Below are positions 1 through 64,000 of a stretch of 64,000 bases of DNA, one piece after another. The position numbers and the translations under genes are program-made. This DNA is from Chlorobiota bacterium (GTDB taxonomy: Bacteria > Bacteroidota > Bacteroidia > Bacteroidales > VadinHA17). Position 1 is the stretch's first letter. Each line of letters opens with the position of its first letter. The notes under the pieces are model-generated. The model did not search any database and had not been told where the DNA came from. It saw nothing but the letters and a program-made list of their open reading frames with translations. Location: positions 1 through 64,000 of the forward strand of contig JAADHC010000036.1 in NCBI GenBank assembly GCA_013152085.1, written 5' to 3'.

Positions 1-230
1 AAAAGCCAATACTTGACAGCGAATGGTGGACGACCATAAACGGAACGGATAATCAAAAGGCCATTCATTTTCTTTCACGACGCCCCGAACTTTATAAACT
101 GTTAACTGATCCGAACCCACCATTACTGAAACGCTATAAAAATATTCACCTTACCACGGGAGACAGGGAGCGGCAACTGAAAGCAGTAAAAAAGGTTGAC
201 TACGGACCAAAAGACAAGAAAACTCCTTAA
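1..230 (+). CDS. C-terminal end of an unrecognised protein (5' end outside window)
   Basis: The reading frame is open from the first base and ends at TAA 228-230, giving about 75 residues of a C-terminus. It contains the segments DSEWWTTINGTDNQKAIHF and KRYKNIHLTTGDRERQLKAV and ends in a lysine-rich tail. I do not recognise a family from this piece. It ends 36 bases before the next gene on the same strand, so the two were probably co-transcribed. The neighbours suggest a secreted carbohydrate-active protein, but that is inference from context only. Confidence 0.6.
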   Translation, partial: KPILDSEWWTTINGTDNQKAIHFLSRRPELYKLLTDPNPPLLKRYKNIHLTTGDRERQLKAVKKVDYGPKDKKTP

Positions 231-265
231 TCAATAAAACAGGAAAACAAATTAATAATATAAAA

Positions 266-3200
266 ATGCGTTATTTATGGTTATTGACTTTGGTTTCGGT
301 CTGCACAATCAGTTCCCTGTCGGGCCAGGTACGTATTTACAGGGAACCGCTTACTCTGCCTACATACAGGGTGCTGCAACCTGAAATCATGCCTGACTGG
401 GATGCCAGGCGTTATCCCTATCCAATGCTTGACAGGATAACCAATGAAAAATATAACAAGACCTAGACCTATCATGCTCTTTGGATTGAAAATAAATATA
501 TAAAAGCCCTTGTGCTGCCCGAGATCGGGGGCCGTCTCCACGGAGCACAGGACAAAACCAACGGATACCAGTTCCTGTATGACCAGAAGGTGATCAAACC
601 GGGACTGATCGGGCTCACCGGTGCCTGGATTTCAGGAGGTGTGGAGTGGAATTTTCCGGATGGGCACAGACCCAGTGGTTTCAGGGATACCGATTGGAAA
701 CTGGTGGAAAACCCGGACAGTTCCAAAACGATCTGGGTAGGTGAAATTGACCGTATCACCGGGATGCGCTGGTCTGTCGGTATAACTCTACACCCGGGTC
801 GCAACTGGGTGGAAACCAAGGTCCGGCTTTTTAACTGTACTCCTTTAGTACACCGTTTTCAATACTGGGCTACAAGTGCAGTCCGGGCCACATATAACTA
901 CCAGGCTGTTATTCCCGGTGAGTTAATGACGGGTCATGGAAAGCACGAGTTTTTTCACTGGCCGGTGAATAATGGAGTTGATCTGTCCTATTGGAAGAAT
1001 ATCCCGAAAGCCTCCAGCTTTTTTGCCGTGGAGTCTGAATCGGACTATTTTGGCGGATACAGCCCTGAAGAACAAGCAGGCATGGTACATGTGGCTGACC
1101 ATTATATCGTGCGTGGAAAGAAACTCTGGACCTGGGGAACAGCTCCGGCCGGCCGTCTTTGGGAAAAGATTCTCACTGACGGTGATTTGCCTTATTTTGA
1201 ACCGCAAGCCGGTGGTTATTCGGATAACCAACCGGACCTGCACTGGATAATGCCCGGCGAAACCAAAGTATTCAGCCACTTCTGGTTCCCCACACGGGAT
1301 ATTGGCGTATTTGATTATGCCAACCTGGAAGGTTCGCTGAACCTTGATTTGAAGAAAGGAAAAGCTCTTTTCGGATGGTCTCCTACCGGAGTGAACAAGA
1401 ATGCTGTAGTCATCATGACCTATGGCAACAGGGAAATATTCAGGCACACTGTGGATGCGGATCCGGCAACTCCATTTCTTGGCGAAGCCAAAGTCCGGGG
1501 TAATGCTGATATTTATCAACTCAGGATGACCGTTCTTTCATCAACAGGAGATACCCTGCTAACTTTCCGGCATCCGGTTCCGACCAATCCTCCCCTGCCT
1601 GAGCCGGCCCCTCCATTACCTGCTCCGGATGAGATTGATTCACAAGACAGTTTGTTTGTAATAGGAGAACACTTTAACAAGTTTCATGATCCGGAACGTG
1701 CAAAACTCTATTACCGGGAAGCATTGGAAAGGGACAACGGCGATTTGCGTTCGAATACGGCCCTCGGTGAAATGTTTCTCAAAGATGGTCTTTTTTCCAG
1801 AGCTCTGGAATTTTTCAACAGATCTATCGAACGGGATCCTGCCTTCTACAAGGCATGGTATTTCAAAGGCCTGACCCAACTCTGGTTGGGAGACATTAAA
1901 GGGGCTGAAAAAAGCCTAAACAGGTCAAGCTACAGCCTGGCCTGGTATGCAGCAGCTCATCTCGAATTGGCACAGCTTGCCGCTTCACAGAATAAATGGT
2001 CAAGCGCCTTAGAGCATATCGAACGCAGTATCCACGGTAATGGTGATAACTCCCGGGCATATGCTGTCAAAGCACTTATCCTGAACAGACTTGGGAGGTA
2101 TGATGAAGCTTTGGAGACAGTAACATCAATTCAGAGTATCGATCCGCTTGACTTTTTTTCCCTTGCACAACGGCTGATGACATTGAAAAAATCAGGAACC
2201 GGGGAGGAAGAAATAAATAGGGCGGAAAAAGCCTTGCTGGAACTTACCCGCCGTGACAGCGAAAATCACATTGAACTGGCATTACGCTTTGCCCGTTGCG
2301 GAAGCTTTAAAGAAGCTGCTTATATACTTAACATGCTTACCGGAGAATCAGGAACAACAACAGTGTCGCCGTTGGTCTATTATTACCAGGCATATTATAT
2401 GCACCTGACAGGAGATGAGAATGGTTCTGATGCATTGCGCCGGAAGGCCTCAGAAGTCAGTGCAAAGTACTGTTTTCCAAATCGCCTGGAGAGCTTTCCC
2501 GTACTTAAATGGGCGCTTACCCGGGATCCGCTGGACGCCCGGGCACATTACCTGTTAGGAAACCTTCTTAAAAGCCGGTCACGTTCTGCCGAAGCAGTAT
2601 CACAGTGGGAAAAATCGGTGGTATTGAATCCTTTGAATGCCGTAGCTTACAGAAACCTCGGTTTGATCTATCACGAAGAAGGTAAACTCCAGAAAGCAAA
2701 GGAAGCCTATATGGCTGCCCTGAAAGCCAATCCTGCGGCAGGTTTGGTAATTGTAGAACTCGGACGGCTCAACCGGGAATTAAAGATCCCGTATGAAAAG
2801 CAGATAGCATTCTTTGAGAATAACATCAACACAGTTTCCCGATATAATCAGGCGCTTACACAGTTGATTGAACTATACGTGCTGACACACGATTATAAAA
2901 ATGCGCTAAAATGGTTGACTACACACCATTTCAAGTCATGGGAAGGCCGGTATGGCATTCACCAGTACTGGATACAAAGCAATATAAAACAGGGAGATAT
3001 TGAATTCGAAAACGTACATTATAAGAAAGCTCTCGGGTATTACAGGCTTTCGGTTACTTATCCGGATAATCTTGAAGTAGCCGAGCAACCGAATACGATC
3101 CATGCAAGAAAGTATTTCAAGATCGCCACGGCACTGGAAGCCATGGGAGAAAAGGAATCTGCACATAAATATTACATACAGATAGCAGCTGATAAAATTG

Positions 3201-3520
3201 AAGCAGGGAATGCATATCAGTTCTATCGCGGCCAGGCACTGGAGGCCCTCGGAAAAAAGAAACAGGCAATAGCTGTATATGAGCAGATGCTTGCCGCTCT
3301 GGATAAACAGGAAGCACAGCAAAAGCATATTGAACTGCAAGGAATGATTAATGAAGATATTCGCACGAACAGAGCAAAAGCTTTACAACTTTTTTGCCGC
3401 TCTCTGGCCCTGAAAGGACTGGGAAAAACAGTTGAATCGGAAAAAGTGCGTAAAGCAGCTCTGGAACTCGACCCACTGGTACCTTTAAATGCATTTAAGT
3501 CTCCCGGGGCCGGGTGGTAG
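266..3520 (+). pseudogene. DUF5107 and TPR-repeat secreted protein, interrupted by an in-frame TAG
   Basis: Two pieces lie in the same frame: ATG 266 to TAG 464-466, then on to TAG 3518-3520. Together they would encode about 1,084 residues. The N-terminus is a signal peptide (hydrophobic run ending SSLSGQ). It is followed by a DUF5107 region (YPYPMLDRIT, then VLPEIGGRLHGA and GAWISGGVEWNF) to about residue 380. From about residue 420 come many TPR helices rich in A, L and Y (for example AVAYRNLGLIYHEEGKLQKA). DUF5107/TPR proteins are common in Bacteroidota glycan loci but have no assigned reaction. The stop lies inside the conserved segment NKT-TYHALWIENKY and was produced by a 6-bp tandem duplication at 459-470. 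Removing one copy restores the expected sequence. A GTG at 512 could start the larger piece, but it would lack a signal peptide and the start of the domain. It is either a recent null allele or a reversible one. Confidence 0.88.
459..470 (+). repeat. Perfect 6-bp tandem duplication (AGACCT twice) creating an in-frame stop
   Basis: AGACCT at 459-464 is repeated exactly at 465-470. The frame AAG ACC TAT becomes AAG ACC TAG ACC TAT, so a TAG appears without a frameshift. This is the pattern expected from a slipped-strand or short tandem duplication event. Confidence 0.95.
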
Positions 3521-3648
3521 GTATTCTGTTAAATTGTAAAAACCATAAAAAGAAATGTTACCTGGGGTCAGTTTACAATAACTATTGGAAATGCTAAAGA
3601 CTAATAATTGCTCCTTAAGAAAATTATAATCAATTAAAACAAAAACAT

Positions 3649-5067
3649 ATGAAAAAGTACCTGACATTAACAAAAATTGTTCTCATCCTGTTTGTATTTT
3701 CCGGTGTTTTAAAAGCAGAAGTAAAATTACCGTCAATTTTTAGCGATTACATGGTCTTGCAGCAACAAACCTATGCGGCTATCTGGGGTAAAGCAACACC
3801 AGATAAAACGGTAAAAGTCACATGTTCATGGAACAACAAAAGCTATCCAACCAAATCGGACAAAAATGGGAACTGGAAGCTAAAGGTAGAGACTCCCTCT
3901 GCAGGCGGACCTTTTAATATTATTATTTCTGATGGCAAGGCAATTACATTAAATAATGTTCTTATTGGTGAGGTATGGGTTTGTTCGGGACAATCCAACA
4001 TGCAGATGACCATGAGTGGTTACCGGAATCAACCTGTTTTAGGATCTAACAAAGCTATTCTTGCATCAACCAATAAATCCATCAGGCTGTTTACTGTGAA
4101 ACGCAACAAGAGCCTTGAACCCCTGGACGATTTTTCCGGTGAATGGAAGGAATGCATTCCTGAAAATGTGGCCAGTTTCAGTGCGGCAGCTTATTACTTT
4201 GGTCGAATGCTGCAAAATGCATTGGGTGTTCCTGTTGGTTTAATCAATTCCAGTTGGGGCGGAACCCGTATTGAACCATGGATTAGTGAAGCCGGCTTTA
4301 AAAACTTCGACTGGGTAACCCTGCCGGACAAGAAACAGGAAGGTGAATTTTCCACTCAAACTCCCACCGTTCTCTTTAATGCCATGATTAAGCCTATGGT
4401 TGGTTATGCTATCCGTGGCGGATTATGGTATCAGGGTGAAGCCAATCTTAACGAGCCCGCCCAATATGAAAAACTAATGCCGGGATTGGTTGAAAACTGG
4501 CGTGAAGAATGGGAAATAGGAGACTTCTCATTTTATTATTGCCAGATTGCACCATTTGATTATGGTAACCGGGGACTGAATTCGGCTTTCCTTCGTGAAG
4601 CTCAGTTAAAAGCTTCTACCTCAATTCCTGATATAGGTATGGCCTGCCTGATGGATATTGGAGAAAAAACATGCATCCACCCGGCAGATAAAAAAACAAC
4701 CGGAGAAAGACTGGCTTATCTGGCCCTGGCAAAAACCTACGGTAAAAAAGGATTTGAATTTTCAGGTCCGGTGTTGAAAGAGATGACCGTTGAAGGAAAT
4801 ATGGTAAAACTTACCTTCGACCACGCGGAAAATGGACTAACAACCTTTGGTAAAGAGCTGGTAAACTTCAGAATTGCCGGAGAAAACAAACGTTTTTATC
4901 CGGCAACAGCCATTATTACCCGTGATGGGATTACCTTGTCTTCACTGCACGTGGAAAAGCCAATAGCCGTTCGGTATGCATTTGACGATTTTGTGGTTGG
5001 CGAACTTTTTAATACGGAAGGATTCCCGGCTTCATCTTTCCGGACAGATGACTGGGAGATAAAATAA
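3649..5067 (+). CDS. Sialate O-acetylesterase-type (SASA) esterase, secreted
   Basis: This 472-residue protein removes acetyl esters from sugars, judging from its family. Residues 1-23 form a Sec signal peptide (MKKYL... ending LKAE). The mature start KLPSIFSDYMVLQQ and the block VWVCSGQSNM near residue 115 are typical of SASA/SGNH esterases, with the Ser of GQSNM as nucleophile. GGLWYQGEANLNE and DIGEKTCIHPADK supply other conserved blocks, including the Asp/His part of the triad. It ends in SSFRTDDW, as such enzymes often do. It starts 128 bases after the DUF5107 gene, and its stop overlaps the next start by one base (TAATG), so the two are translationally coupled. A paralogue lies at 21888-23408. 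The exact acetylated sugar is unknown. Confidence 0.9.
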   Translation: MKKYLTLTKIVLILFVFSGVLKAEVKLPSIFSDYMVLQQQTYAAIWGKATPDKTVKVTCSWNNKSYPTKSDKNGNWKLKVETPSAGGPFNIIISDGKAITLNNVLIGEVWVCSGQSNMQMTMSGYRNQPVLGSNKAILASTNKSIRLFTVKRNKSLEPLDDFSGEWKECIPENVASFSAAAYYFGRMLQNALGVPVGLINSSWGGTRIEPWISEAGFKNFDWVTLPDKKQEGEFSTQTPTVLFNAMIKPMVGYAIRGGLWYQGEANLNEPAQYEKLMPGLVENWREEWEIGDFSFYYCQIAPFDYGNRGLNSAFLREAQLKASTSIPDIGMACLMDIGEKTCIHPADKKTTGERLAYLALAKTYGKKGFEFSGPVLKEMTVEGNMVKLTFDHAENGLTTFGKELVNFRIAGENKRFYPATAIITRDGITLSSLHVEKPIAVRYAFDDFVVGELFNTEGFPASSFRTDDWEIK

Positions 5068-7637
5068 TGAAATCTAATTTAATACTATTCCCTTGCTGTC
5101 TTATTATTATCTCATGTACCTGCTGTAGCAGGAACAATCTTATTGGAATACAAGATGATTTTTCAGGTACTGACGGATGGTACGAAGTCCTCCCGGAACA
5201 TGACACCGTCCCGCCACAACTTAAACTTGAATCAAAAGAAGGTGCCCTGGTAATTCATCATAAATTCAGGACCCTGGAACGGGCCGGAAAGAAATGGTCC
5301 TGGATTGAAAGTGATATTGATTATTCCACAAACCTGAGAAAGAATTATGGCAAACTTGACCTCGACAAATATCATTATGTAGTATTAAACGTCAAAGCCA
5401 AAGGATCAAACAGCTATTTCGACATTAACGGTTTTACGACCAAACTGGGATTTACGACAGGATTAACGGTCATTGATCTGAAAGATTATCCGGACGACAG
5501 GATCCACGGGGAAAAAAAAGTAGATTTTGGTATTGATTTGCAGGATAATCATACCTATTTGACACTGGCGCATCTGAAATTTGTTTCCGGGCTTACTGAC
5601 AAAGAAAAAGAAAAACTTGTCGGTAAGGGATTGAACATACGGGAAGAAAAATTAAATCCCAGGCCCTATCACGGGCTGGAAGCATTAAAACAGAGGGAAA
5701 CCCTTGTCCTTCCGGTTACAGACGAAGAAGAAATGGCCATATTCAGGGATGATGCTACCGGCAGTATAACAACACGCCTCACCGCTACTCCCGGAGACGA
5801 TTATTTCGGGGAAGGGGGGATATGGTCTGTCGATGGAACTGCCATAAAATTCAAAAGTCAGCGGAATATAAAAGGAGTCCCCATCTATTTGCCCGGAGAA
5901 GGCAGGGTGATCGCCGGCCCGTCCGGGGCCGAATGGAGAATGTGGAGCAGAACAGACCCTGCAATCCTGTATGTCATGAAAAGAAAAGGATATCTCTTCA
6001 GTGTATTTTCATGGAATCTTGTGACCGGGATATCAAGACACATAGCCGATTTCAGCGTCCCTGAAACAGGTTCCTACATAGAGTTTAAAAACTACACTCC
6101 CCTGGGAAATATTGTCGTTGGTTTTCGTGAAACCCCGCATCTGTTTATCATTGATGTTCACAATGACACGGCAAGATACATAAAACTGCCAACCCGGTTG
6201 AAGGAAGGAAGTGTCGGCAAAGATGAAAAAATCGTAAAATGGTATAACTGTTATACATATGAACATTTCTGGCTGAACCTGGAAACCGGGGAAAAAGGGT
6301 TGATCCCGAGTTTCAGCGCAGGACATGCCAGTTGGGGATCCAATGGGATGGTAGCAAATTTTGGTGGGCATCTGAATATATTCGTCCCCGGGAATATCGG
6401 AATGACGTACACACCGGGAAACCTGATCTCGATATGGGCAAACTGGAGGAATGACATTATCACCGATTACGGCCGACTTACCTCTGATAATAAATATGTT
6501 TTCACCAATGGAAACAAAGGCGATGTGGCAAATCAACACCTTATGATCCCGTCCGGCTTCCCGGGTTCCGTGATGCGCGTAGCCCGGTATTTTACAAAAT
6601 TTTCCTGGACATCTACTACTTACAGCCGCCCTAGTCCGGATTATACCAAACTGATATACAACGAAAATGCCATAGGTAATACAGAACTGTATATGGTTTA
6701 TGTCCGACGTCCCGACGCCCCTGTGGATGTAAGAATAGCAGATAGTATTATAACCTGGTCCTTACCCGACAGGCACAAAGAAATCTCGGGTTATAATATT
6801 TACGGATCAAACCAAAGCGGATTGGATTTTATCAGGCTCAATGAAAAGCCCGCAAAAGAAAACAGATTCTTAGTAAAAGATACCTGGAAATTTTATGCAG
6901 TCTCCTCAATAGAACATTCCGGTCTGGAAAGTGAGCTATCCGGGGAAATCTCCGGAGAAAAACCAAAATCCTTTTATTTCGAGGCAGAAAAGATGACTTT
7001 ATTGCCTCCGGCACGTCCTTTTTTTGACGGATATTGCAACAATTTTCAATGCGTAAGAATCAATGCGGAGTCTGAAGAAGAAAAATCACGACCGGGAATG
7101 ATCCGTCTGTCATTAAAAAACATCCCCTCCGGTCAGTATGCGATCTGGGCCCGGGTAAAAGGAAACGGACAATGGCATATAAACAACACGGATATCTCCG
7201 TTTCCACCGGCATCTGGAGTTGGATACAACTCACCCGTATCAATATTAATCCGGAAATGGTTCTGGACATCTCATCGAACGATGACGCACTCAAAATGGA
7301 TATGATTCTTTTAACCGCTACCGATCTTCATCCCAAAGCTCCGGACCCAAGAGATGGAATACCTCCCAAGAAGCTACAGGGACTTACTGTAACAGCTTAT
7401 GGAAAGCAGGTAAAAATATCATGGCTGCCGTCAAAAGAAGGAGATTTGCATCATTACTCTGTATATTGTGGGAATACGGAAGATTTTATCTGTGACAATG
7501 CCACGGTTATCCGTTCCGTTTTTAAAAATTCGATTACCGATTTGCTCCCTGAAAAACCGGTACACCTTTTCTATAAGGTTATAGCCATAGACAATAGGTG
7601 GAATAAGAGCCGACCGGCAACAATAAAAGTATATTAA
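5067..7637 (+). CDS. Large lipoprotein with C-terminal fibronectin type III-like domains, function unknown
   Basis: This 856-residue protein has a lipoprotein signal (hydrophobic run followed by IIISCTCCSR), so it is probably anchored in the outer membrane or periplasm. Residues 200-550 are rich in Gly, Trp and Tyr and look like repeating beta blades (AGHASWGSNGMVANFGG, IIGNTELYMVYVRR-like strands). Residues about 555-625 and 755-856 read as fibronectin type III domains (ITWSLPDRHKEISGYNIYG; KISWLPSKEGDLHHYSVY). Between them is a carbohydrate-binding-like segment (YFEAEKMTLLPPARPFFDG). No catalytic motif is evident. The start overlaps the SASA stop by one base, so they form one transcription unit. 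A role in binding or cutting polysaccharide is inferred from context. Confidence 0.75.
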   Translation: MKSNLILFPCCLIIISCTCCSRNNLIGIQDDFSGTDGWYEVLPEHDTVPPQLKLESKEGALVIHHKFRTLERAGKKWSWIESDIDYSTNLRKNYGKLDLDKYHYVVLNVKAKGSNSYFDINGFTTKLGFTTGLTVIDLKDYPDDRIHGEKKVDFGIDLQDNHTYLTLAHLKFVSGLTDKEKEKLVGKGLNIREEKLNPRPYHGLEALKQRETLVLPVTDEEEMAIFRDDATGSITTRLTATPGDDYFGEGGIWSVDGTAIKFKSQRNIKGVPIYLPGEGRVIAGPSGAEWRMWSRTDPAILYVMKRKGYLFSVFSWNLVTGISRHIADFSVPETGSYIEFKNYTPLGNIVVGFRETPHLFIIDVHNDTARYIKLPTRLKEGSVGKDEKIVKWYNCYTYEHFWLNLETGEKGLIPSFSAGHASWGSNGMVANFGGHLNIFVPGNIGMTYTPGNLISIWANWRNDIITDYGRLTSDNKYVFTNGNKGDVANQHLMIPSGFPGSVMRVARYFTKFSWTSTTYSRPSPDYTKLIYNENAIGNTELYMVYVRRPDAPVDVRIADSIITWSLPDRHKEISGYNIYGSNQSGLDFIRLNEKPAKENRFLVKDTWKFYAVSSIEHSGLESELSGEISGEKPKSFYFEAEKMTLLPPARPFFDGYCNNFQCVRINAESEEEKSRPGMIRLSLKNIPSGQYAIWARVKGNGQWHINNTDISVSTGIWSWIQLTRININPEMVLDISSNDDALKMDMILLTATDLHPKAPDPRDGIPPKKLQGLTVTAYGKQVKISWLPSKEGDLHHYSVYCGNTEDFICDNATVIRSVFKNSITDLLPEKPVHLFYKVIAIDNRWNKSRPATIKVY

Positions 7638-7680
7638 TGGCTATTTTCGAACCCGTGTATCACACAATATTAATAAACAA

Positions 7681-9621
7681 ATGATGGAACACCAGAAAAA
7701 AGATACGGGGAATGTTTCCCTATACACATCTTTAACAGTCATTCCCGTTATTCTCATTATTTTTTTGTCATCATTTAATCTTTCCGGAGCCTCTTCCGGA
7801 TTTGCAAAAAAAGGGAATATCGACTCCGGTGGAAAAATAAAAAGAACCTTTATACTCCACGCTCCGATCAGAAACCTTGCTGAATTCGAAAAACTGGTAA
7901 AACAGGCAGTCCGTCTGAAACCTTATGGAAAAGTTGAGATTAATATCAGTACACTGGCTGATAAAAGTTTTTATGAAAAACCGCCCGGGAGAAATCCCTG
8001 GTACGAATATGCCGGTAACAATCCCACACCTTATAAATTCTTTCCCGATTCGCGTATCGCTCCCTTTATACCTGTTGAATTTGTTAAGAAAAACCGTCAA
8101 CTTATTTTGGCTAAAGCTAAAATTCTGCGTGTATACGGACTGGAAGCTGCTTTTTGGTGTTATGAACCGAATTTCCTTCCGGATGCCTTCTTTAATGCCT
8201 ATCCCCACATGCGCGGCCCGAGGGTGGACCATCCCAGAAGAAGTAATCATCCGGCTTTTGCTCCTTGTATCAGTGTAAAAGAAACTCAGGATATGTATGC
8301 AAACATGGTAAACCTGTTGGTCAGGAATGTCCCCGAAATAAATACCTTTTTCTTTAAAACCAACGATGCCGGATCCGGTATTTGCTGGTCTGACTGGCAG
8401 TATTCCGGACCTAACGGGCCCGCACATTGTAAAAATCTTACCATGGGTCTAAGGGTTCAAACATTGATGAATACATTTAAAGCCGGTGCCGGACAGGCAG
8501 GAAAAAGCATAATCATCTATCTTACCGGATCCATGTTCTCCGCTGAAGAAAAAGAAGATATTTACCGGCATTTACCGGAAAACTGTTTTTTTCAAAGTCA
8601 CAATTCCGACAAAGTCAAAGGCATAAACAGCGCTATTGTATCCTATTATCCCGTTAAAGGATTTTTCAATCCGCTGGAGATTTTAAACACATTAAATTCC
8701 GTAAATAAAATATCAGGAAACACCATATTTATCAGTTTCAGGGCATCTTATGACAGAGGATATGAACGGTTGGAGGCTACAGATCAGTTAATCGGGATGA
8801 TTGAAGGTTATTTTGCTGATCCTCCGGCTGAGGGAGAAATTGCCACTTTACAAAAACTTCATAAACTATGTGAAAAATGGGCAGGGATAGAATATGCGGA
8901 TCAACTATTTGATGCCTTTGTCGTACTGAATAACGCTGATAAATTCAGAAAAGTTACGCTTCGTAGCGTAAGTCCGATGTATTGGGGTGTCTCCACACGA
9001 CAAATAACCCGTCCTTTGGTATTTGTTCCACAACAACTGACAACGGAAGAAGAAAAATACTTTCTGCCTTATATTTTCAATGTATCTGAAAATGAAGCCC
9101 GTCTGGACTATACGGACATAAACGGAGGTCACCGGACCATTCAACCCGGAGTTATGGAACAATTTCTTCATAAGATTGATCAGGTATGCCTCCTGTTTGA
9201 GAATGTGCCTCCGTCAGCGCCTGAAAAAAAATTCATAGAGAATATGACAACAGCTCTAAAGATATACCGCAGTATAATGAGGAGTGCCGGCAATTTTGCC
9301 GGGGCCCAGGTTATCCGCGATCGAAATAAGGATAAACTCAACGGGCCTGCACACAGACCGGATAAAATTCCAACCTGGACCGGAGACCCGGATCTTCTGA
9401 GATTTAATGAGATCATGCGTGATGAACTGGACAACGCACAGGAATTGATCGACTTGCTTGAAAACGGAGGCATGGATATGATTTGCCATGCCGATGACAG
9501 TCTTCACGAAGACACCTTCTTGCTTGGGCCGGACCTGATTGATCAGATAAAACAAAAAAGAAAGATCATGCTGAAACACTGGACAGATATTGAAGGTTAT
9601 ATGACTACTCCATTTAAGTAA
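7681..9621 (+). CDS. Secreted or membrane-anchored protein of unknown function, possibly a TIM-barrel hydrolase
   Basis: This 646-residue protein has one hydrophobic segment near residues 16-37 (LTVIPVILIIFLSSFNLSG), so it is exported or anchored. I do not recognise a named family with confidence. The order of motifs FFFKTNDAGSGICWSDWQ and GSMFSAEEKEDIYRH, with strand-helix alternation through residues 50-400, suggests a TIM barrel related to the GH20/GH67-like hydrolases. The C-terminal 230 residues are mostly helical (EFLHKIDQVCLLF-like and LIDLLENGG). The start ATG ATG at 7681 or 7684 is equally plausible. It lies 43 bases after the FN3 lipoprotein gene. An AT-rich gap of about 240 bases follows it. 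Confidence 0.65.
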   Translation: MMEHQKKDTGNVSLYTSLTVIPVILIIFLSSFNLSGASSGFAKKGNIDSGGKIKRTFILHAPIRNLAEFEKLVKQAVRLKPYGKVEINISTLADKSFYEKPPGRNPWYEYAGNNPTPYKFFPDSRIAPFIPVEFVKKNRQLILAKAKILRVYGLEAAFWCYEPNFLPDAFFNAYPHMRGPRVDHPRRSNHPAFAPCISVKETQDMYANMVNLLVRNVPEINTFFFKTNDAGSGICWSDWQYSGPNGPAHCKNLTMGLRVQTLMNTFKAGAGQAGKSIIIYLTGSMFSAEEKEDIYRHLPENCFFQSHNSDKVKGINSAIVSYYPVKGFFNPLEILNTLNSVNKISGNTIFISFRASYDRGYERLEATDQLIGMIEGYFADPPAEGEIATLQKLHKLCEKWAGIEYADQLFDAFVVLNNADKFRKVTLRSVSPMYWGVSTRQITRPLVFVPQQLTTEEEKYFLPYIFNVSENEARLDYTDINGGHRTIQPGVMEQFLHKIDQVCLLFENVPPSAPEKKFIENMTTALKIYRSIMRSAGNFAGAQVIRDRNKDKLNGPAHRPDKIPTWTGDPDLLRFNEIMRDELDNAQELIDLLENGGMDMICHADDSLHEDTFLLGPDLIDQIKQKRKIMLKHWTDIEGYMTTPFK

Positions 9622-9863
9622 AACATAATTTATTACGATTTCAAAAGTATTCGTTATTGCTGGATTATTCACTTCTATATTAAATTTCATATGATAATCA
9701 TACAAATAGCAGGTTGGTTTTCAAGAACTGTTACCAGCCATGTCTTAAGTAAATAAAACATTCTTTACTTGCTTTATCTTTCGCATTATAGTATTATTGG
9801 TTTTTTATTATTTCATTTTAATATATTTTATTTATATATTTGATAGCAATATTTTTTCTATCA

Positions 9864-10655
9864 ATGAAACTATTCGTACGGTTATTATTTTTTATAGGTG
9901 TTCTTTTACTGGCAATCAATGCAGTCGGACTTTTTAAATCTCTTAGGAATCCGGATCTGGCTTCTGAAAAGACTCCTTATAAAAATGATCTGACCATATC
10001 CTATGCTGAAGCAAAGAAAAACTGGGATCGCAAGCCGGATGAATCTGAAAAGGATTATGCCCTCCGGACCACGATGCTTGTCAATCATGCAATGGCTCAT
10101 TACTGGAAAGATGAGGGCATCAGAAAATACAATATCCGGGTCCCGATATGGGAAAATTACATCCTTTATTTTGCCAGCATGGTCAAACCGGAAAAATACC
10201 GGAAATATGAATTCCGGGACTTTAAAAAAGCCATTGAAAGGGGGGTCGGTATCTGCTCGCAACCATCCATTGCCTTAAAAGGATTGCTCAATGCCAATGG
10301 GATTAAAGCCGACCTGTGGGATATTGCAGGACATGTTGTTGTCTGCACCACATTTGATGACGGTACCGGATGGATCCTGGATCCTGACTACGGAAAATAT
10401 GTACCACATAATATTAAAGCAATAGAAGCCAATCCGGAATTGGTAAGGGAATCATATAAGGATCAGAATAACATATATGCCAGCCATGTAACAAAACACA
10501 GAGGAACAGACGATATTGTCAATATATATGAAAAAGAAGGAAATCACATTTACTACATGAACAGTTCTTTTGAAAATTTCTCCTATATATCCATATGGAT
10601 TATCCCCTTCCTGTTTATGTTGCCATATTTATTAATACTTTATAAAAGGAAGTAA
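9864..10655 (+). CDS. Membrane-anchored transglutaminase-like protein
   Basis: This protein of 263 residues has hydrophobic segments at both ends (LLFFIGVLLLAINAVGLF and ISIWIIPFLFMLPYLLILY), with a soluble domain between. The domain carries a transglutaminase-type Cys-His-Asp order: GVGICSQPSIALKGLLNA, then DIAGHVVVC, then WILDPDYGKYV. That fold covers peptidases, peptide cyclases and transamidases, so the reaction is not settled. A TTG eight codons upstream (9840) is open, but ATG 9864 gives a normal signal or anchor. It sits three bases ahead of the beta-helix gene and is probably co-transcribed with it. A second transglutaminase-like gene occurs at 27992-29095, which is unusual for a glycan locus. 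Confidence 0.75.
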   Translation: MKLFVRLLFFIGVLLLAINAVGLFKSLRNPDLASEKTPYKNDLTISYAEAKKNWDRKPDESEKDYALRTTMLVNHAMAHYWKDEGIRKYNIRVPIWENYILYFASMVKPEKYRKYEFRDFKKAIERGVGICSQPSIALKGLLNANGIKADLWDIAGHVVVCTTFDDGTGWILDPDYGKYVPHNIKAIEANPELVRESYKDQNNIYASHVTKHRGTDDIVNIYEKEGNHIYYMNSSFENFSYISIWIIPFLFMLPYLLILYKRK

Positions 10656-10658
10656 ATA

Positions 10659-12641
10659 ATGAATAAAATCAGATTCTTTCTGCTGGCAACCTTATCATTG
10701 GTTTTACTAGGATTTACATATTCCATTACAAAAAAATCATCTTTGGAAAGCACGGAAACATCAAATCGATCTCGGCAAAATATTTCCACGAATGGGGATA
10801 AAAGAGATCTTTTTCAGAGATGCTGGTCTTACGTGTCTGAAACTTCTGCGGTTATATACTGGCAATTGGGAGATATCAGTTCCTCGGCAAGAAGTTACAT
10901 AGAATATGGAAAAACGAAAAAACTCGGATCACAAACTCAGGTTACCATAAAACCCCGCTGGGCCCAATATCATCAATTAAAAAACCTTGATCCGGAAACC
11001 ACCTGTTATTACAGGATGGTGGTGGTTGATCCGGAAACCAACCGGGAAACCAAAAGCGAAATCCTAAAGATTACGTTAAAAAACAAAAAAAATGCAATCC
11101 GGATACCGGATAACATAACCGGATCGACTCCTTATATATTAGATAAACCGGGAGCTTACTATATCCTGACAAAAGATATTACAGCCAAAGGTACCGCCAT
11201 TGAGATCACCGGTAAAGGAGTCACCCTGGATCTGAACGGACATACCGTAACTTTTGGAGACGACACAAACGAACAGGTTTATGGAGTAAGATTTGCCGAC
11301 TGGGGCAATTCGGTATTATGTAACGGATATATCGTTCAGGGAAGAAAATCCCGTGACTACAGTGCAGCGATTGTCAGTCTGGACCGTACGGTCCCCACAG
11401 AAATATTCGGAATCACAACGGATGTTCATCTTCCAAATGCTTTTCCCGTTTTTATGAACCATGCCAACAAGGTAAATATTCATCATAACTATATTTACAG
11501 CAGGGTTACTGAAATTGAGTGCCGTCATTATCCGGGTAATGCATTAATGAGAATATACACATACGGAGGGGATATTCACATCCATGACAACCTGTTTTCG
11601 GAAGGATGTCATTGGGGTATTAATGTAAGAATCGTCAGCCGTACGGTAAAAAATGTCGAGATAGACCATAATGACATCCGGCATCACCAACAATATGTAA
11701 ACGGGTATGCTATTGCACCCTGTGAAGGAGCTCGGGTTCATGACAATAAAATCACTTCCTCGGGTAGGGGCATTCATATTACCAAAGAAAATATTCAGGT
11801 CTATAATAATTATATTGACACCAAAGGGCATCAACAACTTAGCGATTATCCGGCAAAGACCCGTCCTTTCAAACACCGCATGATAGAATGTCACGGTATT
11901 AAACTGGAAGGGAACCATGCCCGGAATTGTAAGATCTATAACAATTTTGTACGGATTACACAATATCTTCCTGCCGATTCTGACGGGAAAGGATCCCCGG
12001 AGGATAAAATGGATAATGGGGTTTATATTCGTTCCTCGGCAACATCTCTCTCTTCAGATAAACTGGTTGATACTACACAGAATTGGGAAAAAGACCGCTG
12101 GAGGTTTTATTATGTCAAATACATTCCGGATCAGCCACCGGTAAAAATCACGGGGAATGACGCCCATACACTTTTTGCTGATTTCAAAGAGGCTGTCCCC
12201 TCAGAATATACCATTTACATGAAATGGATTTATGTACCGCCCACTCCCCTGAACATCGCCTGCTATGACCCTAACGGAACAAATGAAATCTACAATAATA
12301 CGTTTACCGGAATAACCTATTATAATGAAACCCGGCATGGGGATTACGGAGATACGGGAGAATGGGCTACTGCAATTATGTTTATCTGGATGAAATACGG
12401 ACCGGCCGAACCCGGAAAATTCGCTGCCTGTGTTCATAACAACCGCTTTTTCAGCAATGACCTTTTTCTCAATACCGGTACGGAAGTTAACATGACGGTC
12501 CGGATTGAAAATAACACTTTCACTCTGTTAAAGAAACCTTTTGCCACCGTCAGGACAAACCGGATACGAGGCGTTGGCGAAGCTTTTGAAAAACAAGTCA
12601 GAAATAGTAATAATACTTTTAATGAACAGGAAAAAAAATAA
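10659..12641 (+). CDS. Right-handed beta-helix protein with N-terminal FN3-like domain
   Basis: This 660-residue exported protein begins with a hydrophobic signal (FFLLATLSLVLLGFTYS). Residues about 50-130 resemble the FN3-like domain found before metallophosphatases (TSAVIYWQLGD, YHQLKNLDPETTCYYRMVV). From about residue 150 it changes to a parallel beta-helix. It has the entry motif KGVTLDLNGHTVTFGD and then repeated Asn/His turns such as NIHHNYIYS, HIHDNLFSEG, EIDHNDIRHH, RVHDNKITSSG and QVYNNYID. Such helices occur in polysaccharide lyases, epimerases and pectinase-like hydrolases. I see no diagnostic active site. It follows the transglutaminase-like gene by three bases and precedes the propeller gene by five, so the three form one tight unit. 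Confidence 0.82.
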   Translation: MNKIRFFLLATLSLVLLGFTYSITKKSSLESTETSNRSRQNISTNGDKRDLFQRCWSYVSETSAVIYWQLGDISSSARSYIEYGKTKKLGSQTQVTIKPRWAQYHQLKNLDPETTCYYRMVVVDPETNRETKSEILKITLKNKKNAIRIPDNITGSTPYILDKPGAYYILTKDITAKGTAIEITGKGVTLDLNGHTVTFGDDTNEQVYGVRFADWGNSVLCNGYIVQGRKSRDYSAAIVSLDRTVPTEIFGITTDVHLPNAFPVFMNHANKVNIHHNYIYSRVTEIECRHYPGNALMRIYTYGGDIHIHDNLFSEGCHWGINVRIVSRTVKNVEIDHNDIRHHQQYVNGYAIAPCEGARVHDNKITSSGRGIHITKENIQVYNNYIDTKGHQQLSDYPAKTRPFKHRMIECHGIKLEGNHARNCKIYNNFVRITQYLPADSDGKGSPEDKMDNGVYIRSSATSLSSDKLVDTTQNWEKDRWRFYYVKYIPDQPPVKITGNDAHTLFADFKEAVPSEYTIYMKWIYVPPTPLNIACYDPNGTNEIYNNTFTGITYYNETRHGDYGDTGEWATAIMFIWMKYGPAEPGKFAACVHNNRFFSNDLFLNTGTEVNMTVRIENNTFTLLKKPFATVRTNRIRGVGEAFEKQVRNSNNTFNEQEKK

Positions 12642-12646
12642 TCCAT

Positions 12647-13600
12647 ATGAAAACAATAATTTACCTGGCTTTAATATTACTGCTCATTCCTTTCGCTGGC
12701 TGTAAAAACGCACGGAAAACTGAAAAGGAAAAAAATTCCGGTCAGGGATTTCCGAATGAGATGGTACGTTTTGCTCCTTACAAAACCAATCCCGTTTTTT
12801 CAGGTTCGGACACCAACACCTGGGACAGGAAAATCCGCGAACGGGGATATATTTTATTGGATGAAGGAATATATAAAATGTGGTATACCGGATATAAAGG
12901 AGGAGACGATGATCCGAAATATGTGGGCTATGCCACTTCAACAGACGGAATCCGTTGGAAAAGATATCCTGATAATCCGGTTTATAGCGATATCTGGACC
13001 GAAGATATGCAGGTCATAAAACATAAAGGCGTTTATTATATGTTTGCCGAAGGGAAAAATGATGTGGCTCATTGGTTAACATCCATGGATGGGATCCATT
13101 GGAAAGAGAAAGGACCACTCGATATCCGGTATGCCGACGGACAACCGCTCAAACCGGGACCCTACGGGACACCTGCCGTATGGATCGAAAATAACAAATG
13201 GTACCTTTTTTATGAACGTAATGACGAGGCAATCTGGCTTGCCGCCTCCACCGACCATAAAGTCTGGACAAATGTTCAGGATGATCCCGTTATGAAACCC
13301 GGTCCCGGAAAATATGATACTGTTGCCATTGCCGTAAATCAGATCGTAAAATATAAAGGGAAATATTATGCTTTTTATCATGGAACCGATTTTGCAGACT
13401 GGTTGAACAACGAAGGGAAGTCAACCTGGTCATCCAATGTCGCCATGTCAGAAGACTTGATTCATTGGGTTAAATATCCCGGTAATCCCATTATCGGCGA
13501 CAACCATTCCAGCCCCATCCTGGTTTTTGACGGAAAACAATACCGGTTATATACGATGCACGCAGCCGTATGGCTCTATTTTCCAGACAAAACCCGGTAA
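12647..13600 (+). CDS. Five-bladed propeller lipoprotein, GH43/GH32-like glycosidase fold
   Basis: This 317-residue protein has a lipobox (LLIPFAGCKN), so it is membrane-attached. At least five blade-like repeats are visible, each with an aromatic strand followed by D-G-x-x-W: GIYKMWYTGYKG ... STDGIRWKRYPDNPV; GVYYMFAEG ... SMDGIHWKEKG; NKWYLFYERND ... STDHKVWT; GKYYAFYHGTD ... SEDLIHWVKYPGNPI; KQYRLYTMHAAVW. This is the layout of family GH43, GH32 and GH130-type proteins. Asp and Glu candidates are present, but I cannot assign the catalytic set or the linkage. It starts five bases after the beta-helix stop. Confidence 0.75.
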   Translation: MKTIIYLALILLLIPFAGCKNARKTEKEKNSGQGFPNEMVRFAPYKTNPVFSGSDTNTWDRKIRERGYILLDEGIYKMWYTGYKGGDDDPKYVGYATSTDGIRWKRYPDNPVYSDIWTEDMQVIKHKGVYYMFAEGKNDVAHWLTSMDGIHWKEKGPLDIRYADGQPLKPGPYGTPAVWIENNKWYLFYERNDEAIWLAASTDHKVWTNVQDDPVMKPGPGKYDTVAIAVNQIVKYKGKYYAFYHGTDFADWLNNEGKSTWSSNVAMSEDLIHWVKYPGNPIIGDNHSSPILVFDGKQYRLYTMHAAVWLYFPDKTR

Positions 13601-13663
13601 ACTGGCTGATATCAGAACATGTTTAAAATTCATTCACGATGAAGCATATAAAATCTGATAAAA

Positions 13664-15094
13664 ATGAAAAAAACATTAAGTTATTTAGTTATCCTGGTGA
13701 TTGTTTCAGGGATAACAATTAAAGCATCAGCTCAAAAAACAATTTATGTGAGACCTGTTGTAACGGATGAAGTTCTGACCAATCCCGGGATGGGTTTTAT
13801 GACTTTTCAACGTTTTAACGGAGATACGCTTAATGCAGGATCAGGGTGGACGGAAGGATTTCCTGTCGAATACCAGAAATTTGACGGAGACCTTAAAAAC
13901 AAGGATTACCCGGAAACGTCCATAGCATATTTCAGGGTTTATTGGAAGTTCGTAGAACCGGAAATGGGAAAATATAACTGGGAAATGATTGACAAAGCCC
14001 TGAAAACAGCACATGATCGGCAACAAACACTTATGCTACGCATCGCACCATATGGCACCGGGCCTGACCGGGATGTTCCGGAATGGTATCGCGCCATGAC
14101 GGGAGACAGGGATGAGTGGCTGCCCGATGGTAAAAAAGGCTGGCGGGTAGATGCCGAAGATCCCGGATACGCCCGGTATTTCGGGAAAATGATTAAAGAT
14201 CTTGGTCAACGGTATGACGGACACCCGGACCTTGAAGCCGTTGATCTTTCAATTGTCGGATTCTGGGGAGAAGGCAGAGGTTCCGCCATACTTACACAAC
14301 AAACAAGGGAAGCTTTGGTAAACGCCTATACTGATCATTTCAAAAAGACACCACTAATTATGCTTCTGACAGATGAAAAAACGAATAAATACGGTCTTAC
14401 ACAGGCAAATGTGGGCTGGAGAGTGGATTGCATCGGAGATTTGGGCTTCTGGGCAAAGGAACAGGATGGCTGGACACATATGTACCGCTATTATCCTCAG
14501 GGAATTATCAATTTCGGAATGAAAGACGCCTGGAGAAAAGCACCGGTGAGCCTGGAAATCTGCGGCACATTAAAAAGCTGGAAAGCAAAACAAGGGTACA
14601 ACATTAATGATGTGGAATATATCATTAATGAAACTTTAAAATGGCATATTTCTTCTTTTAACGCCAAATCTTCAGGAGTGCCCGAAGAATGGTGGCCCCA
14701 GATCAACCGTTGGCTTAATAAAATGGGGTACCGTCTGGTATTGCGCAGTTTTGCTTACCCTGAATATATTGCAGCCAATAAAAAACTTTCTTTCAAATCC
14801 TGGTGGGAAAATAAAGGCGTAGCACCCTGTTATAAAAAGTTCCTTCTGGCAATCAGACTTACAAATGAAAAAAGATCTGTGGTTATGATCACTGATGCAG
14901 ATATTACTACATGGCTGCCCGGTGACAATCTCTATGACGATGCGGTGTTTGTTCCTTATGATATGCCTGCAGGTGAATATATTTTACAAGTTGGAATTGT
15001 TGACCGGCAAACCCATGAGCCCAGGGTGAAACTTGCTATCGCTGGCAGAGACACCGAAGGATGGTACACTATTGGCAAAATAAAAATTCAATAA
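13664..15094 (+). CDS. DUF4832-type TIM-barrel glycosidase-like protein, paralogue 1
   Basis: This 476-residue secreted protein has a signal peptide ending KASAQ. The N-terminal part carries LTNPGMGFMTFQRFNGD, SIAYFRVYWKFVEPEMGKYNW and MLRIAPYG, the pattern of a clan GH-A-like barrel (a Y-W-x-F-E-P-x-x-G-x-Y-x-W strand as in GH42/GH5-like enzymes). A possible acid/base Glu lies in VGFWGEGRG near residue 205, and a second Glu in VSLEICGTLKSW near 300. The C-terminal domain (LSFKSWWENKGVAPCYKKF to TEGWYTIGKIKI) is a beta-sandwich typical of DUF4832. Two close relatives follow at 15109 and 20385. The substrate is unknown. It follows the propeller gene after 63 bases. Confidence 0.82.
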   Translation: MKKTLSYLVILVIVSGITIKASAQKTIYVRPVVTDEVLTNPGMGFMTFQRFNGDTLNAGSGWTEGFPVEYQKFDGDLKNKDYPETSIAYFRVYWKFVEPEMGKYNWEMIDKALKTAHDRQQTLMLRIAPYGTGPDRDVPEWYRAMTGDRDEWLPDGKKGWRVDAEDPGYARYFGKMIKDLGQRYDGHPDLEAVDLSIVGFWGEGRGSAILTQQTREALVNAYTDHFKKTPLIMLLTDEKTNKYGLTQANVGWRVDCIGDLGFWAKEQDGWTHMYRYYPQGIINFGMKDAWRKAPVSLEICGTLKSWKAKQGYNINDVEYIINETLKWHISSFNAKSSGVPEEWWPQINRWLNKMGYRLVLRSFAYPEYIAANKKLSFKSWWENKGVAPCYKKFLLAIRLTNEKRSVVMITDADITTWLPGDNLYDDAVFVPYDMPAGEYILQVGIVDRQTHEPRVKLAIAGRDTEGWYTIGKIKIQ

Positions 15095-15108
15095 ATAAAA
15101 CCAACACC

Positions 15109-16557
15109 ATGAAAAAAAGACAATTTGCTTTATCGTGGATCATTATGATAATTCTTATGCTGACACCCGCTGAAATCCGGGCTCAGAAAATCATAACCGT
15201 GAAACCTCACGAAATTGATGACGTGCTCATAAACCCCGGAATGGGATTTATGACTTTCCAGCGGTTTAACGGGGATAAATTAAACGAAGGAACCGGATGG
15301 ACGGAAGGGTTTCCTATTGAATATCAGAAGTTTAATGGGAATCTGGAAATAAAAGGACACCCTATGACTTCCATAGCTTATTTCAGGTTATACTGGAGGT
15401 TCCTGGAACCCGAACAGGGAAAATACAACTGGGAGCTTATCGATAAAGCATTGAAAACCGCTCATGAAAGAAAACAACAGCTTTTGTTCAGGCTTGCTCC
15501 TTACGGTAACAAAATACCCGAAACAGATGTGCCCGACTGGTACAGAAAGATAGTGGGTGATACATTCATTAACCAGTCTGTCGTAGAACACTGGCAGGTT
15601 GACCATGAAGATTCCCGGTATACAAAATATTTTGGTAACATTATTCGCGAAATGGGAAAACGGTACGATGGTCATCCTGACCTTGATGCTATCGATATGG
15701 CCCTTATCGGTGCGTGGGGTGAAGGGGAGCACACTGAACTTCTGTCAGAAAAAACCATGAAAGCCCTGGTGGATGCATATGTGGAGTCTTTTAAAGAGAC
15801 TCCTCTGATAATACAGTTAACAGATCCTGAAAGTAATCAATATGCCCTTTCGAAAGCCAACGTCGGCTGGCGTGTGGATTGCCTGGGAGATCTGGGCTTC
15901 TGGGCCAAAGAACAAAATGGCTTTACTCACATGTTTGACAGATATCCACAGGATGTTATTAACTGCGGAATGCAGGATGCCTGGAAAAAAGCACCTGTAT
16001 CCCTTGAAGCCTGCGGAACCATCAAAGGGTGGAAGGAAAATCAGGGGTATTCAATCGAAGATGTCCGGTTTATTATTCATGAATCATTACTATGGCACAT
16101 TTCCTCATTCAACAATAAATCTTCACCCGTACCGGAAGAGTGGCGCCCGGAAATAGACAAATGGTTAAAAAAAATGGGATACCGCTTTATACTCAGAAAG
16201 TTTACTTATCCTGAATCCGTTATTCCTGACGGCAAGCTTTCTTTCACATCCTGGTGGGAAAACGGTGGAGTGGCCCCATGTTATAAAAATTATCTGTTGG
16301 CAATCCGACTGACAAATCCGGCATATTCCAAAATCTTCATAACCAAGGCAGATATCAAGAGCTGGCTCCCCGGGAACAACCTTTATGATAATGCCGTATT
16401 TATTCCATTGGAAATGCCGGCCGGTTTTTATACCCTGCAAATCGGGATCATCGACCCCCTGACTTCAAAACCTGAAATTAACCTGGCTATTGAAGGAAGA
16501 GATACAGAAGGCTGGTACACTATGGGGAAAATTAAAATCGGAAAAGCAGAAAAGTAA
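15109..16557 (+). CDS. DUF4832-type TIM-barrel glycosidase-like protein, paralogue 2
   Basis: This 482-residue copy is directly downstream of paralogue 1 and shares its whole layout: signal peptide (ending EIRAQ), NPGMGFMTFQRFNGD, YFRLYWRFLEPEQGKYNWEL, ALIGAWGEGEH with the candidate acid/base Glu, SLEACGTIKGW, and the C-terminal sandwich SFTSWWENGGVAPCYK to GWYTMGKIKIG. An upstream ATG at 15061 is in frame but lies inside paralogue 1; ATG 15109 places the signal peptide correctly and is preferred. The adjacency and similar length point to tandem duplication followed by divergence. Confidence 0.83.
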   Translation: MKKRQFALSWIIMIILMLTPAEIRAQKIITVKPHEIDDVLINPGMGFMTFQRFNGDKLNEGTGWTEGFPIEYQKFNGNLEIKGHPMTSIAYFRLYWRFLEPEQGKYNWELIDKALKTAHERKQQLLFRLAPYGNKIPETDVPDWYRKIVGDTFINQSVVEHWQVDHEDSRYTKYFGNIIREMGKRYDGHPDLDAIDMALIGAWGEGEHTELLSEKTMKALVDAYVESFKETPLIIQLTDPESNQYALSKANVGWRVDCLGDLGFWAKEQNGFTHMFDRYPQDVINCGMQDAWKKAPVSLEACGTIKGWKENQGYSIEDVRFIIHESLLWHISSFNNKSSPVPEEWRPEIDKWLKKMGYRFILRKFTYPESVIPDGKLSFTSWWENGGVAPCYKNYLLAIRLTNPAYSKIFITKADIKSWLPGNNLYDNAVFIPLEMPAGFYTLQIGIIDPLTSKPEINLAIEGRDTEGWYTMGKIKIGKAEK

Positions 16558-16597
16558 AACATGTTTTCAGTTCTATTAAAATATTATCGTAAAGAAT

Positions 16598-17650
16598 ATG
16601 AAAACAAAAACAAACAGAAGATCTTTCATTAAAACTGCGGCTTTAGCCGGTATCAGCTTAAGTTTTGTTGGAAAAGCAGATATATTTGCAGGTAGCAGAG
16701 CAGAGGAACTTCCGCCTTTGCTCATCGACTCAGCCGGTAAGTCAATTAAATCCTTACCAGGCTGGGAAAAGCAACGGACCATAATCAAAAAAAGATGGCT
16801 TGATTATCTTGGAGCCCTGGAACCAAATCCGAATCCGCCTGTACTTAAGATAATGAAGGAAGATCATCCTGAAGGATTGATTCGCCAGCTCGTTGAATAC
16901 GAAAGTGAACCCGGTATCATTGTTCGGGGTTATCTGATCAAGCCGGATGATATCAGCAACCCTCTTCCCGGAATTGTTGCATTGCACTCTACCAGTGACA
17001 ACCAGATGGTTTATATTGCAGGTGTGGAAAAAGGAAAAATAGTTGCCTTCGGAACCAAACTGGCGAAGCAGGGTTTTGTGGTTTTTTGTCCACAGTGTTT
17101 TCTATGGCATGACAAAGGAGACTATAGCTGGGCGCAGCAGGTACAACGTTTTCAGGAACGGCATCCCCAATCCAAAGGGATGTCCAAAATGCTGTTTGAT
17201 GCACAAAGAGCGGTAGATGTTTTAGTGAATCTGAAAGAGGTTGATTCAGAACGAATTGGGACAATAGGTCATTCTCTGGGGGCAAAAGAAGCCTTGTACC
17301 TGGCAGCATTTGACGACAGAATCAAAGTTACCGTAAGTAATGAAGGAGGGATAGGTATCGATTTTTCCAACTGGGATGACGTATGGTATCTTGGAAAAGA
17401 AATTCATGATTTCGGCCATCAGCACCATGAAGTACTCTCCCTGGTAGCTCCGAAACCTTTCCTGCTGATCGGGGGAGATATGTATGACGGCGAAAAAAGC
17501 CGGCCTTACATTCAGGCTGTATTACCGGTATATGAACTTTACGGTAAAAATATGATTCACCATATCGAATTGTATAATCACGGACAGGGTCATAACGTCA
17601 CCCCCGTCGCAGAAAAGCGAACCTACGAGTGGATCAGAAAATTCCTGTGA
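16598..17650 (+). CDS. Tat-type secreted alpha/beta hydrolase (dienelactone hydrolase/acetyl xylan esterase-like)
   Basis: This 350-residue enzyme starts with a twin-arginine signal (NRRSFIKTAALAGISLSF). It has the alpha/beta-hydrolase nucleophile elbow IGTIGHSLGAKEAL near residue 222, an Asp-containing strand (LLIGGDMYDGEKS) and a C-terminal His block (YNHGQGHNVT). EPGIIVRGYLIKPDD is the N-terminal strand seen in prolyl oligopeptidase and acetyl xylan esterase relatives. It probably removes acyl esters from glycans in the periplasm, but the substrate is not shown. It ends the long plus-strand series that started at base 1 and faces the convergent GH36-like gene. Confidence 0.82.
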   Translation: MKTKTNRRSFIKTAALAGISLSFVGKADIFAGSRAEELPPLLIDSAGKSIKSLPGWEKQRTIIKKRWLDYLGALEPNPNPPVLKIMKEDHPEGLIRQLVEYESEPGIIVRGYLIKPDDISNPLPGIVALHSTSDNQMVYIAGVEKGKIVAFGTKLAKQGFVVFCPQCFLWHDKGDYSWAQQVQRFQERHPQSKGMSKMLFDAQRAVDVLVNLKEVDSERIGTIGHSLGAKEALYLAAFDDRIKVTVSNEGGIGIDFSNWDDVWYLGKEIHDFGHQHHEVLSLVAPKPFLLIGGDMYDGEKSRPYIQAVLPVYELYGKNMIHHIELYNHGQGHNVTPVAEKRTYEWIRKFL

Positions 17651-18030
17651 GAACCTTTTTTCATCAATCCATAAACGCTTTCTTTAATCGTTTATGTATT
17701 ACCGGTTTGCTTGTAACTTGTTACTTCAGTGAATAGTACACATTATTTCCTTATAGTGAGTTTAGGTGTTGTTTATTCGTTTTTATTTGAATCTGTTTTC
17801 CTTATTCCGGAGGTATCTGTTGCCGACATTAATGAAAACAAATATTTTTTTCAACATCTTCCGGCATTATTTTTCTATCTGGTTCGTTAAACAAATCAAC
17901 CTATTTAAATAGGTATTTAAATAGGTTGATTAGATATTATAACTTCTTGTTACTTAGTTGAATATAAAATAAGACTGAATCTTTAACTCGTTAAACACCG
18001 TGTATGTTCTTCCAATAAAGGTTATCTGAA
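17651..18030. other. 380-bp non-coding gap between convergent genes
   Basis: I see no gene here on either strand. It holds the hairpin at 17894-17931 and a weaker one (CATAAACG at 17670-17677 pairing with CGTTTATG at 17689-17696, 11-base loop, no U-tract). Confidence 0.6.
17894..17931. terminator. Long perfect hairpin between convergent genes, possible bidirectional terminator
   Basis: AATCAACCTATTTAAATA (17894-17911) pairs perfectly with 17914-17931, leaving a 2-base spacer: an 18-bp stem. The core is also a 12-bp tandem repeat (TATTTAAATAGG at 17902-17913 and 17914-17925), and CCTATTTAAATAGG is itself a palindrome. It lies between convergent stops at 17650 and 18031. No strong U-tract follows it, so terminator activity is inferred from position. 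Confidence 0.55.
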
Positions 18031-20223
18031 TTATTGCTTGACCGGAATACATTCTATCAGCAAATGTTTATTGAATTCCGGAGTTATAACCGCTTCCGGA
18101 CCTTTTACCGTTCCCATTTCCTTTTCATTCACATAATCAAATACCGTGTATTTTTTCGCTTCAAGTCCTCTAAGTTCTATATCCCCGTGCCATTCATCAG
18201 CATAAAAGGCATAATACAAAGTATCCCCCTTCCGGATAACGTGGGATTCCGGTTTATCGTAAATAATATCATAAAGGTTCAGGTAATCCCCTTTACACAA
18301 CATTTTTTCATTATACAGTTTAAGCCATTTTTGCCAGTGTTTTTCCCTTTCGCCGGTTAGTTGCATATTTTCCGGTCCTCCGGGCCAGGTAAATTTTGTC
18401 CCGATCACTCCGCCGGGTCCCATAGATGTGGCAAAATCCTGTCCCACCTTTGCCGTATCGCTTTTATCATTCATGTCGACATCAATCCTTATATGCTCAA
18501 CATGATCAGTGTATGCAGGAGCATCAGTACCCCATAATGCTTTAATTACTTTCACCCTTCTTCTCGATTGCTCAACACTTGTCGGATCAGATGTTACAGG
18601 CTGGTCCGTATAAATCGATTGATAAAAGTCCTGAGGGGTTCCACAGTTACATATCTCGGTTACTGAATACGGCTTTAGTGATTTTGAAGTTTCATAAATG
18701 GTCTTTATCATTTCCGGAAGATCTTCATAAGATTCCCCGGGATATTTGTGATGATGTTCAGGATTATAACAGGGGGGAACCACATAATATGCATCCAGCT
18801 TATGCCCGTCAAAACCCCAGTCTTTAATAAACCGGGTCGTTAATTGTTTCATATACTCCTGCACTTCGGGAACAGCCGGACAAAGTTGAACCATATCGCG
18901 GCAATCCCTGGGATAGTTTCCATCCTTGTCCATAATTAACCAATCAGGATGGTCTCTCATAACCTGTGCCATACCCGGGTCAACCGATCCGCCAAAGGAG
19001 TTTATTTCTGCCGGTTGAACCGGAGTCGGCGCCCACCATATCTTCACTTTAAATCCTTGATGATGAAGAGAATCCACAAATTCCTTAACTTGTTTTTCAC
19101 CACCAGGGAATGTATAATCCCTGAGATTCCAGTCACCATATTTATCCCACCACCGATCATCGATTACAACCCAGTGAATCCCCAGTTCCTTTAATTTTGG
19201 AAGTGTTTTGTAAATATCATCCGTGGTGAAATCAGTAAGGTATCCCCATCCGCACCATATAGCTTCATATGCTTCCCCGGAAGGCTTCTTTTTTTCCACT
19301 CCCAGATCTGCCATTAATTTTGAGTAAATGCTTAAAGGATCAAAATAATCCAGAGAGTGGGCAATAACAACAGATTTTAAAGTTTTATAGCTTTCTTCCG
19401 GGGATAATTTTTCATTTATATCTTTGCGAATGGCCATGCTGACTTTTTGATCCGGTTCAACCTCAACCGGAAAAGATACTAATTGTGGTTTCGTTTCCAG
19501 ATGGGCAATTGCCATTCCCATCTTCTTGGTCCAAAGATCAACCAGGGGCACTCCCCCACCGGTCTTTGTTTTCGGATGGACTCCCATCCAATTATCCCGT
19601 TTGAACCCATCTTTAATTTTTATAATATAATCAAGGCCCCAAGCTATGGAAGCGCCCTGAAATGACCAGAAATCATAAGAATGAACATCCGGGTCAACTA
19701 AAGAGGCATCCATACGAAAATTATTACAATAATCCCGGTTAATTATCAGATCAGATACTCCCGTGTTTTTATACTCAACATAAGTAATTGCTATATCCGG
19801 ATATTTGTCATACAATTCCACACTCAGCGTTTTTTCAATCCTTATTCCATCAGGGCCATCAGCAATTCCTTTCAGGACCAGTTTTTTACCCGTTCCAAAT
19901 TCTGTTGAGACCGGTTCAGGTTTCAGATGATCATAGTTAACCTTAAAACATTTCACTTCTTTACCGTTCACCACGATAAAATGAGTTGGTTTTGATAATA
20001 CCCCTCCGGAATTTACATCATTTAGCGTGTTTCTTACGCCTTTATAATTGTAATAAACTTTACAATACATGTTACTATCGAACCTGAGTTCTATTCCTGA
20101 ATTCCGGAACCATATATAGCTTCCCGGTTTAAAGGAAAAATCAATTCCCGGCTTAGTACAAGAGGAACCAATCATTACAAAAATGACTAAAAATGATTTT
20201 AAAAACGACCACGATTTCTTCAT
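18031..20223 (-). CDS. GH36-like alpha-galactosidase family lipoprotein
   Basis: This 730-residue protein begins with a lipoprotein signal (LVIFVMIGSSCTKPG). A beta-sandwich occupies roughly residues 30-300. A TIM barrel follows: CGWGYLTDFT, VVIDDRWWDKYGDW near 355, FKVKIWWAPTP, GFDGHKLDAYYV with Asp477 as the likely nucleophile, and TDQPVTSDPTS near 546 as a candidate acid/base. A small beta domain ends the chain. This is the GH36/GH27 clan-D arrangement. Most characterised members cut alpha-galactosides, but raffinose-synthase-like and N-acetyl-specific relatives exist, so specificity is open. It is transcribed against the preceding genes and diverges from the third DUF4832 gene. Confidence 0.82.
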   Translation of the reverse strand: MKKSWSFLKSFLVIFVMIGSSCTKPGIDFSFKPGSYIWFRNSGIELRFDSNMYCKVYYNYKGVRNTLNDVNSGGVLSKPTHFIVVNGKEVKCFKVNYDHLKPEPVSTEFGTGKKLVLKGIADGPDGIRIEKTLSVELYDKYPDIAITYVEYKNTGVSDLIINRDYCNNFRMDASLVDPDVHSYDFWSFQGASIAWGLDYIIKIKDGFKRDNWMGVHPKTKTGGGVPLVDLWTKKMGMAIAHLETKPQLVSFPVEVEPDQKVSMAIRKDINEKLSPEESYKTLKSVVIAHSLDYFDPLSIYSKLMADLGVEKKKPSGEAYEAIWCGWGYLTDFTTDDIYKTLPKLKELGIHWVVIDDRWWDKYGDWNLRDYTFPGGEKQVKEFVDSLHHQGFKVKIWWAPTPVQPAEINSFGGSVDPGMAQVMRDHPDWLIMDKDGNYPRDCRDMVQLCPAVPEVQEYMKQLTTRFIKDWGFDGHKLDAYYVVPPCYNPEHHHKYPGESYEDLPEMIKTIYETSKSLKPYSVTEICNCGTPQDFYQSIYTDQPVTSDPTSVEQSRRRVKVIKALWGTDAPAYTDHVEHIRIDVDMNDKSDTAKVGQDFATSMGPGGVIGTKFTWPGGPENMQLTGEREKHWQKWLKLYNEKMLCKGDYLNLYDIIYDKPESHVIRKGDTLYYAFYADEWHGDIELRGLEAKKYTVFDYVNEKEMGTVKGPEAVITPEFNKHLLIECIPVKQ

Positions 20224-20384
20224 AAAGGTTATATTTTAATTAAGAAACGAAAGATAAAAAAGAAATTTTAAAGAATGATTCCCTTTTTCAAATATTTTTT
20301 TCCTATTTTCATCAGGTAAACATTTCGTTTCATTTTCATTCCATATTATGATAAAATAATTTAATTAACTAAAAAAATCATTCT

Positions 20385-21818
20385 ATGAAATTATATAAAA
20401 AACATATTTTGGTTATTGGATTTTTATTGGGTTTGACTGTTGGATTATCGGCTCAAAATATAATTTCTGTCAGGCCTGTTGAGATTGATGACGTTTTGGT
20501 CAATCCGGGAATCGGTTTTACCACCTTTCAAATGTTTAACGGCGATAATCTGCAACCTAACATTGATGTTTTGGCAAACCCTGATATTACGGTTTATGAG
20601 AGAGAGGATAAAAACCTTGAAAACAAAGGTTATCCCATGACTTCAATTGCATATTTCAGGATTTTATGGCAATTTATTGAACCAGCCAGGGGTGAATACA
20701 GATGGGATTTTATCGATAACCTCTTAAGAATTGCTCACGAACGCGGTCAAACGCTCATGTTACGCATTGCTCCGTATAAAGGAAGACCCGGAACCGATGT
20801 TCCGGGCTGGTACCGGTCAATGGTTGGTACAAACAGGCAATTTGCCCATCATAAGTGGGTAGTTGATCCGGAAGATCCGAGATATATTGAATACTTTGGA
20901 AAGATGATAAGATCAATGGGTGAAAGATACGATGGCCACCCGGATCTGGAAAGTGTTGATGTATCTATTGTAGGATGGGCAGGGGAAGGTGGTGGTACAG
21001 AACTTTTGTCCCACGAAACAATGAAGAAACTTATGGATGCATACCTTGAGGCTTTCAAAAAAACGCCTCTTATCATCTTATTGCAAGGCAAAGAATCTAA
21101 TTTATACGCAGCGTCCGGGGCAAATGTAGGTTGGCGGCAAGATTGTTTGGGTGATCTTGATTTTTGGGCTGCAGAGCAAAACGGATGGACACACATGTAT
21201 GATTACTATCCACAGTCAATAATAAATAATCAGATGGAGGATGCATGGAAAAAGGCTCCGGTTGTTTTTGAAGTTTGTGGAGATATGTTAAGGTGGAAGA
21301 ACAGACAGGGATATGGTGAAAAAGAAGTAAACTACATTATTGAACAGTCTTTAAAATGGCATATTTCTTCATTTAATAATAAATCTTCACAGATACCGGA
21401 AGAATGGTGGCCAATGGTAAACAAGTGGCTGAATAAAATGGGATACCGTTTTGTGTTGCGAAAATTCTCCTACCCCGAATCATGTAAAAACGGAGGAAAG
21501 CTGGTATTCACATCATGGTGGGAAAACAAAGGTGTGGCTCCCTGTTACAAAGATTACCTTCTGGCGATTCGATTAAAAAACAGGGAACGGGATCAGATCC
21601 TGATTACGAATGCGAATATCAGAAACTGGCTCCCCGGCGATAATCTTTATGATGATGCGGTTTTTATTCCTTATGATTTAAACCCGGGAGATTACTTACT
21701 GCAAATTGGCATAATTGATCCTATGACGTCAATCCCTAAAATTGCACTTGCCATCCGGGGTAAAGAACCGGATGGATGGTATTCATTAGGAAAGATAAAA
21801 ATCAGGAAAACCGAATAA
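20385..21818 (+). CDS. DUF4832-type TIM-barrel glycosidase-like protein, paralogue 3
   Basis: This 477-residue secreted protein (signal ending GLSAQ) matches paralogues 1 and 2 throughout: VNPGIGFTTFQMFNGD, AYFRILWQFIEPARGEYRW, MLRIAPYKG, EVCGDMLRW and the C-terminal sandwich FTSWWENKGVAPCYK to GWYSLGKIKIR. Its candidate acid/base block reads VGWAGEGGG where the others have FWGEG or AWGEG, so the Trp before Gly-Glu has shifted. This may mean a different substrate. It diverges from the GH36-like gene across 161 bases and is followed after 69 bases by a second SASA esterase. Confidence 0.82.
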   Translation: MKLYKKHILVIGFLLGLTVGLSAQNIISVRPVEIDDVLVNPGIGFTTFQMFNGDNLQPNIDVLANPDITVYEREDKNLENKGYPMTSIAYFRILWQFIEPARGEYRWDFIDNLLRIAHERGQTLMLRIAPYKGRPGTDVPGWYRSMVGTNRQFAHHKWVVDPEDPRYIEYFGKMIRSMGERYDGHPDLESVDVSIVGWAGEGGGTELLSHETMKKLMDAYLEAFKKTPLIILLQGKESNLYAASGANVGWRQDCLGDLDFWAAEQNGWTHMYDYYPQSIINNQMEDAWKKAPVVFEVCGDMLRWKNRQGYGEKEVNYIIEQSLKWHISSFNNKSSQIPEEWWPMVNKWLNKMGYRFVLRKFSYPESCKNGGKLVFTSWWENKGVAPCYKDYLLAIRLKNRERDQILITNANIRNWLPGDNLYDDAVFIPYDLNPGDYLLQIGIIDPMTSIPKIALAIRGKEPDGWYSLGKIKIRKTE

Positions 21819-21887
21819 TAAACCCTGTTAACCATAATATTTCTTAATAAGCATCTTAAATGTATTTTCACTAAAACATTATCAAAC

Positions 21888-23408
21888 ATGAAAAAATTAC
21901 TGGTTTTAAGCATTATTCTGTCTATTCACGTATGTATAGCTTTTGCTGATATCCGGCTTCCAGAACTTTTCAGTAATAATATGATTCTCCAACGTGAGAT
22001 GCAGGTTCCTGTATGGGGTTGGGCAGATCCCGGAGAGAAGATTACAGTTGAACTGGGTGGCCATTTTGCCGAAACAGTAACCGGAACTGATGGTAAATGG
22101 AAATTATTATTGGGCCCTTTGGATGCAGGAGGTCCTTTCAGATTAAAAATTACCGGAAAAAATACCATTATCATCAGTAATGTACTGGTTGGAGAAGTCT
22201 GGGTATGTTCAGGTCAATCAAATATGGCTATGGAGGTGCAAAACTGCCTTAATGCCAAACAGGAAATATCTTCAGCAAGTTACCCGCAGATCCGTTATTT
22301 CCAGGTTAAAAGAACTAAAGCAATTAAGCCGCTTGATGATGTATCGCCGGTAGAAAATGAATCCGGATTAAACAAATGGGAAGTTTGTGATCCTACAACA
22401 GTTGAACACTTTACCGGCGCAGGGTATTTTTTTGTTCGTGACTTATATAAAAAACTTAATGTTCCCATTGGGATAATCAGTGCTTCATGGGGCGGAACGA
22501 CAGCTGAAGCCTGGACACCCTACGACACATTGGAAAACGATCCCGAACTGAAAATAATACTTAAAAACTGGCCCGATTATAACAATGACGAAGAATGGCT
22601 GAAGGAGGAATATGAAAAATATTTAAAAAATGTTGAAAAAGCCAGGAAAGAAGGAAAAACCAGGCCTTTGTATTTTAACCAGCCCTCTGTACTGTATAAC
22701 GGAATAATAGCACCCGTTGTTCCTTATGGTATTCGTGGAGTCGCATGGTATCAGGGAGAATCGAACTGTTACCGTGCTTATCAGTACCGTAAACTGTTTC
22801 CTGCCATGATAGAACAATGGCGGAAGAAATGGGGCCAGGGAAATTTCCCTTTCCTCTTCGTACAACTTGCCAATTACTATTTTGAGCCCCAAAATTTCCC
22901 TGAATTACGGGAAGCACAATCCATGGCCCTGTCATTAGCAAATACGGCTATGGTTGTAACCATCGATATCGGAGATTCAAGCAATATTCACCCAAAGAAC
23001 AAACAGGAAGTTGGCAGGCGGCTGTCTCTTGCAGCCAGAAAACTCGCTTATGGAGAGGATTTGATTTATTCAGGACCACACTTTAAGTCTATGCAAATAA
23101 TGGACGGAAAATGCCGGTTAAGTTTTTGTCATATTGGTGACGGATTGATGGCAAAAGGATTCATCCCCTTAAAAGGGTTTATTATTGCCGGAACTGATAA
23201 AAATTTTGTTACAGCGCAAGCCCGGATCGAAAATAATCAGGTAGTGGTTTGGAGCAAAGTGGTTCCGCACCCTGTAGCCGTAAGATATGCCTGGGCCAAC
23301 CATCCGGGAAACTGTAATTTGTATAATAAATCAGGTGAATTGGCAAATCTGCCTGCTTCGCCTTTCCGGACTGATGACTGGCCGGGTATTACAATTAACA
23401 GGAAGTAA
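21888..23408 (+). CDS. Second sialate O-acetylesterase-type (SASA) esterase
   Basis: This 506-residue secreted esterase has a signal peptide ending AFAD. SASA motifs are all present: LFSNNMILQREMQVPVWGW, EVWVCSGQSNMAMEV with the nucleophile Ser near residue 111, ISASWGGTTAEAW, GVAWYQGESNCYRAYQY, TIDIGDSSNIHPKNKQ with the Asp and His, and the end SPFRTDDWPG. It is about 34 residues longer than the 3649 gene, mainly through an inserted helical segment near residues 225-260 (LKEEYEKYLKNVEKARKEG), a feature seen in SASA subgroups. It probably removes O-acetyl groups before glycosidases act. It forms an operon-like pair with the preceding DUF4832 gene. Confidence 0.92.
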   Translation: MKKLLVLSIILSIHVCIAFADIRLPELFSNNMILQREMQVPVWGWADPGEKITVELGGHFAETVTGTDGKWKLLLGPLDAGGPFRLKITGKNTIIISNVLVGEVWVCSGQSNMAMEVQNCLNAKQEISSASYPQIRYFQVKRTKAIKPLDDVSPVENESGLNKWEVCDPTTVEHFTGAGYFFVRDLYKKLNVPIGIISASWGGTTAEAWTPYDTLENDPELKIILKNWPDYNNDEEWLKEEYEKYLKNVEKARKEGKTRPLYFNQPSVLYNGIIAPVVPYGIRGVAWYQGESNCYRAYQYRKLFPAMIEQWRKKWGQGNFPFLFVQLANYYFEPQNFPELREAQSMALSLANTAMVVTIDIGDSSNIHPKNKQEVGRRLSLAARKLAYGEDLIYSGPHFKSMQIMDGKCRLSFCHIGDGLMAKGFIPLKGFIIAGTDKNFVTAQARIENNQVVVWSKVVPHPVAVRYAWANHPGNCNLYNKSGELANLPASPFRTDDWPGITINRK

Positions 23409-23435
23409 TCTTTGAATTTAACAAAACACATCGTT

Positions 23436-23627
23436 ATGACCAAGTTCAGGTTTTTTACTTTCTCATGTACTTTCTTTATTACGCTGGCAATGACTTCTGA
23501 CTTATATTCTCAGTATCAGGAATATAATCACATAATACCCCCTGCAGGAGTTGTACCTGTATCCGGTACCGGCAGTTATGGTCGTCCGGGAACAACCTAT
23601 ATGTTAACACACAGCCATTTTAAATAA
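23436..23627 (+). pseudogene. 5' remnant of a beta-helix protein gene (signal peptide plus start of domain)
   Basis: A 63-residue frame starts at ATG 23436, 27 bases after the SASA stop. It has a good signal peptide (FFTFSCTFFITLAMTSDLYSQ) followed by IIPPAGVVPVSGTGSYGRPGTTYMLT, then stops abruptly after THSHFK. In beta-helix proteins a segment like GSYGRPGTTYMLT leads into a strand such as DITS...VTLDLNGYT; compare KPGAYYILTKDIT in the intact gene at 10659. Everything downstream of that point is missing and the next gene starts seven bases later. I infer a gene truncated by deletion. It could instead express a short secreted peptide. Confidence 0.55.
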
Positions 23628-23634
23628 ATTACCG

Positions 23635-24483
23635 ATGAACCGAAAAGGAAAGGTTGACCTTAAAAATATTACTATGATCCCGATGATTATCTTCTTTTGG
23701 ATAATTGTTTCTGCATGTCAGAGAACTCCTGGGAACACCCGGCCTGAAGAGATTCTTTTTTATGAAAGTTTTAACGACAGTGCACTCCCAAATCGCGGCT
23801 GGTATGACGAAACCCGTATCCGGATCGTTGATAATGCATGGTCTGGAAAAGGATGCATTGAATACGAATGGAACGATGAACGGAAAAGCTGTGGTTCTTC
23901 CGGTATCCGGCACTTATTTCAACCAACAAACGAGATTTATATACGTTTTTATATAAAATTATCCGAAAACTGGGGATGGTCGGGCAGAAACTATCATCCT
24001 CACCTCATTCATTTCCTTTCCACTGAAAACTCAGCTTATCATGGACCGGCAGCCAGTCATCTTACTCTGTATGTTGAACCGGTAAATGGCAGGCTACGCC
24101 TCGCCGCCACGGATATCCAGAATAAGGACATGCCTCACGGACTGACACAGGGGAAGTTGAAAGGGGGCTACAACGGGAAGTTCTATGACAGCAGGGAAGT
24201 GCTTTTCAACGATGACAAGTGGCACTGCATTGAGGCATACTTCAAACTCAACACACTTGATATGGAGAACGACCGTCCGAACCCTGACGGCATTGTACGC
24301 GGCTGGTTTGATGGTGAGCTCGTTATCGAACATACCGATGTGATCCTGCGCTCTACAGATTTTCCGGAAATGAAAATCAACCAGTTCCTGATGGCTCCTT
24401 ATTTCGGGCCCGGACTGCTTCCACATGCCCAGAAGCTTTGGATTGATGAACTGGCCGTTGGAACGAAACGCACCGGATTATAA
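23635..24483 (+). CDS. Lipoprotein with concanavalin-type lyase-like fold (polysaccharide lyase or binding protein)
   Basis: This 282-residue protein has a lipoprotein signal (MIIFFWIIVSACQRTPG). It is built of beta strands in the order expected of heparin lyase I, PL7, PL14 or similar jelly-roll proteins: ILFYESFNDSALPNRGWYD near residue 40, EIYIRFYIKLSENWGWS, KLKGGYNGKFYDSREV, DDKWHCIEAYFKLNT and GIVRGWFDGELVIEHTDV, ending in LWIDELAVGTK. The D-x-x-W-H-C-I-E and G-W-F-D-G-E blocks are characteristic of these folds. I cannot identify the catalytic residues, so a non-catalytic role is possible. It faces the convergent GH27 gene. Confidence 0.7.
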   Translation: MNRKGKVDLKNITMIPMIIFFWIIVSACQRTPGNTRPEEILFYESFNDSALPNRGWYDETRIRIVDNAWSGKGCIEYEWNDERKSCGSSGIRHLFQPTNEIYIRFYIKLSENWGWSGRNYHPHLIHFLSTENSAYHGPAASHLTLYVEPVNGRLRLAATDIQNKDMPHGLTQGKLKGGYNGKFYDSREVLFNDDKWHCIEAYFKLNTLDMENDRPNPDGIVRGWFDGELVIEHTDVILRSTDFPEMKINQFLMAPYFGPGLLPHAQKLWIDELAVGTKRTGL

Positions 24484-24567
24484 TATTGATTTTTCCCCGG
24501 GGTCTAAACTTTCAGCCAAGGGGATTATCCATACCAACAAAAAAACGTCATAAAATACACTTCGACT

Positions 24568-25791
24568 TTAATACAAACTTATTAATAAAACCATGGCACT
24601 ATGAGCCGGGATATTTTTTCCGGTAAACGAGTTTTTAAATTTCCCAAGGTCTTTATGTCTCCATAAATCACGTACTTTAAGTCTCCCTTCCATTCCAGTT
24701 TCCTGCCAGTTCACTTTGATATCAGCAGGATGGCTGCTACGGTTAAACAAGGCAACCGCCCGACGGTTGCCAGAAAGCTCTTTACTCCAAACCTCCAGGT
24801 CTCCGTCATCCCTGATTCTCCTCGCTTGTTTACCTAAAGGATCCTGGTTAACAGCTATTACTTCTTTATTGGTAAGTATCTCAATAATCTCAGGAGTCAT
24901 GCTCTCCAGATTATTGCCCGCGATTAAAGGTGCCGCTACCATACACCATAAGCTGAAATGTGCCCGGTATTCAGTAAGGTTCATCTTTTCCGTCGAGATA
25001 TTCCCCCACACTTTTTCCTTATTTGTATTTCCAACCTCCAGCATGTCAGGATCATTCCAGTATCCCTGTCCGGCATATTTCCACAAATCCGCAGTACTTT
25101 CCAGACAATACAGCATCCTGCTCCAGTTGTCTTTTATATCACCGCTGGTACGATGCATATTAGCAATTGACTTCACCCATGGTAAAGCATTCCCTTCATC
25201 TAAATTGGTACATTTATCATGTACGCTATAAACAACAGGCCGTCCGGTATTATCAAGGCAATTACGCATTAATTCAAAGGCAACCCGGCATTCATCCCGT
25301 GATATTTCTTTTGCCTCTTTTCTTGTTTTCGGATAATTGCAAAAGTCGTATTTCAGAAAATCAACCCCCCATGCAGCATAATCATTGGCATCTGTTTGTT
25401 CATGCCCCAGACTTCCCATAAGTTTCTGACATGTGTAACATCCCGGAGCAGAGTATATACCGAACTTCAGTCCGAGACTGTGAACATAATCCGCTACTGC
25501 CTTGATTCCATGTGGAAATTTTACGGAATCAACAATGATGTGTCCTTCTTTATCCCGGTTTCCTGTCATCCATCCGTCGTCTATTACAATATACTGATAA
25601 CCCGCATCTTTCATCCCCGAGCTAACCATAGCATCAGCAATTGATTTTATCTTTGCCTCATCTATATCACTTCGAAAACAGTTCCAACTGTTCCACCCCA
25701 TCGGTGGTGTTTTTGCAAGTTGTTCATATTTTTGTGCCGAACCATTTAGAAAAATAACGGATATTAAGAAAAATAAGATTTGCTTTTTCAT
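24568..25791 (-). CDS. GH27 alpha-galactosidase, secreted
   Basis: This protein of about 407 residues has a signal peptide ending NGSAQ. The GH27 signature is clear: LAKTPPMGWNSWNCF, QYIVIDDGWM, GIYSAPGCYTCQKLMGSLGHEQTDA, FLKYDFC with the nucleophile Asp, and GYWNDPDMLEVGN carrying the acid/base Asp. The C-terminal domain is a short beta-sandwich (EVWSKELSGNRRAVALFNRS). Family members remove terminal alpha-galactose, or alpha-N-acetylgalactosamine in some cases. An upstream in-frame ATG at 25800 gives MINMKK; I prefer ATGAAAAAG at 25791. It is followed on the same strand by no gene, but lies 29 bases downstream of the tandem MBL gene and is probably co-transcribed with it. Confidence 0.93.
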   Translation of the reverse strand: MKKQILFFLISVIFLNGSAQKYEQLAKTPPMGWNSWNCFRSDIDEAKIKSIADAMVSSGMKDAGYQYIVIDDGWMTGNRDKEGHIIVDSVKFPHGIKAVADYVHSLGLKFGIYSAPGCYTCQKLMGSLGHEQTDANDYAAWGVDFLKYDFCNYPKTRKEAKEISRDECRVAFELMRNCLDNTGRPVVYSVHDKCTNLDEGNALPWVKSIANMHRTSGDIKDNWSRMLYCLESTADLWKYAGQGYWNDPDMLEVGNTNKEKVWGNISTEKMNLTEYRAHFSLWCMVAAPLIAGNNLESMTPEIIEILTNKEVIAVNQDPLGKQARRIRDDGDLEVWSKELSGNRRAVALFNRSSHPADIKVNWQETGMEGRLKVRDLWRHKDLGKFKNSFTGKNIPAHSAMVLLISLY

Positions 25792-25820
25792 ATTAATCAT
25801 ATTTAAATAATATATATTTT

Positions 25821-27782
25821 TTAATTTACCTGTATATATCCTTGAGGAAGCTCAGCATATACTTCACCATCAAACTGAACATCCGCAGTTATAATATGTA
25901 CTCCGGTTTGTGCCGACCTCTCAACCTTTATCTTAAGGGGGAAGTCCCTTTGCTCCCCGGGTTGAAGGGTATATTCGACAGATTTCTCCTGTATTGCCAG
26001 GTTACCGTAGTTTTTAGGTCTAAACATACCATAAACCATACGTTTACCAGGGTTCTTTATACGCAGGGATATTTGTACTTCATCACCGGGTTTGGCATAC
26101 ACCCGGGCAGGATAAAAAGTAACCCAGTACGGATTAAATCCCAACTCCGGATGAGGGGGTGACAGAAGGGCGGTAATGATATCGGTTGTTTCAATTGCCC
26201 AGTTTAAAAACTCATTTTTATCATCTTGGTGAGTTGCAAAGCAGTTTGAATGCGCCGGCAGGCAAATATACGGATCTGCATCATAAAAGGATTGTGCCGT
26301 TTTTAAAAGTCCTGATGACAATGAAATACCATTGTAACAATGTATAGAGCAACGAACCTTCCCATCTTTACTTAAATAAGTACCATCAGCTATCATATAG
26401 AAAGATATCCCATCTACTTTTGCACGCAGTCCTATCTGTTCTTCCATGTGTACCGGATGATGAAATACTTTAAATGAATACCCTTCCCATTGAAATTCTT
26501 CCCCAACTGACAAGATACGGTCCGGCTTAATACTTTTTCCTGTCCAACAGGTTGTCCCAAAACGCCCGGGATGTTCAAGATGTTCTGCCAATCCTTCCCA
26601 TACCCATATATCCGCTCCTTCAGCTTCAGCCATTGCCGGAATACCGTCAACATGGTCGTAATGCCAATGACTGGGTATGATTACTGAAACTTTTTTAATT
26701 CCAAATTTGCGTTTGGCCTCCGCTAATCGTTCCGTGGTCATTTCTTTACCACAATCAAACAGCAGTGCTTCGCCAGTGTTGGAAATAATTATTTGGGAAG
26801 TAGTGCCACAATCCTGAATCACATGAGGTGATACCTGTACAAATCCGCTCCAATTCCATCGTCCGGATCTTTTCGAGTTAAAGGATTCCTGAAATTTTTT
26901 CAGCCGAATAGTAAGCATCTCAATTTCATTGCAAGGATCAGGAATGATTTCACCATGTGAAGGAAGTAATTTGTCTATGGATAGTGTTTTAATTCTATTA
27001 AGAGATAAAATTGAAGAATCGATTCCGGGATTGCCAAGATAGATCCATTGCATGCTATACAGGTCGCGAATATGCCCTCCTGACATGATCAAATCTCCTG
27101 AAAAACAAATTCTCTGACCGTCAACATCCACCACATAAGAGACACTGCCTTTGGTATGCCCCGGAGTATTTATTACTTTAATGGCATATTGCTTCCAATG
27201 AAATATTTCTCCTTCTGCAAATTTTCTGTCAACTCCGGGTTTTAAAAAAGGTGCCATTCTTCTGCCCCATCCCGGAAATTCTCCGTTTAATAAAAAATTA
27301 TCGGGTATCCTAAAAGGAGCTTTATCTTCAGCCGGTTGAAGAAAATCAGCCTCAGATTCTCCAATGGCCACTTTTGATCCACTCTTTTTCAGTTTCAAAT
27401 CACCTGTACATTGATCCCTGTGGTAATGAGTATGCAAAACCCACTCTATTTTTTCAACTCCTGCCTCATCCAAATGTTCCGTCAGCACTTCCGATCCGGC
27501 ATCAATCAGGATTCCGGCAGACCCTGACTTCAAAAGGTAAACGTTACATGCATCTTTATATTTGTAAAGGTTTTTACTGATCAATTTAAAATTCTTTTCT
27601 GCCGTTTGATTCTTTTTGGCATACCTCTTTTTAACAGTTCTATGAAATAAAGTTACAGGATTACCAGACGGTATTACAGTGGCGTTACCATAAATGTTGC
27701 CCGGATCAGTGTTCATATCATAGCGGGTAAAGGAAACAAATAGAATAAATAAAAAAAATAAAGTAATGCGATATGTTTTCAT
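25821..27782 (-). CDS. Protein with two tandem metallo-beta-lactamase-fold domains
   Basis: This 653-residue protein has an N-terminal hydrophobic segment (ITLFFLFILFVSF), so it is exported or anchored. Domain 1 (about residues 65-290) has LHTHYHRDQCTGD, TPGHTKGS, CFSGDLIM and LPSHGE; its first metal motif is HxHxDQ rather than HxHxDH. Domain 2 (about 310-515) has IIPSHWHYDHVDG with a complete HxHxDH, HHPVHMEEQ, MIADGT and CLPAHSN. The last 120 residues form a beta-sandwich (SLRIKNPGKRMVYG, YTLQPGEQRDFPLKI). Each half could bind metal, but domain 1 may be altered. The reaction is unknown; lactonase, sulfatase-like or esterase activity are possibilities for the fold. It sits between the transglutaminase-like and GH27 genes. 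Confidence 0.83.
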   Translation of the reverse strand: MKTYRITLFFLFILFVSFTRYDMNTDPGNIYGNATVIPSGNPVTLFHRTVKKRYAKKNQTAEKNFKLISKNLYKYKDACNVYLLKSGSAGILIDAGSEVLTEHLDEAGVEKIEWVLHTHYHRDQCTGDLKLKKSGSKVAIGESEADFLQPAEDKAPFRIPDNFLLNGEFPGWGRRMAPFLKPGVDRKFAEGEIFHWKQYAIKVINTPGHTKGSVSYVVDVDGQRICFSGDLIMSGGHIRDLYSMQWIYLGNPGIDSSILSLNRIKTLSIDKLLPSHGEIIPDPCNEIEMLTIRLKKFQESFNSKRSGRWNWSGFVQVSPHVIQDCGTTSQIIISNTGEALLFDCGKEMTTERLAEAKRKFGIKKVSVIIPSHWHYDHVDGIPAMAEAEGADIWVWEGLAEHLEHPGRFGTTCWTGKSIKPDRILSVGEEFQWEGYSFKVFHHPVHMEEQIGLRAKVDGISFYMIADGTYLSKDGKVRCSIHCYNGISLSSGLLKTAQSFYDADPYICLPAHSNCFATHQDDKNEFLNWAIETTDIITALLSPPHPELGFNPYWVTFYPARVYAKPGDEVQISLRIKNPGKRMVYGMFRPKNYGNLAIQEKSVEYTLQPGEQRDFPLKIKVERSAQTGVHIITADVQFDGEVYAELPQGYIQVN

Positions 27783-27991
27783 ACGTTTAAACTTTAAGTT
27801 TTTATTGGTAACGTATGATCTTGAATTCCCTAATAATATTAAATTGCCGTGTACACAGTTACCCGTAATAATAAATATTCTTATAGGCCGGAGTTGAGTT
27901 TAGAAAGCCCCGGGATAAGTCAGAAAACATCTCCCGGAACTTTTTACCTAAATAATTAATCTATAAACCAACCTGACACACTTCATATTAA

Positions 27992-29095
27992 CTATTTACT
28001 ATCAATGAATATTTTATGTTCCGGCCCTGTAACATTAGCAAGATTCACAGCACGAAAGGCTAATTCATATTGATCTCTTGTTAGTTTCAGGTTTAACGTA
28101 TCGGCAACTGCATGCCAATTCCCGGCAGGTAATTCCTTGATTTGATATTCCTTTAAATTAGGTGTATCCGAAGTTAACTCAATCCGGGCATTACGATTAT
28201 TAATTTGCACCTTTGACATTATGGTATTTGGGGTCCATTCTATTGCGTTCCTGTCTTTAACCAATTTCAGGAACTCAGTATTATAGGCCCAGTGAGGTTT
28301 CCCTCCCCATATCCATGTGTGTTTCTCAAAATAATCATCATCATACATAATCAGCATTGTTTGAAAATCAGGCCATACTGTAAATATATTATTATACATA
28401 TCCCACTCTACCCAGGTAAAGGTTTGAGCATAACGCTCTTTACTGGTTCCCAGTACATCATCAACTTCTAATGGTCTCCGGTCAGGTCCTTTAACCATTA
28501 TTATATCCACTGCTTTGTTTTTTAAATATTCGTCACGAATCTCAAGTGCTGACAACGGGATACCGTTTTTCTCGAAGTGATGATCATATTTAGCATCAGA
28601 CATGAACCATTTATGGTATCTGTTAAGCCATATCTCGTTTATTCCATGATGACCGTCCGGACCACCATTAACACCAGGACCTGCACCCAGACATCGTGTA
28701 ACATATCCATAGGCATTCATAACGGCATTTTGAACGACCATAAAATGTCCGCAGTGAAAACCTTCACCTTTCAAAGCGGCATCCAGAATACCTTCAGCAT
28801 AACCTTCTCCACTATAATGTTCGCTGTGATCTTCAATTTTAATTACTGTTTTAATCCAGTGACGCAAGAGCAATATCCTTTTCAACTCATCCTGCTCACC
28901 GTGAAAAATGGTATCAAGTTGATATTTCCTTTTTAAATGTTCAAATTTCGGAGATCTCAAATCTTCGTAGGATTTAAAAACAGTATTTGGTTTAAAAACC
29001 GGATTTTCAACATCTCCGACATAATGTTGTTTCCTGTTGCAACCCAAAAGCAGAAAAAAAACAGGGACAATGAAAATGAATATATTATTTTTCAT
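27992..29095 (-). CDS. Transglutaminase-like lipoprotein
   Basis: This 367-residue protein has a lipoprotein signal (FIFIVPVFFLLLGCNRK). Its central domain has a transglutaminase-type order: GFHCGHFMVVQNAVMNAYG with the nucleophile Cys near residue 115, HHGINEIWLNRYHKWFMSD with the His, and MSDAKYDHH with an Asp. The C-terminal 70 residues are beta-strand rich (QINNRNARIELTS). The fold serves peptidases and cross-linking or amidase enzymes. What it acts on inside a glycan locus is unclear. A promoter-like pair of elements lies just upstream. It is the first gene of a three-gene minus-strand group ending in GH27. Confidence 0.75.
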   Translation of the reverse strand: MKNNIFIFIVPVFFLLLGCNRKQHYVGDVENPVFKPNTVFKSYEDLRSPKFEHLKRKYQLDTIFHGEQDELKRILLLRHWIKTVIKIEDHSEHYSGEGYAEGILDAALKGEGFHCGHFMVVQNAVMNAYGYVTRCLGAGPGVNGGPDGHHGINEIWLNRYHKWFMSDAKYDHHFEKNGIPLSALEIRDEYLKNKAVDIIMVKGPDRRPLEVDDVLGTSKERYAQTFTWVEWDMYNNIFTVWPDFQTMLIMYDDDYFEKHTWIWGGKPHWAYNTEFLKLVKDRNAIEWTPNTIMSKVQINNRNARIELTSDTPNLKEYQIKELPAGNWHAVADTLNLKLTRDQYELAFRAVNLANVTGPEHKIFIDSK

Positions 29096-29120
29096 TTCGA
29101 TATATAATTATTTTATTTTA

Positions 29121-29152
29121 TAAAAGTAATTAATATATATAATTTTACCAAA
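29121..29152 (-). promoter_or_regulatory. Candidate Bacteroidota promoter for the 27992-29095 gene
   Basis: On the minus strand TTTG (29149-29152) is followed by 20 bases and then TACTTTTA (29121-29128), one mismatch from the TAnnTTTG -7 element. Spacing fits the known TTTG-N19-21-TAnnTTTG form. The start codon is 26 bases downstream of the -7 element. This is a pattern match only, in AT-rich DNA. Confidence 0.4.
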
Positions 29153-29265
29153 TCCTTATTAAATAATTGTATTATATTTATGAGCTTTTTTATAAAACAA
29201 TATCGTTCTGTGCCAAATATGATTTTGCATGCTAAAAATAAGATAGCGTATCAGGTAAAAGTAAC

Positions 29266-29307
29266 CTTATAACCCGGGAGGATAAAATAACTGCTCCCTG
29301 TTATAAG
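29266..29307 (+). promoter_or_regulatory. Interrupted inverted repeat in the leader of the PfkB kinase gene
   Basis: CTTATAAC (29266-29273) pairs with GTTATAAG (29300-29307), and GGGAG (29276-29280) pairs with CTCCC (29294-29298). The result is a two-part stem with a 13-base loop that ends 30 bases before the start codon. It could be an operator or a leader hairpin. No function is shown. Confidence 0.4.
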
Positions 29308-29336
29308 TCAAGTAATTACAAATAAATATATTGATA

Positions 29337-30284
29337 ATGAAAAAACCGTATGATGTTCTGGTTGTTGGCGAACTGAATGTTGATATTATCTTACATGATA
29401 TAGATACTTTCCCCGAAGTCGGAAAAGAAATATTGGCTCAACGGATGACCTTAACGCTGGGCAGTTCATCTGCCATTTTTGCCAGCAATATTGCAAGCCT
29501 GGGGGCCAGTGTGGCGTTTTTAGGGAAAATCGGATCTGATAAGTTTGGAGATGTTGTTTTGCGTGAACTCCAGAAAAAGAAAGTTGATGTTTCAATGATA
29601 TTAAGTGATGATCAACTGAGCACAGGGGCAACGGTAGTCTTAGTTGTCCAGGAAGACAGGGCAAATATTACCTACCCGGGTGCAATGAACGATCTTAGAA
29701 TTGGAGATATTTCCAAAGATGATTTATCCAAAGCCCGACATCTTCATTTTTCATCCTGTTTTTTACAACCTGGCATAAAAGACGATTTGGGTAAATTATT
29801 CAAAATGGCCAAGGAACTGGGACTCACAACTTCTTTTGACATGCAATGGGATCCTCTGGAAAATTGGGATATCGATGTTAAGGAGGTTCTGCCCTGGGTC
29901 GATATTTTTCTTCCAAACGAAAAAGAACTATTGTTACTTACCGCTAAAAGCAAGATTAATGAAGCTATTGATTCAATAAAAGAGTTTATCCGTATTCTGG
30001 TGATTAAAAGAGGGAACAAAGGTTCAATACTATTTTATAAGAATAAGCTTAAGGAATTGCCACCATTCTTAAATAAAAACGTAGTTGATACGGTTGGGGC
30101 AGGTGACAGTTTTAATGCCGGTTTTATTTTTAAATATATTAACCGTTGCAGTATTGAAAAATGTCAGGAATTTGGCAATCTTACAGGCGCTGTTTCAACC
30201 ACGGCAGCCGGAGGAGTTAAAGCGTTTGAGGATTATGAATATTTGAAAAAAATGGTTAAAAATAAGTTTGGTGTTAATTTATAA
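29337..30284 (+). CDS. PfkB-family sugar kinase
   Basis: This cytoplasmic kinase of 315 residues phosphorylates a sugar or sugar derivative. The PfkB/ribokinase signature is present: VVGELNVDIILHDIDTFPEVG near the start, TLGSSSAIFASNIASLGA, KIGSDKFGDVVLRELQKKKVDV, and the C-terminal catalytic motif VVDTVGAGDSFNAGF with the base Asp. It has no signal peptide. ATG 29337 is preferred over TTG 29331. It is a single plus-strand gene between minus-strand groups and has its own leader with an inverted repeat. Substrates in this family include ribose, fructose, 2-keto-3-deoxygluconate and nucleosides; a KDG or tagatose-type role would fit the window but is not shown. Confidence 0.9.
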   Translation: MKKPYDVLVVGELNVDIILHDIDTFPEVGKEILAQRMTLTLGSSSAIFASNIASLGASVAFLGKIGSDKFGDVVLRELQKKKVDVSMILSDDQLSTGATVVLVVQEDRANITYPGAMNDLRIGDISKDDLSKARHLHFSSCFLQPGIKDDLGKLFKMAKELGLTTSFDMQWDPLENWDIDVKEVLPWVDIFLPNEKELLLLTAKSKINEAIDSIKEFIRILVIKRGNKGSILFYKNKLKELPPFLNKNVVDTVGAGDSFNAGFIFKYINRCSIEKCQEFGNLTGAVSTTAAGGVKAFEDYEYLKKMVKNKFGVNL

Positions 30285-30299
30285 TAAAGATGATGCAAA

Positions 30300-30540
30300 T
30301 CCAAGGTGCCTGAAGCCCAAATCGAAAGAGGTTCTGTCGTTGCATTACCGAGTGACGGATAATATGGCGAACATGTTTTTTCTTCATGATCCCGGTAATA
30401 CCTGTCGATAAAATCACAAATTCCCGTTTTATCAATTGATATGCAAAATCCATGTCTGGTTTTTACAACACCTTCGTCAAGATATTAACGGAGACCGGCA
30501 CTTACCAAACCTGTTTTTAAATTCTGCCGGGGAAGAAAAA
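30300..30540 (-). pseudogene. Decayed gene fragment downstream of the DUF2271-like gene
   Basis: On the minus strand from base 30484 downwards there is an open run of 60 or more residues with protein-like composition: DEGVVKTRHGFCISIDKTG, then CDFIDRYYRDHEEKTCSPYY and PSLGNATTEPLSIWASGTL. Immediately upstream the same frame is closed by TAA (30487-30485), but a neighbouring frame reads SSPAEFKNRFGKCRSPLIS up to that point. A single frameshift would join them. There is no start codon or leader. I do not recognise the family. It looks like the end of a gene that once followed the DUF2271-like gene on the same strand. Confidence 0.35.
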
Positions 30541-30554
30541 AAATTATTATGCTA

Positions 30555-31283
30555 TCACTTAATAATTTTGGGGTTGGGTCTGACGATAGCTATATTGATT
30601 TCATCAAAAATATCCGTTGCCGTCGTAATCCCCTTAAGCGGATGAATAATTTTTCCGTCAGGGGAACCGGGCACGCTCATACCGGCAATTTCAGGTTTCA
30701 CTACTTTCCCGAGAATAGCTTCAAACTCTGCCCTGTACAGCAAAGCCGGTTGTCCTGTTGCAAATTCATCTGTAGTTTTTTTCGTTTCATTATATTCCTG
30801 ATAATACTCATTGAAGTCACCTGCAAGATTAACTTCGATCCAGCAAATCCATTTGCTTCCCGGAGTTACCCTTACTCTTGTTTTAAAATAACCCGGTTTT
30901 GGGGTGGCTCCGGTAATAGCAAGTGGAGCAGGCTTTTTAAAAGTCGGCAGTTCTTTTGTCCGGTTCTCAATCTTATAAACTTCAAACCATTTCGGCAAAG
31001 CAACCGGAACCTCGGTCTTTCCTTCCCATTCTCCCGAAGCCGCCCGTTTTGTAACAAATACAGTCTGATTGATACCTGTTACGGGGTTCTCAAGCCAAAT
31101 CGCAAAGGTAGGAGATTCTCCGAAAGTCGATTCCTGCACCAATTGATCATTAATATGAATTCTGAATTCTATATCAGTTTTGTGCCACGTCCGTGCAAAA
31201 GCTATAATCACAAGGTAGCCGGCAACCAGGAGGCCTGAGATTAATATGATAACAATAATCTTTTTTGATGTTTTATTTTTCAT
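30555..31283 (-). CDS. Membrane-anchored DUF2271-like protein
   Basis: This 242-residue protein has an N-terminal transmembrane anchor (KKIIVIILISGLLVAGYLVIIAF). The soluble part resembles the DUF2271 group: PTFAIWLENPVTGINQTVFV, then ITGATPKPG, then WICWIEVNLAGDFNEYY, with an acidic, beta-rich fold. DUF2271 proteins are periplasmic, often near flavin or redox genes, and have no established reaction. A second, shorter relative lies at 52135-52680, and both sit beside an oxidoreductase (Gfo/Idh here, aldo/keto reductase there). It lies 82 bases downstream of the Gfo/Idh gene on the same strand. Confidence 0.65.
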   Translation of the reverse strand: MKNKTSKKIIVIILISGLLVAGYLVIIAFARTWHKTDIEFRIHINDQLVQESTFGESPTFAIWLENPVTGINQTVFVTKRAASGEWEGKTEVPVALPKWFEVYKIENRTKELPTFKKPAPLAITGATPKPGYFKTRVRVTPGSKWICWIEVNLAGDFNEYYQEYNETKKTTDEFATGQPALLYRAEFEAILGKVVKPEIAGMSVPGSPDGKIIHPLKGITTATDIFDEINIAIVRPNPKIIK

Positions 31284-31365
31284 AAGATCCCTATTCGACC
31301 TGTTTAAATAAATAACTCAAGGGAAGATAATTTTAACTTCTTCCCGATTTTCTTAGTCACTTTAT

Positions 31366-32811
31366 CTATACTTCTTTTGGCATTTCATAACCCTTTCTAT
31401 AGTTTCCCAAAGCCAAAGTCTGAATTTTATTATCGTTGGTAATCGTTTCGTATTCAGGGGAAAACATTAATTGTTTATTGCCTGCACGGTAAGAGAGGTT
31501 AGCCAGATGAATCATTACAGAGCTTCTATGTCCCTGAATAATATTGCCTTTCGGCTGTTCCCTTGAACGGATGCAGTCAATATAATTCTTCAGATGGGCT
31601 TTACGTGGGTATAACCCGGTTTCCTGTGCTGCTATCCTGTTGTCTTTCTCATATACCTGCCATCCCCCACCCATTCGTCCCAAAAACATCATTCGTTTTG
31701 TACCCAGAATTTCTATCCTGGTAGCATTTTGTTTCCATTCAGGAAAACCTTTACCAAACCGGATTTCAGGGCTTGATTTTGCCATATAGGGAGCAAAAGC
31801 GCCCGCTTGCAGTGTTATAATGAAATTATCAAAATCAAATGTTGCCATTTGGTAATCAGGAATATCCCTGTTGTCATTAAAAAGATACCGCCCCCCCGCG
31901 CAATAAACTGACTTCGGGAAACCGGGATCATCTAAAACAAGACGCGCCATATCCAATTGGTGTATTGAACCGCCCGAAAGGACATCCCCGCCGGAATAAG
32001 CCCAGTAATATCCCCATGACTTGTTTCGGGATATACTATAGGGCACTTTAGGAGCAGGACCCAGCCACATATCCCAATCAATTGTATCAGGAGCTTTAGT
32101 GCCTGGTTTTTCCTTAAAAGGAACAGGACCATCCAGCAATTCCCGCACATGGACCGCAACAATCTCACCTAATTCTCCTTTTTTTATGTATTCCCTGGCA
32201 GAATAAGCATAATCTGCGCTCCTGTTTTGCGTACCGCACTGAACGATCCTCTCATATTTCATTGCTGCCTCGATCATTTTCTGGCCTTCCCGTATATTGT
32301 GGGATACACACTTCTCAACATATACGTCTTTACCAGCCTGACAAGCCCATACTGTTGCCAGTGCATGCCAGTGTTCAGGAGTTGCGATAATTACACCGTC
32401 AATATTTTTATCATCGAAAACTTTACGCATATCCCTGACCCGTTCCGGTTTGTGTCCCTGTATTTTTTCAAGTTCCACAATTGCACGCCCACCACGTGTA
32501 TCATCAACATCACATATATATTTAACCCTGACATTCTCATTTAACGATGCGACTTCAAGAATCAATTGTGTTCCATAGCGGCCTGCACCTATCAGCGCCA
32601 GGTTCACAGAATCATTAACACTTATATTTTGTCTTTTTTTGAAAAACGGTTTAATGTTTTTTCTATAGACCGGCACCTGATGAATCTGTTGTTCATTCCC
32701 GGCCTCGGAAACAAGCTGGTTTTTATCACTTACCGGATTTTTGCACGATGATGCAAAACCAATGCCGGCAGCACTCCACAATACATTATTAAAAAATTTC
32801 CTTCGTTTCAT
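31366..32811 (-). CDS. Gfo/Idh/MocA-family oxidoreductase with Tat/lipoprotein-type signal
   Basis: This 481-residue protein begins KRRKFFNNVLWSAAGIGFASSCKN, a twin-arginine start followed by a possible lipobox, so it is exported and may be lipid-anchored. The Rossmann part has ALIGAGRYGTQLILEVA and VRVKYICDVDD. The family catalytic-loop Lys is in DVYVEKCVSHN, where most members have EKP. A C-terminal alpha/beta domain follows, with the block GGDVLSGGSIHQLDMARLVL carrying the conserved His. Exported Gfo/Idh members often act on sugars using a tightly bound NAD(P), including glycosidases of family GH109. I cannot tell oxidoreductase from glycosidase activity here. Confidence 0.85.
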   Translation of the reverse strand: MKRRKFFNNVLWSAAGIGFASSCKNPVSDKNQLVSEAGNEQQIHQVPVYRKNIKPFFKKRQNISVNDSVNLALIGAGRYGTQLILEVASLNENVRVKYICDVDDTRGGRAIVELEKIQGHKPERVRDMRKVFDDKNIDGVIIATPEHWHALATVWACQAGKDVYVEKCVSHNIREGQKMIEAAMKYERIVQCGTQNRSADYAYSAREYIKKGELGEIVAVHVRELLDGPVPFKEKPGTKAPDTIDWDMWLGPAPKVPYSISRNKSWGYYWAYSGGDVLSGGSIHQLDMARLVLDDPGFPKSVYCAGGRYLFNDNRDIPDYQMATFDFDNFIITLQAGAFAPYMAKSSPEIRFGKGFPEWKQNATRIEILGTKRMMFLGRMGGGWQVYEKDNRIAAQETGLYPRKAHLKNYIDCIRSREQPKGNIIQGHRSSVMIHLANLSYRAGNKQLMFSPEYETITNDNKIQTLALGNYRKGYEMPKEV

Positions 32812-33200
32812 CTGTCTAAATCTTTTTATATGCGGTTTTATGATTCATAAATTCTTTAATCAGAATCCGGAATCAGGTATTTATCCCTGTGTATAACTCA
32901 TGTTAAAGCTATTCCGTGATTTTTTCATAAACAGTTTCATTTAATTTTTCAATACAAATATATAATTAATATAGTATCAAAACATAAAACGTTACATAAT
33001 ATTATATGTATATATTACTTATTTATGCTTATTTTTATGAAAATATAATAATTATTTATCTTTGTTTTGTAAATTTAAAAATATTTATTAAATTTGTAAT
33101 CATATACGAAACGTTAAATAAGATTATATGATTTTTAAAGCAATGTTATGTAATTTAATCAATTTTTAAATCTTTAATTATTTATTTAAAATTTATTTCT
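32812..33200. other. 389-bp AT-rich divergent promoter region
   Basis: I see no gene in it. It separates the minus-strand Gfo/Idh gene from the plus-strand SusC gene. The half nearest SusC is extremely AT-rich and holds the -7 candidate at 33057. Confidence 0.6.
33057..33064 (+). promoter_or_regulatory. Candidate -7 promoter element for susCD
   Basis: TATCTTTG is an exact match to the Bacteroidota -7 form TAnnTTTG, 136 bases before the SusC start. At the expected upstream distance only TTTT (33033-33036) is present in place of TTTG. The long leader is usual for susC-type genes. Confidence 0.45.
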
Positions 33201-36200
33201 ATGAAAAAAAAGCTATGGATCGCAAGCATACTCATGTTTACTTTTGTGGCTAGTGTGTTTGCCCAGCAACGTACGATCACGGGTACGGTCACCGCTATAG
33301 ACGGATCATCCATACCCGGGGTCAACGTTCTGGTAAAAGGAACCGGCATTGGTACCATTACCAATGCTGAAGGCAAGTATTCAATTACAGTGCCTTCTGA
33401 TGCTAAAGCTCTTGTGTTTTCATTTGTTGGAATGGTAACACAAGAAATTTCAATTGGCAGTTCTACAGTTATTAACGTTTCACTGAAAATTTCAACTGCT
33501 GCACTTGATGAAGTTGTTGTAACTGCGTTTGGTATTGAAAGAAAAGCAAAAGCCCTGGGATTTTCTGCACAAAAAGTGCAGCCGGAAGATCTGGAAGATG
33601 CCCGGGAAACAAGCGTTGTTAACAACCTCAAAGGTAAAATTGCAGGGGTACAGGTTTCAAGCACTTCATCCGGCACCGGTGGATCTTCTGTGGTTACAAT
33701 CCGCGGGAACAGCTCCATTACGGGAAACAACCAGCCTTTATATGTTGTTGACGGTGTCCCGATCACAAATATTGGCCACAGCAGTGGCGGTTTATGGGGA
33801 GACCAGGATTATGGTGACGGTATTGGGGGTATAAACCCTGAAGATGTTGAATCAATAACTGTTTTAAAAGGTCCCAATGCTTCAGCACTATACGGCTCCA
33901 GAGGCGCCAATGGTGTGATTCTTATCACTACCAAATCCGGTAAAGCTCAAAAAGGTATCGGTGTCGAGATTAATTCCAATGTTTTACTTGATGTACTCAA
34001 CCTGACACCTACCTTTCAAAACAAATATGCCACAGGATATGAAGGGACCAACCTATACGGAAGTATGGTCGAAATTCCATCAGGCAGTGGTCAATACTAT
34101 GAAACCATGGATACATGGCATGGGGATAGCTGGGGCCCTCCTTTAGACGGAAGAAGAACAATCGTAGATCCCTTTGTTTATCCTGAAGACAAAAACACCC
34201 GGACCCTGGTCCTTTTACCTCAGGATCCGAATAATGTCAGGGATTTTTGGGAAACAGGTATGGTCCAGAACACAACAGTTGCCTTTACAGGAGGTACTGA
34301 AAAATCCAATGCAAGATTATCACTTGGCAATACATATACCAAAGGAATCACACCCCAACATAGAATTAAGAGGCAAACTGTTGATCTCAGGACTACTACT
34401 CAGCTTAATGATAATTTGTCCTTTGACGTAAAATTAAATTATATTCATACGGAAGGAAAGCAAAGACCTGCCCTGGGTTCCTCTTCAGACAACCTTGTCA
34501 GGAATTTTGCTACAATGGGGAGATACGTTCCATTGAGCTGGTTGAAGGAATACTATGAAACGACTGGCGACTGGGGAAGATGGCCGGGCATATCATACAA
34601 TCCTTACTATATCATCAATGAATTGAAAAACAATGATGCCAAAGACCGGATTATCGGTTATGTATCATTAAATTACAATTTTACAAACTGGCTGAGCCTG
34701 ATGGGCAGAGCAGGAACTGATTTCTATAATGAAACCAGAAATAAAACATGGCCGGTAGGTGCCAGAGGCGGAAGCAACCGTTATGGCAGGCTGACACAAA
34801 ACAGATATAACGTGGGTGAAAACAATTATGATGCCTTATTAACAGCTAATGGAAACTTGACCGGTAATATCACAGGAACTTTTACTGTTGGCGCATCATT
34901 ATTGCAACAAAAATATGAAAGTCAGGGCTGGGACGGAAGAACCTTTAAGGCCGATGGTGTATATGATATAAGTAATTGTCAGGATATTTATCCGAATTAT
35001 TTTATAAGCCGGAAAGAAATGCAATCAGTCTATTTCATGGGACAACTCGGATATAAAAACTTCCTGTTTTTGGACATAACCGGCCGGAATGACTGGTCCT
35101 CGGCATTGGGTAAAGACAATTACTCATTTTTCTATCCTTCACTAAGCACAAGCTTTATATTTACCGATGCTTTCAAGATAAGTTCAGATATTTTAACTTT
35201 TGGTAAACTCAGAGCTTCATGGGCACAGGTTGGTAATGATTCCGATCCTTATTTAACCATGGCAGGCTATAATTCATTCACCACTACTTTTAACGGACAG
35301 AATTTTGCTTCCATGAGTAGTCAGATTCCTTTATTTGATCTGAAGAATGAACTTACTTCATCCTGGGAAATAGGCGGTGATCTAAGATTTTTTCAAAACA
35401 GACTCGGATTGGATATAACCTACTACAATGGAAAGACAACAAATCAGATTCTCCCGGTAACCATCTCAAATGCCAGCGGTTACTCAAGAGTTGTTATCAA
35501 TGCCGGGGAAATCCAGAATAAAGGGCTGGAATTGGTACTGAATGCAAATCCTATTAAATCAAGCAGTGGGTTCCGATGGGATCTGGCGTTCAACTATGCA
35601 AGAAATCATTCCATGGTCATCGAGTTGGCTCCAGGAATTGAAACATACAGAATTGCTTCTAACTATCCAAACAATATCGAAGCAAGGCCAGGTCAGCCTT
35701 ATGGGAACATCATAGGATACGCATTTAAGAGAAGTCCTGATGGCCGGAAGATTGTCTCACCGGGGGGCTATTATGTAAGAGAAAGTGAGCAAAGTGTTCT
35801 CGGGAATATCACTCCCGACTGGACAGGTGGCTTAAATAATACCTTATCTTACAAAGGTTTATCCATGAATTTCCTTATTGATTTTGTACAGGGAGGTGAA
35901 CTCTCTTCTTCAACCAAGTACCAGATGTGTGCCAAGGGAACCGGAAAATTCACCGAAGAAGGCAGAAGGCCACGGGATACCGACGACCAGGGTAACCAGT
36001 TGCCCTATGTAGGTGTATTGGATGGCGTTGTTGAAGTTCTTGACGCGGAAGGCAATGTTACAGGTTACGAAGAAAATACCAAAGCTGTTGACGGCCAGAC
36101 TTACTGGGCCGCAAGAGCATGGGGTGGTCCTACGGAAGAATTTGTACTGGATGCCAGCTACATCATGTTAAGAGAGGTTATACTCAGTTATGAATTTAAG

Positions 36201-36395
36201 CTGAAATCATCTCCCTTTACCGGTGTAAGGCTCTCCCTGGTTGGCAGAAATCTGTGGTATATTGAGGAACATATGCAGGACATGGGCATTTCTCCTGAAT
36301 CAGCTCCCAATACTTCTGCCGGATATGCAGGTATTGAGTCACTTTCAATGCCTACTACACGTACATACGGATTGAATGTTAAGTTTACTTTCTAA
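33201..36395 (+). CDS. SusC/RagA-type TonB-dependent outer-membrane transporter
   Basis: This 1,064-residue protein imports oligosaccharides through the outer membrane with TonB energy. Residues 1-21 form a signal peptide (ending SVFAQ). A carboxypeptidase-regulatory-like domain follows (RTITGTVTAIDGSSIPGVNV to about residue 95), then the TonB-box-like stretch LDEVVVTAFG. The plug domain has NNLKGKIAGVQV, NQPLYVVDGVPI and ITVLKGPNASALYGSRGA, the SusC hallmark. The remaining 800 residues are beta-barrel strands ending in aromatic TYGLNVKFTF. There is no N-terminal STN domain, so it probably does not signal to an anti-sigma factor. It is followed by the SusD-like gene after 13 bases. Confidence 0.97.
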   Translation: MKKKLWIASILMFTFVASVFAQQRTITGTVTAIDGSSIPGVNVLVKGTGIGTITNAEGKYSITVPSDAKALVFSFVGMVTQEISIGSSTVINVSLKISTAALDEVVVTAFGIERKAKALGFSAQKVQPEDLEDARETSVVNNLKGKIAGVQVSSTSSGTGGSSVVTIRGNSSITGNNQPLYVVDGVPITNIGHSSGGLWGDQDYGDGIGGINPEDVESITVLKGPNASALYGSRGANGVILITTKSGKAQKGIGVEINSNVLLDVLNLTPTFQNKYATGYEGTNLYGSMVEIPSGSGQYYETMDTWHGDSWGPPLDGRRTIVDPFVYPEDKNTRTLVLLPQDPNNVRDFWETGMVQNTTVAFTGGTEKSNARLSLGNTYTKGITPQHRIKRQTVDLRTTTQLNDNLSFDVKLNYIHTEGKQRPALGSSSDNLVRNFATMGRYVPLSWLKEYYETTGDWGRWPGISYNPYYIINELKNNDAKDRIIGYVSLNYNFTNWLSLMGRAGTDFYNETRNKTWPVGARGGSNRYGRLTQNRYNVGENNYDALLTANGNLTGNITGTFTVGASLLQQKYESQGWDGRTFKADGVYDISNCQDIYPNYFISRKEMQSVYFMGQLGYKNFLFLDITGRNDWSSALGKDNYSFFYPSLSTSFIFTDAFKISSDILTFGKLRASWAQVGNDSDPYLTMAGYNSFTTTFNGQNFASMSSQIPLFDLKNELTSSWEIGGDLRFFQNRLGLDITYYNGKTTNQILPVTISNASGYSRVVINAGEIQNKGLELVLNANPIKSSSGFRWDLAFNYARNHSMVIELAPGIETYRIASNYPNNIEARPGQPYGNIIGYAFKRSPDGRKIVSPGGYYVRESEQSVLGNITPDWTGGLNNTLSYKGLSMNFLIDFVQGGELSSSTKYQMCAKGTGKFTEEGRRPRDTDDQGNQLPYVGVLDGVVEVLDAEGNVTGYEENTKAVDGQTYWAARAWGGPTEEFVLDASYIMLREVILSYEFKLKSSPFTGVRLSLVGRNLWYIEEHMQDMGISPESAPNTSAGYAGIESLSMPTTRTYGLNVKFTF

Positions 36396-36408
36396 TAACC
36401 AAACCATT

Positions 36409-38088
36409 ATGAAAACATACATAAAAATCAGACTTATAATTGTATTGTCATTAACACTAATGATAATGAACAATGGTTGCACAAAGAACTTTGAAGAACT
36501 GAATACACCACCAAACCTGGTTACAGAATCCCTGATTAATGTTGATCTGATATTAACCCGGGTTCAGTATTTATCTATTGTAACTGGCAATCCTAATGGA
36601 GTCGGAACAATAGGTAATTATTGTGGTTATTCTACATCCTGTTCAAACCGTCCCTTCCAGAGCGGAGATGATCCCGGTGTCTGGAATGCAGCTTATGGAT
36701 CTTATGTTAATAATTTGTCCGAAATAATCCGGCTGACAAAGGATGATCCGGATCTTGTTAATAAGAAAGCCATAGCAAGAATAATGAAAGTATGGGCATT
36801 TTCGAAAGTTACCGATACTTATGGTGATATTCCGTATTCAGAATCCTGTTTACCCCAGGATCAGGCGGTTTACCGTCCGAAATATGATACTCAGGAAAGC
36901 ATCTACACTGACTTCTTTAAAGAATTGAAAGAAGCAGCTGCTGAACTGGATGTCAGTAAAGAAAGTTTCGGTAGCGCTGATCTGATTTACGGAGGAGATG
37001 TTGTTAAATGGAAAAAATTTGCCAATTCTTTAAGGCTCCGTCTGGCTTTGCGTATTCGTTATGCAGACGCAGCCTTGGCAAAAGCCAATATGAGTGATCT
37101 GACGGAGGCCGATTTAATTACTAGCAGGGAAGATGACGCGTTTATCAACACCTCCACGGATTATGTGGATAATCAAAACCCGTTATACAACAGAATAGTT
37201 AATAATGGCGGACAAGGTGAAACCGGCTGCTGGAATGTTGGTAAAACATTATTGGATATAATGAAGGATAACAGTGATCCCCGCATTGGAATATTTGCAG
37301 ATACTGCCAAAGCTACGTGGATTGCAGAATACGATACCTCTTTTGGTTATCGCGGTCACCCGGTGCTTGGATATGTTCCTGTGGAAAATAAATATCCGTA
37401 TGGTGCCAGGTCATGTTCCGAATGGACGCCCTTATGGTTTGTACCTGTAATCGAAAGACCGGTATTAAGATGTTCTGAAGTTTATTTTGCTCTTGCCGAA
37501 GCTGCATTGTTTAATATAAAGGGAACTCCGGCAGATGCCAATGCGTATTATCAAGCTGGTGTCGATAAAGCTATAGAATGGGCACAAGATTTTTACGATG
37601 CTTGCGAACCCCAGATGTATGAAACAATTCAGCTTTATAATGACAGTACCTGGACTGTTGATGCATATAATGAGTACATGAATTTCAAGAAAATTACACA
37701 AAGCAAGATTGACGCTTTTAAAGCATTACCGGTTTACACATTATCCGGATCAGAGGAAGAACAACTGGAACAGATTATGAACCAGAAGATTATTGCGCTC
37801 TTCCCGTTAGAATATCAGGGGTGGGCTGAATGGAGGAGAACCGGATACCCAAGGGTACTCGTAGGACCTGACAACGACCATCTTGCGGGGGTTTCTCCAA
37901 GGAGAAAAATGTGGCCAAACAACGAGCAATCGGTCAATAGCGATAGTTATGCCGAAGCACTTACCCGTCTTAACCATGTGGATAACGAACTCGCCAAAGT
38001 TTGGTGGGACGCCAACCCAAATGCTCCTCATCAACACCCCGGTACAGTGGAGTGGCGTGATCAGCCCTGGGTCGGTGCAAAGAAATAG
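36409..38088 (+). CDS. SusD/RagB-like glycan-binding lipoprotein (SusD-like_2 group)
   Basis: This 559-residue outer-membrane lipoprotein caps the SusC barrel and binds glycan. It has the lipobox MIMNNGCTKNFEELNTPP, typical of the SusD-like_2 type, and TPR-like helical segments (ARIMKVWAFSKVTDTYGDIPYSE; WKKFANSLRLRLALRIRYA). The conserved end carries YQGWAEWRRTGYPRVL. ATG 36409 is preferred over 36376, because the earlier start overlaps SusC and precedes the signal peptide. It ends in TAG just ahead of a strong terminator, so susCD form a two-gene unit separate from the lyase gene. Confidence 0.96.
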   Translation: MKTYIKIRLIIVLSLTLMIMNNGCTKNFEELNTPPNLVTESLINVDLILTRVQYLSIVTGNPNGVGTIGNYCGYSTSCSNRPFQSGDDPGVWNAAYGSYVNNLSEIIRLTKDDPDLVNKKAIARIMKVWAFSKVTDTYGDIPYSESCLPQDQAVYRPKYDTQESIYTDFFKELKEAAAELDVSKESFGSADLIYGGDVVKWKKFANSLRLRLALRIRYADAALAKANMSDLTEADLITSREDDAFINTSTDYVDNQNPLYNRIVNNGGQGETGCWNVGKTLLDIMKDNSDPRIGIFADTAKATWIAEYDTSFGYRGHPVLGYVPVENKYPYGARSCSEWTPLWFVPVIERPVLRCSEVYFALAEAALFNIKGTPADANAYYQAGVDKAIEWAQDFYDACEPQMYETIQLYNDSTWTVDAYNEYMNFKKITQSKIDAFKALPVYTLSGSEEEQLEQIMNQKIIALFPLEYQGWAEWRRTGYPRVLVGPDNDHLAGVSPRRKMWPNNEQSVNSDSYAEALTRLNHVDNELAKVWWDANPNAPHQHPGTVEWRDQPWVGAKK

Positions 38089-38130
38089 ATTAGATTATCT
38101 ATTTCAATTAATTGTTTAGGTTAGGTTAAT

Positions 38131-38166
38131 AAAAACCGGGTATGTCTTATGACCTGCCCGGTTTTT
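38131..38166 (+). terminator. Rho-independent terminator after susCD
   Basis: AAAAACCGGG (38131-38140) pairs perfectly with CCCGGTTTTT (38157-38166) across a 16-base loop, and the right arm ends in six T residues (38162-38167). It lies 42 bases after the SusD stop. Confidence 0.88.
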
Positions 38167-38178
38167 TACGTCTTTCGG

Positions 38179-38277
38179 GTCAGTACATTTCCTGATTTCC
38201 CGAAAATACAGGACAAATATTGAAATATCCGTAATGATTTGTTTCCTGAGATCAGAAAGAATCTTGTATGTACTGAC
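38179..38277 (+). repeat. Spaced inverted repeats ahead of the heparinase-type gene
   Basis: GTCAGTACAT (38179-38188) is repeated in exact reverse complement at 38268-38277, 79 bases apart. A shorter inverted pair (TTTCGGG 38173-38179, CCCGAAA 38199-38205) and a direct repeat TTTCCTGA (38188-38195, 38242-38249) lie in the same stretch. It is between the susCD terminator and the lyase start, so it may be regulatory. This is inference. Confidence 0.35.
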
Positions 38278-38334
38278 AAATATAATATATTTACTAAATT
38301 AGATGCTCATAATGAAAGACAATACTTTTTTGTA

Positions 38335-40299
38335 ATGTGTAAAACATTTTCTTTTTTTCTAATCTTACTTACGATTCCTTTCTTATTACCTGCACAGGTA
38401 ATAGGAAAACGAAACCTGTTAAGTTCCGGATATAATAAAAAGCAGTTATCAGAAATCATCCTGTCAAAACATGACTGGCATCCCTACCCGACTATCTCCG
38501 ACAGAGACGCTTGGAGGCGTGTTCCGGAAAAAATGCGAAATCTTTACATAGCTGAAGCGGAAAAATATCTGGGCCACAAGTGGGAAGTACTTCCGGCATC
38601 TGTTTTTTTGGAATTTGCACGAAACGGAAACCGGACAAATTACAGTAAAATTTATACCGAGAGGAGGAAAACTCTTTCAATTCTCGTTTTTGCTGAAATA
38701 TTTGAAAATAAGGACAGGTTTACTGATGATATCGTAAATCTCACCTGGGCTATCTGTGAAGAAACATTCTGGGGCGTTCCGGCACATTTGGGAATGCAAA
38801 AAGCCGGGGTGGGCCTGCCTGATACTGAAGAACCGATCGTTGATCTGTTTGCCGCCGAAACCGGAAGCATGCTGGCCTGGGTATCATATTTAGTTGGTGA
38901 GAAGTTAGATAAAGTCTCGCCTTTGGTGCAAAAACGGATTCATTACGAAATCAACCGCAGGATTCTTACCCCAAACTTGGAAAGAACAGACTTCTGGTGG
39001 ATGGGATTTGGAGAAGGAAAAGTTAACAACTGGAATCCATGGATCAATTCAAACTGGTTAGCCTGTGTGTTGCTTTGTGAAGAGGACAACGACCGGCGCA
39101 TTGACGCACTTCATAAAATCATGCTGAGTTTAGACAATTTTATAAATGGTTATCCCGACGACGGGGGTTGTGACGAAGGCCCTCAATACTGGGGCAAAGC
39201 TGCAGGAGCCCTGTATCTGGCTCTTGAACTTTTTGATAAGGCAAGTAGCGGATCAATCAATATTTTCGATCAGGAACTGATTAAAAATATGGGAGCATAT
39301 ATCTACAAGGTTTATATTGGTAACGACTATTATGTGAATTTTGCGGACGCATCCGCCAAGGCCGGGCCGTCGCCTGCATTGATCTATCGATATGGAAAAT
39401 CCATTAACGATGATGTAATGACGCATTTCGCGGCATATCTTGCAGAAAAACATCAATTCGGGAATACGATCATAACGGACACCTGGGGACAATTTACCCG
39501 CCTTCTTCCTGAACTATTACAAATTACAGATTTAAGGAGAATAAAAGGGACCATGCCGTCTATTCGCGACACATGGTTACCTCAAACTGAGTTAATGACT
39601 GCCCGATCGACAGGAAACAGCCTTCAAAGTTTTTATGTTTCAGCTAAAGGCGGCCATAACGCTGAAAGTCATAATCATAATGACGTGGGAAGTTTTATGG
39701 TATATTATGAAGGAAATCCTGTCCTCATTGACATAGGCGTTGAAACCTACACCGCGAAGACCTTCAGTTCACATCGTTACGAAATCTGGACCATGCAATC
39801 GGCTTATCATAATCTGCCATTGATAAACGGGCAAATGCAGGCGGCAGGCAGGGAGTATGCTGCTAATAATATAAAATACAAAGAAAGTGACTCAAAGGCT
39901 GTCTTATCAATGGATATTTCAAAAGCATATCCGGCAGAGGCAAATGTAATATCATGGGAACGTACAATTACACTGAACAGGGGGAAAAATATTGTAATCG
40001 CAGAAAAATACAAACTGAATAAAGTGACTGGCAATATAAGTTTGAATTTTATGACCGTTCAGGAGCCGGATGCCTCCATTCCCGGAAAAATCAAAATTAC
40101 AGGAAAGAAACTTAACGGCGACAGTTTTGAACTTGCTATGTTTTATGATAAGTCAAAGTTCACAGCCATAGTTGAAGATATGGAAATTACTGATCCACGT
40201 CTTAAAAACACGTGGGGAGACAGGTTATACCGGATTGTTTTAAAGTGGGAAAAACCGGATATTAAGGGGAACTGCAAAACGGTAATAAAGGAATTATAA
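38335..40299 (+). CDS. Heparinase II/III-type polysaccharide lyase
   Basis: This 654-residue enzyme cuts uronic-acid polysaccharides by beta-elimination, leaving a 4,5-unsaturated uronate. It has a signal peptide (TFSFFLILLTIPFLLPAQ) and so works in the periplasm or outside. The N-terminal 390 residues form an alpha/alpha toroid (WAICEETFWGVPAHLG, NPWINSNWLACVLL, DDGGCDEGPQYWGKAAGA). The C-terminal beta domain has SAKGGHNAESHNHNDVGSF near residue 440 and GNPVLIDIG, the heparinase II/III hallmark with a catalytic His. ATG 38335 is chosen over 38239 because it gives a clean signal peptide. PL families 12, 15, 17 and 21 share this layout, so heparan, alginate and other uronates cannot be separated. 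The cytoplasmic GH88 at 58000 fits its product. Confidence 0.92.
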   Translation: MCKTFSFFLILLTIPFLLPAQVIGKRNLLSSGYNKKQLSEIILSKHDWHPYPTISDRDAWRRVPEKMRNLYIAEAEKYLGHKWEVLPASVFLEFARNGNRTNYSKIYTERRKTLSILVFAEIFENKDRFTDDIVNLTWAICEETFWGVPAHLGMQKAGVGLPDTEEPIVDLFAAETGSMLAWVSYLVGEKLDKVSPLVQKRIHYEINRRILTPNLERTDFWWMGFGEGKVNNWNPWINSNWLACVLLCEEDNDRRIDALHKIMLSLDNFINGYPDDGGCDEGPQYWGKAAGALYLALELFDKASSGSINIFDQELIKNMGAYIYKVYIGNDYYVNFADASAKAGPSPALIYRYGKSINDDVMTHFAAYLAEKHQFGNTIITDTWGQFTRLLPELLQITDLRRIKGTMPSIRDTWLPQTELMTARSTGNSLQSFYVSAKGGHNAESHNHNDVGSFMVYYEGNPVLIDIGVETYTAKTFSSHRYEIWTMQSAYHNLPLINGQMQAAGREYAANNIKYKESDSKAVLSMDISKAYPAEANVISWERTITLNRGKNIVIAEKYKLNKVTGNISLNFMTVQEPDASIPGKIKITGKKLNGDSFELAMFYDKSKFTAIVEDMEITDPRLKNTWGDRLYRIVLKWEKPDIKGNCKTVIKEL

Positions 40300-40342
40300 T
40301 TGGTTGTTCCAGAGTCTTAATCAACAAAGCAAGGAGTCATTT

Positions 40343-40429
40343 ATGTTTGGAAAAGGAATTCTTACAGTGCTGATTTTGGAGAGTGCAGGTTTTATTTTTC
40401 CGTCAGAAAATGCAGCTATTACCGACTGA
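40343..40429 (+). CDS. Possible 28-residue small hydrophobic ORF
   Basis: In the 193-base gap between the lyase and amidohydrolase genes, ATG 40343 opens a 28-residue frame (MFGKGILTVLILESAGFIFP and eight more residues), preceded by AAGGAG at 40331-40336. A Shine-Dalgarno match is unusual for this genome. It could encode a small membrane peptide, or be chance or a remnant. Low confidence. Confidence 0.2.
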   Translation: MFGKGILTVLILESAGFIFPSENAAITD

Positions 40430-40492
40430 ATATGACAAAATCAGGATATTATATGCTCTACTCTTAAATATTAAGTTTAAAAAATTATACAG

Positions 40493-41554
40493 ATGAAAAA
40501 GACATTGTTTATTGCTACCCTGGGAATTGCATCCTGTTTTTTGTTTTCATGTTCCAATAATAAAAAAGTATTGTATAAGGAAATTCCTAAAATCGATGCT
40601 CATGTGCATATCAGGACAACTGATACGAACATCATTCAGGCAGCTATGGCTGAAAATTTTAAATTCCTTTCCATATGTACACGATCAAATAGCCGGGAAA
40701 ACATTGACAAGCAACTATACTTTGCGAAAAAAATGCACGAACAATTTCCTCAGGTCTTGTCCTATGTCACAACCTTTTCGATGGAAAACTTTGAAAAACC
40801 CGGATGGCGGCAGGAAGTGATCCGCAGATTGAAAAAAGATTTCGAGGAAGGCGCGATCGGTGTAAAAATCTGGAAAGATATCGGAATGACTTTTCGTGAT
40901 AGTCTGGACAATTTCATTATGATTGACGATCCCCGCTTTGACGCCATACTTGATTTTATAGCAGATAACAATAAAACGCTGGTCGCCCATATCGGAGAAC
41001 CAAAAAACTGCTGGCTGCCCATCGACTCCATGACAGTTAATAATGACAAAATTTATTTCAGGGAACATCCTCAATATCATATGTACCTGCATCCGGATTA
41101 TCCGTCCTATGACGACCAAATTAACGCCAGGGATCGTATGCTTTCCAGGCATCCCAACCTCAGGGTGGTTGGTGCACACCTGGGCAGCCTGGAATGGAAT
41201 GTGGATGAACTGGCCAAACGCCTGGACCTCTATCCAAACTTTGCCGTTGATATGGCCGCGCGCATTTGTCATTTCCAGGTACAGGACAGGCAGAAAGTAC
41301 GTGATTTTATCATAAAATATCAGGACAGGCTCCTCTATGGTACCGATTTTAGCATTAAAGAAGATGATGACCTGCAGGAAAAAAAAGACAGAATGGAAAA
41401 TGTATGGCATGCAGACTGGAAATATTTTTCCACGGATGAGGAAATGAATTCTCCAAATGTCAATGGTTCATTTAAAGGCCTTAACCTGAATGAAAAAGTA
41501 CTACGGAAAATCTATTTCCTGAATGCGAAAAAATGGTACCCGGGCATCCTCTGA
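40493..41554 (+). CDS. Amidohydrolase-family lipoprotein
   Basis: This 353-residue TIM-barrel metal hydrolase has a lipoprotein signal (GIASCFLFSCSNNKK). Candidate metal ligands appear in the amidohydrolase order: KIDAHVHI (His37, His39), GVKIWKDIG (Lys125), VAHIGEP (His166), VVGAHLGSLEW (His229) and LLYGTDFSI (Asp285). This is close to the amidohydrolase_2 group, which includes lactonases, decarboxylases and related hydrolases. Its place before sugar isomerase, permease and kinase genes suggests a step on a sugar lactone or acylated sugar, but the substrate is unknown. It is the first of an operon-like run to 48742. Confidence 0.87.
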   Translation: MKKTLFIATLGIASCFLFSCSNNKKVLYKEIPKIDAHVHIRTTDTNIIQAAMAENFKFLSICTRSNSRENIDKQLYFAKKMHEQFPQVLSYVTTFSMENFEKPGWRQEVIRRLKKDFEEGAIGVKIWKDIGMTFRDSLDNFIMIDDPRFDAILDFIADNNKTLVAHIGEPKNCWLPIDSMTVNNDKIYFREHPQYHMYLHPDYPSYDDQINARDRMLSRHPNLRVVGAHLGSLEWNVDELAKRLDLYPNFAVDMAARICHFQVQDRQKVRDFIIKYQDRLLYGTDFSIKEDDDLQEKKDRMENVWHADWKYFSTDEEMNSPNVNGSFKGLNLNEKVLRKIYFLNAKKWYPGIL

Positions 41555-41598
41555 ACAACCGCCGTTTAAACGCTTTCAGTCTAAATAATGCAAATATT

Positions 41599-42651
41599 AT
41601 GAATAAATTCCTGGATGAAATATTCGAACAATCTTCTTCCCTTGAAAACACTTTCGGATTTTATGAAAACGATACCGGGAAAAGCCTGTTAAAAAGGACA
41701 TTGACTCTTTACAATGAAAAGAAGTTTACGGAAATTATTTTCACCGGAATGGGAAGCTCTTACTTTACTTCATATCTTACTTCCTGTTTATTAAATGAAT
41801 ACGGGATCCGGTCGTACGCGATAAATGCAAGTGAATTATTGCATTATCACTTTTCTCTTATTACAGCAGATACACTATTGGTTTGTGTTTCCCAATCGGG
41901 GGAAAGCTATGAAGTTATTAAGATACTGCAAAAACTGAAGCCTGACATAACCTGTCTGGCCATTACCAACGAAGCATTGAGTCCCCTGGCGCAGAATAGT
42001 TCCGTGGCTCTCCTTTCGAAAGCCGGGCATGAAGAAATGACTTCATCAAAAACTTACACATCCATTGCTTTGGTTATGTTAATATCCGGATGGGTTTTGG
42101 CCGGTAAATGGACTAAAGAAATGAAGATGAAAGTACGGCAGATGATTGACAACTTTAACAAACTTCTTAACGGTTATAATAACTGGATGCCTGAAATCAC
42201 AGACTTTTTAGGTGATTATAATTTTATTGAAATTATCGGGCGGGGGCCTTCCTATGCTTCGGTACTTCAGGGAGCTTTGATGTTCAAGGAAGCGGTAAGA
42301 AGTCCTTCCGAAGGTATACTGGGAGGTGATTTCCGGCACGGTCCGATGGAAATGGTAAAAGAGGGTTTCAGGGCAATTATATTTGCACCGAAAGGGAAAA
42401 CTTTTGATCAAAGCGTTAAGATGGCTGTGGATATTGCCGGATTTAACGGAAAAGTTGTTCTGATAACCAATGCTGATCTGCGTTTTTCCGAACCCAACAT
42501 CCATGTGTTACAAATACCTGTTGAAGATGAGTATCTGTTTGCTGTCAGCGGTGTTATCCCGTTGCAATTTATTGTTATTTCCCGTGCTCTTGATCTTGGA
42601 CTCAAACCCGGATACTTTACGCGTGGCGCCAAAGTAACAAAAGAAGAATAA
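41599..42651 (+). CDS. SIS-domain sugar isomerase/deaminase (GlmS isomerase-like)
   Basis: This cytoplasmic protein of 350 residues has two SIS domains and no glutaminase domain. Domain 1 has FTGMGSSYFTSYLTSCLL and VCVSQSGESYEVIKIL; domain 2 has EIIGRGPSYASVLQGALMFKE and GGDFRHGPMEMV, the phosphosugar-binding blocks. The family covers GlmS-type isomerases, AgaS deaminases and glucoselysine deglycases. It probably turns an aminosugar phosphate into a ketose phosphate with loss of ammonia. An upstream ATG at 41533 overlaps the preceding gene; ATG 41599 is preferred. It lies 9 bases before the MFS gene. Confidence 0.9.
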   Translation: MNKFLDEIFEQSSSLENTFGFYENDTGKSLLKRTLTLYNEKKFTEIIFTGMGSSYFTSYLTSCLLNEYGIRSYAINASELLHYHFSLITADTLLVCVSQSGESYEVIKILQKLKPDITCLAITNEALSPLAQNSSVALLSKAGHEEMTSSKTYTSIALVMLISGWVLAGKWTKEMKMKVRQMIDNFNKLLNGYNNWMPEITDFLGDYNFIEIIGRGPSYASVLQGALMFKEAVRSPSEGILGGDFRHGPMEMVKEGFRAIIFAPKGKTFDQSVKMAVDIAGFNGKVVLITNADLRFSEPNIHVLQIPVEDEYLFAVSGVIPLQFIVISRALDLGLKPGYFTRGAKVTKEE

Positions 42652-42660
42652 ATAACTCTG

Positions 42661-43875
42661 ATGAGAAAAAAGAAAACGTACTGGTTCCTGCTCACCATTA
42701 CGATCTTAATGTACATCTCGTTCGGGTTGTTAACATCGGTAATCGGTGTTATTATTGAAAGATTTCGGATACAATATGACGTATCCCTGCAAATTGCCGC
42801 TTTATTGCCTTTTGCCTTCTACCTGTCTTACGGATTACTATCCATACCATTTGGTATGGCAATGGACCGGATCAGCCCCAGATTCGTTCTTCTCCTGGGG
42901 ATGGTCATAATGACCGTTGGCAGTTTTCTGTTTTACTTTAGCAGCAATTACCTTGTGGTCATATTTATGATATTCTTGACAGGAGCCGGTGTTACGGCTA
43001 TTCAAACGGCCGGAAATCCTTTTATCCGGGAATTAGACATACCCAAAAGATACACGGCAAATCTGACTATTATCGTTGGCATTGGTGCCCTTGGATATGC
43101 TGTTAGTCCCATTTTACTTCCTCTGACAGAGGCCGGCGGACTTACATGGAATACCGTCTATCTGTTTTTTGGTATTATTAATGCTGTTCTGCTATTTTTA
43201 CTGATCATCGCTAAATTTCCTGCGATAACTATATCCGCAGAAGAAAAAATCCAGACTTCGGTTATCCTGATACTTATAAAAAAGCCAATTATTATAACCT
43301 ATGCCCTCGGTATTTTTTTTTATGTCGGTGCTGAAGTCGGGACTTCTTCCTATATTATTTCTTTTATGGAAAAAATACATGGTATAGGAGTTAATGAATC
43401 TCTCTGGAAAAAAGGTTCGTTTCTTGCATCTGTTTTCCCTTCCGTTTCGGCAATGGCTGTTGCTGCATTCTGGTTGTTTCAGGCTGTAGGACGGCTGATA
43501 ATAGGCCCGATAATGAAGTACGTCAAACCACGAAAAATCTTTATGATTCATAGCGCTTTAACCTGTATTACACTTCTGATCACCATTTACAGTCCGGCAA
43601 AATTTGCTTTGATTGGTTTTGCCCTGACAGGCTATTTTACATGTGCCTCTTTTACTTCAATTTTCAGTGCTGCCATACAAAGCTTTGATAAATATCATGG
43701 CACCATATCCGGAATTTTATGTACAGCAATAGTCGGAGGTGCCGTTTTAGGATTTCTCGTCGGGTTTGCCGGTGATATCTTAAACCTGCAAGTTGCCATG
43801 TACATTAATATCCTGGCATTTTTATATATATTTTCCCTTGCAGTATGGGGAAAAGGAAAACTGGATTTTGCATAA
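42661..43875 (+). CDS. MFS sugar permease, FucP-like
   Basis: This 404-residue protein has about 12 transmembrane helices and an intracellular loop GMAMDRISPRFVLLLG between helices 2 and 3. The block GVTAIQTAGNPFIREL is close to the QTAxNPxV motif of fucose/glucose/galactose:H+ symporters. It probably brings the monosaccharide made by the periplasmic enzymes into the cell. It is placed between the SIS enzyme and the ROK kinase, so transport, isomerisation or deamination, and phosphorylation may be consecutive. Its gene ends 13 bases before the kinase start. Confidence 0.92.
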   Translation: MRKKKTYWFLLTITILMYISFGLLTSVIGVIIERFRIQYDVSLQIAALLPFAFYLSYGLLSIPFGMAMDRISPRFVLLLGMVIMTVGSFLFYFSSNYLVVIFMIFLTGAGVTAIQTAGNPFIRELDIPKRYTANLTIIVGIGALGYAVSPILLPLTEAGGLTWNTVYLFFGIINAVLLFLLIIAKFPAITISAEEKIQTSVILILIKKPIIITYALGIFFYVGAEVGTSSYIISFMEKIHGIGVNESLWKKGSFLASVFPSVSAMAVAAFWLFQAVGRLIIGPIMKYVKPRKIFMIHSALTCITLLITIYSPAKFALIGFALTGYFTCASFTSIFSAAIQSFDKYHGTISGILCTAIVGGAVLGFLVGFAGDILNLQVAMYINILAFLYIFSLAVWGKGKLDFA

Positions 43876-43888
43876 AAACGAACTCAAA

Positions 43889-44785
43889 ATGACACAAAAA
43901 TCAATTCTTGGTGTCGACCTGGGCGGGACAAAAATCATGAGTGGTCTTATCACGCAAGAAGGTGATATTATTGGAAAACCATATACTGTCCCCACCGGCA
44001 GTAAGGATCCCGAAAAAATTATTATCAACCGTATTTTTAATTCAATAGAAAAAGCGTTGAATATAGCTCAGTTACGAATAACAGATATTGAAGGAATCGG
44101 GATTGGTGCTACAGGTCCGCTGGATATGAAGGAAGGACTTATTCTTGAATGCCCTTTCCTTCCCACATTAAACTTTTTCCCATTGAGAGAAGTGGTCCAT
44201 GAAAGACTTGATATTCCTGTATTTCTGGATAATGACGCTAATTGCTTTGTCCTCGGTGAATGTTTCTTCGGGGCAGGACGCGGACATGAAGTCGTTATGG
44301 GATATACACTTGGTACCGGAATCGGGTGTGCAACGGTTATCAATAAAAAGATTATCCGGGGATCCACCCAGCATGCAGGCGAAATATGGCCTGCACCTTA
44401 TCAAAATGAAACAATTGAAGATTTTGTGTCCGGTAAAGGGATTACCCGGATTTTCAAGGAAATCTCCGGCGAAGAAAAATCAGCTCTTGAGATTGCTCAA
44501 ATGGCAAACAACGGCAATAAACGGGCTAAAAAATCCTGGGAGCAGTTCGGTGAAAACCTGGCTTTTGCAATTTCATGGGGAATCAACATAATAGATCCGG
44601 AACTGGTGATCCTTGGCGGGTCCATTGTAAATGCAATGAATTTATTTTCTCCGGCAATGGAAAAATTCCTGCGAAAACATATTTGCAGCGTACCTGCAGA
44701 AAAAACAAAAGTGGTTAAAACGCAGTTGGGAGATCACGCGGGTTTCATCGGAGCTGCATGTCTTGCCCTGCAGGCAACCAGATAA
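43889..44785 (+). CDS. ROK-family sugar kinase lacking the zinc motif
   Basis: This 298-residue kinase has the ROK ATP-binding block ILGVDLGGTKIMSG at its start, the sugar-binding region FLDNDANCFVLGECFFGAG, and GTGIGCATVINKKIIRG. It has no signal peptide or HTH, so it is a kinase rather than a regulator. The usual CxCGxxGCxE zinc motif after GEIGH is missing; the chain goes from QHAGEIWPAP directly to ETIEDFVSGKG. ATG 43889 is chosen over 43793, which overlaps the MFS gene. It probably phosphorylates the sugar handled by the SIS enzyme. Confidence 0.88.
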   Translation: MTQKSILGVDLGGTKIMSGLITQEGDIIGKPYTVPTGSKDPEKIIINRIFNSIEKALNIAQLRITDIEGIGIGATGPLDMKEGLILECPFLPTLNFFPLREVVHERLDIPVFLDNDANCFVLGECFFGAGRGHEVVMGYTLGTGIGCATVINKKIIRGSTQHAGEIWPAPYQNETIEDFVSGKGITRIFKEISGEEKSALEIAQMANNGNKRAKKSWEQFGENLAFAISWGINIIDPELVILGGSIVNAMNLFSPAMEKFLRKHICSVPAEKTKVVKTQLGDHAGFIGAACLALQATR

Positions 44786-44814
44786 ACGATTTTAAAAACA
44801 TAAATAAAAACATA

Positions 44815-46695
44815 ATGAAAAACTTCCTGAAATCGCTTAACAACACTAAAATTATTTCTATAGCTATTCTTTCCATGGCCCTGTTATCAGGTTGTCATCA
44901 GAAAAAAGAAAAACGACCCAACATCCTTCTGGCCATAGCTGATGACTGGTCATGGCCGCATGCCAGCATTGCCGGGGCAAAAGGAATAAAGACACCTTCT
45001 TTTGACCGGATAGCAACCGAAGGGGTTTTATTCACCAATGCCTATTGCTCGGCTCCCTCCTGCACTCCTTCCCGCGGGGCTGTTCTAACCGGCCAATATC
45101 ACTGGCGACTGGAAGAAGGAGGTAATTTATGGAGCACACTGCAAAAGAAATTTGTTTCCTATCCTGAAATACTTGCTGATAACGGATATTATACCGGATA
45201 TACAGGCAAAGGATGGGCCCCGGGTATGATAGAAAAAGGAGGAAGGCGGCAAAACCCTGCAGGAAAGAAATTTAATAATTTAAAAAATAAGTCTCCCAGG
45301 TACATCAGTGATGTGGATTATGCAGGCAATTTCAGGGAATTCCTTAAAAACAAGCCTGCGAACCAGCCATTTTGCTTTTGGTACGGAGGTTTTGAGCCTC
45401 ATCGCCCCTATGATTATGGAATCGGCCTCCGTTCCGGTAAGAATCCTGGTGATGCCATGGTTCCGCCATCTCTTCCTGATGCCGATACAGTGAGAATGGA
45501 TATTCTGGATTATTACTTCGAGGTTGAATGGTTCGACCGTCACCTGGGAGAAATGATCGCTACACTTGAAGAAGCAGGGGAACTTGAAAACACAATTATT
45601 ATCTGTACATCCGATAATGGGATGCCTTTCCCCCAGGGTAAAAGTAATCTGTATGATTTTGGAACACAAATGCCGCTGGCTATTCGCTGGGGGAAAAAGG
45701 TAAAAGAAGGCAGAATAATTGAAGATTTTGTAAATCTCACCGACCTGGCTCCTACTATTTTAGAAGCTGCAGGGATAAACCCTCCTGCACAAACAACCGG
45801 AAAAAGCCTGATGGACATTCTTCTTTCAAAAAAAACAGGACAAGCAGACAGCAGCCGGGATCATGTACTCTTTGGTAAAGAGCGGCATGCATGGGTAAGA
45901 CGTGGCGGGCTGGGATATCCTATGCGGGCCATACGTACAAAAGATTTTCTGTATATTATAAATTTTAAACCGGATCGATGGCCGGCCGGTGACCCTTTTC
46001 CTGACAAGATTTCAAATCCCGACAGACCATACGGCGATATTGATGCTTCACCTTCAAAGCAATTTATGATGGACCAAAAAGAGGACTCAGCTGTGGCTTT
46101 TTTATTCAAACTGGCATTTCTGAAGCGGCCTTCAGAAGAATTATATGATCTGGCTAAGGACCCGGGGCAACTTAACAATGTAGCCGGGTTGTCAGAGTAT
46201 CAGGTATATAAGGAAAAACTTCGTGAAAGACTCATTGCCGGACTTAAGGAAACAGATGATCCAAGAATATTTGGAAGAGGAGATATCTTTGATAAGTATC
46301 CATATTATATCGGAGATTTTCATCCCGCAATGTATTATGATTCACTTGCAATATATTCTCTGAAAACCCCTGATATAATAGATGTTACCGGGACATCTGT
46401 AAAACTTCAGACCCGTCTGACTAAAATTAATAAGAACCCCTACGGAAATGTTCCCGGAGAAGAAGGTATTGCCAGATTTGAAATTGACACTTCACCTGAG
46501 TTCGGTCATCCTATTCTTTCTTCCTGGAAACTGGCATATTCTGACAACGATTACTTTATAAAAGTCGAAGTGAAAGGACTGAAACCTGCCACTCAATACT
46601 ATTACAGGCCGGAATACGGAATAACAGCTACATATACCAAGTATGGGATAGTCAATAGTTTTACTACCCTGCCGGCTAATCATTTAAAAAAATAG
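44815..46695 (+). CDS. Cys-type sulfatase lipoprotein with C-terminal FN3-like domain
   Basis: This 626-residue protein removes sulfate groups from sugars. It has a lipobox (ILSMALLSGCHQKK), the N-terminal metal block RPNILLAIADDWSW, and CTPSRGAVLTG at about residue 83, where the Cys is the residue converted to formylglycine. IICTSDNGMPFPQGK and PLAIRWGKKVKEGR are further family S1 blocks; the layout resembles N-sulfoglucosamine-type sulfatases. The last 110 residues (VTGTSVKLQTRL, VKGLKPATQYYYRPEYG) form an FN3-like domain. ATG 44815 is preferred over 44758, which overlaps the kinase gene. The enzyme needs a formylglycine-generating enzyme, which is not in this window. Confidence 0.94.
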   Translation: MKNFLKSLNNTKIISIAILSMALLSGCHQKKEKRPNILLAIADDWSWPHASIAGAKGIKTPSFDRIATEGVLFTNAYCSAPSCTPSRGAVLTGQYHWRLEEGGNLWSTLQKKFVSYPEILADNGYYTGYTGKGWAPGMIEKGGRRQNPAGKKFNNLKNKSPRYISDVDYAGNFREFLKNKPANQPFCFWYGGFEPHRPYDYGIGLRSGKNPGDAMVPPSLPDADTVRMDILDYYFEVEWFDRHLGEMIATLEEAGELENTIIICTSDNGMPFPQGKSNLYDFGTQMPLAIRWGKKVKEGRIIEDFVNLTDLAPTILEAAGINPPAQTTGKSLMDILLSKKTGQADSSRDHVLFGKERHAWVRRGGLGYPMRAIRTKDFLYIINFKPDRWPAGDPFPDKISNPDRPYGDIDASPSKQFMMDQKEDSAVAFLFKLAFLKRPSEELYDLAKDPGQLNNVAGLSEYQVYKEKLRERLIAGLKETDDPRIFGRGDIFDKYPYYIGDFHPAMYYDSLAIYSLKTPDIIDVTGTSVKLQTRLTKINKNPYGNVPGEEGIARFEIDTSPEFGHPILSSWKLAYSDNDYFIKVEVKGLKPATQYYYRPEYGITATYTKYGIVNSFTTLPANHLKK

Positions 46696-46726
46696 TTTTT
46701 GAACAAAATTTTAAATTACAAAAACC

Positions 46727-48742
46727 ATGGTTACTCATTTTAAAAAAGCTTATTTCTTTTTGCTGATCTTATTCTTACTTCCCGGACTGAATGCTCAAAA
46801 TCTGCCGGTGCAAACGCAGCCTGACCCTGATCAGTGCAATAATATCCGAACCTACCTGATGCAAGAGGCTGAGAAGATTACTGACAATTCGTTTAACGGT
46901 ATTACCACTCTGCAGGATTGGGAGAAAGTTAAAACCAAACGTTACAATGAACTTGTTGAAATGTTAGGCCTTGAAAACATGCCTATGAAGGGTACGCGGT
47001 CTGAATTAAATGTGAAGATCACCGGTATTATTCAAGAAAAAGGATATCGTATAGAAAAATTATACTACGAATCCCTGCCTGCTTTATACGTACCGGCAAA
47101 CTTATATGTACCTGACAACATTCAAAAACCCAGGGCCGCCATTTTATATGTTTGCGGACATTCACCAACCCAGAAAGTTCATTATCAGGCACATGCTAGG
47201 AAATTCGCCCAGTTGGGCTTTGTTTGTCTGATCATTGAAACAATACAATGGGGAGAAGTCAGGGGAGATCACTGGGGTTGCTATTCCAAAGGTTGGTTCA
47301 ACTGGTATAGCAGAGGCTATAATCCGGGTGGCGTGGAAGCCTGGAATGCAATACGGGGCCTCGATCTTCTTTCTGAAAGACCGGAGGTAGATCCTGAAAA
47401 AATGGGAGTAACCGGCATTTCCGGAGGAGGGTCTCAGAGTTGGTATATAGCAGCCCTGGATCCACGTGTAAAAGCAGTGGCACCGGTATGTGGAGCCAGT
47501 ACACTCAAGTTCCATATATTAACACGAACCATTGACGGACACTGCGATTGCATGATGCCCATTAATACTTACCGTCTTGATTATCAATCTATTGGTGCAC
47601 TTATCGCACCGAGACCGCTCCTTATAGCCCAGGCAGATCGCGACGGGCTGAATACCATCGAATCGGTACGTGAACTCCACGCAGATATCAAAAATATCTA
47701 TAAGTTTTATGGCAAACCGGAAAACATCAGCCTTGTAGTAACCCCGGGAGGCCATTCTTATCACCGGATATCCCGGGAAAAAATCTTCTCATTCTTTATG
47801 AAACATCTGATGGGGAAACAAATTCCTCCCGAAAGTGCAGGAGATATCAATGAATCACCGGAAGTTCAATTATCCGAAGAAGAACTAAAAGTCTATATTG
47901 ACGGGCCCCCGGAAAACGACCGTACCACAAAGATTCAGGATTCTTTTGTAAAACTGCATACCGATCCTGAAATTTCCAATAAAAAAGAGTTGGGTATTTT
48001 CCGTGATTCAGTCAAAAGATTCCTTAAGCGTGAGACTTTCGGTGCTTTTCCTAAAATACCGGAGCGTTTAGAGCCGAGACTTATATATCGAACGGCAGAC
48101 GGAGCCCCATACGGTAGTGACATTTATAGCTTCGTATCAGAAAAGGGCTGGCGATTAAAAGTGGATATTCGCTGGAAAAATGATCCTTACAAAAAGAAAC
48201 CTTTGATGATTGTTTTGCGAAGTCCCGATGAAGACCGTTGGGAATCGGAAGGTTTTATTAACGATCTGGACTCAGACTGGAATATTGCCTTTTTTGAAGT
48301 AAGAGGTGTAGGTGAAAACGGATGGGCACCGGATCTCCAATGGCATATACGCCGGGCTTCAGCATGGACCGGGAGAACAGTAGCCTCCATGCAGGTGTAT
48401 GACCTGTTGCGCTGTATTGAGTTTTGCCGTACCCTGAAAGGTGTGGATGCTGATAAAATTGGTATCGCTGCCAGAGATGACATGACCGTAATTGCCATGT
48501 ATTCTGCTTTGCTTGACGGAAACTGTCAAACGCTGATATTGAAAAATCCACCTGAAAGCCAGGACAGACCGAGCCAGCCTGATGGTAGAGGTCCGGCCAT
48601 AGAAATGCTCAATTGCCTGAGAGTGACAGATGTTTACCAGCTTCCTGTATTATTGTTTCCGACCAGAATAGAATTCGTTGGTAAGATACCGGATACTTAT
48701 CAATGGTCTGAAAAAACTTTAATAAAACTGCGGAAAGAGTAA
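46727..48742 (+). CDS. Two-domain secreted esterase (acetyl xylan esterase-like), second domain degenerate
   Basis: This 671-residue protein has a signal peptide ending GLNAQ. Domain 1 (to about residue 365) is an alpha/beta hydrolase: ILYVCGHSPTQK, VTGISGGGSQSWYIAA with Ser near 232, APRPLLIAQADRDG with the Asp, and VVTPGGHSYHR with the His. Domain 2 (about 400-671) has the same strand order but the nucleophile elbow reads DKIGIAARDDMTVIAMYS, with no G-x-S-x-G, so it is probably inactive or structural. It likely removes acetyl or other acyl groups from the polymer. It is last in the run that starts at 40493 and is followed by a convergent GNAT gene. Confidence 0.88.
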   Translation: MVTHFKKAYFFLLILFLLPGLNAQNLPVQTQPDPDQCNNIRTYLMQEAEKITDNSFNGITTLQDWEKVKTKRYNELVEMLGLENMPMKGTRSELNVKITGIIQEKGYRIEKLYYESLPALYVPANLYVPDNIQKPRAAILYVCGHSPTQKVHYQAHARKFAQLGFVCLIIETIQWGEVRGDHWGCYSKGWFNWYSRGYNPGGVEAWNAIRGLDLLSERPEVDPEKMGVTGISGGGSQSWYIAALDPRVKAVAPVCGASTLKFHILTRTIDGHCDCMMPINTYRLDYQSIGALIAPRPLLIAQADRDGLNTIESVRELHADIKNIYKFYGKPENISLVVTPGGHSYHRISREKIFSFFMKHLMGKQIPPESAGDINESPEVQLSEEELKVYIDGPPENDRTTKIQDSFVKLHTDPEISNKKELGIFRDSVKRFLKRETFGAFPKIPERLEPRLIYRTADGAPYGSDIYSFVSEKGWRLKVDIRWKNDPYKKKPLMIVLRSPDEDRWESEGFINDLDSDWNIAFFEVRGVGENGWAPDLQWHIRRASAWTGRTVASMQVYDLLRCIEFCRTLKGVDADKIGIAARDDMTVIAMYSALLDGNCQTLILKNPPESQDRPSQPDGRGPAIEMLNCLRVTDVYQLPVLLFPTRIEFVGKIPDTYQWSEKTLIKLRKE

Positions 48743-48833
48743 TTTGTCAAACTTGAATCCGCAGGAGAAAATCAAGAATAAACCAAATCTATCTTCGGGA
48801 ATAGATCTGTAATTTATGCTATAATTCTATTCA

Positions 48834-49697
48834 TCACCCGAATTCAGGACCGCAAATCAAATATTGTTTGTTAATCTCTCCCGGATGAGGGTTTTCTTTA
48901 TAGTGCATTCTTGTAAAGGAGCGTTGCGTTGTAAAGCCAACCGAAAGCAACCACTCGGTTAATGCAGTTTTATCCTCAGGGATATCAACGACTACAGGTT
49001 GGCCAACATTGCTTTCAAAGGATTTCTTTACTAGGGCTTTAGCATCCTTAACCGATAAAGCGTACACCGGACCTGTTTGATTGTATTTAGTGCCCTTCCT
49101 TCCTAAAGCATAACCGGTTATCCGGTTATGCTTTCTCAATATCCACACCCGGTCAGGATAATCTCTTATAAAAGCTTCAATCAGTATGGTTCTGTCTGCT
49201 CCGAATATCCTTTGGTCAAATTTTACAATTTCGTCTATATCTTCATTCCCGGCCTGTACAGGCAATATATCATATTTTTCCGGAAGCTTCAGGTCTAAGG
49301 ATGGATGTATCATCCGAATTATTTTGTATTCCGCGACAAAGCCCATCTTTTTATAAACCATTATCCCTGCCGGTGTTGCATCAAGTTTAAGTGATCGGCA
49401 GAAAGTCAGATTTTCCATCAACCGGGCAAGCAACTTCTTACTGATTCCCAGTCCCCTGAATTCTTTATCAACAAGTACCATGCTGATCCATGAAACTTGA
49501 TTTGAATAATTAATTGCTGTAGCAGTCCCGATAACCAATCCTTTCAAATCAGCAACCAGACATAAATCAGGATTGTTTTTTATAAAAACCTCCCAGTCTC
49601 TCTGAGTTTGATTCCAGTCTTCAATATCTTTTAAACGCATGGCAGCAAAGATATCATCGGTTCTCATTGCTCTGACTGAGTAAGAGATCTTTGCCAT
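48834..49697 (-). CDS. GNAT-family N-acetyltransferase, tandem type
   Basis: This cytoplasmic protein of 287 residues has a clear acetyl-CoA-binding GNAT block near residues 75-100 (VSWISMVLVDKEFRGLGISK, with the R-G-L-G-I core). The second half repeats the GNAT fold (YALGRKGTKYNQTGPVYAL), so it is a two-domain type in which the second domain is more diverged. It lies 34 bases downstream of the DHDPS gene on the same strand and is probably co-transcribed. A sugar-amine or small-molecule acceptor would fit, but is inferred. Confidence 0.85.
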   Translation of the reverse strand: MAKISYSVRAMRTDDIFAAMRLKDIEDWNQTQRDWEVFIKNNPDLCLVADLKGLVIGTATAINYSNQVSWISMVLVDKEFRGLGISKKLLARLMENLTFCRSLKLDATPAGIMVYKKMGFVAEYKIIRMIHPSLDLKLPEKYDILPVQAGNEDIDEIVKFDQRIFGADRTILIEAFIRDYPDRVWILRKHNRITGYALGRKGTKYNQTGPVYALSVKDAKALVKKSFESNVGQPVVVDIPEDKTALTEWLLSVGFTTQRSFTRMHYKENPHPGEINKQYLICGPEFG

Positions 49698-49731
49698 AGC
49701 AGGGTAGTCTAATACCGGAAGGTAAATATAT

Positions 49732-50805
49732 TTATTTCAGCCATTCATCAAGGTTTTTCGCCACAAAATCGTCATCATTTAGTTCAGGGTAGGCAAGGTA
49801 AACCCTGTCAATTTCAGCTTTCTGTGCCGGGGATAATATTTCATTCTTATTCAAAGTCCACAACCCTTCCAACAAACCCTGGCGCCTTAACACTTCATGC
49901 AAACCAACAATACAACCTTTAAAATTGTTTATTACATCAAAAAACGCAGCATTACAATCGGTAATTTGTATGCCAGTGCTTAATAAATTATCAAATTCAT
50001 TTACACTGGAAACTTTATGTATTTCATTCAGGAGATCCACAGCTTTTTTAGTCCACACTGCCCAATGGCCCAACAATCCTCCGACGATGCGCTTTCTAAT
50101 TATTTCCGAACCCGCCTTAAACCTGTATTCTGTTAACAGATCAGCAACAATATTATCATCATTTCCGGTGTAAAGTGCTATTTTATCTGCCCTTCCTGAT
50201 TCCGCAACTCCTCTTATAACATCCAGTGTCTGATACCGGTTAAAAGGAGCTATCTTGATAGCAACAACATTTTCAATTCCGGAGAAATCCCTCCAGAAAT
50301 CCACATCCAGCTTACGTCCTCCGACAGCAGGCTGAAGATAAAATCCTATTAAAGGAATGATCTCAGCAATATTCCGGCAATGTTGCAGAATTTCTTCATT
50401 CGATGCTTCCGCAAAGGCTGACAAACTTAACAAGCCGGCGTCGTATCCCAAATCTGAAACCAGCCCGGCTTCCCGGACAGCCTGTTCCGTTTTGCCTGTG
50501 ATACCGGCAATCCTGATAATCGTTTTATTTGTCCTGGCCATAAAACGATCCAGTTCTTCTTTGGCAATTTCAATAACCGGACGGAACAACTCAATCTTTG
50601 GCGATCGTATCTCAAACTGGGTTGTATGTACCGCAACTGCAATCCCTCCCGCACCAGCATCGAGATAATATCTGGCCAGCGCCCGTTGCCGGTGTTCGTC
50701 CAGTTTACGGTTTTTATCTAACGCCAAAGGGAAAGCAGGAATAACGACACCTTCGTTCAGGACTTTTGATACATTATTATTTAACTCAGGTAATTTCATT
50801 TGCAT
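49732..50805 (-). CDS. Dihydrodipicolinate synthase-family aldolase
   Basis: This protein of about 357 residues has the TIM-barrel form of the DHDPS/N-acetylneuraminate lyase superfamily. GVVIPAFPLALD and GAGGIAVAVHTTQF are N-terminal strand blocks, IIRIAGITGKTEQAV follows, and the Schiff-base Lys is expected in NVVAIKIAPFNRY. The C-terminal third is longer than in standard DapA. I choose ATG 50805; earlier in-frame starts (50826, 50898) overlap the epimerase gene. Members cleave or form pyruvate-containing sugar acids; a 2-keto-3-deoxy sugar acid is plausible here. It sits between the GNAT and epimerase genes in one operon. Confidence 0.87.
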   Translation of the reverse strand: MQMKLPELNNNVSKVLNEGVVIPAFPLALDKNRKLDEHRQRALARYYLDAGAGGIAVAVHTTQFEIRSPKIELFRPVIEIAKEELDRFMARTNKTIIRIAGITGKTEQAVREAGLVSDLGYDAGLLSLSAFAEASNEEILQHCRNIAEIIPLIGFYLQPAVGGRKLDVDFWRDFSGIENVVAIKIAPFNRYQTLDVIRGVAESGRADKIALYTGNDDNIVADLLTEYRFKAGSEIIRKRIVGGLLGHWAVWTKKAVDLLNEIHKVSSVNEFDNLLSTGIQITDCNAAFFDVINNFKGCIVGLHEVLRRQGLLEGLWTLNKNEILSPAQKAEIDRVYLAYPELNDDDFVAKNLDEWLK

Positions 50806-50812
50806 AAAATTA

Positions 50813-51862
50813 TCAATATTTACCATTCCTGACCTCAAAATGAGTAGGCTTATTGTAGGTTGGATTATCATGAATGAGCCAGTCGGCAATCCATTCAATC
50901 ATTTTTTCAACAGGAATTTCCGGATCGCCAAATAATTTATGCGACAACGAAGCATTACTCAACAGTGCGGTTTTTGCTTCCTTACCTGTAAATTCCGGTT
51001 CACAATTAAAGAGCTTTCCAAATTGTTCAGCTATCTTACGAACAGAAAGGGTTTCAGCACCGGTAATATTTAAAATTCTGGCAGGTGTCTCACAATAATC
51101 AAGTGCCCTGAGACCCATTGAATTTACATCACCCTGCCATATAACATTAAAATATCCCATGGAAAGGTCGACCGGTATCCGGTTTTTTACTTTATTGGCA
51201 ATATCCACCAATACTCCGTAACGCATTTCAATAGCATAATTAAGCCTGATCAGGGCAACAGGTGTTTTGTTTTTCCTGCTTCCGTACTCAAACATTCTTT
51301 CTCTTCCAAGGCAGGACTGGGCGTATTCTCCGACCGGAGCAGGATGATCAGTTTCAAGAGACCCCCCGGATCTTACCGGGACAAGCTCGTAAACACAGCC
51401 CGTTGAAAAAGCTACTATTCTGGAATTCTTATAACGCTCAGCAACCATGGCAGGCAGATAGGAATTAATGGCCCATGTGAGAGAAAGGTTTTCTTCCGAA
51501 CCGAATTTCATTCCGGCCAGGAAAATTACATTTTTAACATCAGGTAAACTTCGGATGAAGCTCTGATCAAGTAAATCGCCCTTTATGATCTCAAAATGCT
51601 CATTCTCCAGTTTCTTCTTTTGTTCTTCAGAGGCAAACCGGTCTACCCCGATTATCCTTTTTTGTACACCGGCTTCCTTACATGCTCTTTTCGCCATACG
51701 TGCCATGGACCGGCCTATTTTTCCGCCAATTCCCAAAAACAACAGATCTCCTTCAAGTTTTGAAAATAGCCTGACAAGCTCCGGTGTAGGTGTGGATAAA
51801 AAATGATCCAACTGGTCTGTACTCTCAAATCCGTTTAAATTTTCAATCATCATTCTGGTCAT
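50813..51862 (-). CDS. NAD-dependent epimerase/dehydratase-family protein
   Basis: This 349-residue protein is an extended SDR. The nucleotide-binding region is FLGIGGKIGRSMARMAKRA, a variant of the GxxGxxG motif, and it is followed by KRIIGVDRFAS and EIIKGDLLDQSF. A mid-chain SDR block is ALIRLNYAIEMRYGVL, and GDVNSMGLRALDYCETPARIL is typical of the NAD epimerase group. The Tyr-x-x-x-Lys pair is not obvious to me, so activity may differ. The start overlaps a decayed upstream gene by 20 bases. It is the first intact gene of the minus-strand operon ending in GNAT. Confidence 0.8.
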   Translation of the reverse strand: MTRMMIENLNGFESTDQLDHFLSTPTPELVRLFSKLEGDLLFLGIGGKIGRSMARMAKRACKEAGVQKRIIGVDRFASEEQKKKLENEHFEIIKGDLLDQSFIRSLPDVKNVIFLAGMKFGSEENLSLTWAINSYLPAMVAERYKNSRIVAFSTGCVYELVPVRSGGSLETDHPAPVGEYAQSCLGRERMFEYGSRKNKTPVALIRLNYAIEMRYGVLVDIANKVKNRIPVDLSMGYFNVIWQGDVNSMGLRALDYCETPARILNITGAETLSVRKIAEQFGKLFNCEPEFTGKEAKTALLSNASLSHKLFGDPEIPVEKMIEWIADWLIHDNPTYNKPTHFEVRNGKY

Positions 51863-52022
51863 TTAATAAATTTATTTGTTTATAATTATTTTCTGCTTGC
51901 TTTACAGAGGCAGTTGTCATGGCAGCCAAACCCCTTTTCATATCGTCTGCCTCTCTTCCGCAGACTTTCCCATCTTTTAATTTAGCTCCAATAAACAAAG
52001 GAAATAAAATATTTAGATTAAG
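51843..52022 (-). pseudogene. Decayed C-terminal gene fragment upstream of the epimerase
   Basis: On the minus strand a frame is open from TAA (52025-52023) to TGA (51845-51843), 59 codons. It reads as real protein in its second part: PLFIGAKLKDGKVCGREADD, then MKRGLAAMTTASVKQAENN. It has no convincing start for its length, and its last 20 bases overlap the epimerase start, as an operon neighbour would. I do not recognise the family. I infer the tail of a gene that once led this operon and has been deleted. A short ORF from ATG 51941 (32 residues) could still be translated. Confidence 0.4.
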
Positions 52023-52047
52023 TTACAAAAGAATATGAAATTTTTAA

Positions 52048-52055
52048 TATATTTG
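52048..52055 (+). promoter_or_regulatory. Candidate -7 promoter element for the DUF2271-like gene
   Basis: TATATTTG matches TAnnTTTG exactly and lies 80 bases before the start at 52135. No TTTG is found at the usual upstream distance. AT-rich surroundings make chance matches likely. Confidence 0.3.
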
Positions 52056-52134
52056 ATTTGTTTTTTAATAAAGCCGAATATTTGATGCATTAATCAGCTA
52101 TACAGCTCTTTATAAAATAATAATTCACAAATAC

Positions 52135-52680
52135 ATGCCTTTCAGATTTATTATTCTTCTTTTCGCAGTTTTTACCTTAAACGGAAGCCATCATTCTTTT
52201 AGCTTTTCCAGGAACAGAACGATTGAAGTATCATTTCAATTGAATAAAGTAACAGAAATCCATCCTTCCTGTCAGATAGCCATTTGGCTTGAAAATCCTG
52301 ACGGAAAATATGTTAAGACATTATTTGTGAGTGAATACCTTTCCTATGGTGGGTTCTCAAAATCTGAAATCTGTCCTGACTGGTCAGGGAAAGCAAATTG
52401 GAACCATACTTCAAGAGAAAATATCGATGCTGCTACAGGTGCCACACCTTCAACCGGGGATATTCATTTTAAATTTCATTGTTCTGAAGAAACAATACCG
52501 CAAGGTGTTTATATTTACATGATCGAAGTCCATTTAATTGAAAATTATAATGAGTTATATAAGGGAAAGATCGAAATAGGCAAAAAGAAAAATGAAAGTC
52601 CGGCTTCGGTTATCTATCTGCCGGAAAAATTCTTAAAGGAAGGGAATATTCTGTCACAGATTAAAGTTAAAGTACATTAA
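52135..52680 (+). CDS. Secreted DUF2271-like protein
   Basis: This 181-residue protein has an N-terminal export signal (FIILLFAVFTLNGSHH). The body resembles the 30555 protein: CQIAIWLENPDGKYVKTLFV, AATGATPSTGDIHF, and IYMIEVHLIENYNELYKG. It is a small beta-rich periplasmic domain of unknown reaction. It starts 22 bases before the Tat-type aldo/keto reductase and probably shares its transcript. The repeated pairing of this domain with an exported oxidoreductase suggests a redox or flavin partner role, by inference. Confidence 0.65.
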   Translation: MPFRFIILLFAVFTLNGSHHSFSFSRNRTIEVSFQLNKVTEIHPSCQIAIWLENPDGKYVKTLFVSEYLSYGGFSKSEICPDWSGKANWNHTSRENIDAATGATPSTGDIHFKFHCSEETIPQGVYIYMIEVHLIENYNELYKGKIEIGKKKNESPASVIYLPEKFLKEGNILSQIKVKVH

Positions 52681-52702
52681 ATCAATAATATATAAGGTAA
52701 TA

Positions 52703-53701
52703 ATGAAAAAATATTCACGCAGGAAGTTCATTCAAAACTCCGCTATCGGGGCTGCAGCAGTATCTGCTTCAGGCATTATTTCATCATACTCATTACTTGG
52801 AGATAATGAAAAGGGGAAAAGGATACCGAAACGAACTCTTGGAAAAACAGGCATGGAAGTTTCCATTTTGTCTTTTGGCGGAGGTTCACAGTTTCTGAAA
52901 AATAAAGACGGCGACTGGGAAAAGCTTTTGAGAAAAGCCGTTGAAAGCGGGATCAACCTCTTTGATACAGCTCCCAGCTACACTTTTGCTTCTTTTAACA
53001 TGGGGAAAAACAAATCGTTGAGTAGTGAAGAACGATATGGCCGGGTATTATCAGAATACAGAGATCATATTATTCTTTCAACGAAACTGGAATCCAGGGA
53101 TCCTGATGAAGTTAAGAAAAATATCGAAGAAAGTCTTATCAGGATGAAGACAGACCATATTGATATTCTTTTTATACATAGCATCGAACCTTCGGATAAA
53201 GTTGTTGATATTGAGAATGGGGTTTATCGGGAGTTGGTTGCATTAAAAGAGTCCGGGATTATCCGGCATATTGGATTTTCAAGTATGGACAGTGCCGAAC
53301 GTTCCCGGGATTTGCTGGAGAAGCTCGATTTTGATGTTGTTCTTCTGGCAATGAACCCCACCGGCTACGGAGATTTTGCAAAAGTAGCCTTGCCTGTAGC
53401 TCAAAAGAAAAATGTGGGCGTTCTTGCAATGAAAGTAATGCGGAATATTGTTGGGAAGGAAGCAACGGCAAAAGAACTTTTTGAATATGTGTGGACACAG
53501 AAGGGTGTTTCAAGCGCATTAGTCGGATTCTTTGGTATTGAGATTCTGGAAGAAGATATAAAGTTGGCGAAGAAATTTGGCATAAAAAATACAGCCGGTG
53601 TAAATCCAAAGGAACTGGAATCACGTATGGCAAAACTTGCCGGACCACATGCATTATGCTGGGCTCGCCCGGGATACAAAGACGGTGGAATTATCGTATA
53701 G
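52703..53701 (+). CDS. Tat-exported aldo/keto reductase
   Basis: This 332-residue enzyme has a twin-arginine signal (SRRKFIQNSAIGAAAVSASG). The aldo/keto reductase barrel follows: RTLGKTGMEVSILSFGGG, NLFDTAPSYTFAS with the catalytic Asp and Tyr, HIILSTKLESRD with the Lys, and DILFIHSIEP with the His. Export of an NADPH-type enzyme is unusual, and such proteins often pair with other periplasmic redox proteins. It lies between the DUF2271-like and Nramp-like genes. Its substrate is unknown. Confidence 0.9.
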   Translation: MKKYSRRKFIQNSAIGAAAVSASGIISSYSLLGDNEKGKRIPKRTLGKTGMEVSILSFGGGSQFLKNKDGDWEKLLRKAVESGINLFDTAPSYTFASFNMGKNKSLSSEERYGRVLSEYRDHIILSTKLESRDPDEVKKNIEESLIRMKTDHIDILFIHSIEPSDKVVDIENGVYRELVALKESGIIRHIGFSSMDSAERSRDLLEKLDFDVVLLAMNPTGYGDFAKVALPVAQKKNVGVLAMKVMRNIVGKEATAKELFEYVWTQKGVSSALVGFFGIEILEEDIKLAKKFGIKNTAGVNPKELESRMAKLAGPHALCWARPGYKDGGIIV

Positions 53702-53825
53702 AATATTGAGTCTCTGACTAATAAATACCTCATATTGTGCCTGCAAAATAAGCTTATTTACTGTTGTATTTCCTGCTCTTACACATACAAGAGTTACTCA
53801 TTTAACTACATCTAAACGATTTTAT

Positions 53826-55052
53826 ATGTCGCCGGAGAAAAGAAGTATATTTAAATCTATTGGTCCCGGTTTTATTATTGCTTCGGTTGTTTTGGGTCCC
53901 GGCAGCATAACCGTGGCGTCAAGAATTGGTTCAGAACATGGTTATGCGTTTTTATGGGTAATTGTCGTCGCTGCAGTCTCCATGGCTATATATACTTCAA
54001 TGGGTGCTCGTTTCGGAGTCCTGCATAATGAATCTCTCCTTCAGTCCATTGCAAATACTTATGGCCGCTGGTTTGCCGTATTAATTGGTATCTCCGCATT
54101 CCTGGCTGCTGCAAGCTTTCAGTTCGGGAATAACCTTGGCATAGGAATCGGCATGAAAGAAATTACCGGTTTGAATGAACGGATATGGCCATTCATATTC
54201 ACGTCTCTTGGTATTATCCTTATATTTTGGGCTAAAAACCTGTATAAAGTTATCGAAAAACTTATGATGATTATGGTAATGGTTATGATCATTGCTTTCG
54301 TATCAAACCTGGTTATGACAAAACCAAATATCATTGCTGTCTCCAAAGGATTATTACCTCATTCATTATCATTTGATCATCTTGATGTAATAGCCGCATT
54401 GGTAGCAACTACTTTTGTGCTTCATGGCTCAATATACCAGTCCTATCTGGCGCAAGACAAAGGCTGGAAATTAAGTAATTTAAAAAGTGGGGTCAGGGAT
54501 ACCTACATGGGAATATTCATGCTTGGTCTTATCTCTGCCTTGGTTATTATAACCTCAGCTGCCGCCTTGCATCCAAAAGGGATTACGGTAAATTCCGCCG
54601 CCGATATGGCTTTGCAACTTGAAGCTTTGTTTGGCGGTTTTGCAAAAATTATTTTTAGTATCGGGCTTTGTGCGGCAGCTTTTTCATCCCTGATGGTGAA
54701 TTCCATTATGGGAGGAGGCTTGTTGGCCGATGGTCTGGGACTGGGCCGTTCAATGAATGATAAAATGCCAAAAGTTTTTACATTGATAATCTTACTTCTG
54801 GGTATGTCAATAGCCGTATTTTTTCGCGGCAATGTTATCTATGCTTTAATCATGGCCCAGGCATCCTCTATTTTTGGCGTACCTTTGATTGCCATCGGAC
54901 TCTTTTTATTGCTGAATAACAAGAAAGTAATGGGTAAATTCCGTAATAATAAACTTCAGAATGCGCTTGCTGTTTTTGGATTTATCCTGATCAGCATTAT
55001 GGTATATTACATGTACCATAAACTCGTTACATTTATCGGAACTGCCTGGTAA
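53826..55052 (+). CDS. Nramp-family-like transporter lacking canonical metal ligands
   Basis: This 408-residue membrane protein has about 11 helices. The Nramp opening is visible (SIGPGFIIASVVLGPGSITV), but the TM1 motif DPGN reads GPGS (residues 24-27), so the metal-binding Asp and Asn are both gone. The TM6 motif, MPH in classical Nramp, reads VLH (residues 198-200), keeping the His but not the Met. Other Nramp blocks (GSEHGYAFLWVIVVAA, GLCAAAFSSLMVNSIMGGG) are kept. It is therefore a diverged relative that may move something other than Mn or Fe. A 124-base gap separates it from the aldo/keto reductase, and a hairpin follows its stop. Confidence 0.87.
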   Translation: MSPEKRSIFKSIGPGFIIASVVLGPGSITVASRIGSEHGYAFLWVIVVAAVSMAIYTSMGARFGVLHNESLLQSIANTYGRWFAVLIGISAFLAAASFQFGNNLGIGIGMKEITGLNERIWPFIFTSLGIILIFWAKNLYKVIEKLMMIMVMVMIIAFVSNLVMTKPNIIAVSKGLLPHSLSFDHLDVIAALVATTFVLHGSIYQSYLAQDKGWKLSNLKSGVRDTYMGIFMLGLISALVIITSAAALHPKGITVNSAADMALQLEALFGGFAKIIFSIGLCAAAFSSLMVNSIMGGGLLADGLGLGRSMNDKMPKVFTLIILLLGMSIAVFFRGNVIYALIMAQASSIFGVPLIAIGLFLLLNNKKVMGKFRNNKLQNALAVFGFILISIMVYYMYHKLVTFIGTAW

Positions 55053-55075
55053 TCTGATTATTTCATATAATCAGA
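55053..55075 (+). terminator. Hairpin directly after the Nramp-like gene
   Basis: TCTGATTAT (55053-55061) pairs perfectly with ATAATCAGA (55067-55075) around a 5-base loop, starting at the base after the stop codon. The T-tract is absent, so a terminator role rests on position before the convergent SDR gene. Confidence 0.4.
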
Positions 55076-55161
55076 TATCCGATAGAACGGCAGACACCTC
55101 TCTTCTTTCGTTAACAGGAAAAAACACTTAACTTCGGATTTGACCCCTGTATAGACTCAAC

Positions 55162-55944
55162 TTACAACCGGGGAATAGTCATTCCACCATCCACCATAAT
55201 AACCTGTCCTGTCGAATACGGAAAATCTCCCCGTACCAGCGCTGCAACCGCCCGTCCGATATCTTCCGGAACACCCCATCTTCTCTGTACACATAGCCCG
55301 TCATCAATCATCCTGTCATACTTATCTTTTACCCCTGAGGTCATGTCTGTGGCAATAACCCCGGGGCGTATTTCGTAAACAGGTATATTATACTCACCCA
55401 GTCTCACCGCGAATAATTGAGTACTCATACTAAGACCTGCTTTTGATATACAGTACTCACCCCTGCTTACAGAAGCTACTGCAGCAGAAATTGAAGTGAT
55501 GTTCACAATGCAGGTCATGAGATCGGGATCAGTTTTTTTTTGTTCAATCATCCAGTTTGCGACGGTCTGTGTCATAAAATGGCTCCCCTGCAAATTGGTT
55601 CTTATTACATATTCGAAATCTTCTTCAGTTGCTTCAAGGATATCTTTTCTTTCCGGAGGGGCTACACCGGCATTATTGACCAAAACATTCAAATGGCTGT
55701 AATGCTTTTTGATTTTTCCGATTACGGAATCCCTGGCCTTTGCCACAGCTATATCTCCCTGGCAATAGATTACCTCTGCACCAAGTCCCTGTAACTCTTT
55801 TAAATGTTCTTCCGCCAACGATTTATCCCTAACCCCGTTTACTGCCAGGTCGAACCCCTCTTTTGCCAGACTTTTTGCGATACCGAAGCCAATCCCTCTT
55901 GTACCGCCCGTAATTAAAGCTACTCTTTTATATCCCATGACCAC
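55162..55944 (-). CDS. Short-chain dehydrogenase/reductase (FabG-like sugar dehydrogenase)
   Basis: This cytoplasmic SDR of 260 residues has the NAD(P) motif ALITGGTRGIGFGIAKSL near the start, the NNAG block VLVNNAGVAPPER, the catalytic Ser in VNITSISAAVASVS and the Tyr-x-x-x-Lys in EYCISKAGLS. It ends GQVIMVDGGMTIPRL. In sugar loci such proteins are often gluconate, mannonate or idonate-type dehydrogenases. The start may be ATG 55944 or two codons later. It lies 45 bases downstream of the Gfo/Idh gene in a minus-strand operon. Confidence 0.91.
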   Translation of the reverse strand: MVMGYKRVALITGGTRGIGFGIAKSLAKEGFDLAVNGVRDKSLAEEHLKELQGLGAEVIYCQGDIAVAKARDSVIGKIKKHYSHLNVLVNNAGVAPPERKDILEATEEDFEYVIRTNLQGSHFMTQTVANWMIEQKKTDPDLMTCIVNITSISAAVASVSRGEYCISKAGLSMSTQLFAVRLGEYNIPVYEIRPGVIATDMTSGVKDKYDRMIDDGLCVQRRWGVPEDIGRAVAALVRGDFPYSTGQVIMVDGGMTIPRL

Positions 55945-55989
55945 GATTATGATTATACAGAATCATTTTTTATGAAAAAACTTTTAAAA

Positions 55990-57135
55990 TTAAAGTTCCG
56001 GAACCTCAACCCATTTACGTTTTTCCCAACTTTCTATTCCTTTTTCGGCCAGTTGCACTCCTTTGGCTCCTTCTTTCAAACCCCATGGGAAAGGCTCATT
56101 TCCAACCACATGTCTAAGAAAAAGTTCCCACTGGATTTTAAAAGCATTCCCGTAATTCTCCTGATCCGGTACCCTGGCCCAACCTTCAAAAAAATTAATA
56201 GGTTGTTCCATTTCCGGGTTCCAGACAGGTTTGGGTGTATTTCCGGAATGCTGAATATAACATTCCCGCAAACCGGCTACTGCTGAGCCTTTCGTCCCGT
56301 CCACCTGGATAGTAAGCAAATCATCTCTTCTGACCCTTGTAGCCCAGGAAGAATTGAAAATTGCCACGATACCGCCTTCCAGTTCGAAAGTTGCGTAAGC
56401 TGCATCATCGGCAGTACATTGAAACGGCCTCCCATTCTCATCCACTCTTTCAGGAATATGAGTCGTACCCAGACAGGATACTGCTTTTACCTTTCCAAAA
56501 ATATTATCGAGCACATAACGCCAGTGTGGAAGCATATCCACAATCATACCCCCTCCATCTTCTTTCCTGTAATTCCAGGATGGTCTTTGGGACGATATCG
56601 TATGTCCTTCAAAAACCCAATAACCAAAGGATCCCTGTACCGAAAGAATTTTTCCGAAAAAGTCCTGTTCAATCAGCCTTTTCAATTTTCTTAACCCGGG
56701 GAGCCATAATTTATCCTGTACAACACCATGCTTTACTCCGGCCTTCTCACAAATGTGGAATAACTCCATCGCTGTTTCCGTATTTGTAGCCGTTGGTTTT
56801 TCACAATAGATATGTTTCCCTGCTTCAGCAGCTTTTTTAATGGCTTCTGCTCTTCTTCCGGTAACCTGGGCATCAAAGTACACACTGTACACCGGATCAG
56901 CCAAAACCTTATCCAGGTTGGTGGTCACACTCTCCACCCCTGACATAAGCCGTAATTTATCCAGCTTTGACGGATTCCTGCCTACCAGTACCGGAACAGG
57001 CATGATCACTTCATCTTTACGAAAAGTTACGCCACCCTGTTTTATGATCTCAACCACCGATCGCATCAGATGCTGGTGAGTACCCATTCTTCCGGTAACA
57101 CCATTCATAATTATTCCAACTTTATGAATTTTCAT
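55990..57135 (-). CDS. Gfo/Idh/MocA-family oxidoreductase, cytoplasmic
   Basis: This 381-residue protein has no export signal. The Rossmann start is unusual: VGIIMNGVTGRMGTHQHLM rather than the common GxGxxG. The catalytic Lys lies in HIYCEKPTATN, and DGGGMIVDMLPHWRYVLDNI carries the later conserved His. It probably oxidises a sugar or sugar acid with NAD(P). It lies between the SDR gene and the sugar isomerase gene, 40 bases from the latter, and is one of three Gfo/Idh genes in the window, each from a different subgroup by sequence. Confidence 0.9.
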   Translation of the reverse strand: MKIHKVGIIMNGVTGRMGTHQHLMRSVVEIIKQGGVTFRKDEVIMPVPVLVGRNPSKLDKLRLMSGVESVTTNLDKVLADPVYSVYFDAQVTGRRAEAIKKAAEAGKHIYCEKPTATNTETAMELFHICEKAGVKHGVVQDKLWLPGLRKLKRLIEQDFFGKILSVQGSFGYWVFEGHTISSQRPSWNYRKEDGGGMIVDMLPHWRYVLDNIFGKVKAVSCLGTTHIPERVDENGRPFQCTADDAAYATFELEGGIVAIFNSSWATRVRRDDLLTIQVDGTKGSAVAGLRECYIQHSGNTPKPVWNPEMEQPINFFEGWARVPDQENYGNAFKIQWELFLRHVVGNEPFPWGLKEGAKGVQLAEKGIESWEKRKWVEVPEL

Positions 57136-57175
57136 TTCTCTATCAATAAAATTTTAATCTGTAATTTTTACTTGT

Positions 57176-58012
57176 TTATGAATTTTCAAGATAAGCTTTT
57201 TTAATATTTTTGAGAAACCGGTGTTGGTCTTCTGCCCAAAATCTGTTTGAAAAGATCTCCACTTCATTGAATCCGGTAAAACCTGCCTGTCCCACCCAGT
57301 CCCTGATTTCTTTTAGGGGTATGCAACCCTCTCCCATCAATCCCCTGTCGTTGAGGAGATCTTTCGTTGGAGACAGCCAGTCGCAAATGTGAAAAGCAAA
57401 GAGGTTATTCCCACATCGAATAATCTCGTTTTTTAAATGCGGATCCCACCATACATGATAGACATCCACAGCAACACCAACAAAGGAAGAATTAAAGTAT
57501 TCAGCAAGATCATTTGCCTGGGACAGGGTATTGATAGCCGATCTTGTATCGGAATATAACGGATGCAAGGGTTCAATGGCCAGTTTAATATTTTGCTTTT
57601 CGGCGTAAGGTAATACAGCCTCTATTCCATTCTTGATCTGGGATATTGAAACTTTCAGTGGTTGTGCCGGATCAGCCCCGCATACAAGTACCAGGAGAGG
57701 GGCTCCCAGTAAGGCCGCTTCATCAATGGCTTTTTTGTTTTCCTCAATCGCTTTCCTTCTTATATCCGTTGATACAGAAGGGAAAAAACCTCCGCGCACC
57801 AGGGAGACTATTTCCAGACCCTTGTTTCTTAATAACAATCCTGTTTTTCCAATATTTCTACCATCCAGTGCATCCCTCCAAACGGAAATACCTTTTATCC
57901 CTTCCCGAGAATAATTCTCAGCTGCCTCCTCAACCTTCCAGGGTTTTGTAGTAATGGTATGGATACAAAGTTTTGTAAAATCCGTTAAATCACCGGGCAT
58001 CACTGTACACAA
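57176..58012 (-). CDS. Sugar phosphate isomerase/epimerase-family TIM barrel
   Basis: This 278-residue cytoplasmic protein has the AP-endonuclease-2 type barrel. Metal ligands are expected in LAIEPLHPLYSD (Glu), VAVDVYHVWWD (Asp), FAFHICDW (His) and FNEVEIFSN (Glu). Members isomerise or epimerise ketoses and inosose-like compounds. The start overlaps the GH88 stop by 13 bases (or by one base if the ATG at 58000 is used), so the genes are coupled. It probably handles the sugar freed by GH88. Confidence 0.88.
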   Translation of the reverse strand: MCTVMPGDLTDFTKLCIHTITTKPWKVEEAAENYSREGIKGISVWRDALDGRNIGKTGLLLRNKGLEIVSLVRGGFFPSVSTDIRRKAIEENKKAIDEAALLGAPLLVLVCGADPAQPLKVSISQIKNGIEAVLPYAEKQNIKLAIEPLHPLYSDTRSAINTLSQANDLAEYFNSSFVGVAVDVYHVWWDPHLKNEIIRCGNNLFAFHICDWLSPTKDLLNDRGLMGEGCIPLKEIRDWVGQAGFTGFNEVEIFSNRFWAEDQHRFLKNIKKAYLENS

Positions 58013-59382
58013 TTATAGAATGTATAATATTTTTCTTTATTCAGGATTTTTTGAATATACAGCACAAGTTCCCTTGCATGATAATCTCCCCACATACCGG
58101 ACTCACCATACGGAATTTTACTGTTTTCCGGAACATAGTCCCAACCGTTCGGTCTATGATAAATAGAATGAAGGATCAGCCCCTGATGTCCCGGGTCCGT
58201 ACTTAGGTAAGGCTCTCTTAAAAGTGTTTTTAATATCGTAAGACCTGCCTGCCAGTATTTTCTTGCTTCATCATTCTTTCCGCCTGAGTGAAGATAATGG
58301 CCCAGACGAAGAAGTCCCTGTGCGCCAATAGTCGCAGCAGAACTATCTACCGGTTCATAGTCGTTAAACGGATCAGCCGGTTTCCCGAGATAATCATTTA
58401 TCTCACGTAGCTTGGGAGCACCCGTATCCCAGTAAGGGATACCATCAACCGGTGAATTACTTATATAAAAATCGCAGGTTGCCTTTGCCGCCTTAAGTAT
58501 AAAAGCTTTAATTTCTTCTTTTTCACCAGATAAAACCGGTTCTTCTTTACTTTGAGATTCAATAAATTCAAGTTCCTCGGCAAAACCCAGCATAGCCCAG
58601 GCTAAACCACGTGTCCATGTGGAGAATCCGCTGTATCCCTGTTGGGAATTGGGACAACGGTATTGACCATTATTGATATTAAATATGCTTTCATGGGCCG
58701 TCCGGCCTCTTTCGTCATATAAATCCCTGCCCTCTCCATAATATACGTTATAACCGGCAGTGGTTTTCAGATGCATTATAGCACGTCCAAGCAGATTAAT
58801 CATCCGGTCACTCTCGCTATATAAACGGTGTCCCAACACATGGCTCAGCATCAGTATCCGGCACGACCTTATCGTATCAACAAATAAGGAATGAGGACCG
58901 TTGAAGGAATAAATAAAGCCGCCCTTTTCAACTTCCGTCCACCTGCGGGCTTGCACCGCTCCGGATATCTTTAGTGCAAGTTCATAGAAATTCTTTTCCC
59001 ATTCATTATAGGGAATCCTCCCCTCTCTCATGATCCTCAATAGGTTACCATATGTGCTTATATTATTGAAACCGTGATCGTGGACCCCCGTATTGCTAAT
59101 GTGCGGAGCCATAACTTTCAGCGTATGTTTACGACCAAGATTAAGAAATTGCTTCTCACCTGTTGCCTCAAATTGCAAAATGGCAGATCCAAACTGAAAA
59201 CCCTGTGTCCACTCTGTCCAGCCCCTGGTGAAATATTTGCCATTTACAGTAAATACCGGAGCACCTGTTGACGACTTATATTCCTTTTCTATTTTAATAA
59301 TCTTTTCACCCGATATCCTCCAGAACTCTTTAATCAGGCTTTTCAGATCATCTGTTTTCAGATCATAATCAATTTTGATCAT
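58000..59382 (-). CDS. GH88 unsaturated glucuronyl hydrolase
   Basis: This 460-residue protein removes the 4,5-unsaturated uronic acid left by lyases. It has no signal peptide, so it acts in the cytoplasm. GH88 features include WTQGFQFGSAILQFEATG, HDHGFNNISTYGNLL with Asp102, SLFVDTIRSC with Asp169, and STWTRGLAWAMLGFAEEL; the two Asp residues are the expected catalytic pair. It matches the heparinase-type lyase at 38335, which would make its substrate. It overlaps the isomerase gene and belongs to the minus-strand operon. Confidence 0.93.
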   Translation of the reverse strand: MIKIDYDLKTDDLKSLIKEFWRISGEKIIKIEKEYKSSTGAPVFTVNGKYFTRGWTEWTQGFQFGSAILQFEATGEKQFLNLGRKHTLKVMAPHISNTGVHDHGFNNISTYGNLLRIMREGRIPYNEWEKNFYELALKISGAVQARRWTEVEKGGFIYSFNGPHSLFVDTIRSCRILMLSHVLGHRLYSESDRMINLLGRAIMHLKTTAGYNVYYGEGRDLYDERGRTAHESIFNINNGQYRCPNSQQGYSGFSTWTRGLAWAMLGFAEELEFIESQSKEEPVLSGEKEEIKAFILKAAKATCDFYISNSPVDGIPYWDTGAPKLREINDYLGKPADPFNDYEPVDSSAATIGAQGLLRLGHYLHSGGKNDEARKYWQAGLTILKTLLREPYLSTDPGHQGLILHSIYHRPNGWDYVPENSKIPYGESGMWGDYHARELVLYIQKILNKEKYYTFYNCVQ

Positions 59383-59448
59383 CTGTCAATAATTTGCTTA
59401 TTACATTTTTTGTTTAAATATTTCAGCTAATTTATCAAAAAAAAAACA

Positions 59449-59814
59449 TCACTTTATCACGCAATCCTTTTCAACATAAGTTCCGGCATATTCCGCCTGC
59501 CATTTTGGAATATTCACACTGTCTGCGTTTCCATGATGAATAACCGGGCGATAACGCAAAACCGTCGGTATATCCAAAGACAATTCAACTTTTTCCTTAC
59601 CTGGAAAGACAATATTCTGCATACTGCTTTCCTGCCGTAAGATCCATGGCTCCGGATAATCAGGATTATCCGGATGACACAGCAACATAAGACCGCTTTC
59701 TTTTTCATAAGAACCATAAGAAGCCGAAAAATCCATCCACAGACCGGCATCTGCCTGGAGTGTCCTCGGGGTAACCGGACCGTTTATGGCTGTAAAGATC
59801 AATCCGTCAGGCAT
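59449..59814 (-). pseudogene. C-terminal remnant of a DUF6807 (PmoA-like) protein gene
   Basis: A 121-residue frame runs from ATG 59814 to 59449. It contains GLIFTAINGPVTPRTLQADA, LWMDFSASYG, LLCHPDNPDYPEPWILRQ and VLRYRPVIHHGN, the end of DUF6807-type proteins, which are normally about 300 residues. The frame is closed by a TGA 18 bases upstream of the ATG, and the Gfo/Idh stop lies 44 bases upstream, so the N-terminal two thirds are absent. I read it as a deletion remnant. Translation from the ATG could still give a short protein. Family assignment is by recognition, not a search. Confidence 0.6.
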
Positions 59815-59858
59815 TTTAATACGACAGCAAAATCAAGTGGAATTTACCTTCCGGTTTC

Positions 59859-61457
59859 TCAGACAATTTTTCTTTTTACCGGATCCCATTCCACGTACCG
59901 CTTTTCCCTGTATGATTTATTAGCCATAATACAGGTCACACCTTCCTCAAAAGCACGTTCTATATTTGCCCTTGGAACTCCGCCGTTACGGATACAATCT
60001 ATCCATTCTTTAATATGTAAATAAGTCAGGTCGATCTGGTGCCCGTTAATATTTGTATTGATTAACCCTCTTGAAGCATAATATTTTTCCGTTGCTGAAG
60101 TAACAGCATCAATTTTATTTGAACCGGGATGATATGAAAACACAGGATGGTTCGGATCAATAATCCCATCCTTAATCTGCTGTTTAAAACGGGTTGAATC
60201 ATTATCAACCGTAACTTTCAGAGAACTCCCTAATTCCATGGATGCATCATGACCCATAAAAACACGGCCTCTGTTACGACTACAAGCCAAATCGGCACTA
60301 TACATTAATGTTAAATCCTTATCAGGATACTCCCAGACACATTGAAGTGTATCCGGGATTTCCCGGTTATCTTTCCAGTAGTAGATTCCACCAGAAGATA
60401 ATGCTGATTTCGGGATACCAATTCTCAGAAGTTGATTTACTGCATCAAATTCATGTGTAAACAACTGGCCGATCATACCCATATCATATGCAAACCATTT
60501 TGTCCAATTGTAATAGCGATCAAGACTAAAGGGCACTTTCGGACTGGAGCCCAGCCACTGTGCCCAGTCTATCGTTTTCTCATTGCCGGGTTTGGGATTT
60601 CCGTTAGCATCCAGATTCCGTATCCAGGCACCACTGGCCGTATTACGATTGGTCGTTGTTTCAATCAAAGTGATCTTCCCAAGAATATTTTTCCTGATAA
60701 CTTCTTTCGCTTGTTGGAAAACGACACTTTGGGTAATTTGATGTCCCAGCTGAAAAACAATATTGCTTTTTTTTACAGTATTATAGAGGTCATTTAATTC
60801 TTTTTCCGTAAGAGCCACACTTTTTTCACAGTATATATGTTTCCCGGCATTTGCTGCGTCAACAGCCATTTTAGCATGATGAAAATCCGGTGTGGCAATC
60901 ATTACCGCATCAATATCCTTATCATCCAACATCTCCTGGTAATGCAGATATCGTTTCACGGGGAGGTTGGTCCCTGTACCCCCGCCCGGCCGGATTTGAT
61001 TACGTGCGGTTTCAAGTCCGTTTTCTGCATGAAGGTCAAACACATCACATATCCCGGTTAATGCCACGTTCAAATCTTCCTGGGCAAGCCAATTATCCAG
61101 GGTGCCATTTTCCTTTCTTTTTATAACATCCAGGGGATGCATAAAACCTAACCCGTTTGCATGGGCTTTGGCCCTGTTACCAAAACCAATAATCCCGATA
61201 CGAAGTAAATCACCTTTAGTACCTGATGAGCTTTTTATTACTGTTGGGGCTTTAATATCCCGTAACCCTAATTCCGCCAAAACTTTGTTTCTCTTTTCCC
61301 GCTCATAAGACCATTTTTCCAATAACTCAAAGGCAAAAACCCCTAATACCGGAATTCCTGTCAAAGCTTTTAACAATGTTCTGCGCTTAATATTTGATTT
61401 TTGCTCTGTTTCTGCCTTTTTTTCAGGCTTTTTTGATTGTTCTTTTTCTTTTTCCAT
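59859..61457 (-). CDS. Tat-type Gfo/Idh/MocA-family oxidoreductase
   Basis: This 532-residue protein begins with a charged Lys/Glu-rich tail (EKEKEQSKKPEKKAETEQKS) and then a twin-arginine export segment (KRRTLLKALTGIPVLGVFAFE). Rossmann motif: RIGIIGFGNRAKAHANG. Its catalytic Lys lies in HIYCEKSVALTEKEL, with Ser in place of Pro. C-terminal blocks include DMGMIGQLFTHEFDAVNQLL and YLHIKEWIDCIRNGGVP. ATG 61457 is preferred over 61544, which overlaps the DoxX gene. It could act on a sugar in the periplasm with a bound cofactor. The charged extension before the Tat motif is unusual. Confidence 0.88.
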   Translation of the reverse strand: MEKEKEQSKKPEKKAETEQKSNIKRRTLLKALTGIPVLGVFAFELLEKWSYEREKRNKVLAELGLRDIKAPTVIKSSSGTKGDLLRIGIIGFGNRAKAHANGLGFMHPLDVIKRKENGTLDNWLAQEDLNVALTGICDVFDLHAENGLETARNQIRPGGGTGTNLPVKRYLHYQEMLDDKDIDAVMIATPDFHHAKMAVDAANAGKHIYCEKSVALTEKELNDLYNTVKKSNIVFQLGHQITQSVVFQQAKEVIRKNILGKITLIETTTNRNTASGAWIRNLDANGNPKPGNEKTIDWAQWLGSSPKVPFSLDRYYNWTKWFAYDMGMIGQLFTHEFDAVNQLLRIGIPKSALSSGGIYYWKDNREIPDTLQCVWEYPDKDLTLMYSADLACSRNRGRVFMGHDASMELGSSLKVTVDNDSTRFKQQIKDGIIDPNHPVFSYHPGSNKIDAVTSATEKYYASRGLINTNINGHQIDLTYLHIKEWIDCIRNGGVPRANIERAFEEGVTCIMANKSYREKRYVEWDPVKRKIV

Positions 61458-61461
61458 TGTA

Positions 61462-61965
61462 TTATTTCCCCCTTCTGTTTTTGCGATTCTTAAACCGGTA
61501 AATAAACACATCCAAACCTGCAACCGAATCTGTCGGGAAAACAACTAAAACAAACAGGGCTACAGCCTCAATCAGGGTTTTGCTGACAATCAGATAGTTT
61601 CCTTCCATGGGTACTGAGTACTCCAATCCAATCAGCGGTGGATTATTCAGATAGTAGATCAAAAGAAGAATCGCTCCGGAAATTGCTGCTGTCCGTGTAA
61701 ATAAACCTACAATTAAGCCTAAACCGATTGCTGTTAATCCCCATGTATTCAAAAAATCAACAAAATTTAAAATCCCGGGATTGGAGATAATCCACTGGGA
61801 AAATCCCGAAAGAATCCATTTTGATTCCATTAAAAAACCTGCTGAGGTCCAGTTTGGATTTATAAGTTTTGTAATACCCTCGTATAATAAATGCCATCCG
61901 ATCAATATGCGCAAACTTATCAGAACGATCAATTGCCATGAGGTGTATTTATCAGATTCTTTCAT
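61462..61965 (-). CDS. DoxX-family membrane protein
   Basis: This 167-residue protein has four transmembrane helices (LIVLISLRILIGWHLLYEGI, FVDFLNTWGLTAIGLGLIVG, AAISGAILLLIYYL, LIVSKTLIEAVALFVLVV). The first helix carries the DoxX form R-I-L-x-G-W-H-L-L-Y-E-G-I-T-K. DoxX proteins accompany redox or quinone-linked enzymes. Its stop lies five bases before the start of the Tat-type Gfo/Idh gene, so it may serve as a membrane partner. ATG 61965 is preferred over 61998. Confidence 0.87.
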   Translation of the reverse strand: MKESDKYTSWQLIVLISLRILIGWHLLYEGITKLINPNWTSAGFLMESKWILSGFSQWIISNPGILNFVDFLNTWGLTAIGLGLIVGLFTRTAAISGAILLLIYYLNNPPLIGLEYSVPMEGNYLIVSKTLIEAVALFVLVVFPTDSVAGLDVFIYRFKNRKNRRGK

Positions 61966-62082
61966 ACGATTAATATTTCTTACATGAAAAATTAACAAAA
62001 AATTTTATTCGTGAGATCGCTTTGCTCAGTTCACGTTCGTTCCATAAATATAATTAAATAATTATGTCGGAAAAAAGCATTC

Positions 62083-64000
62083 CTAATCTTGTATTTGAAA
62101 ATAATCTTTATAATATTGAATATACGCCTTTAGTTTTTTTAAGTAACCTTCCATATCCAATAATTGTTCATCATAAATAAGATAAGTCATATCCGGCCTT
62201 CTGTTTGCAAAATGACGGGCTCTGTCTTGCTGATAGAAATATTTCTTCTCTTCAGTAGAAAAACCTTTGGGAAGTCTGGTTTTCTCCCAGGTTTTCACCA
62301 AATCATCAAATACGTGTTGTCTTCTTGTTAAACTGTTTTCAACGATATTCTGAGCTTTTAACAAATCATTATAAGCAACTTTATGATCGATAAAAGTCTG
62401 CCGGTGGGCACTTTTAATGGCATTTTCCAAATCGGAAAGATCCAGATAAGTCAGGCAGGTATGCCGGATTAATTCAGCAACCGTCCGGAATATATCAAAA
62501 TCATAATCATTTTTGACTCCTGATTTTATATTGTTTTCAATAATTTGTAATGCTCTTCCCATTTTTTTCAATTCATCCCTTGAACGGTCAACCATTTCCT
62601 TGTATTCGGTATTCCAGAATGGGTCATATTCCAAAGCGTCTCCACGGGGAAGATCAGGCAGGTGAGTTTTTCCGATTTCACCATAGTGCCACACATTACG
62701 TTCAAAAGTAGCCATATAATAGATTGCCCCTTCATTCAACAGGGAATACAATTCCTCCATATTTTCGGATGAATCACCATAGTAATTTTTAAAGAATGTC
62801 TCTTTGAATTCCTGCAAATCCGGTTTGCTGCCATTCCAGGAATATCCGGCAGAAGTAATAAAACTCAACATCCACATCTGATTATGTAATCCGGCATCAT
62901 CCCATGAAGTATTTATCATTCCATCAAAAACCCCGGAAATAGCGGCTGAGGTAAGTTGTTGATATGAATTTTCCAAACTGCCGATAACTTTTTTCCCATT
63001 CCTGATTCTGTACAAATAAGGGAGGAATAAAGCTTCTGTTCCCGGATTAGGATCATATGCATAAACTTCAAGCCCTGACTTTTTTGCTTCCTGAGCGTAC
63101 CGGTAATTTGGTGTGTTATAATTATAACTTTCAGTGAGGATCAAACCTTTCACCGGACGGATCCCCTTCGCCGGATCTTTACCTATCTTCCATCCCATAG
63201 GTCTTTCCCATACCATAACCTTTCTTCCTTCGGCTTGAAGATGTTCTGCGGCCTTGTTAACAAAAAGAAGGTATAGTCCGCTTTTACCTATTTTTTCCGA
63301 CTTAATTTTGCATTTGCTGCAACTTCCCAGCTCATAGGTTTCATCCGACCCGATATGAATATATTCAGACCCCGGTGTAGCCTCAATGGCATCGTCCCAA
63401 AGATCAAAAAGCAGATCATACGTCCCTTCTTTAAGAGGACAGAACTCCCAGTTTGATGCTTCAATTTCTCTAAGGTGTTCATATTGTGGCCATTTAAGGA
63501 TATAACTTACATGACCAAGGCCTTGAACCAATGGCACAATTTGTATATGATATTTGTGAGCATATCCGGTTAGCTCCTGCATCTCTGCTAAGGTAAATGC
63601 TCCGGGGGCTCCGATTTCAGGATGACTCGGATATGCAAATTTATCTTCCCATTCCCAAACCAGAATATTGATCTTATATTTTGAAAGATTTTTAATAAAA
63701 CCCTTCACATAAAACTTTTTATCCTGATGATGTTTCGTATCATAATGTACAGTTCTGTTTTCAATATCAGGCCAATCCGTAATTTTCATTCCATGCACTT
63801 TATATCCTCTTCTGTCCCTTTGGATGATCTGCAATAAAGTCTGTGTACCATAAAACAAACCGTCTTCTCCATTAGCTTTTATTATCAATTCATTTTTCCC
63901 GGTAATCAATTGATACCCTTGTTCACCTATCATTTCAGGTGCATCATTGTGTGTTAAAATAATTGAATTGCTTCCTTTGATATTTGAGATCTTTGCAACC
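62083..64000 (-). CDS. GH20 beta-N-acetylhexosaminidase-like protein (5' end outside window)
   Basis: The frame is open to the window edge, so the N-terminus is missing. The visible 639 residues begin in the GH20b-like domain (GKNELIIKANGEDGLFYGTQ). The TIM barrel has DWPDIENRTVHYDTK, NILVWEWEDKFAYPSHPE and the catalytic pair in EYIHIGSDETYELGSC, with the Asp-Glu of GH20. A Cys pair follows this. The C-terminal 220 residues are helical (KKMGRALQIIENNIKS, YLKKLKAYIQYYKDY). GH20 enzymes remove terminal GlcNAc or GalNAc. This fits a hexosamine-containing polymer. It lies 117 bases downstream of a gap after DoxX, with no clear hairpin between. Confidence 0.85.
   Translation of the reverse strand, partial: VAKISNIKGSNSIILTHNDAPEMIGEQGYQLITGKNELIIKANGEDGLFYGTQTLLQIIQRDRRGYKVHGMKITDWPDIENRTVHYDTKHHQDKKFYVKGFIKNLSKYKINILVWEWEDKFAYPSHPEIGAPGAFTLAEMQELTGYAHKYHIQIVPLVQGLGHVSYILKWPQYEHLREIEASNWEFCPLKEGTYDLLFDLWDDAIEATPGSEYIHIGSDETYELGSCSKCKIKSEKIGKSGLYLLFVNKAAEHLQAEGRKVMVWERPMGWKIGKDPAKGIRPVKGLILTESYNYNTPNYRYAQEAKKSGLEVYAYDPNPGTEALFLPYLYRIRNGKKVIGSLENSYQQLTSAAISGVFDGMINTSWDDAGLHNQMWMLSFITSAGYSWNGSKPDLQEFKETFFKNYYGDSSENMEELYSLLNEGAIYYMATFERNVWHYGEIGKTHLPDLPRGDALEYDPFWNTEYKEMVDRSRDELKKMGRALQIIENNIKSGVKNDYDFDIFRTVAELIRHTCLTYLDLSDLENAIKSAHRQTFIDHKVAYNDLLKAQNIVENSLTRRQHVFDDLVKTWEKTRLPKGFSTEEKKYFYQQDRARHFANRRPDMTYLIYDEQLLDMEGYLKKLKAYIQYYKDYFQIQD

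Follow-up and report, generated by a model that had tools for sequence, protein, structure and literature searches.

The stretch of 64,000 nucleotides analysed here, called the window in what follows, carries near its first base a long gene whose frame, spanning 266 to 3520, is interrupted by a single TAG, which lies within a short perfect tandem duplication. The question raised by this locus is whether that TAG ends translation and leaves a dead gene, or whether it is decoded, bypassed, switched by repeat slippage or produced by assembly.

A stop codon at the junction of two repeats

The sequence AGACCT is found twice, without mismatch, on the forward strand at 459-464 and 465-470, the period of six bases extending over a run from 459 to 471. 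Read from the ATG at 266, the codons are AAG ACC TAG ACC TAT, and the TAG (464-466) spans the junction of the copies at codon 67; it is the sole inner stop of the frame 266-3520. Which copy is the extra one is indistinguishable, and no second copy is present in the relatives compared at the DNA level. Since units of six bases preserve the frame, the junction stop alone matters. An earlier note on this DNA had described an AGACCT tandem creating an in-frame TAG, and both copies and the stop are indeed present.

The tandem is not a statistical anomaly by itself: the window contains 23 perfect 6-bp tandems, against a mean of 17.8 expected from 40 second-order Markov sequences (range 5-27). This particular 12-mer occurs once in the window against a mean of 0.01 in shuffles, a value to be read with the fact that the 12-mer was picked post hoc, after it had been sighted. 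In the same survey, a perfect 12-bp tandem (25-bp run) was observed between listed ORFs at 17902-17926, with a period that was absent from the 40 simulated sequences.

The interrupted gene and its two remaining frames

When the TAG is read through, the frame (266-3520, forward strand; 1,085 positions with the inner TAG) encodes a protein matching PF17128 (DUF5107) with an E-value of 8.6e-60 and a score of 202.7 bits for a curated cut-off of 24.4, together with several TPR models, and its N-terminus looks by eye like a signal peptide. The domain order and the profile match are shared with the DUF5107 (PF17128) and TPR proteins and with 5cd6, the sole solved relative found, which corresponds to the first part of the protein, whereas the window copy is interrupted at codon 67. 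NCBIfam provided no name for the protein, the 16 families matched at an E-value of 0.001 being all of the TPR type and each below its own curated cut-off. Frame reading and profile search show what the stop leaves on the forward strand: a short ORF of 66 amino acids at 266-466, with no Pfam match at 0.001, and an ORF of 1,002 amino acids at 512-3520, opened by the next in-frame start (GTG), in which the N-terminus is missing and the DUF5107 match starts at profile position 39, not 6. Elsewhere in the same genome, the scoring of 12 of 15 first-look candidates gave one further match, to the TPR part only, and no strong DUF5107/TPR match other than the window gene was obtained.

A derived insertion in a constrained gene

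Comparison with relatives, which the earlier note had proposed as a check, shows that the insertion is derived. At the protein level, all of the 48 distinct homologues are without two residues within query residues 60-74, the gap falling on residues 67-68 in 34 of them and being placed a few residues upstream by the aligner in 14. The count was made from 55 loci, including 7 repeats, and leaves out L014 and L023-L031 (N-terminal coverage absent or doubtful, mostly TPR-only) as well as the matches without a fetched locus. At the DNA level, the six bases are missing in the three nearest homologues, found in G033 (L003, the same as L032, 83% amino-acid identity), in G049 (L004, 64%) and on JAFGTO010000436.1 (L033, 57%). 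It is this comparison, and not the repeat statistics, that leads us to consider the tandem as the product of a real event. The 3.3-kb contig JAFGTO010000436.1 is titled as a Candidatus Glassbacteria MAG, and its homologue may represent either a cross-phylum transfer or a binning error.

The reading frame of the G033 orthologue, which is the nearest one, is open throughout, and over the 1,082 codons compared the duplication is the sole indel and no second inner stop is present in the window gene. The two genes differ by a dS of 0.77 and a dN of 0.095, corresponding to a dN/dS of 0.12. A single indel together with this ratio indicates a gene that has long been under constraint and is without visible decay, and the presence of only one lesion despite a dS of 0.77 indicates a lesion that is young when set against the divergence from G033. 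The flanks of the repeat, that is the rest of the gene, are therefore as intact as the earlier note had supposed, and its description of the event as recent is borne out on the scale of this divergence; the event would presumably be recent in generations as well. Among the single-base codon differences that could be polarised, the window side carries 29 nonsynonymous and 40 synonymous ones and the G033 side 16 and 38, respectively (Fisher p = 0.19), 52 nonsynonymous and 198 synonymous differences being not assignable. Counted as amino-acid changes, 29 fall on the window side and 17 on the orthologue side, with 17 assignable to neither. This excess on the window side could lean to an older relaxation of constraint, and it is not significant.

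Inner stops in the family and in the genome

In the order to which the bacterium belongs, 62 of 393 genomes (its own included) match the first 478 residues of the protein at 1e-60, with 72 matches in all, and six matches besides the window gene were listed with an inner stop. These do not point to an inner stop as a family-wide feature: in G037, G315, G256 and G245 the Met start of the protein comes no more than three codons past the stop, and in G140 the stop was inferred to lie upstream, the aligned protein starting one residue past the listed match start. The remaining one, in G200 (L120, C11), is another truly broken DUF5107 gene, in which an inner TGA is followed by a frame change. True breakage by an in-frame stop thus concerns 1 of the 71 other matches over residues 1-478.

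Within the genome, a scan for split genes based on a hexamer coding score placed the stop at 464 at the top of the 175 candidate split points obtained from 289,720 bases (the window and 12 further stretches); the coding model was trained on 104 long ORFs of these bases, among them the downstream part of the window gene itself, which biases the score in its favour. The overall runner-up, with an ATG two codons past the stop, has the appearance of a normal following gene. None of the 12 sulfatase matches and none of the 16 TonB-barrel matches of the same genome contains an inner stop, and split genes look rare in this genome.

A probable recent null or nearly null allele

Taken together, these data are best explained by a recent slippage duplication that has turned the DUF5107/TPR gene into an allele that is null or close to null, a reading to which we give a probability of about 0.78. 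Most likely, replication slippage with one base of microhomology (the run being of 13 bases) duplicated six bases and so placed a TAG across the copy junction, 66 codons past the start. Translation would end at this TAG with the release of a 66-amino-acid peptide, and a restart at the GTG at 512 would give a product devoid of the likely export signal and of the first part of DUF5107. Since this restart product lacks both the export signal and the domain start, the allele is expected to be null or nearly so. The function of the gene would probably be lost in the cells that carry it, as judged from the truncation and because the only other match in the genome, among the 12 of 15 candidates scored, covers the TPR part. 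The locus has in common with young pseudogenes and nonsense alleles a perfect tandem missing in relatives, a single lesion and an otherwise intact remainder. It does not differ from them in kind, the stop being here made at a copy junction without frameshift. Among the readings put forward in the earlier note, that of an inactive allele is the one that fits best. As such, a broken gene is of small importance beyond the annotation of this genome.

Alternative explanations

Several other hypotheses could account for the TAG. That this organism decodes it as an amino acid would agree with a frame that is open on both sides of it, but 39 tRNAs were found in the genome and none has the anticodon CUA, UCA or UUA (the set is incomplete, tRNA-Ile with GAT for example being not found, and a missed suppressor is therefore not strictly excluded). 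Against it are also the presence of the RF1 gene prfA, which scores over its cut-off, and the TAG that terminates 7 of the 42 listed ORFs of the window, the window gene's own end included, in a list drawn up mechanically, with at least one overlapping ORF that is spurious. In the 290-kb sample of the split scan, the next TAG candidate reached 0.13 against 0.36 for the window gene and is followed by an ATG 16 codons later, and the TAG considered here sits in an insertion missing from the homologues. Recoding is accordingly very unlikely, and the TAG in all likelihood serves as an ordinary stop. The hypothesis that the assembled form is wrong, either through an assembly or consensus artefact or as a minority allele rare in the population, is rather unlikely. 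It would be favoured by the state of the assembly (3,377,794 bases in 75 contigs), by the origin of the nearest orthologue in a MAG record and, for an artefact or a mixed population alike, by the position of the stop 464 bases, and of the whole site less than 470 bases, from the contig start. Against this, window positions 300-1200 and 1-260 were each found once in the assembly, with no second copy or alternative contig of the locus, and the listed contamination is 0.04. De Bruijn assembly with k-mers longer than 12, a method that may or may not apply to this genome, normally does not invent a perfect 6-bp duplication. The assembled allele is presumably the main form in the population. The second reading of the earlier note, a phase-variable contingency site at which slippage changes the AGACCT copy number and toggles the gene, is improbable. 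An exact tandem is able to contract as well as to expand, and short tandem repeats inside genes do support phase variation, as described for icaC of Staphylococcus aureus in excerpts of PMC4117637, where variants with 4, 5 or 6 tetranucleotide units are reported. The window has in common with icaC, as presented there, a repeat within the coding sequence that switches the gene off, but it has two six-base units, no repeat in the relatives compared and no change of frame. Two units are, moreover, common in this window and fall short of a multi-unit tract, no tandem is seen at the site in the three nearest homologues at the DNA level, and the extra unit is found in 0 of 48 homologues at the protein level, in a set of relatives holding no genome of the same genus, strains being the proper test. 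The part of this reading that concerns a reversible switch thus finds little in its favour. In short-term changes of Bacteroides fragilis, according to excerpts of PMC11379459, premature stops are over-represented (28/325) and adaptive reversion is argued; an adaptive, revertible null allele without a dedicated switch is accordingly possible.

The remaining hypothesis considers the stop as leaky. The TAG lies between two identical Thr codons (ACC-TAG-ACC, 461-469, forward strand), a feature on which the earlier note is silent, and a peptidyl-tRNA-Thr placed on the ACC before the UAG could hop six bases onto the second ACC and produce some full-length protein. A tRNA-Thr with the anticodon GGT is present in the genome, and the codons around the stop are matched as such a hop needs. 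This layout is, however, forced by the geometry of the duplication and is therefore no sign of selection: when the 3,240 possible 6-bp duplications of the intact orthologue were simulated, 70 made a stop and all 70 placed it between identical codons, as compared with 0 of 62 stop-making duplications of 3 bp, 1 of 74 of 9 bp and 1 of 70 of 12 bp. No RNA structure beyond that of shuffled sequences was detected at the site (z-scores of -0.41 and -1.14), and the layout is not conserved, being missing in 48 of 48 homologues. In excerpts of the 2016 review PMC5009743, the stop hop appears as a synthetic layout (Weiss et al. 1987, cited therein) giving a product two residues shorter than that of readthrough, and no natural in-frame stop hop is said to be known; it is also mentioned there that a hop of 29 bases had been reported in a Prevotella loescheii adhesin gene, with no follow-up. 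Efficient bypassing in gene 60 of phage T4, on the other hand, needs a nascent-peptide signal and stem-loops. The window shares with these systems a take-off codon with the stop right behind it and a landing codon of the same sequence, but its landing codon stands six bases on and not past a 50-base gap as in gene 60, and no stem-loop stimulators are evident. In the sources returned by our literature search, partly in excerpt, we found no account of this gene or of an established natural in-frame stop hop, which is not proof of absence. We consider the leaky stop to be highly improbable, and give the same slender chance to its wider form, a natural in-frame stop hop in which the duplication brings its own translational remedy and a dead-looking gene still yields a protein of the length usual in its family. 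If the hop took place, its product would have that length, and the 6-bp duplications that make a stop, unlike those of 3, 9 or 12 bp, would form a leaky class of nonsense mutations, some six-base 'pseudogenes' being then not fully dead. The rule that a stop-making 6-bp duplication sets the stop between identical codons lends itself to inexpensive testing, which would tell if a recognisable group of seemingly dead genes leaks.

Genomic context

The null or nearly null allele favoured here is located at the very beginning of its contig, the window starting at the first base of C46 (74,982 bases) and leaving only 261 bases of upstream sequence. The genome is probably of Bacteroidota, as judged from the SusC/SusD-like pair in the window and from the Bacteroidetes MAG record that contains the nearest orthologue. 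Window positions 262-3540 are 82% similar at the DNA level to positions 1865-5135 of L032 in G033, which belongs to the same family and to another genus. The match extends only a few bases beyond the gene at either end, the flanks being without DNA match (for the upstream flank, over only 261 bases), and the one other protein-level match to this G033 contig is weak (29-33%) and distant, at 54.2-54.8 kb. The protein identity of 83% exceeds that of release factor 1 between the same two genomes (79%), and the other matches in the same family at an E-value of 1e-60 or better have 26-38% identity. Since the similarity is confined to the gene and is higher than that of release factor 1 and of the other family matches, the DUF5107/TPR gene may be passed from genome to genome on its own. 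Three contigs of near-equal size (C2-C4, 37.8 kb) were also considered as a possible duplicated element, and were rejected in the absence of mutual similarity in the first 20 kb of each. Downstream of the gene, between 3649 and 48742, genes for carbohydrate- and sulfate-ester-acting enzymes are abundant, with two SASA esterases, three DUF4832 proteins and a melibiase-like protein, and the same interval contains a TonB receptor with a SusD-like partner (a SusC/SusD-like pair) and heparinase-like, sulfatase, ROK and SIS proteins.
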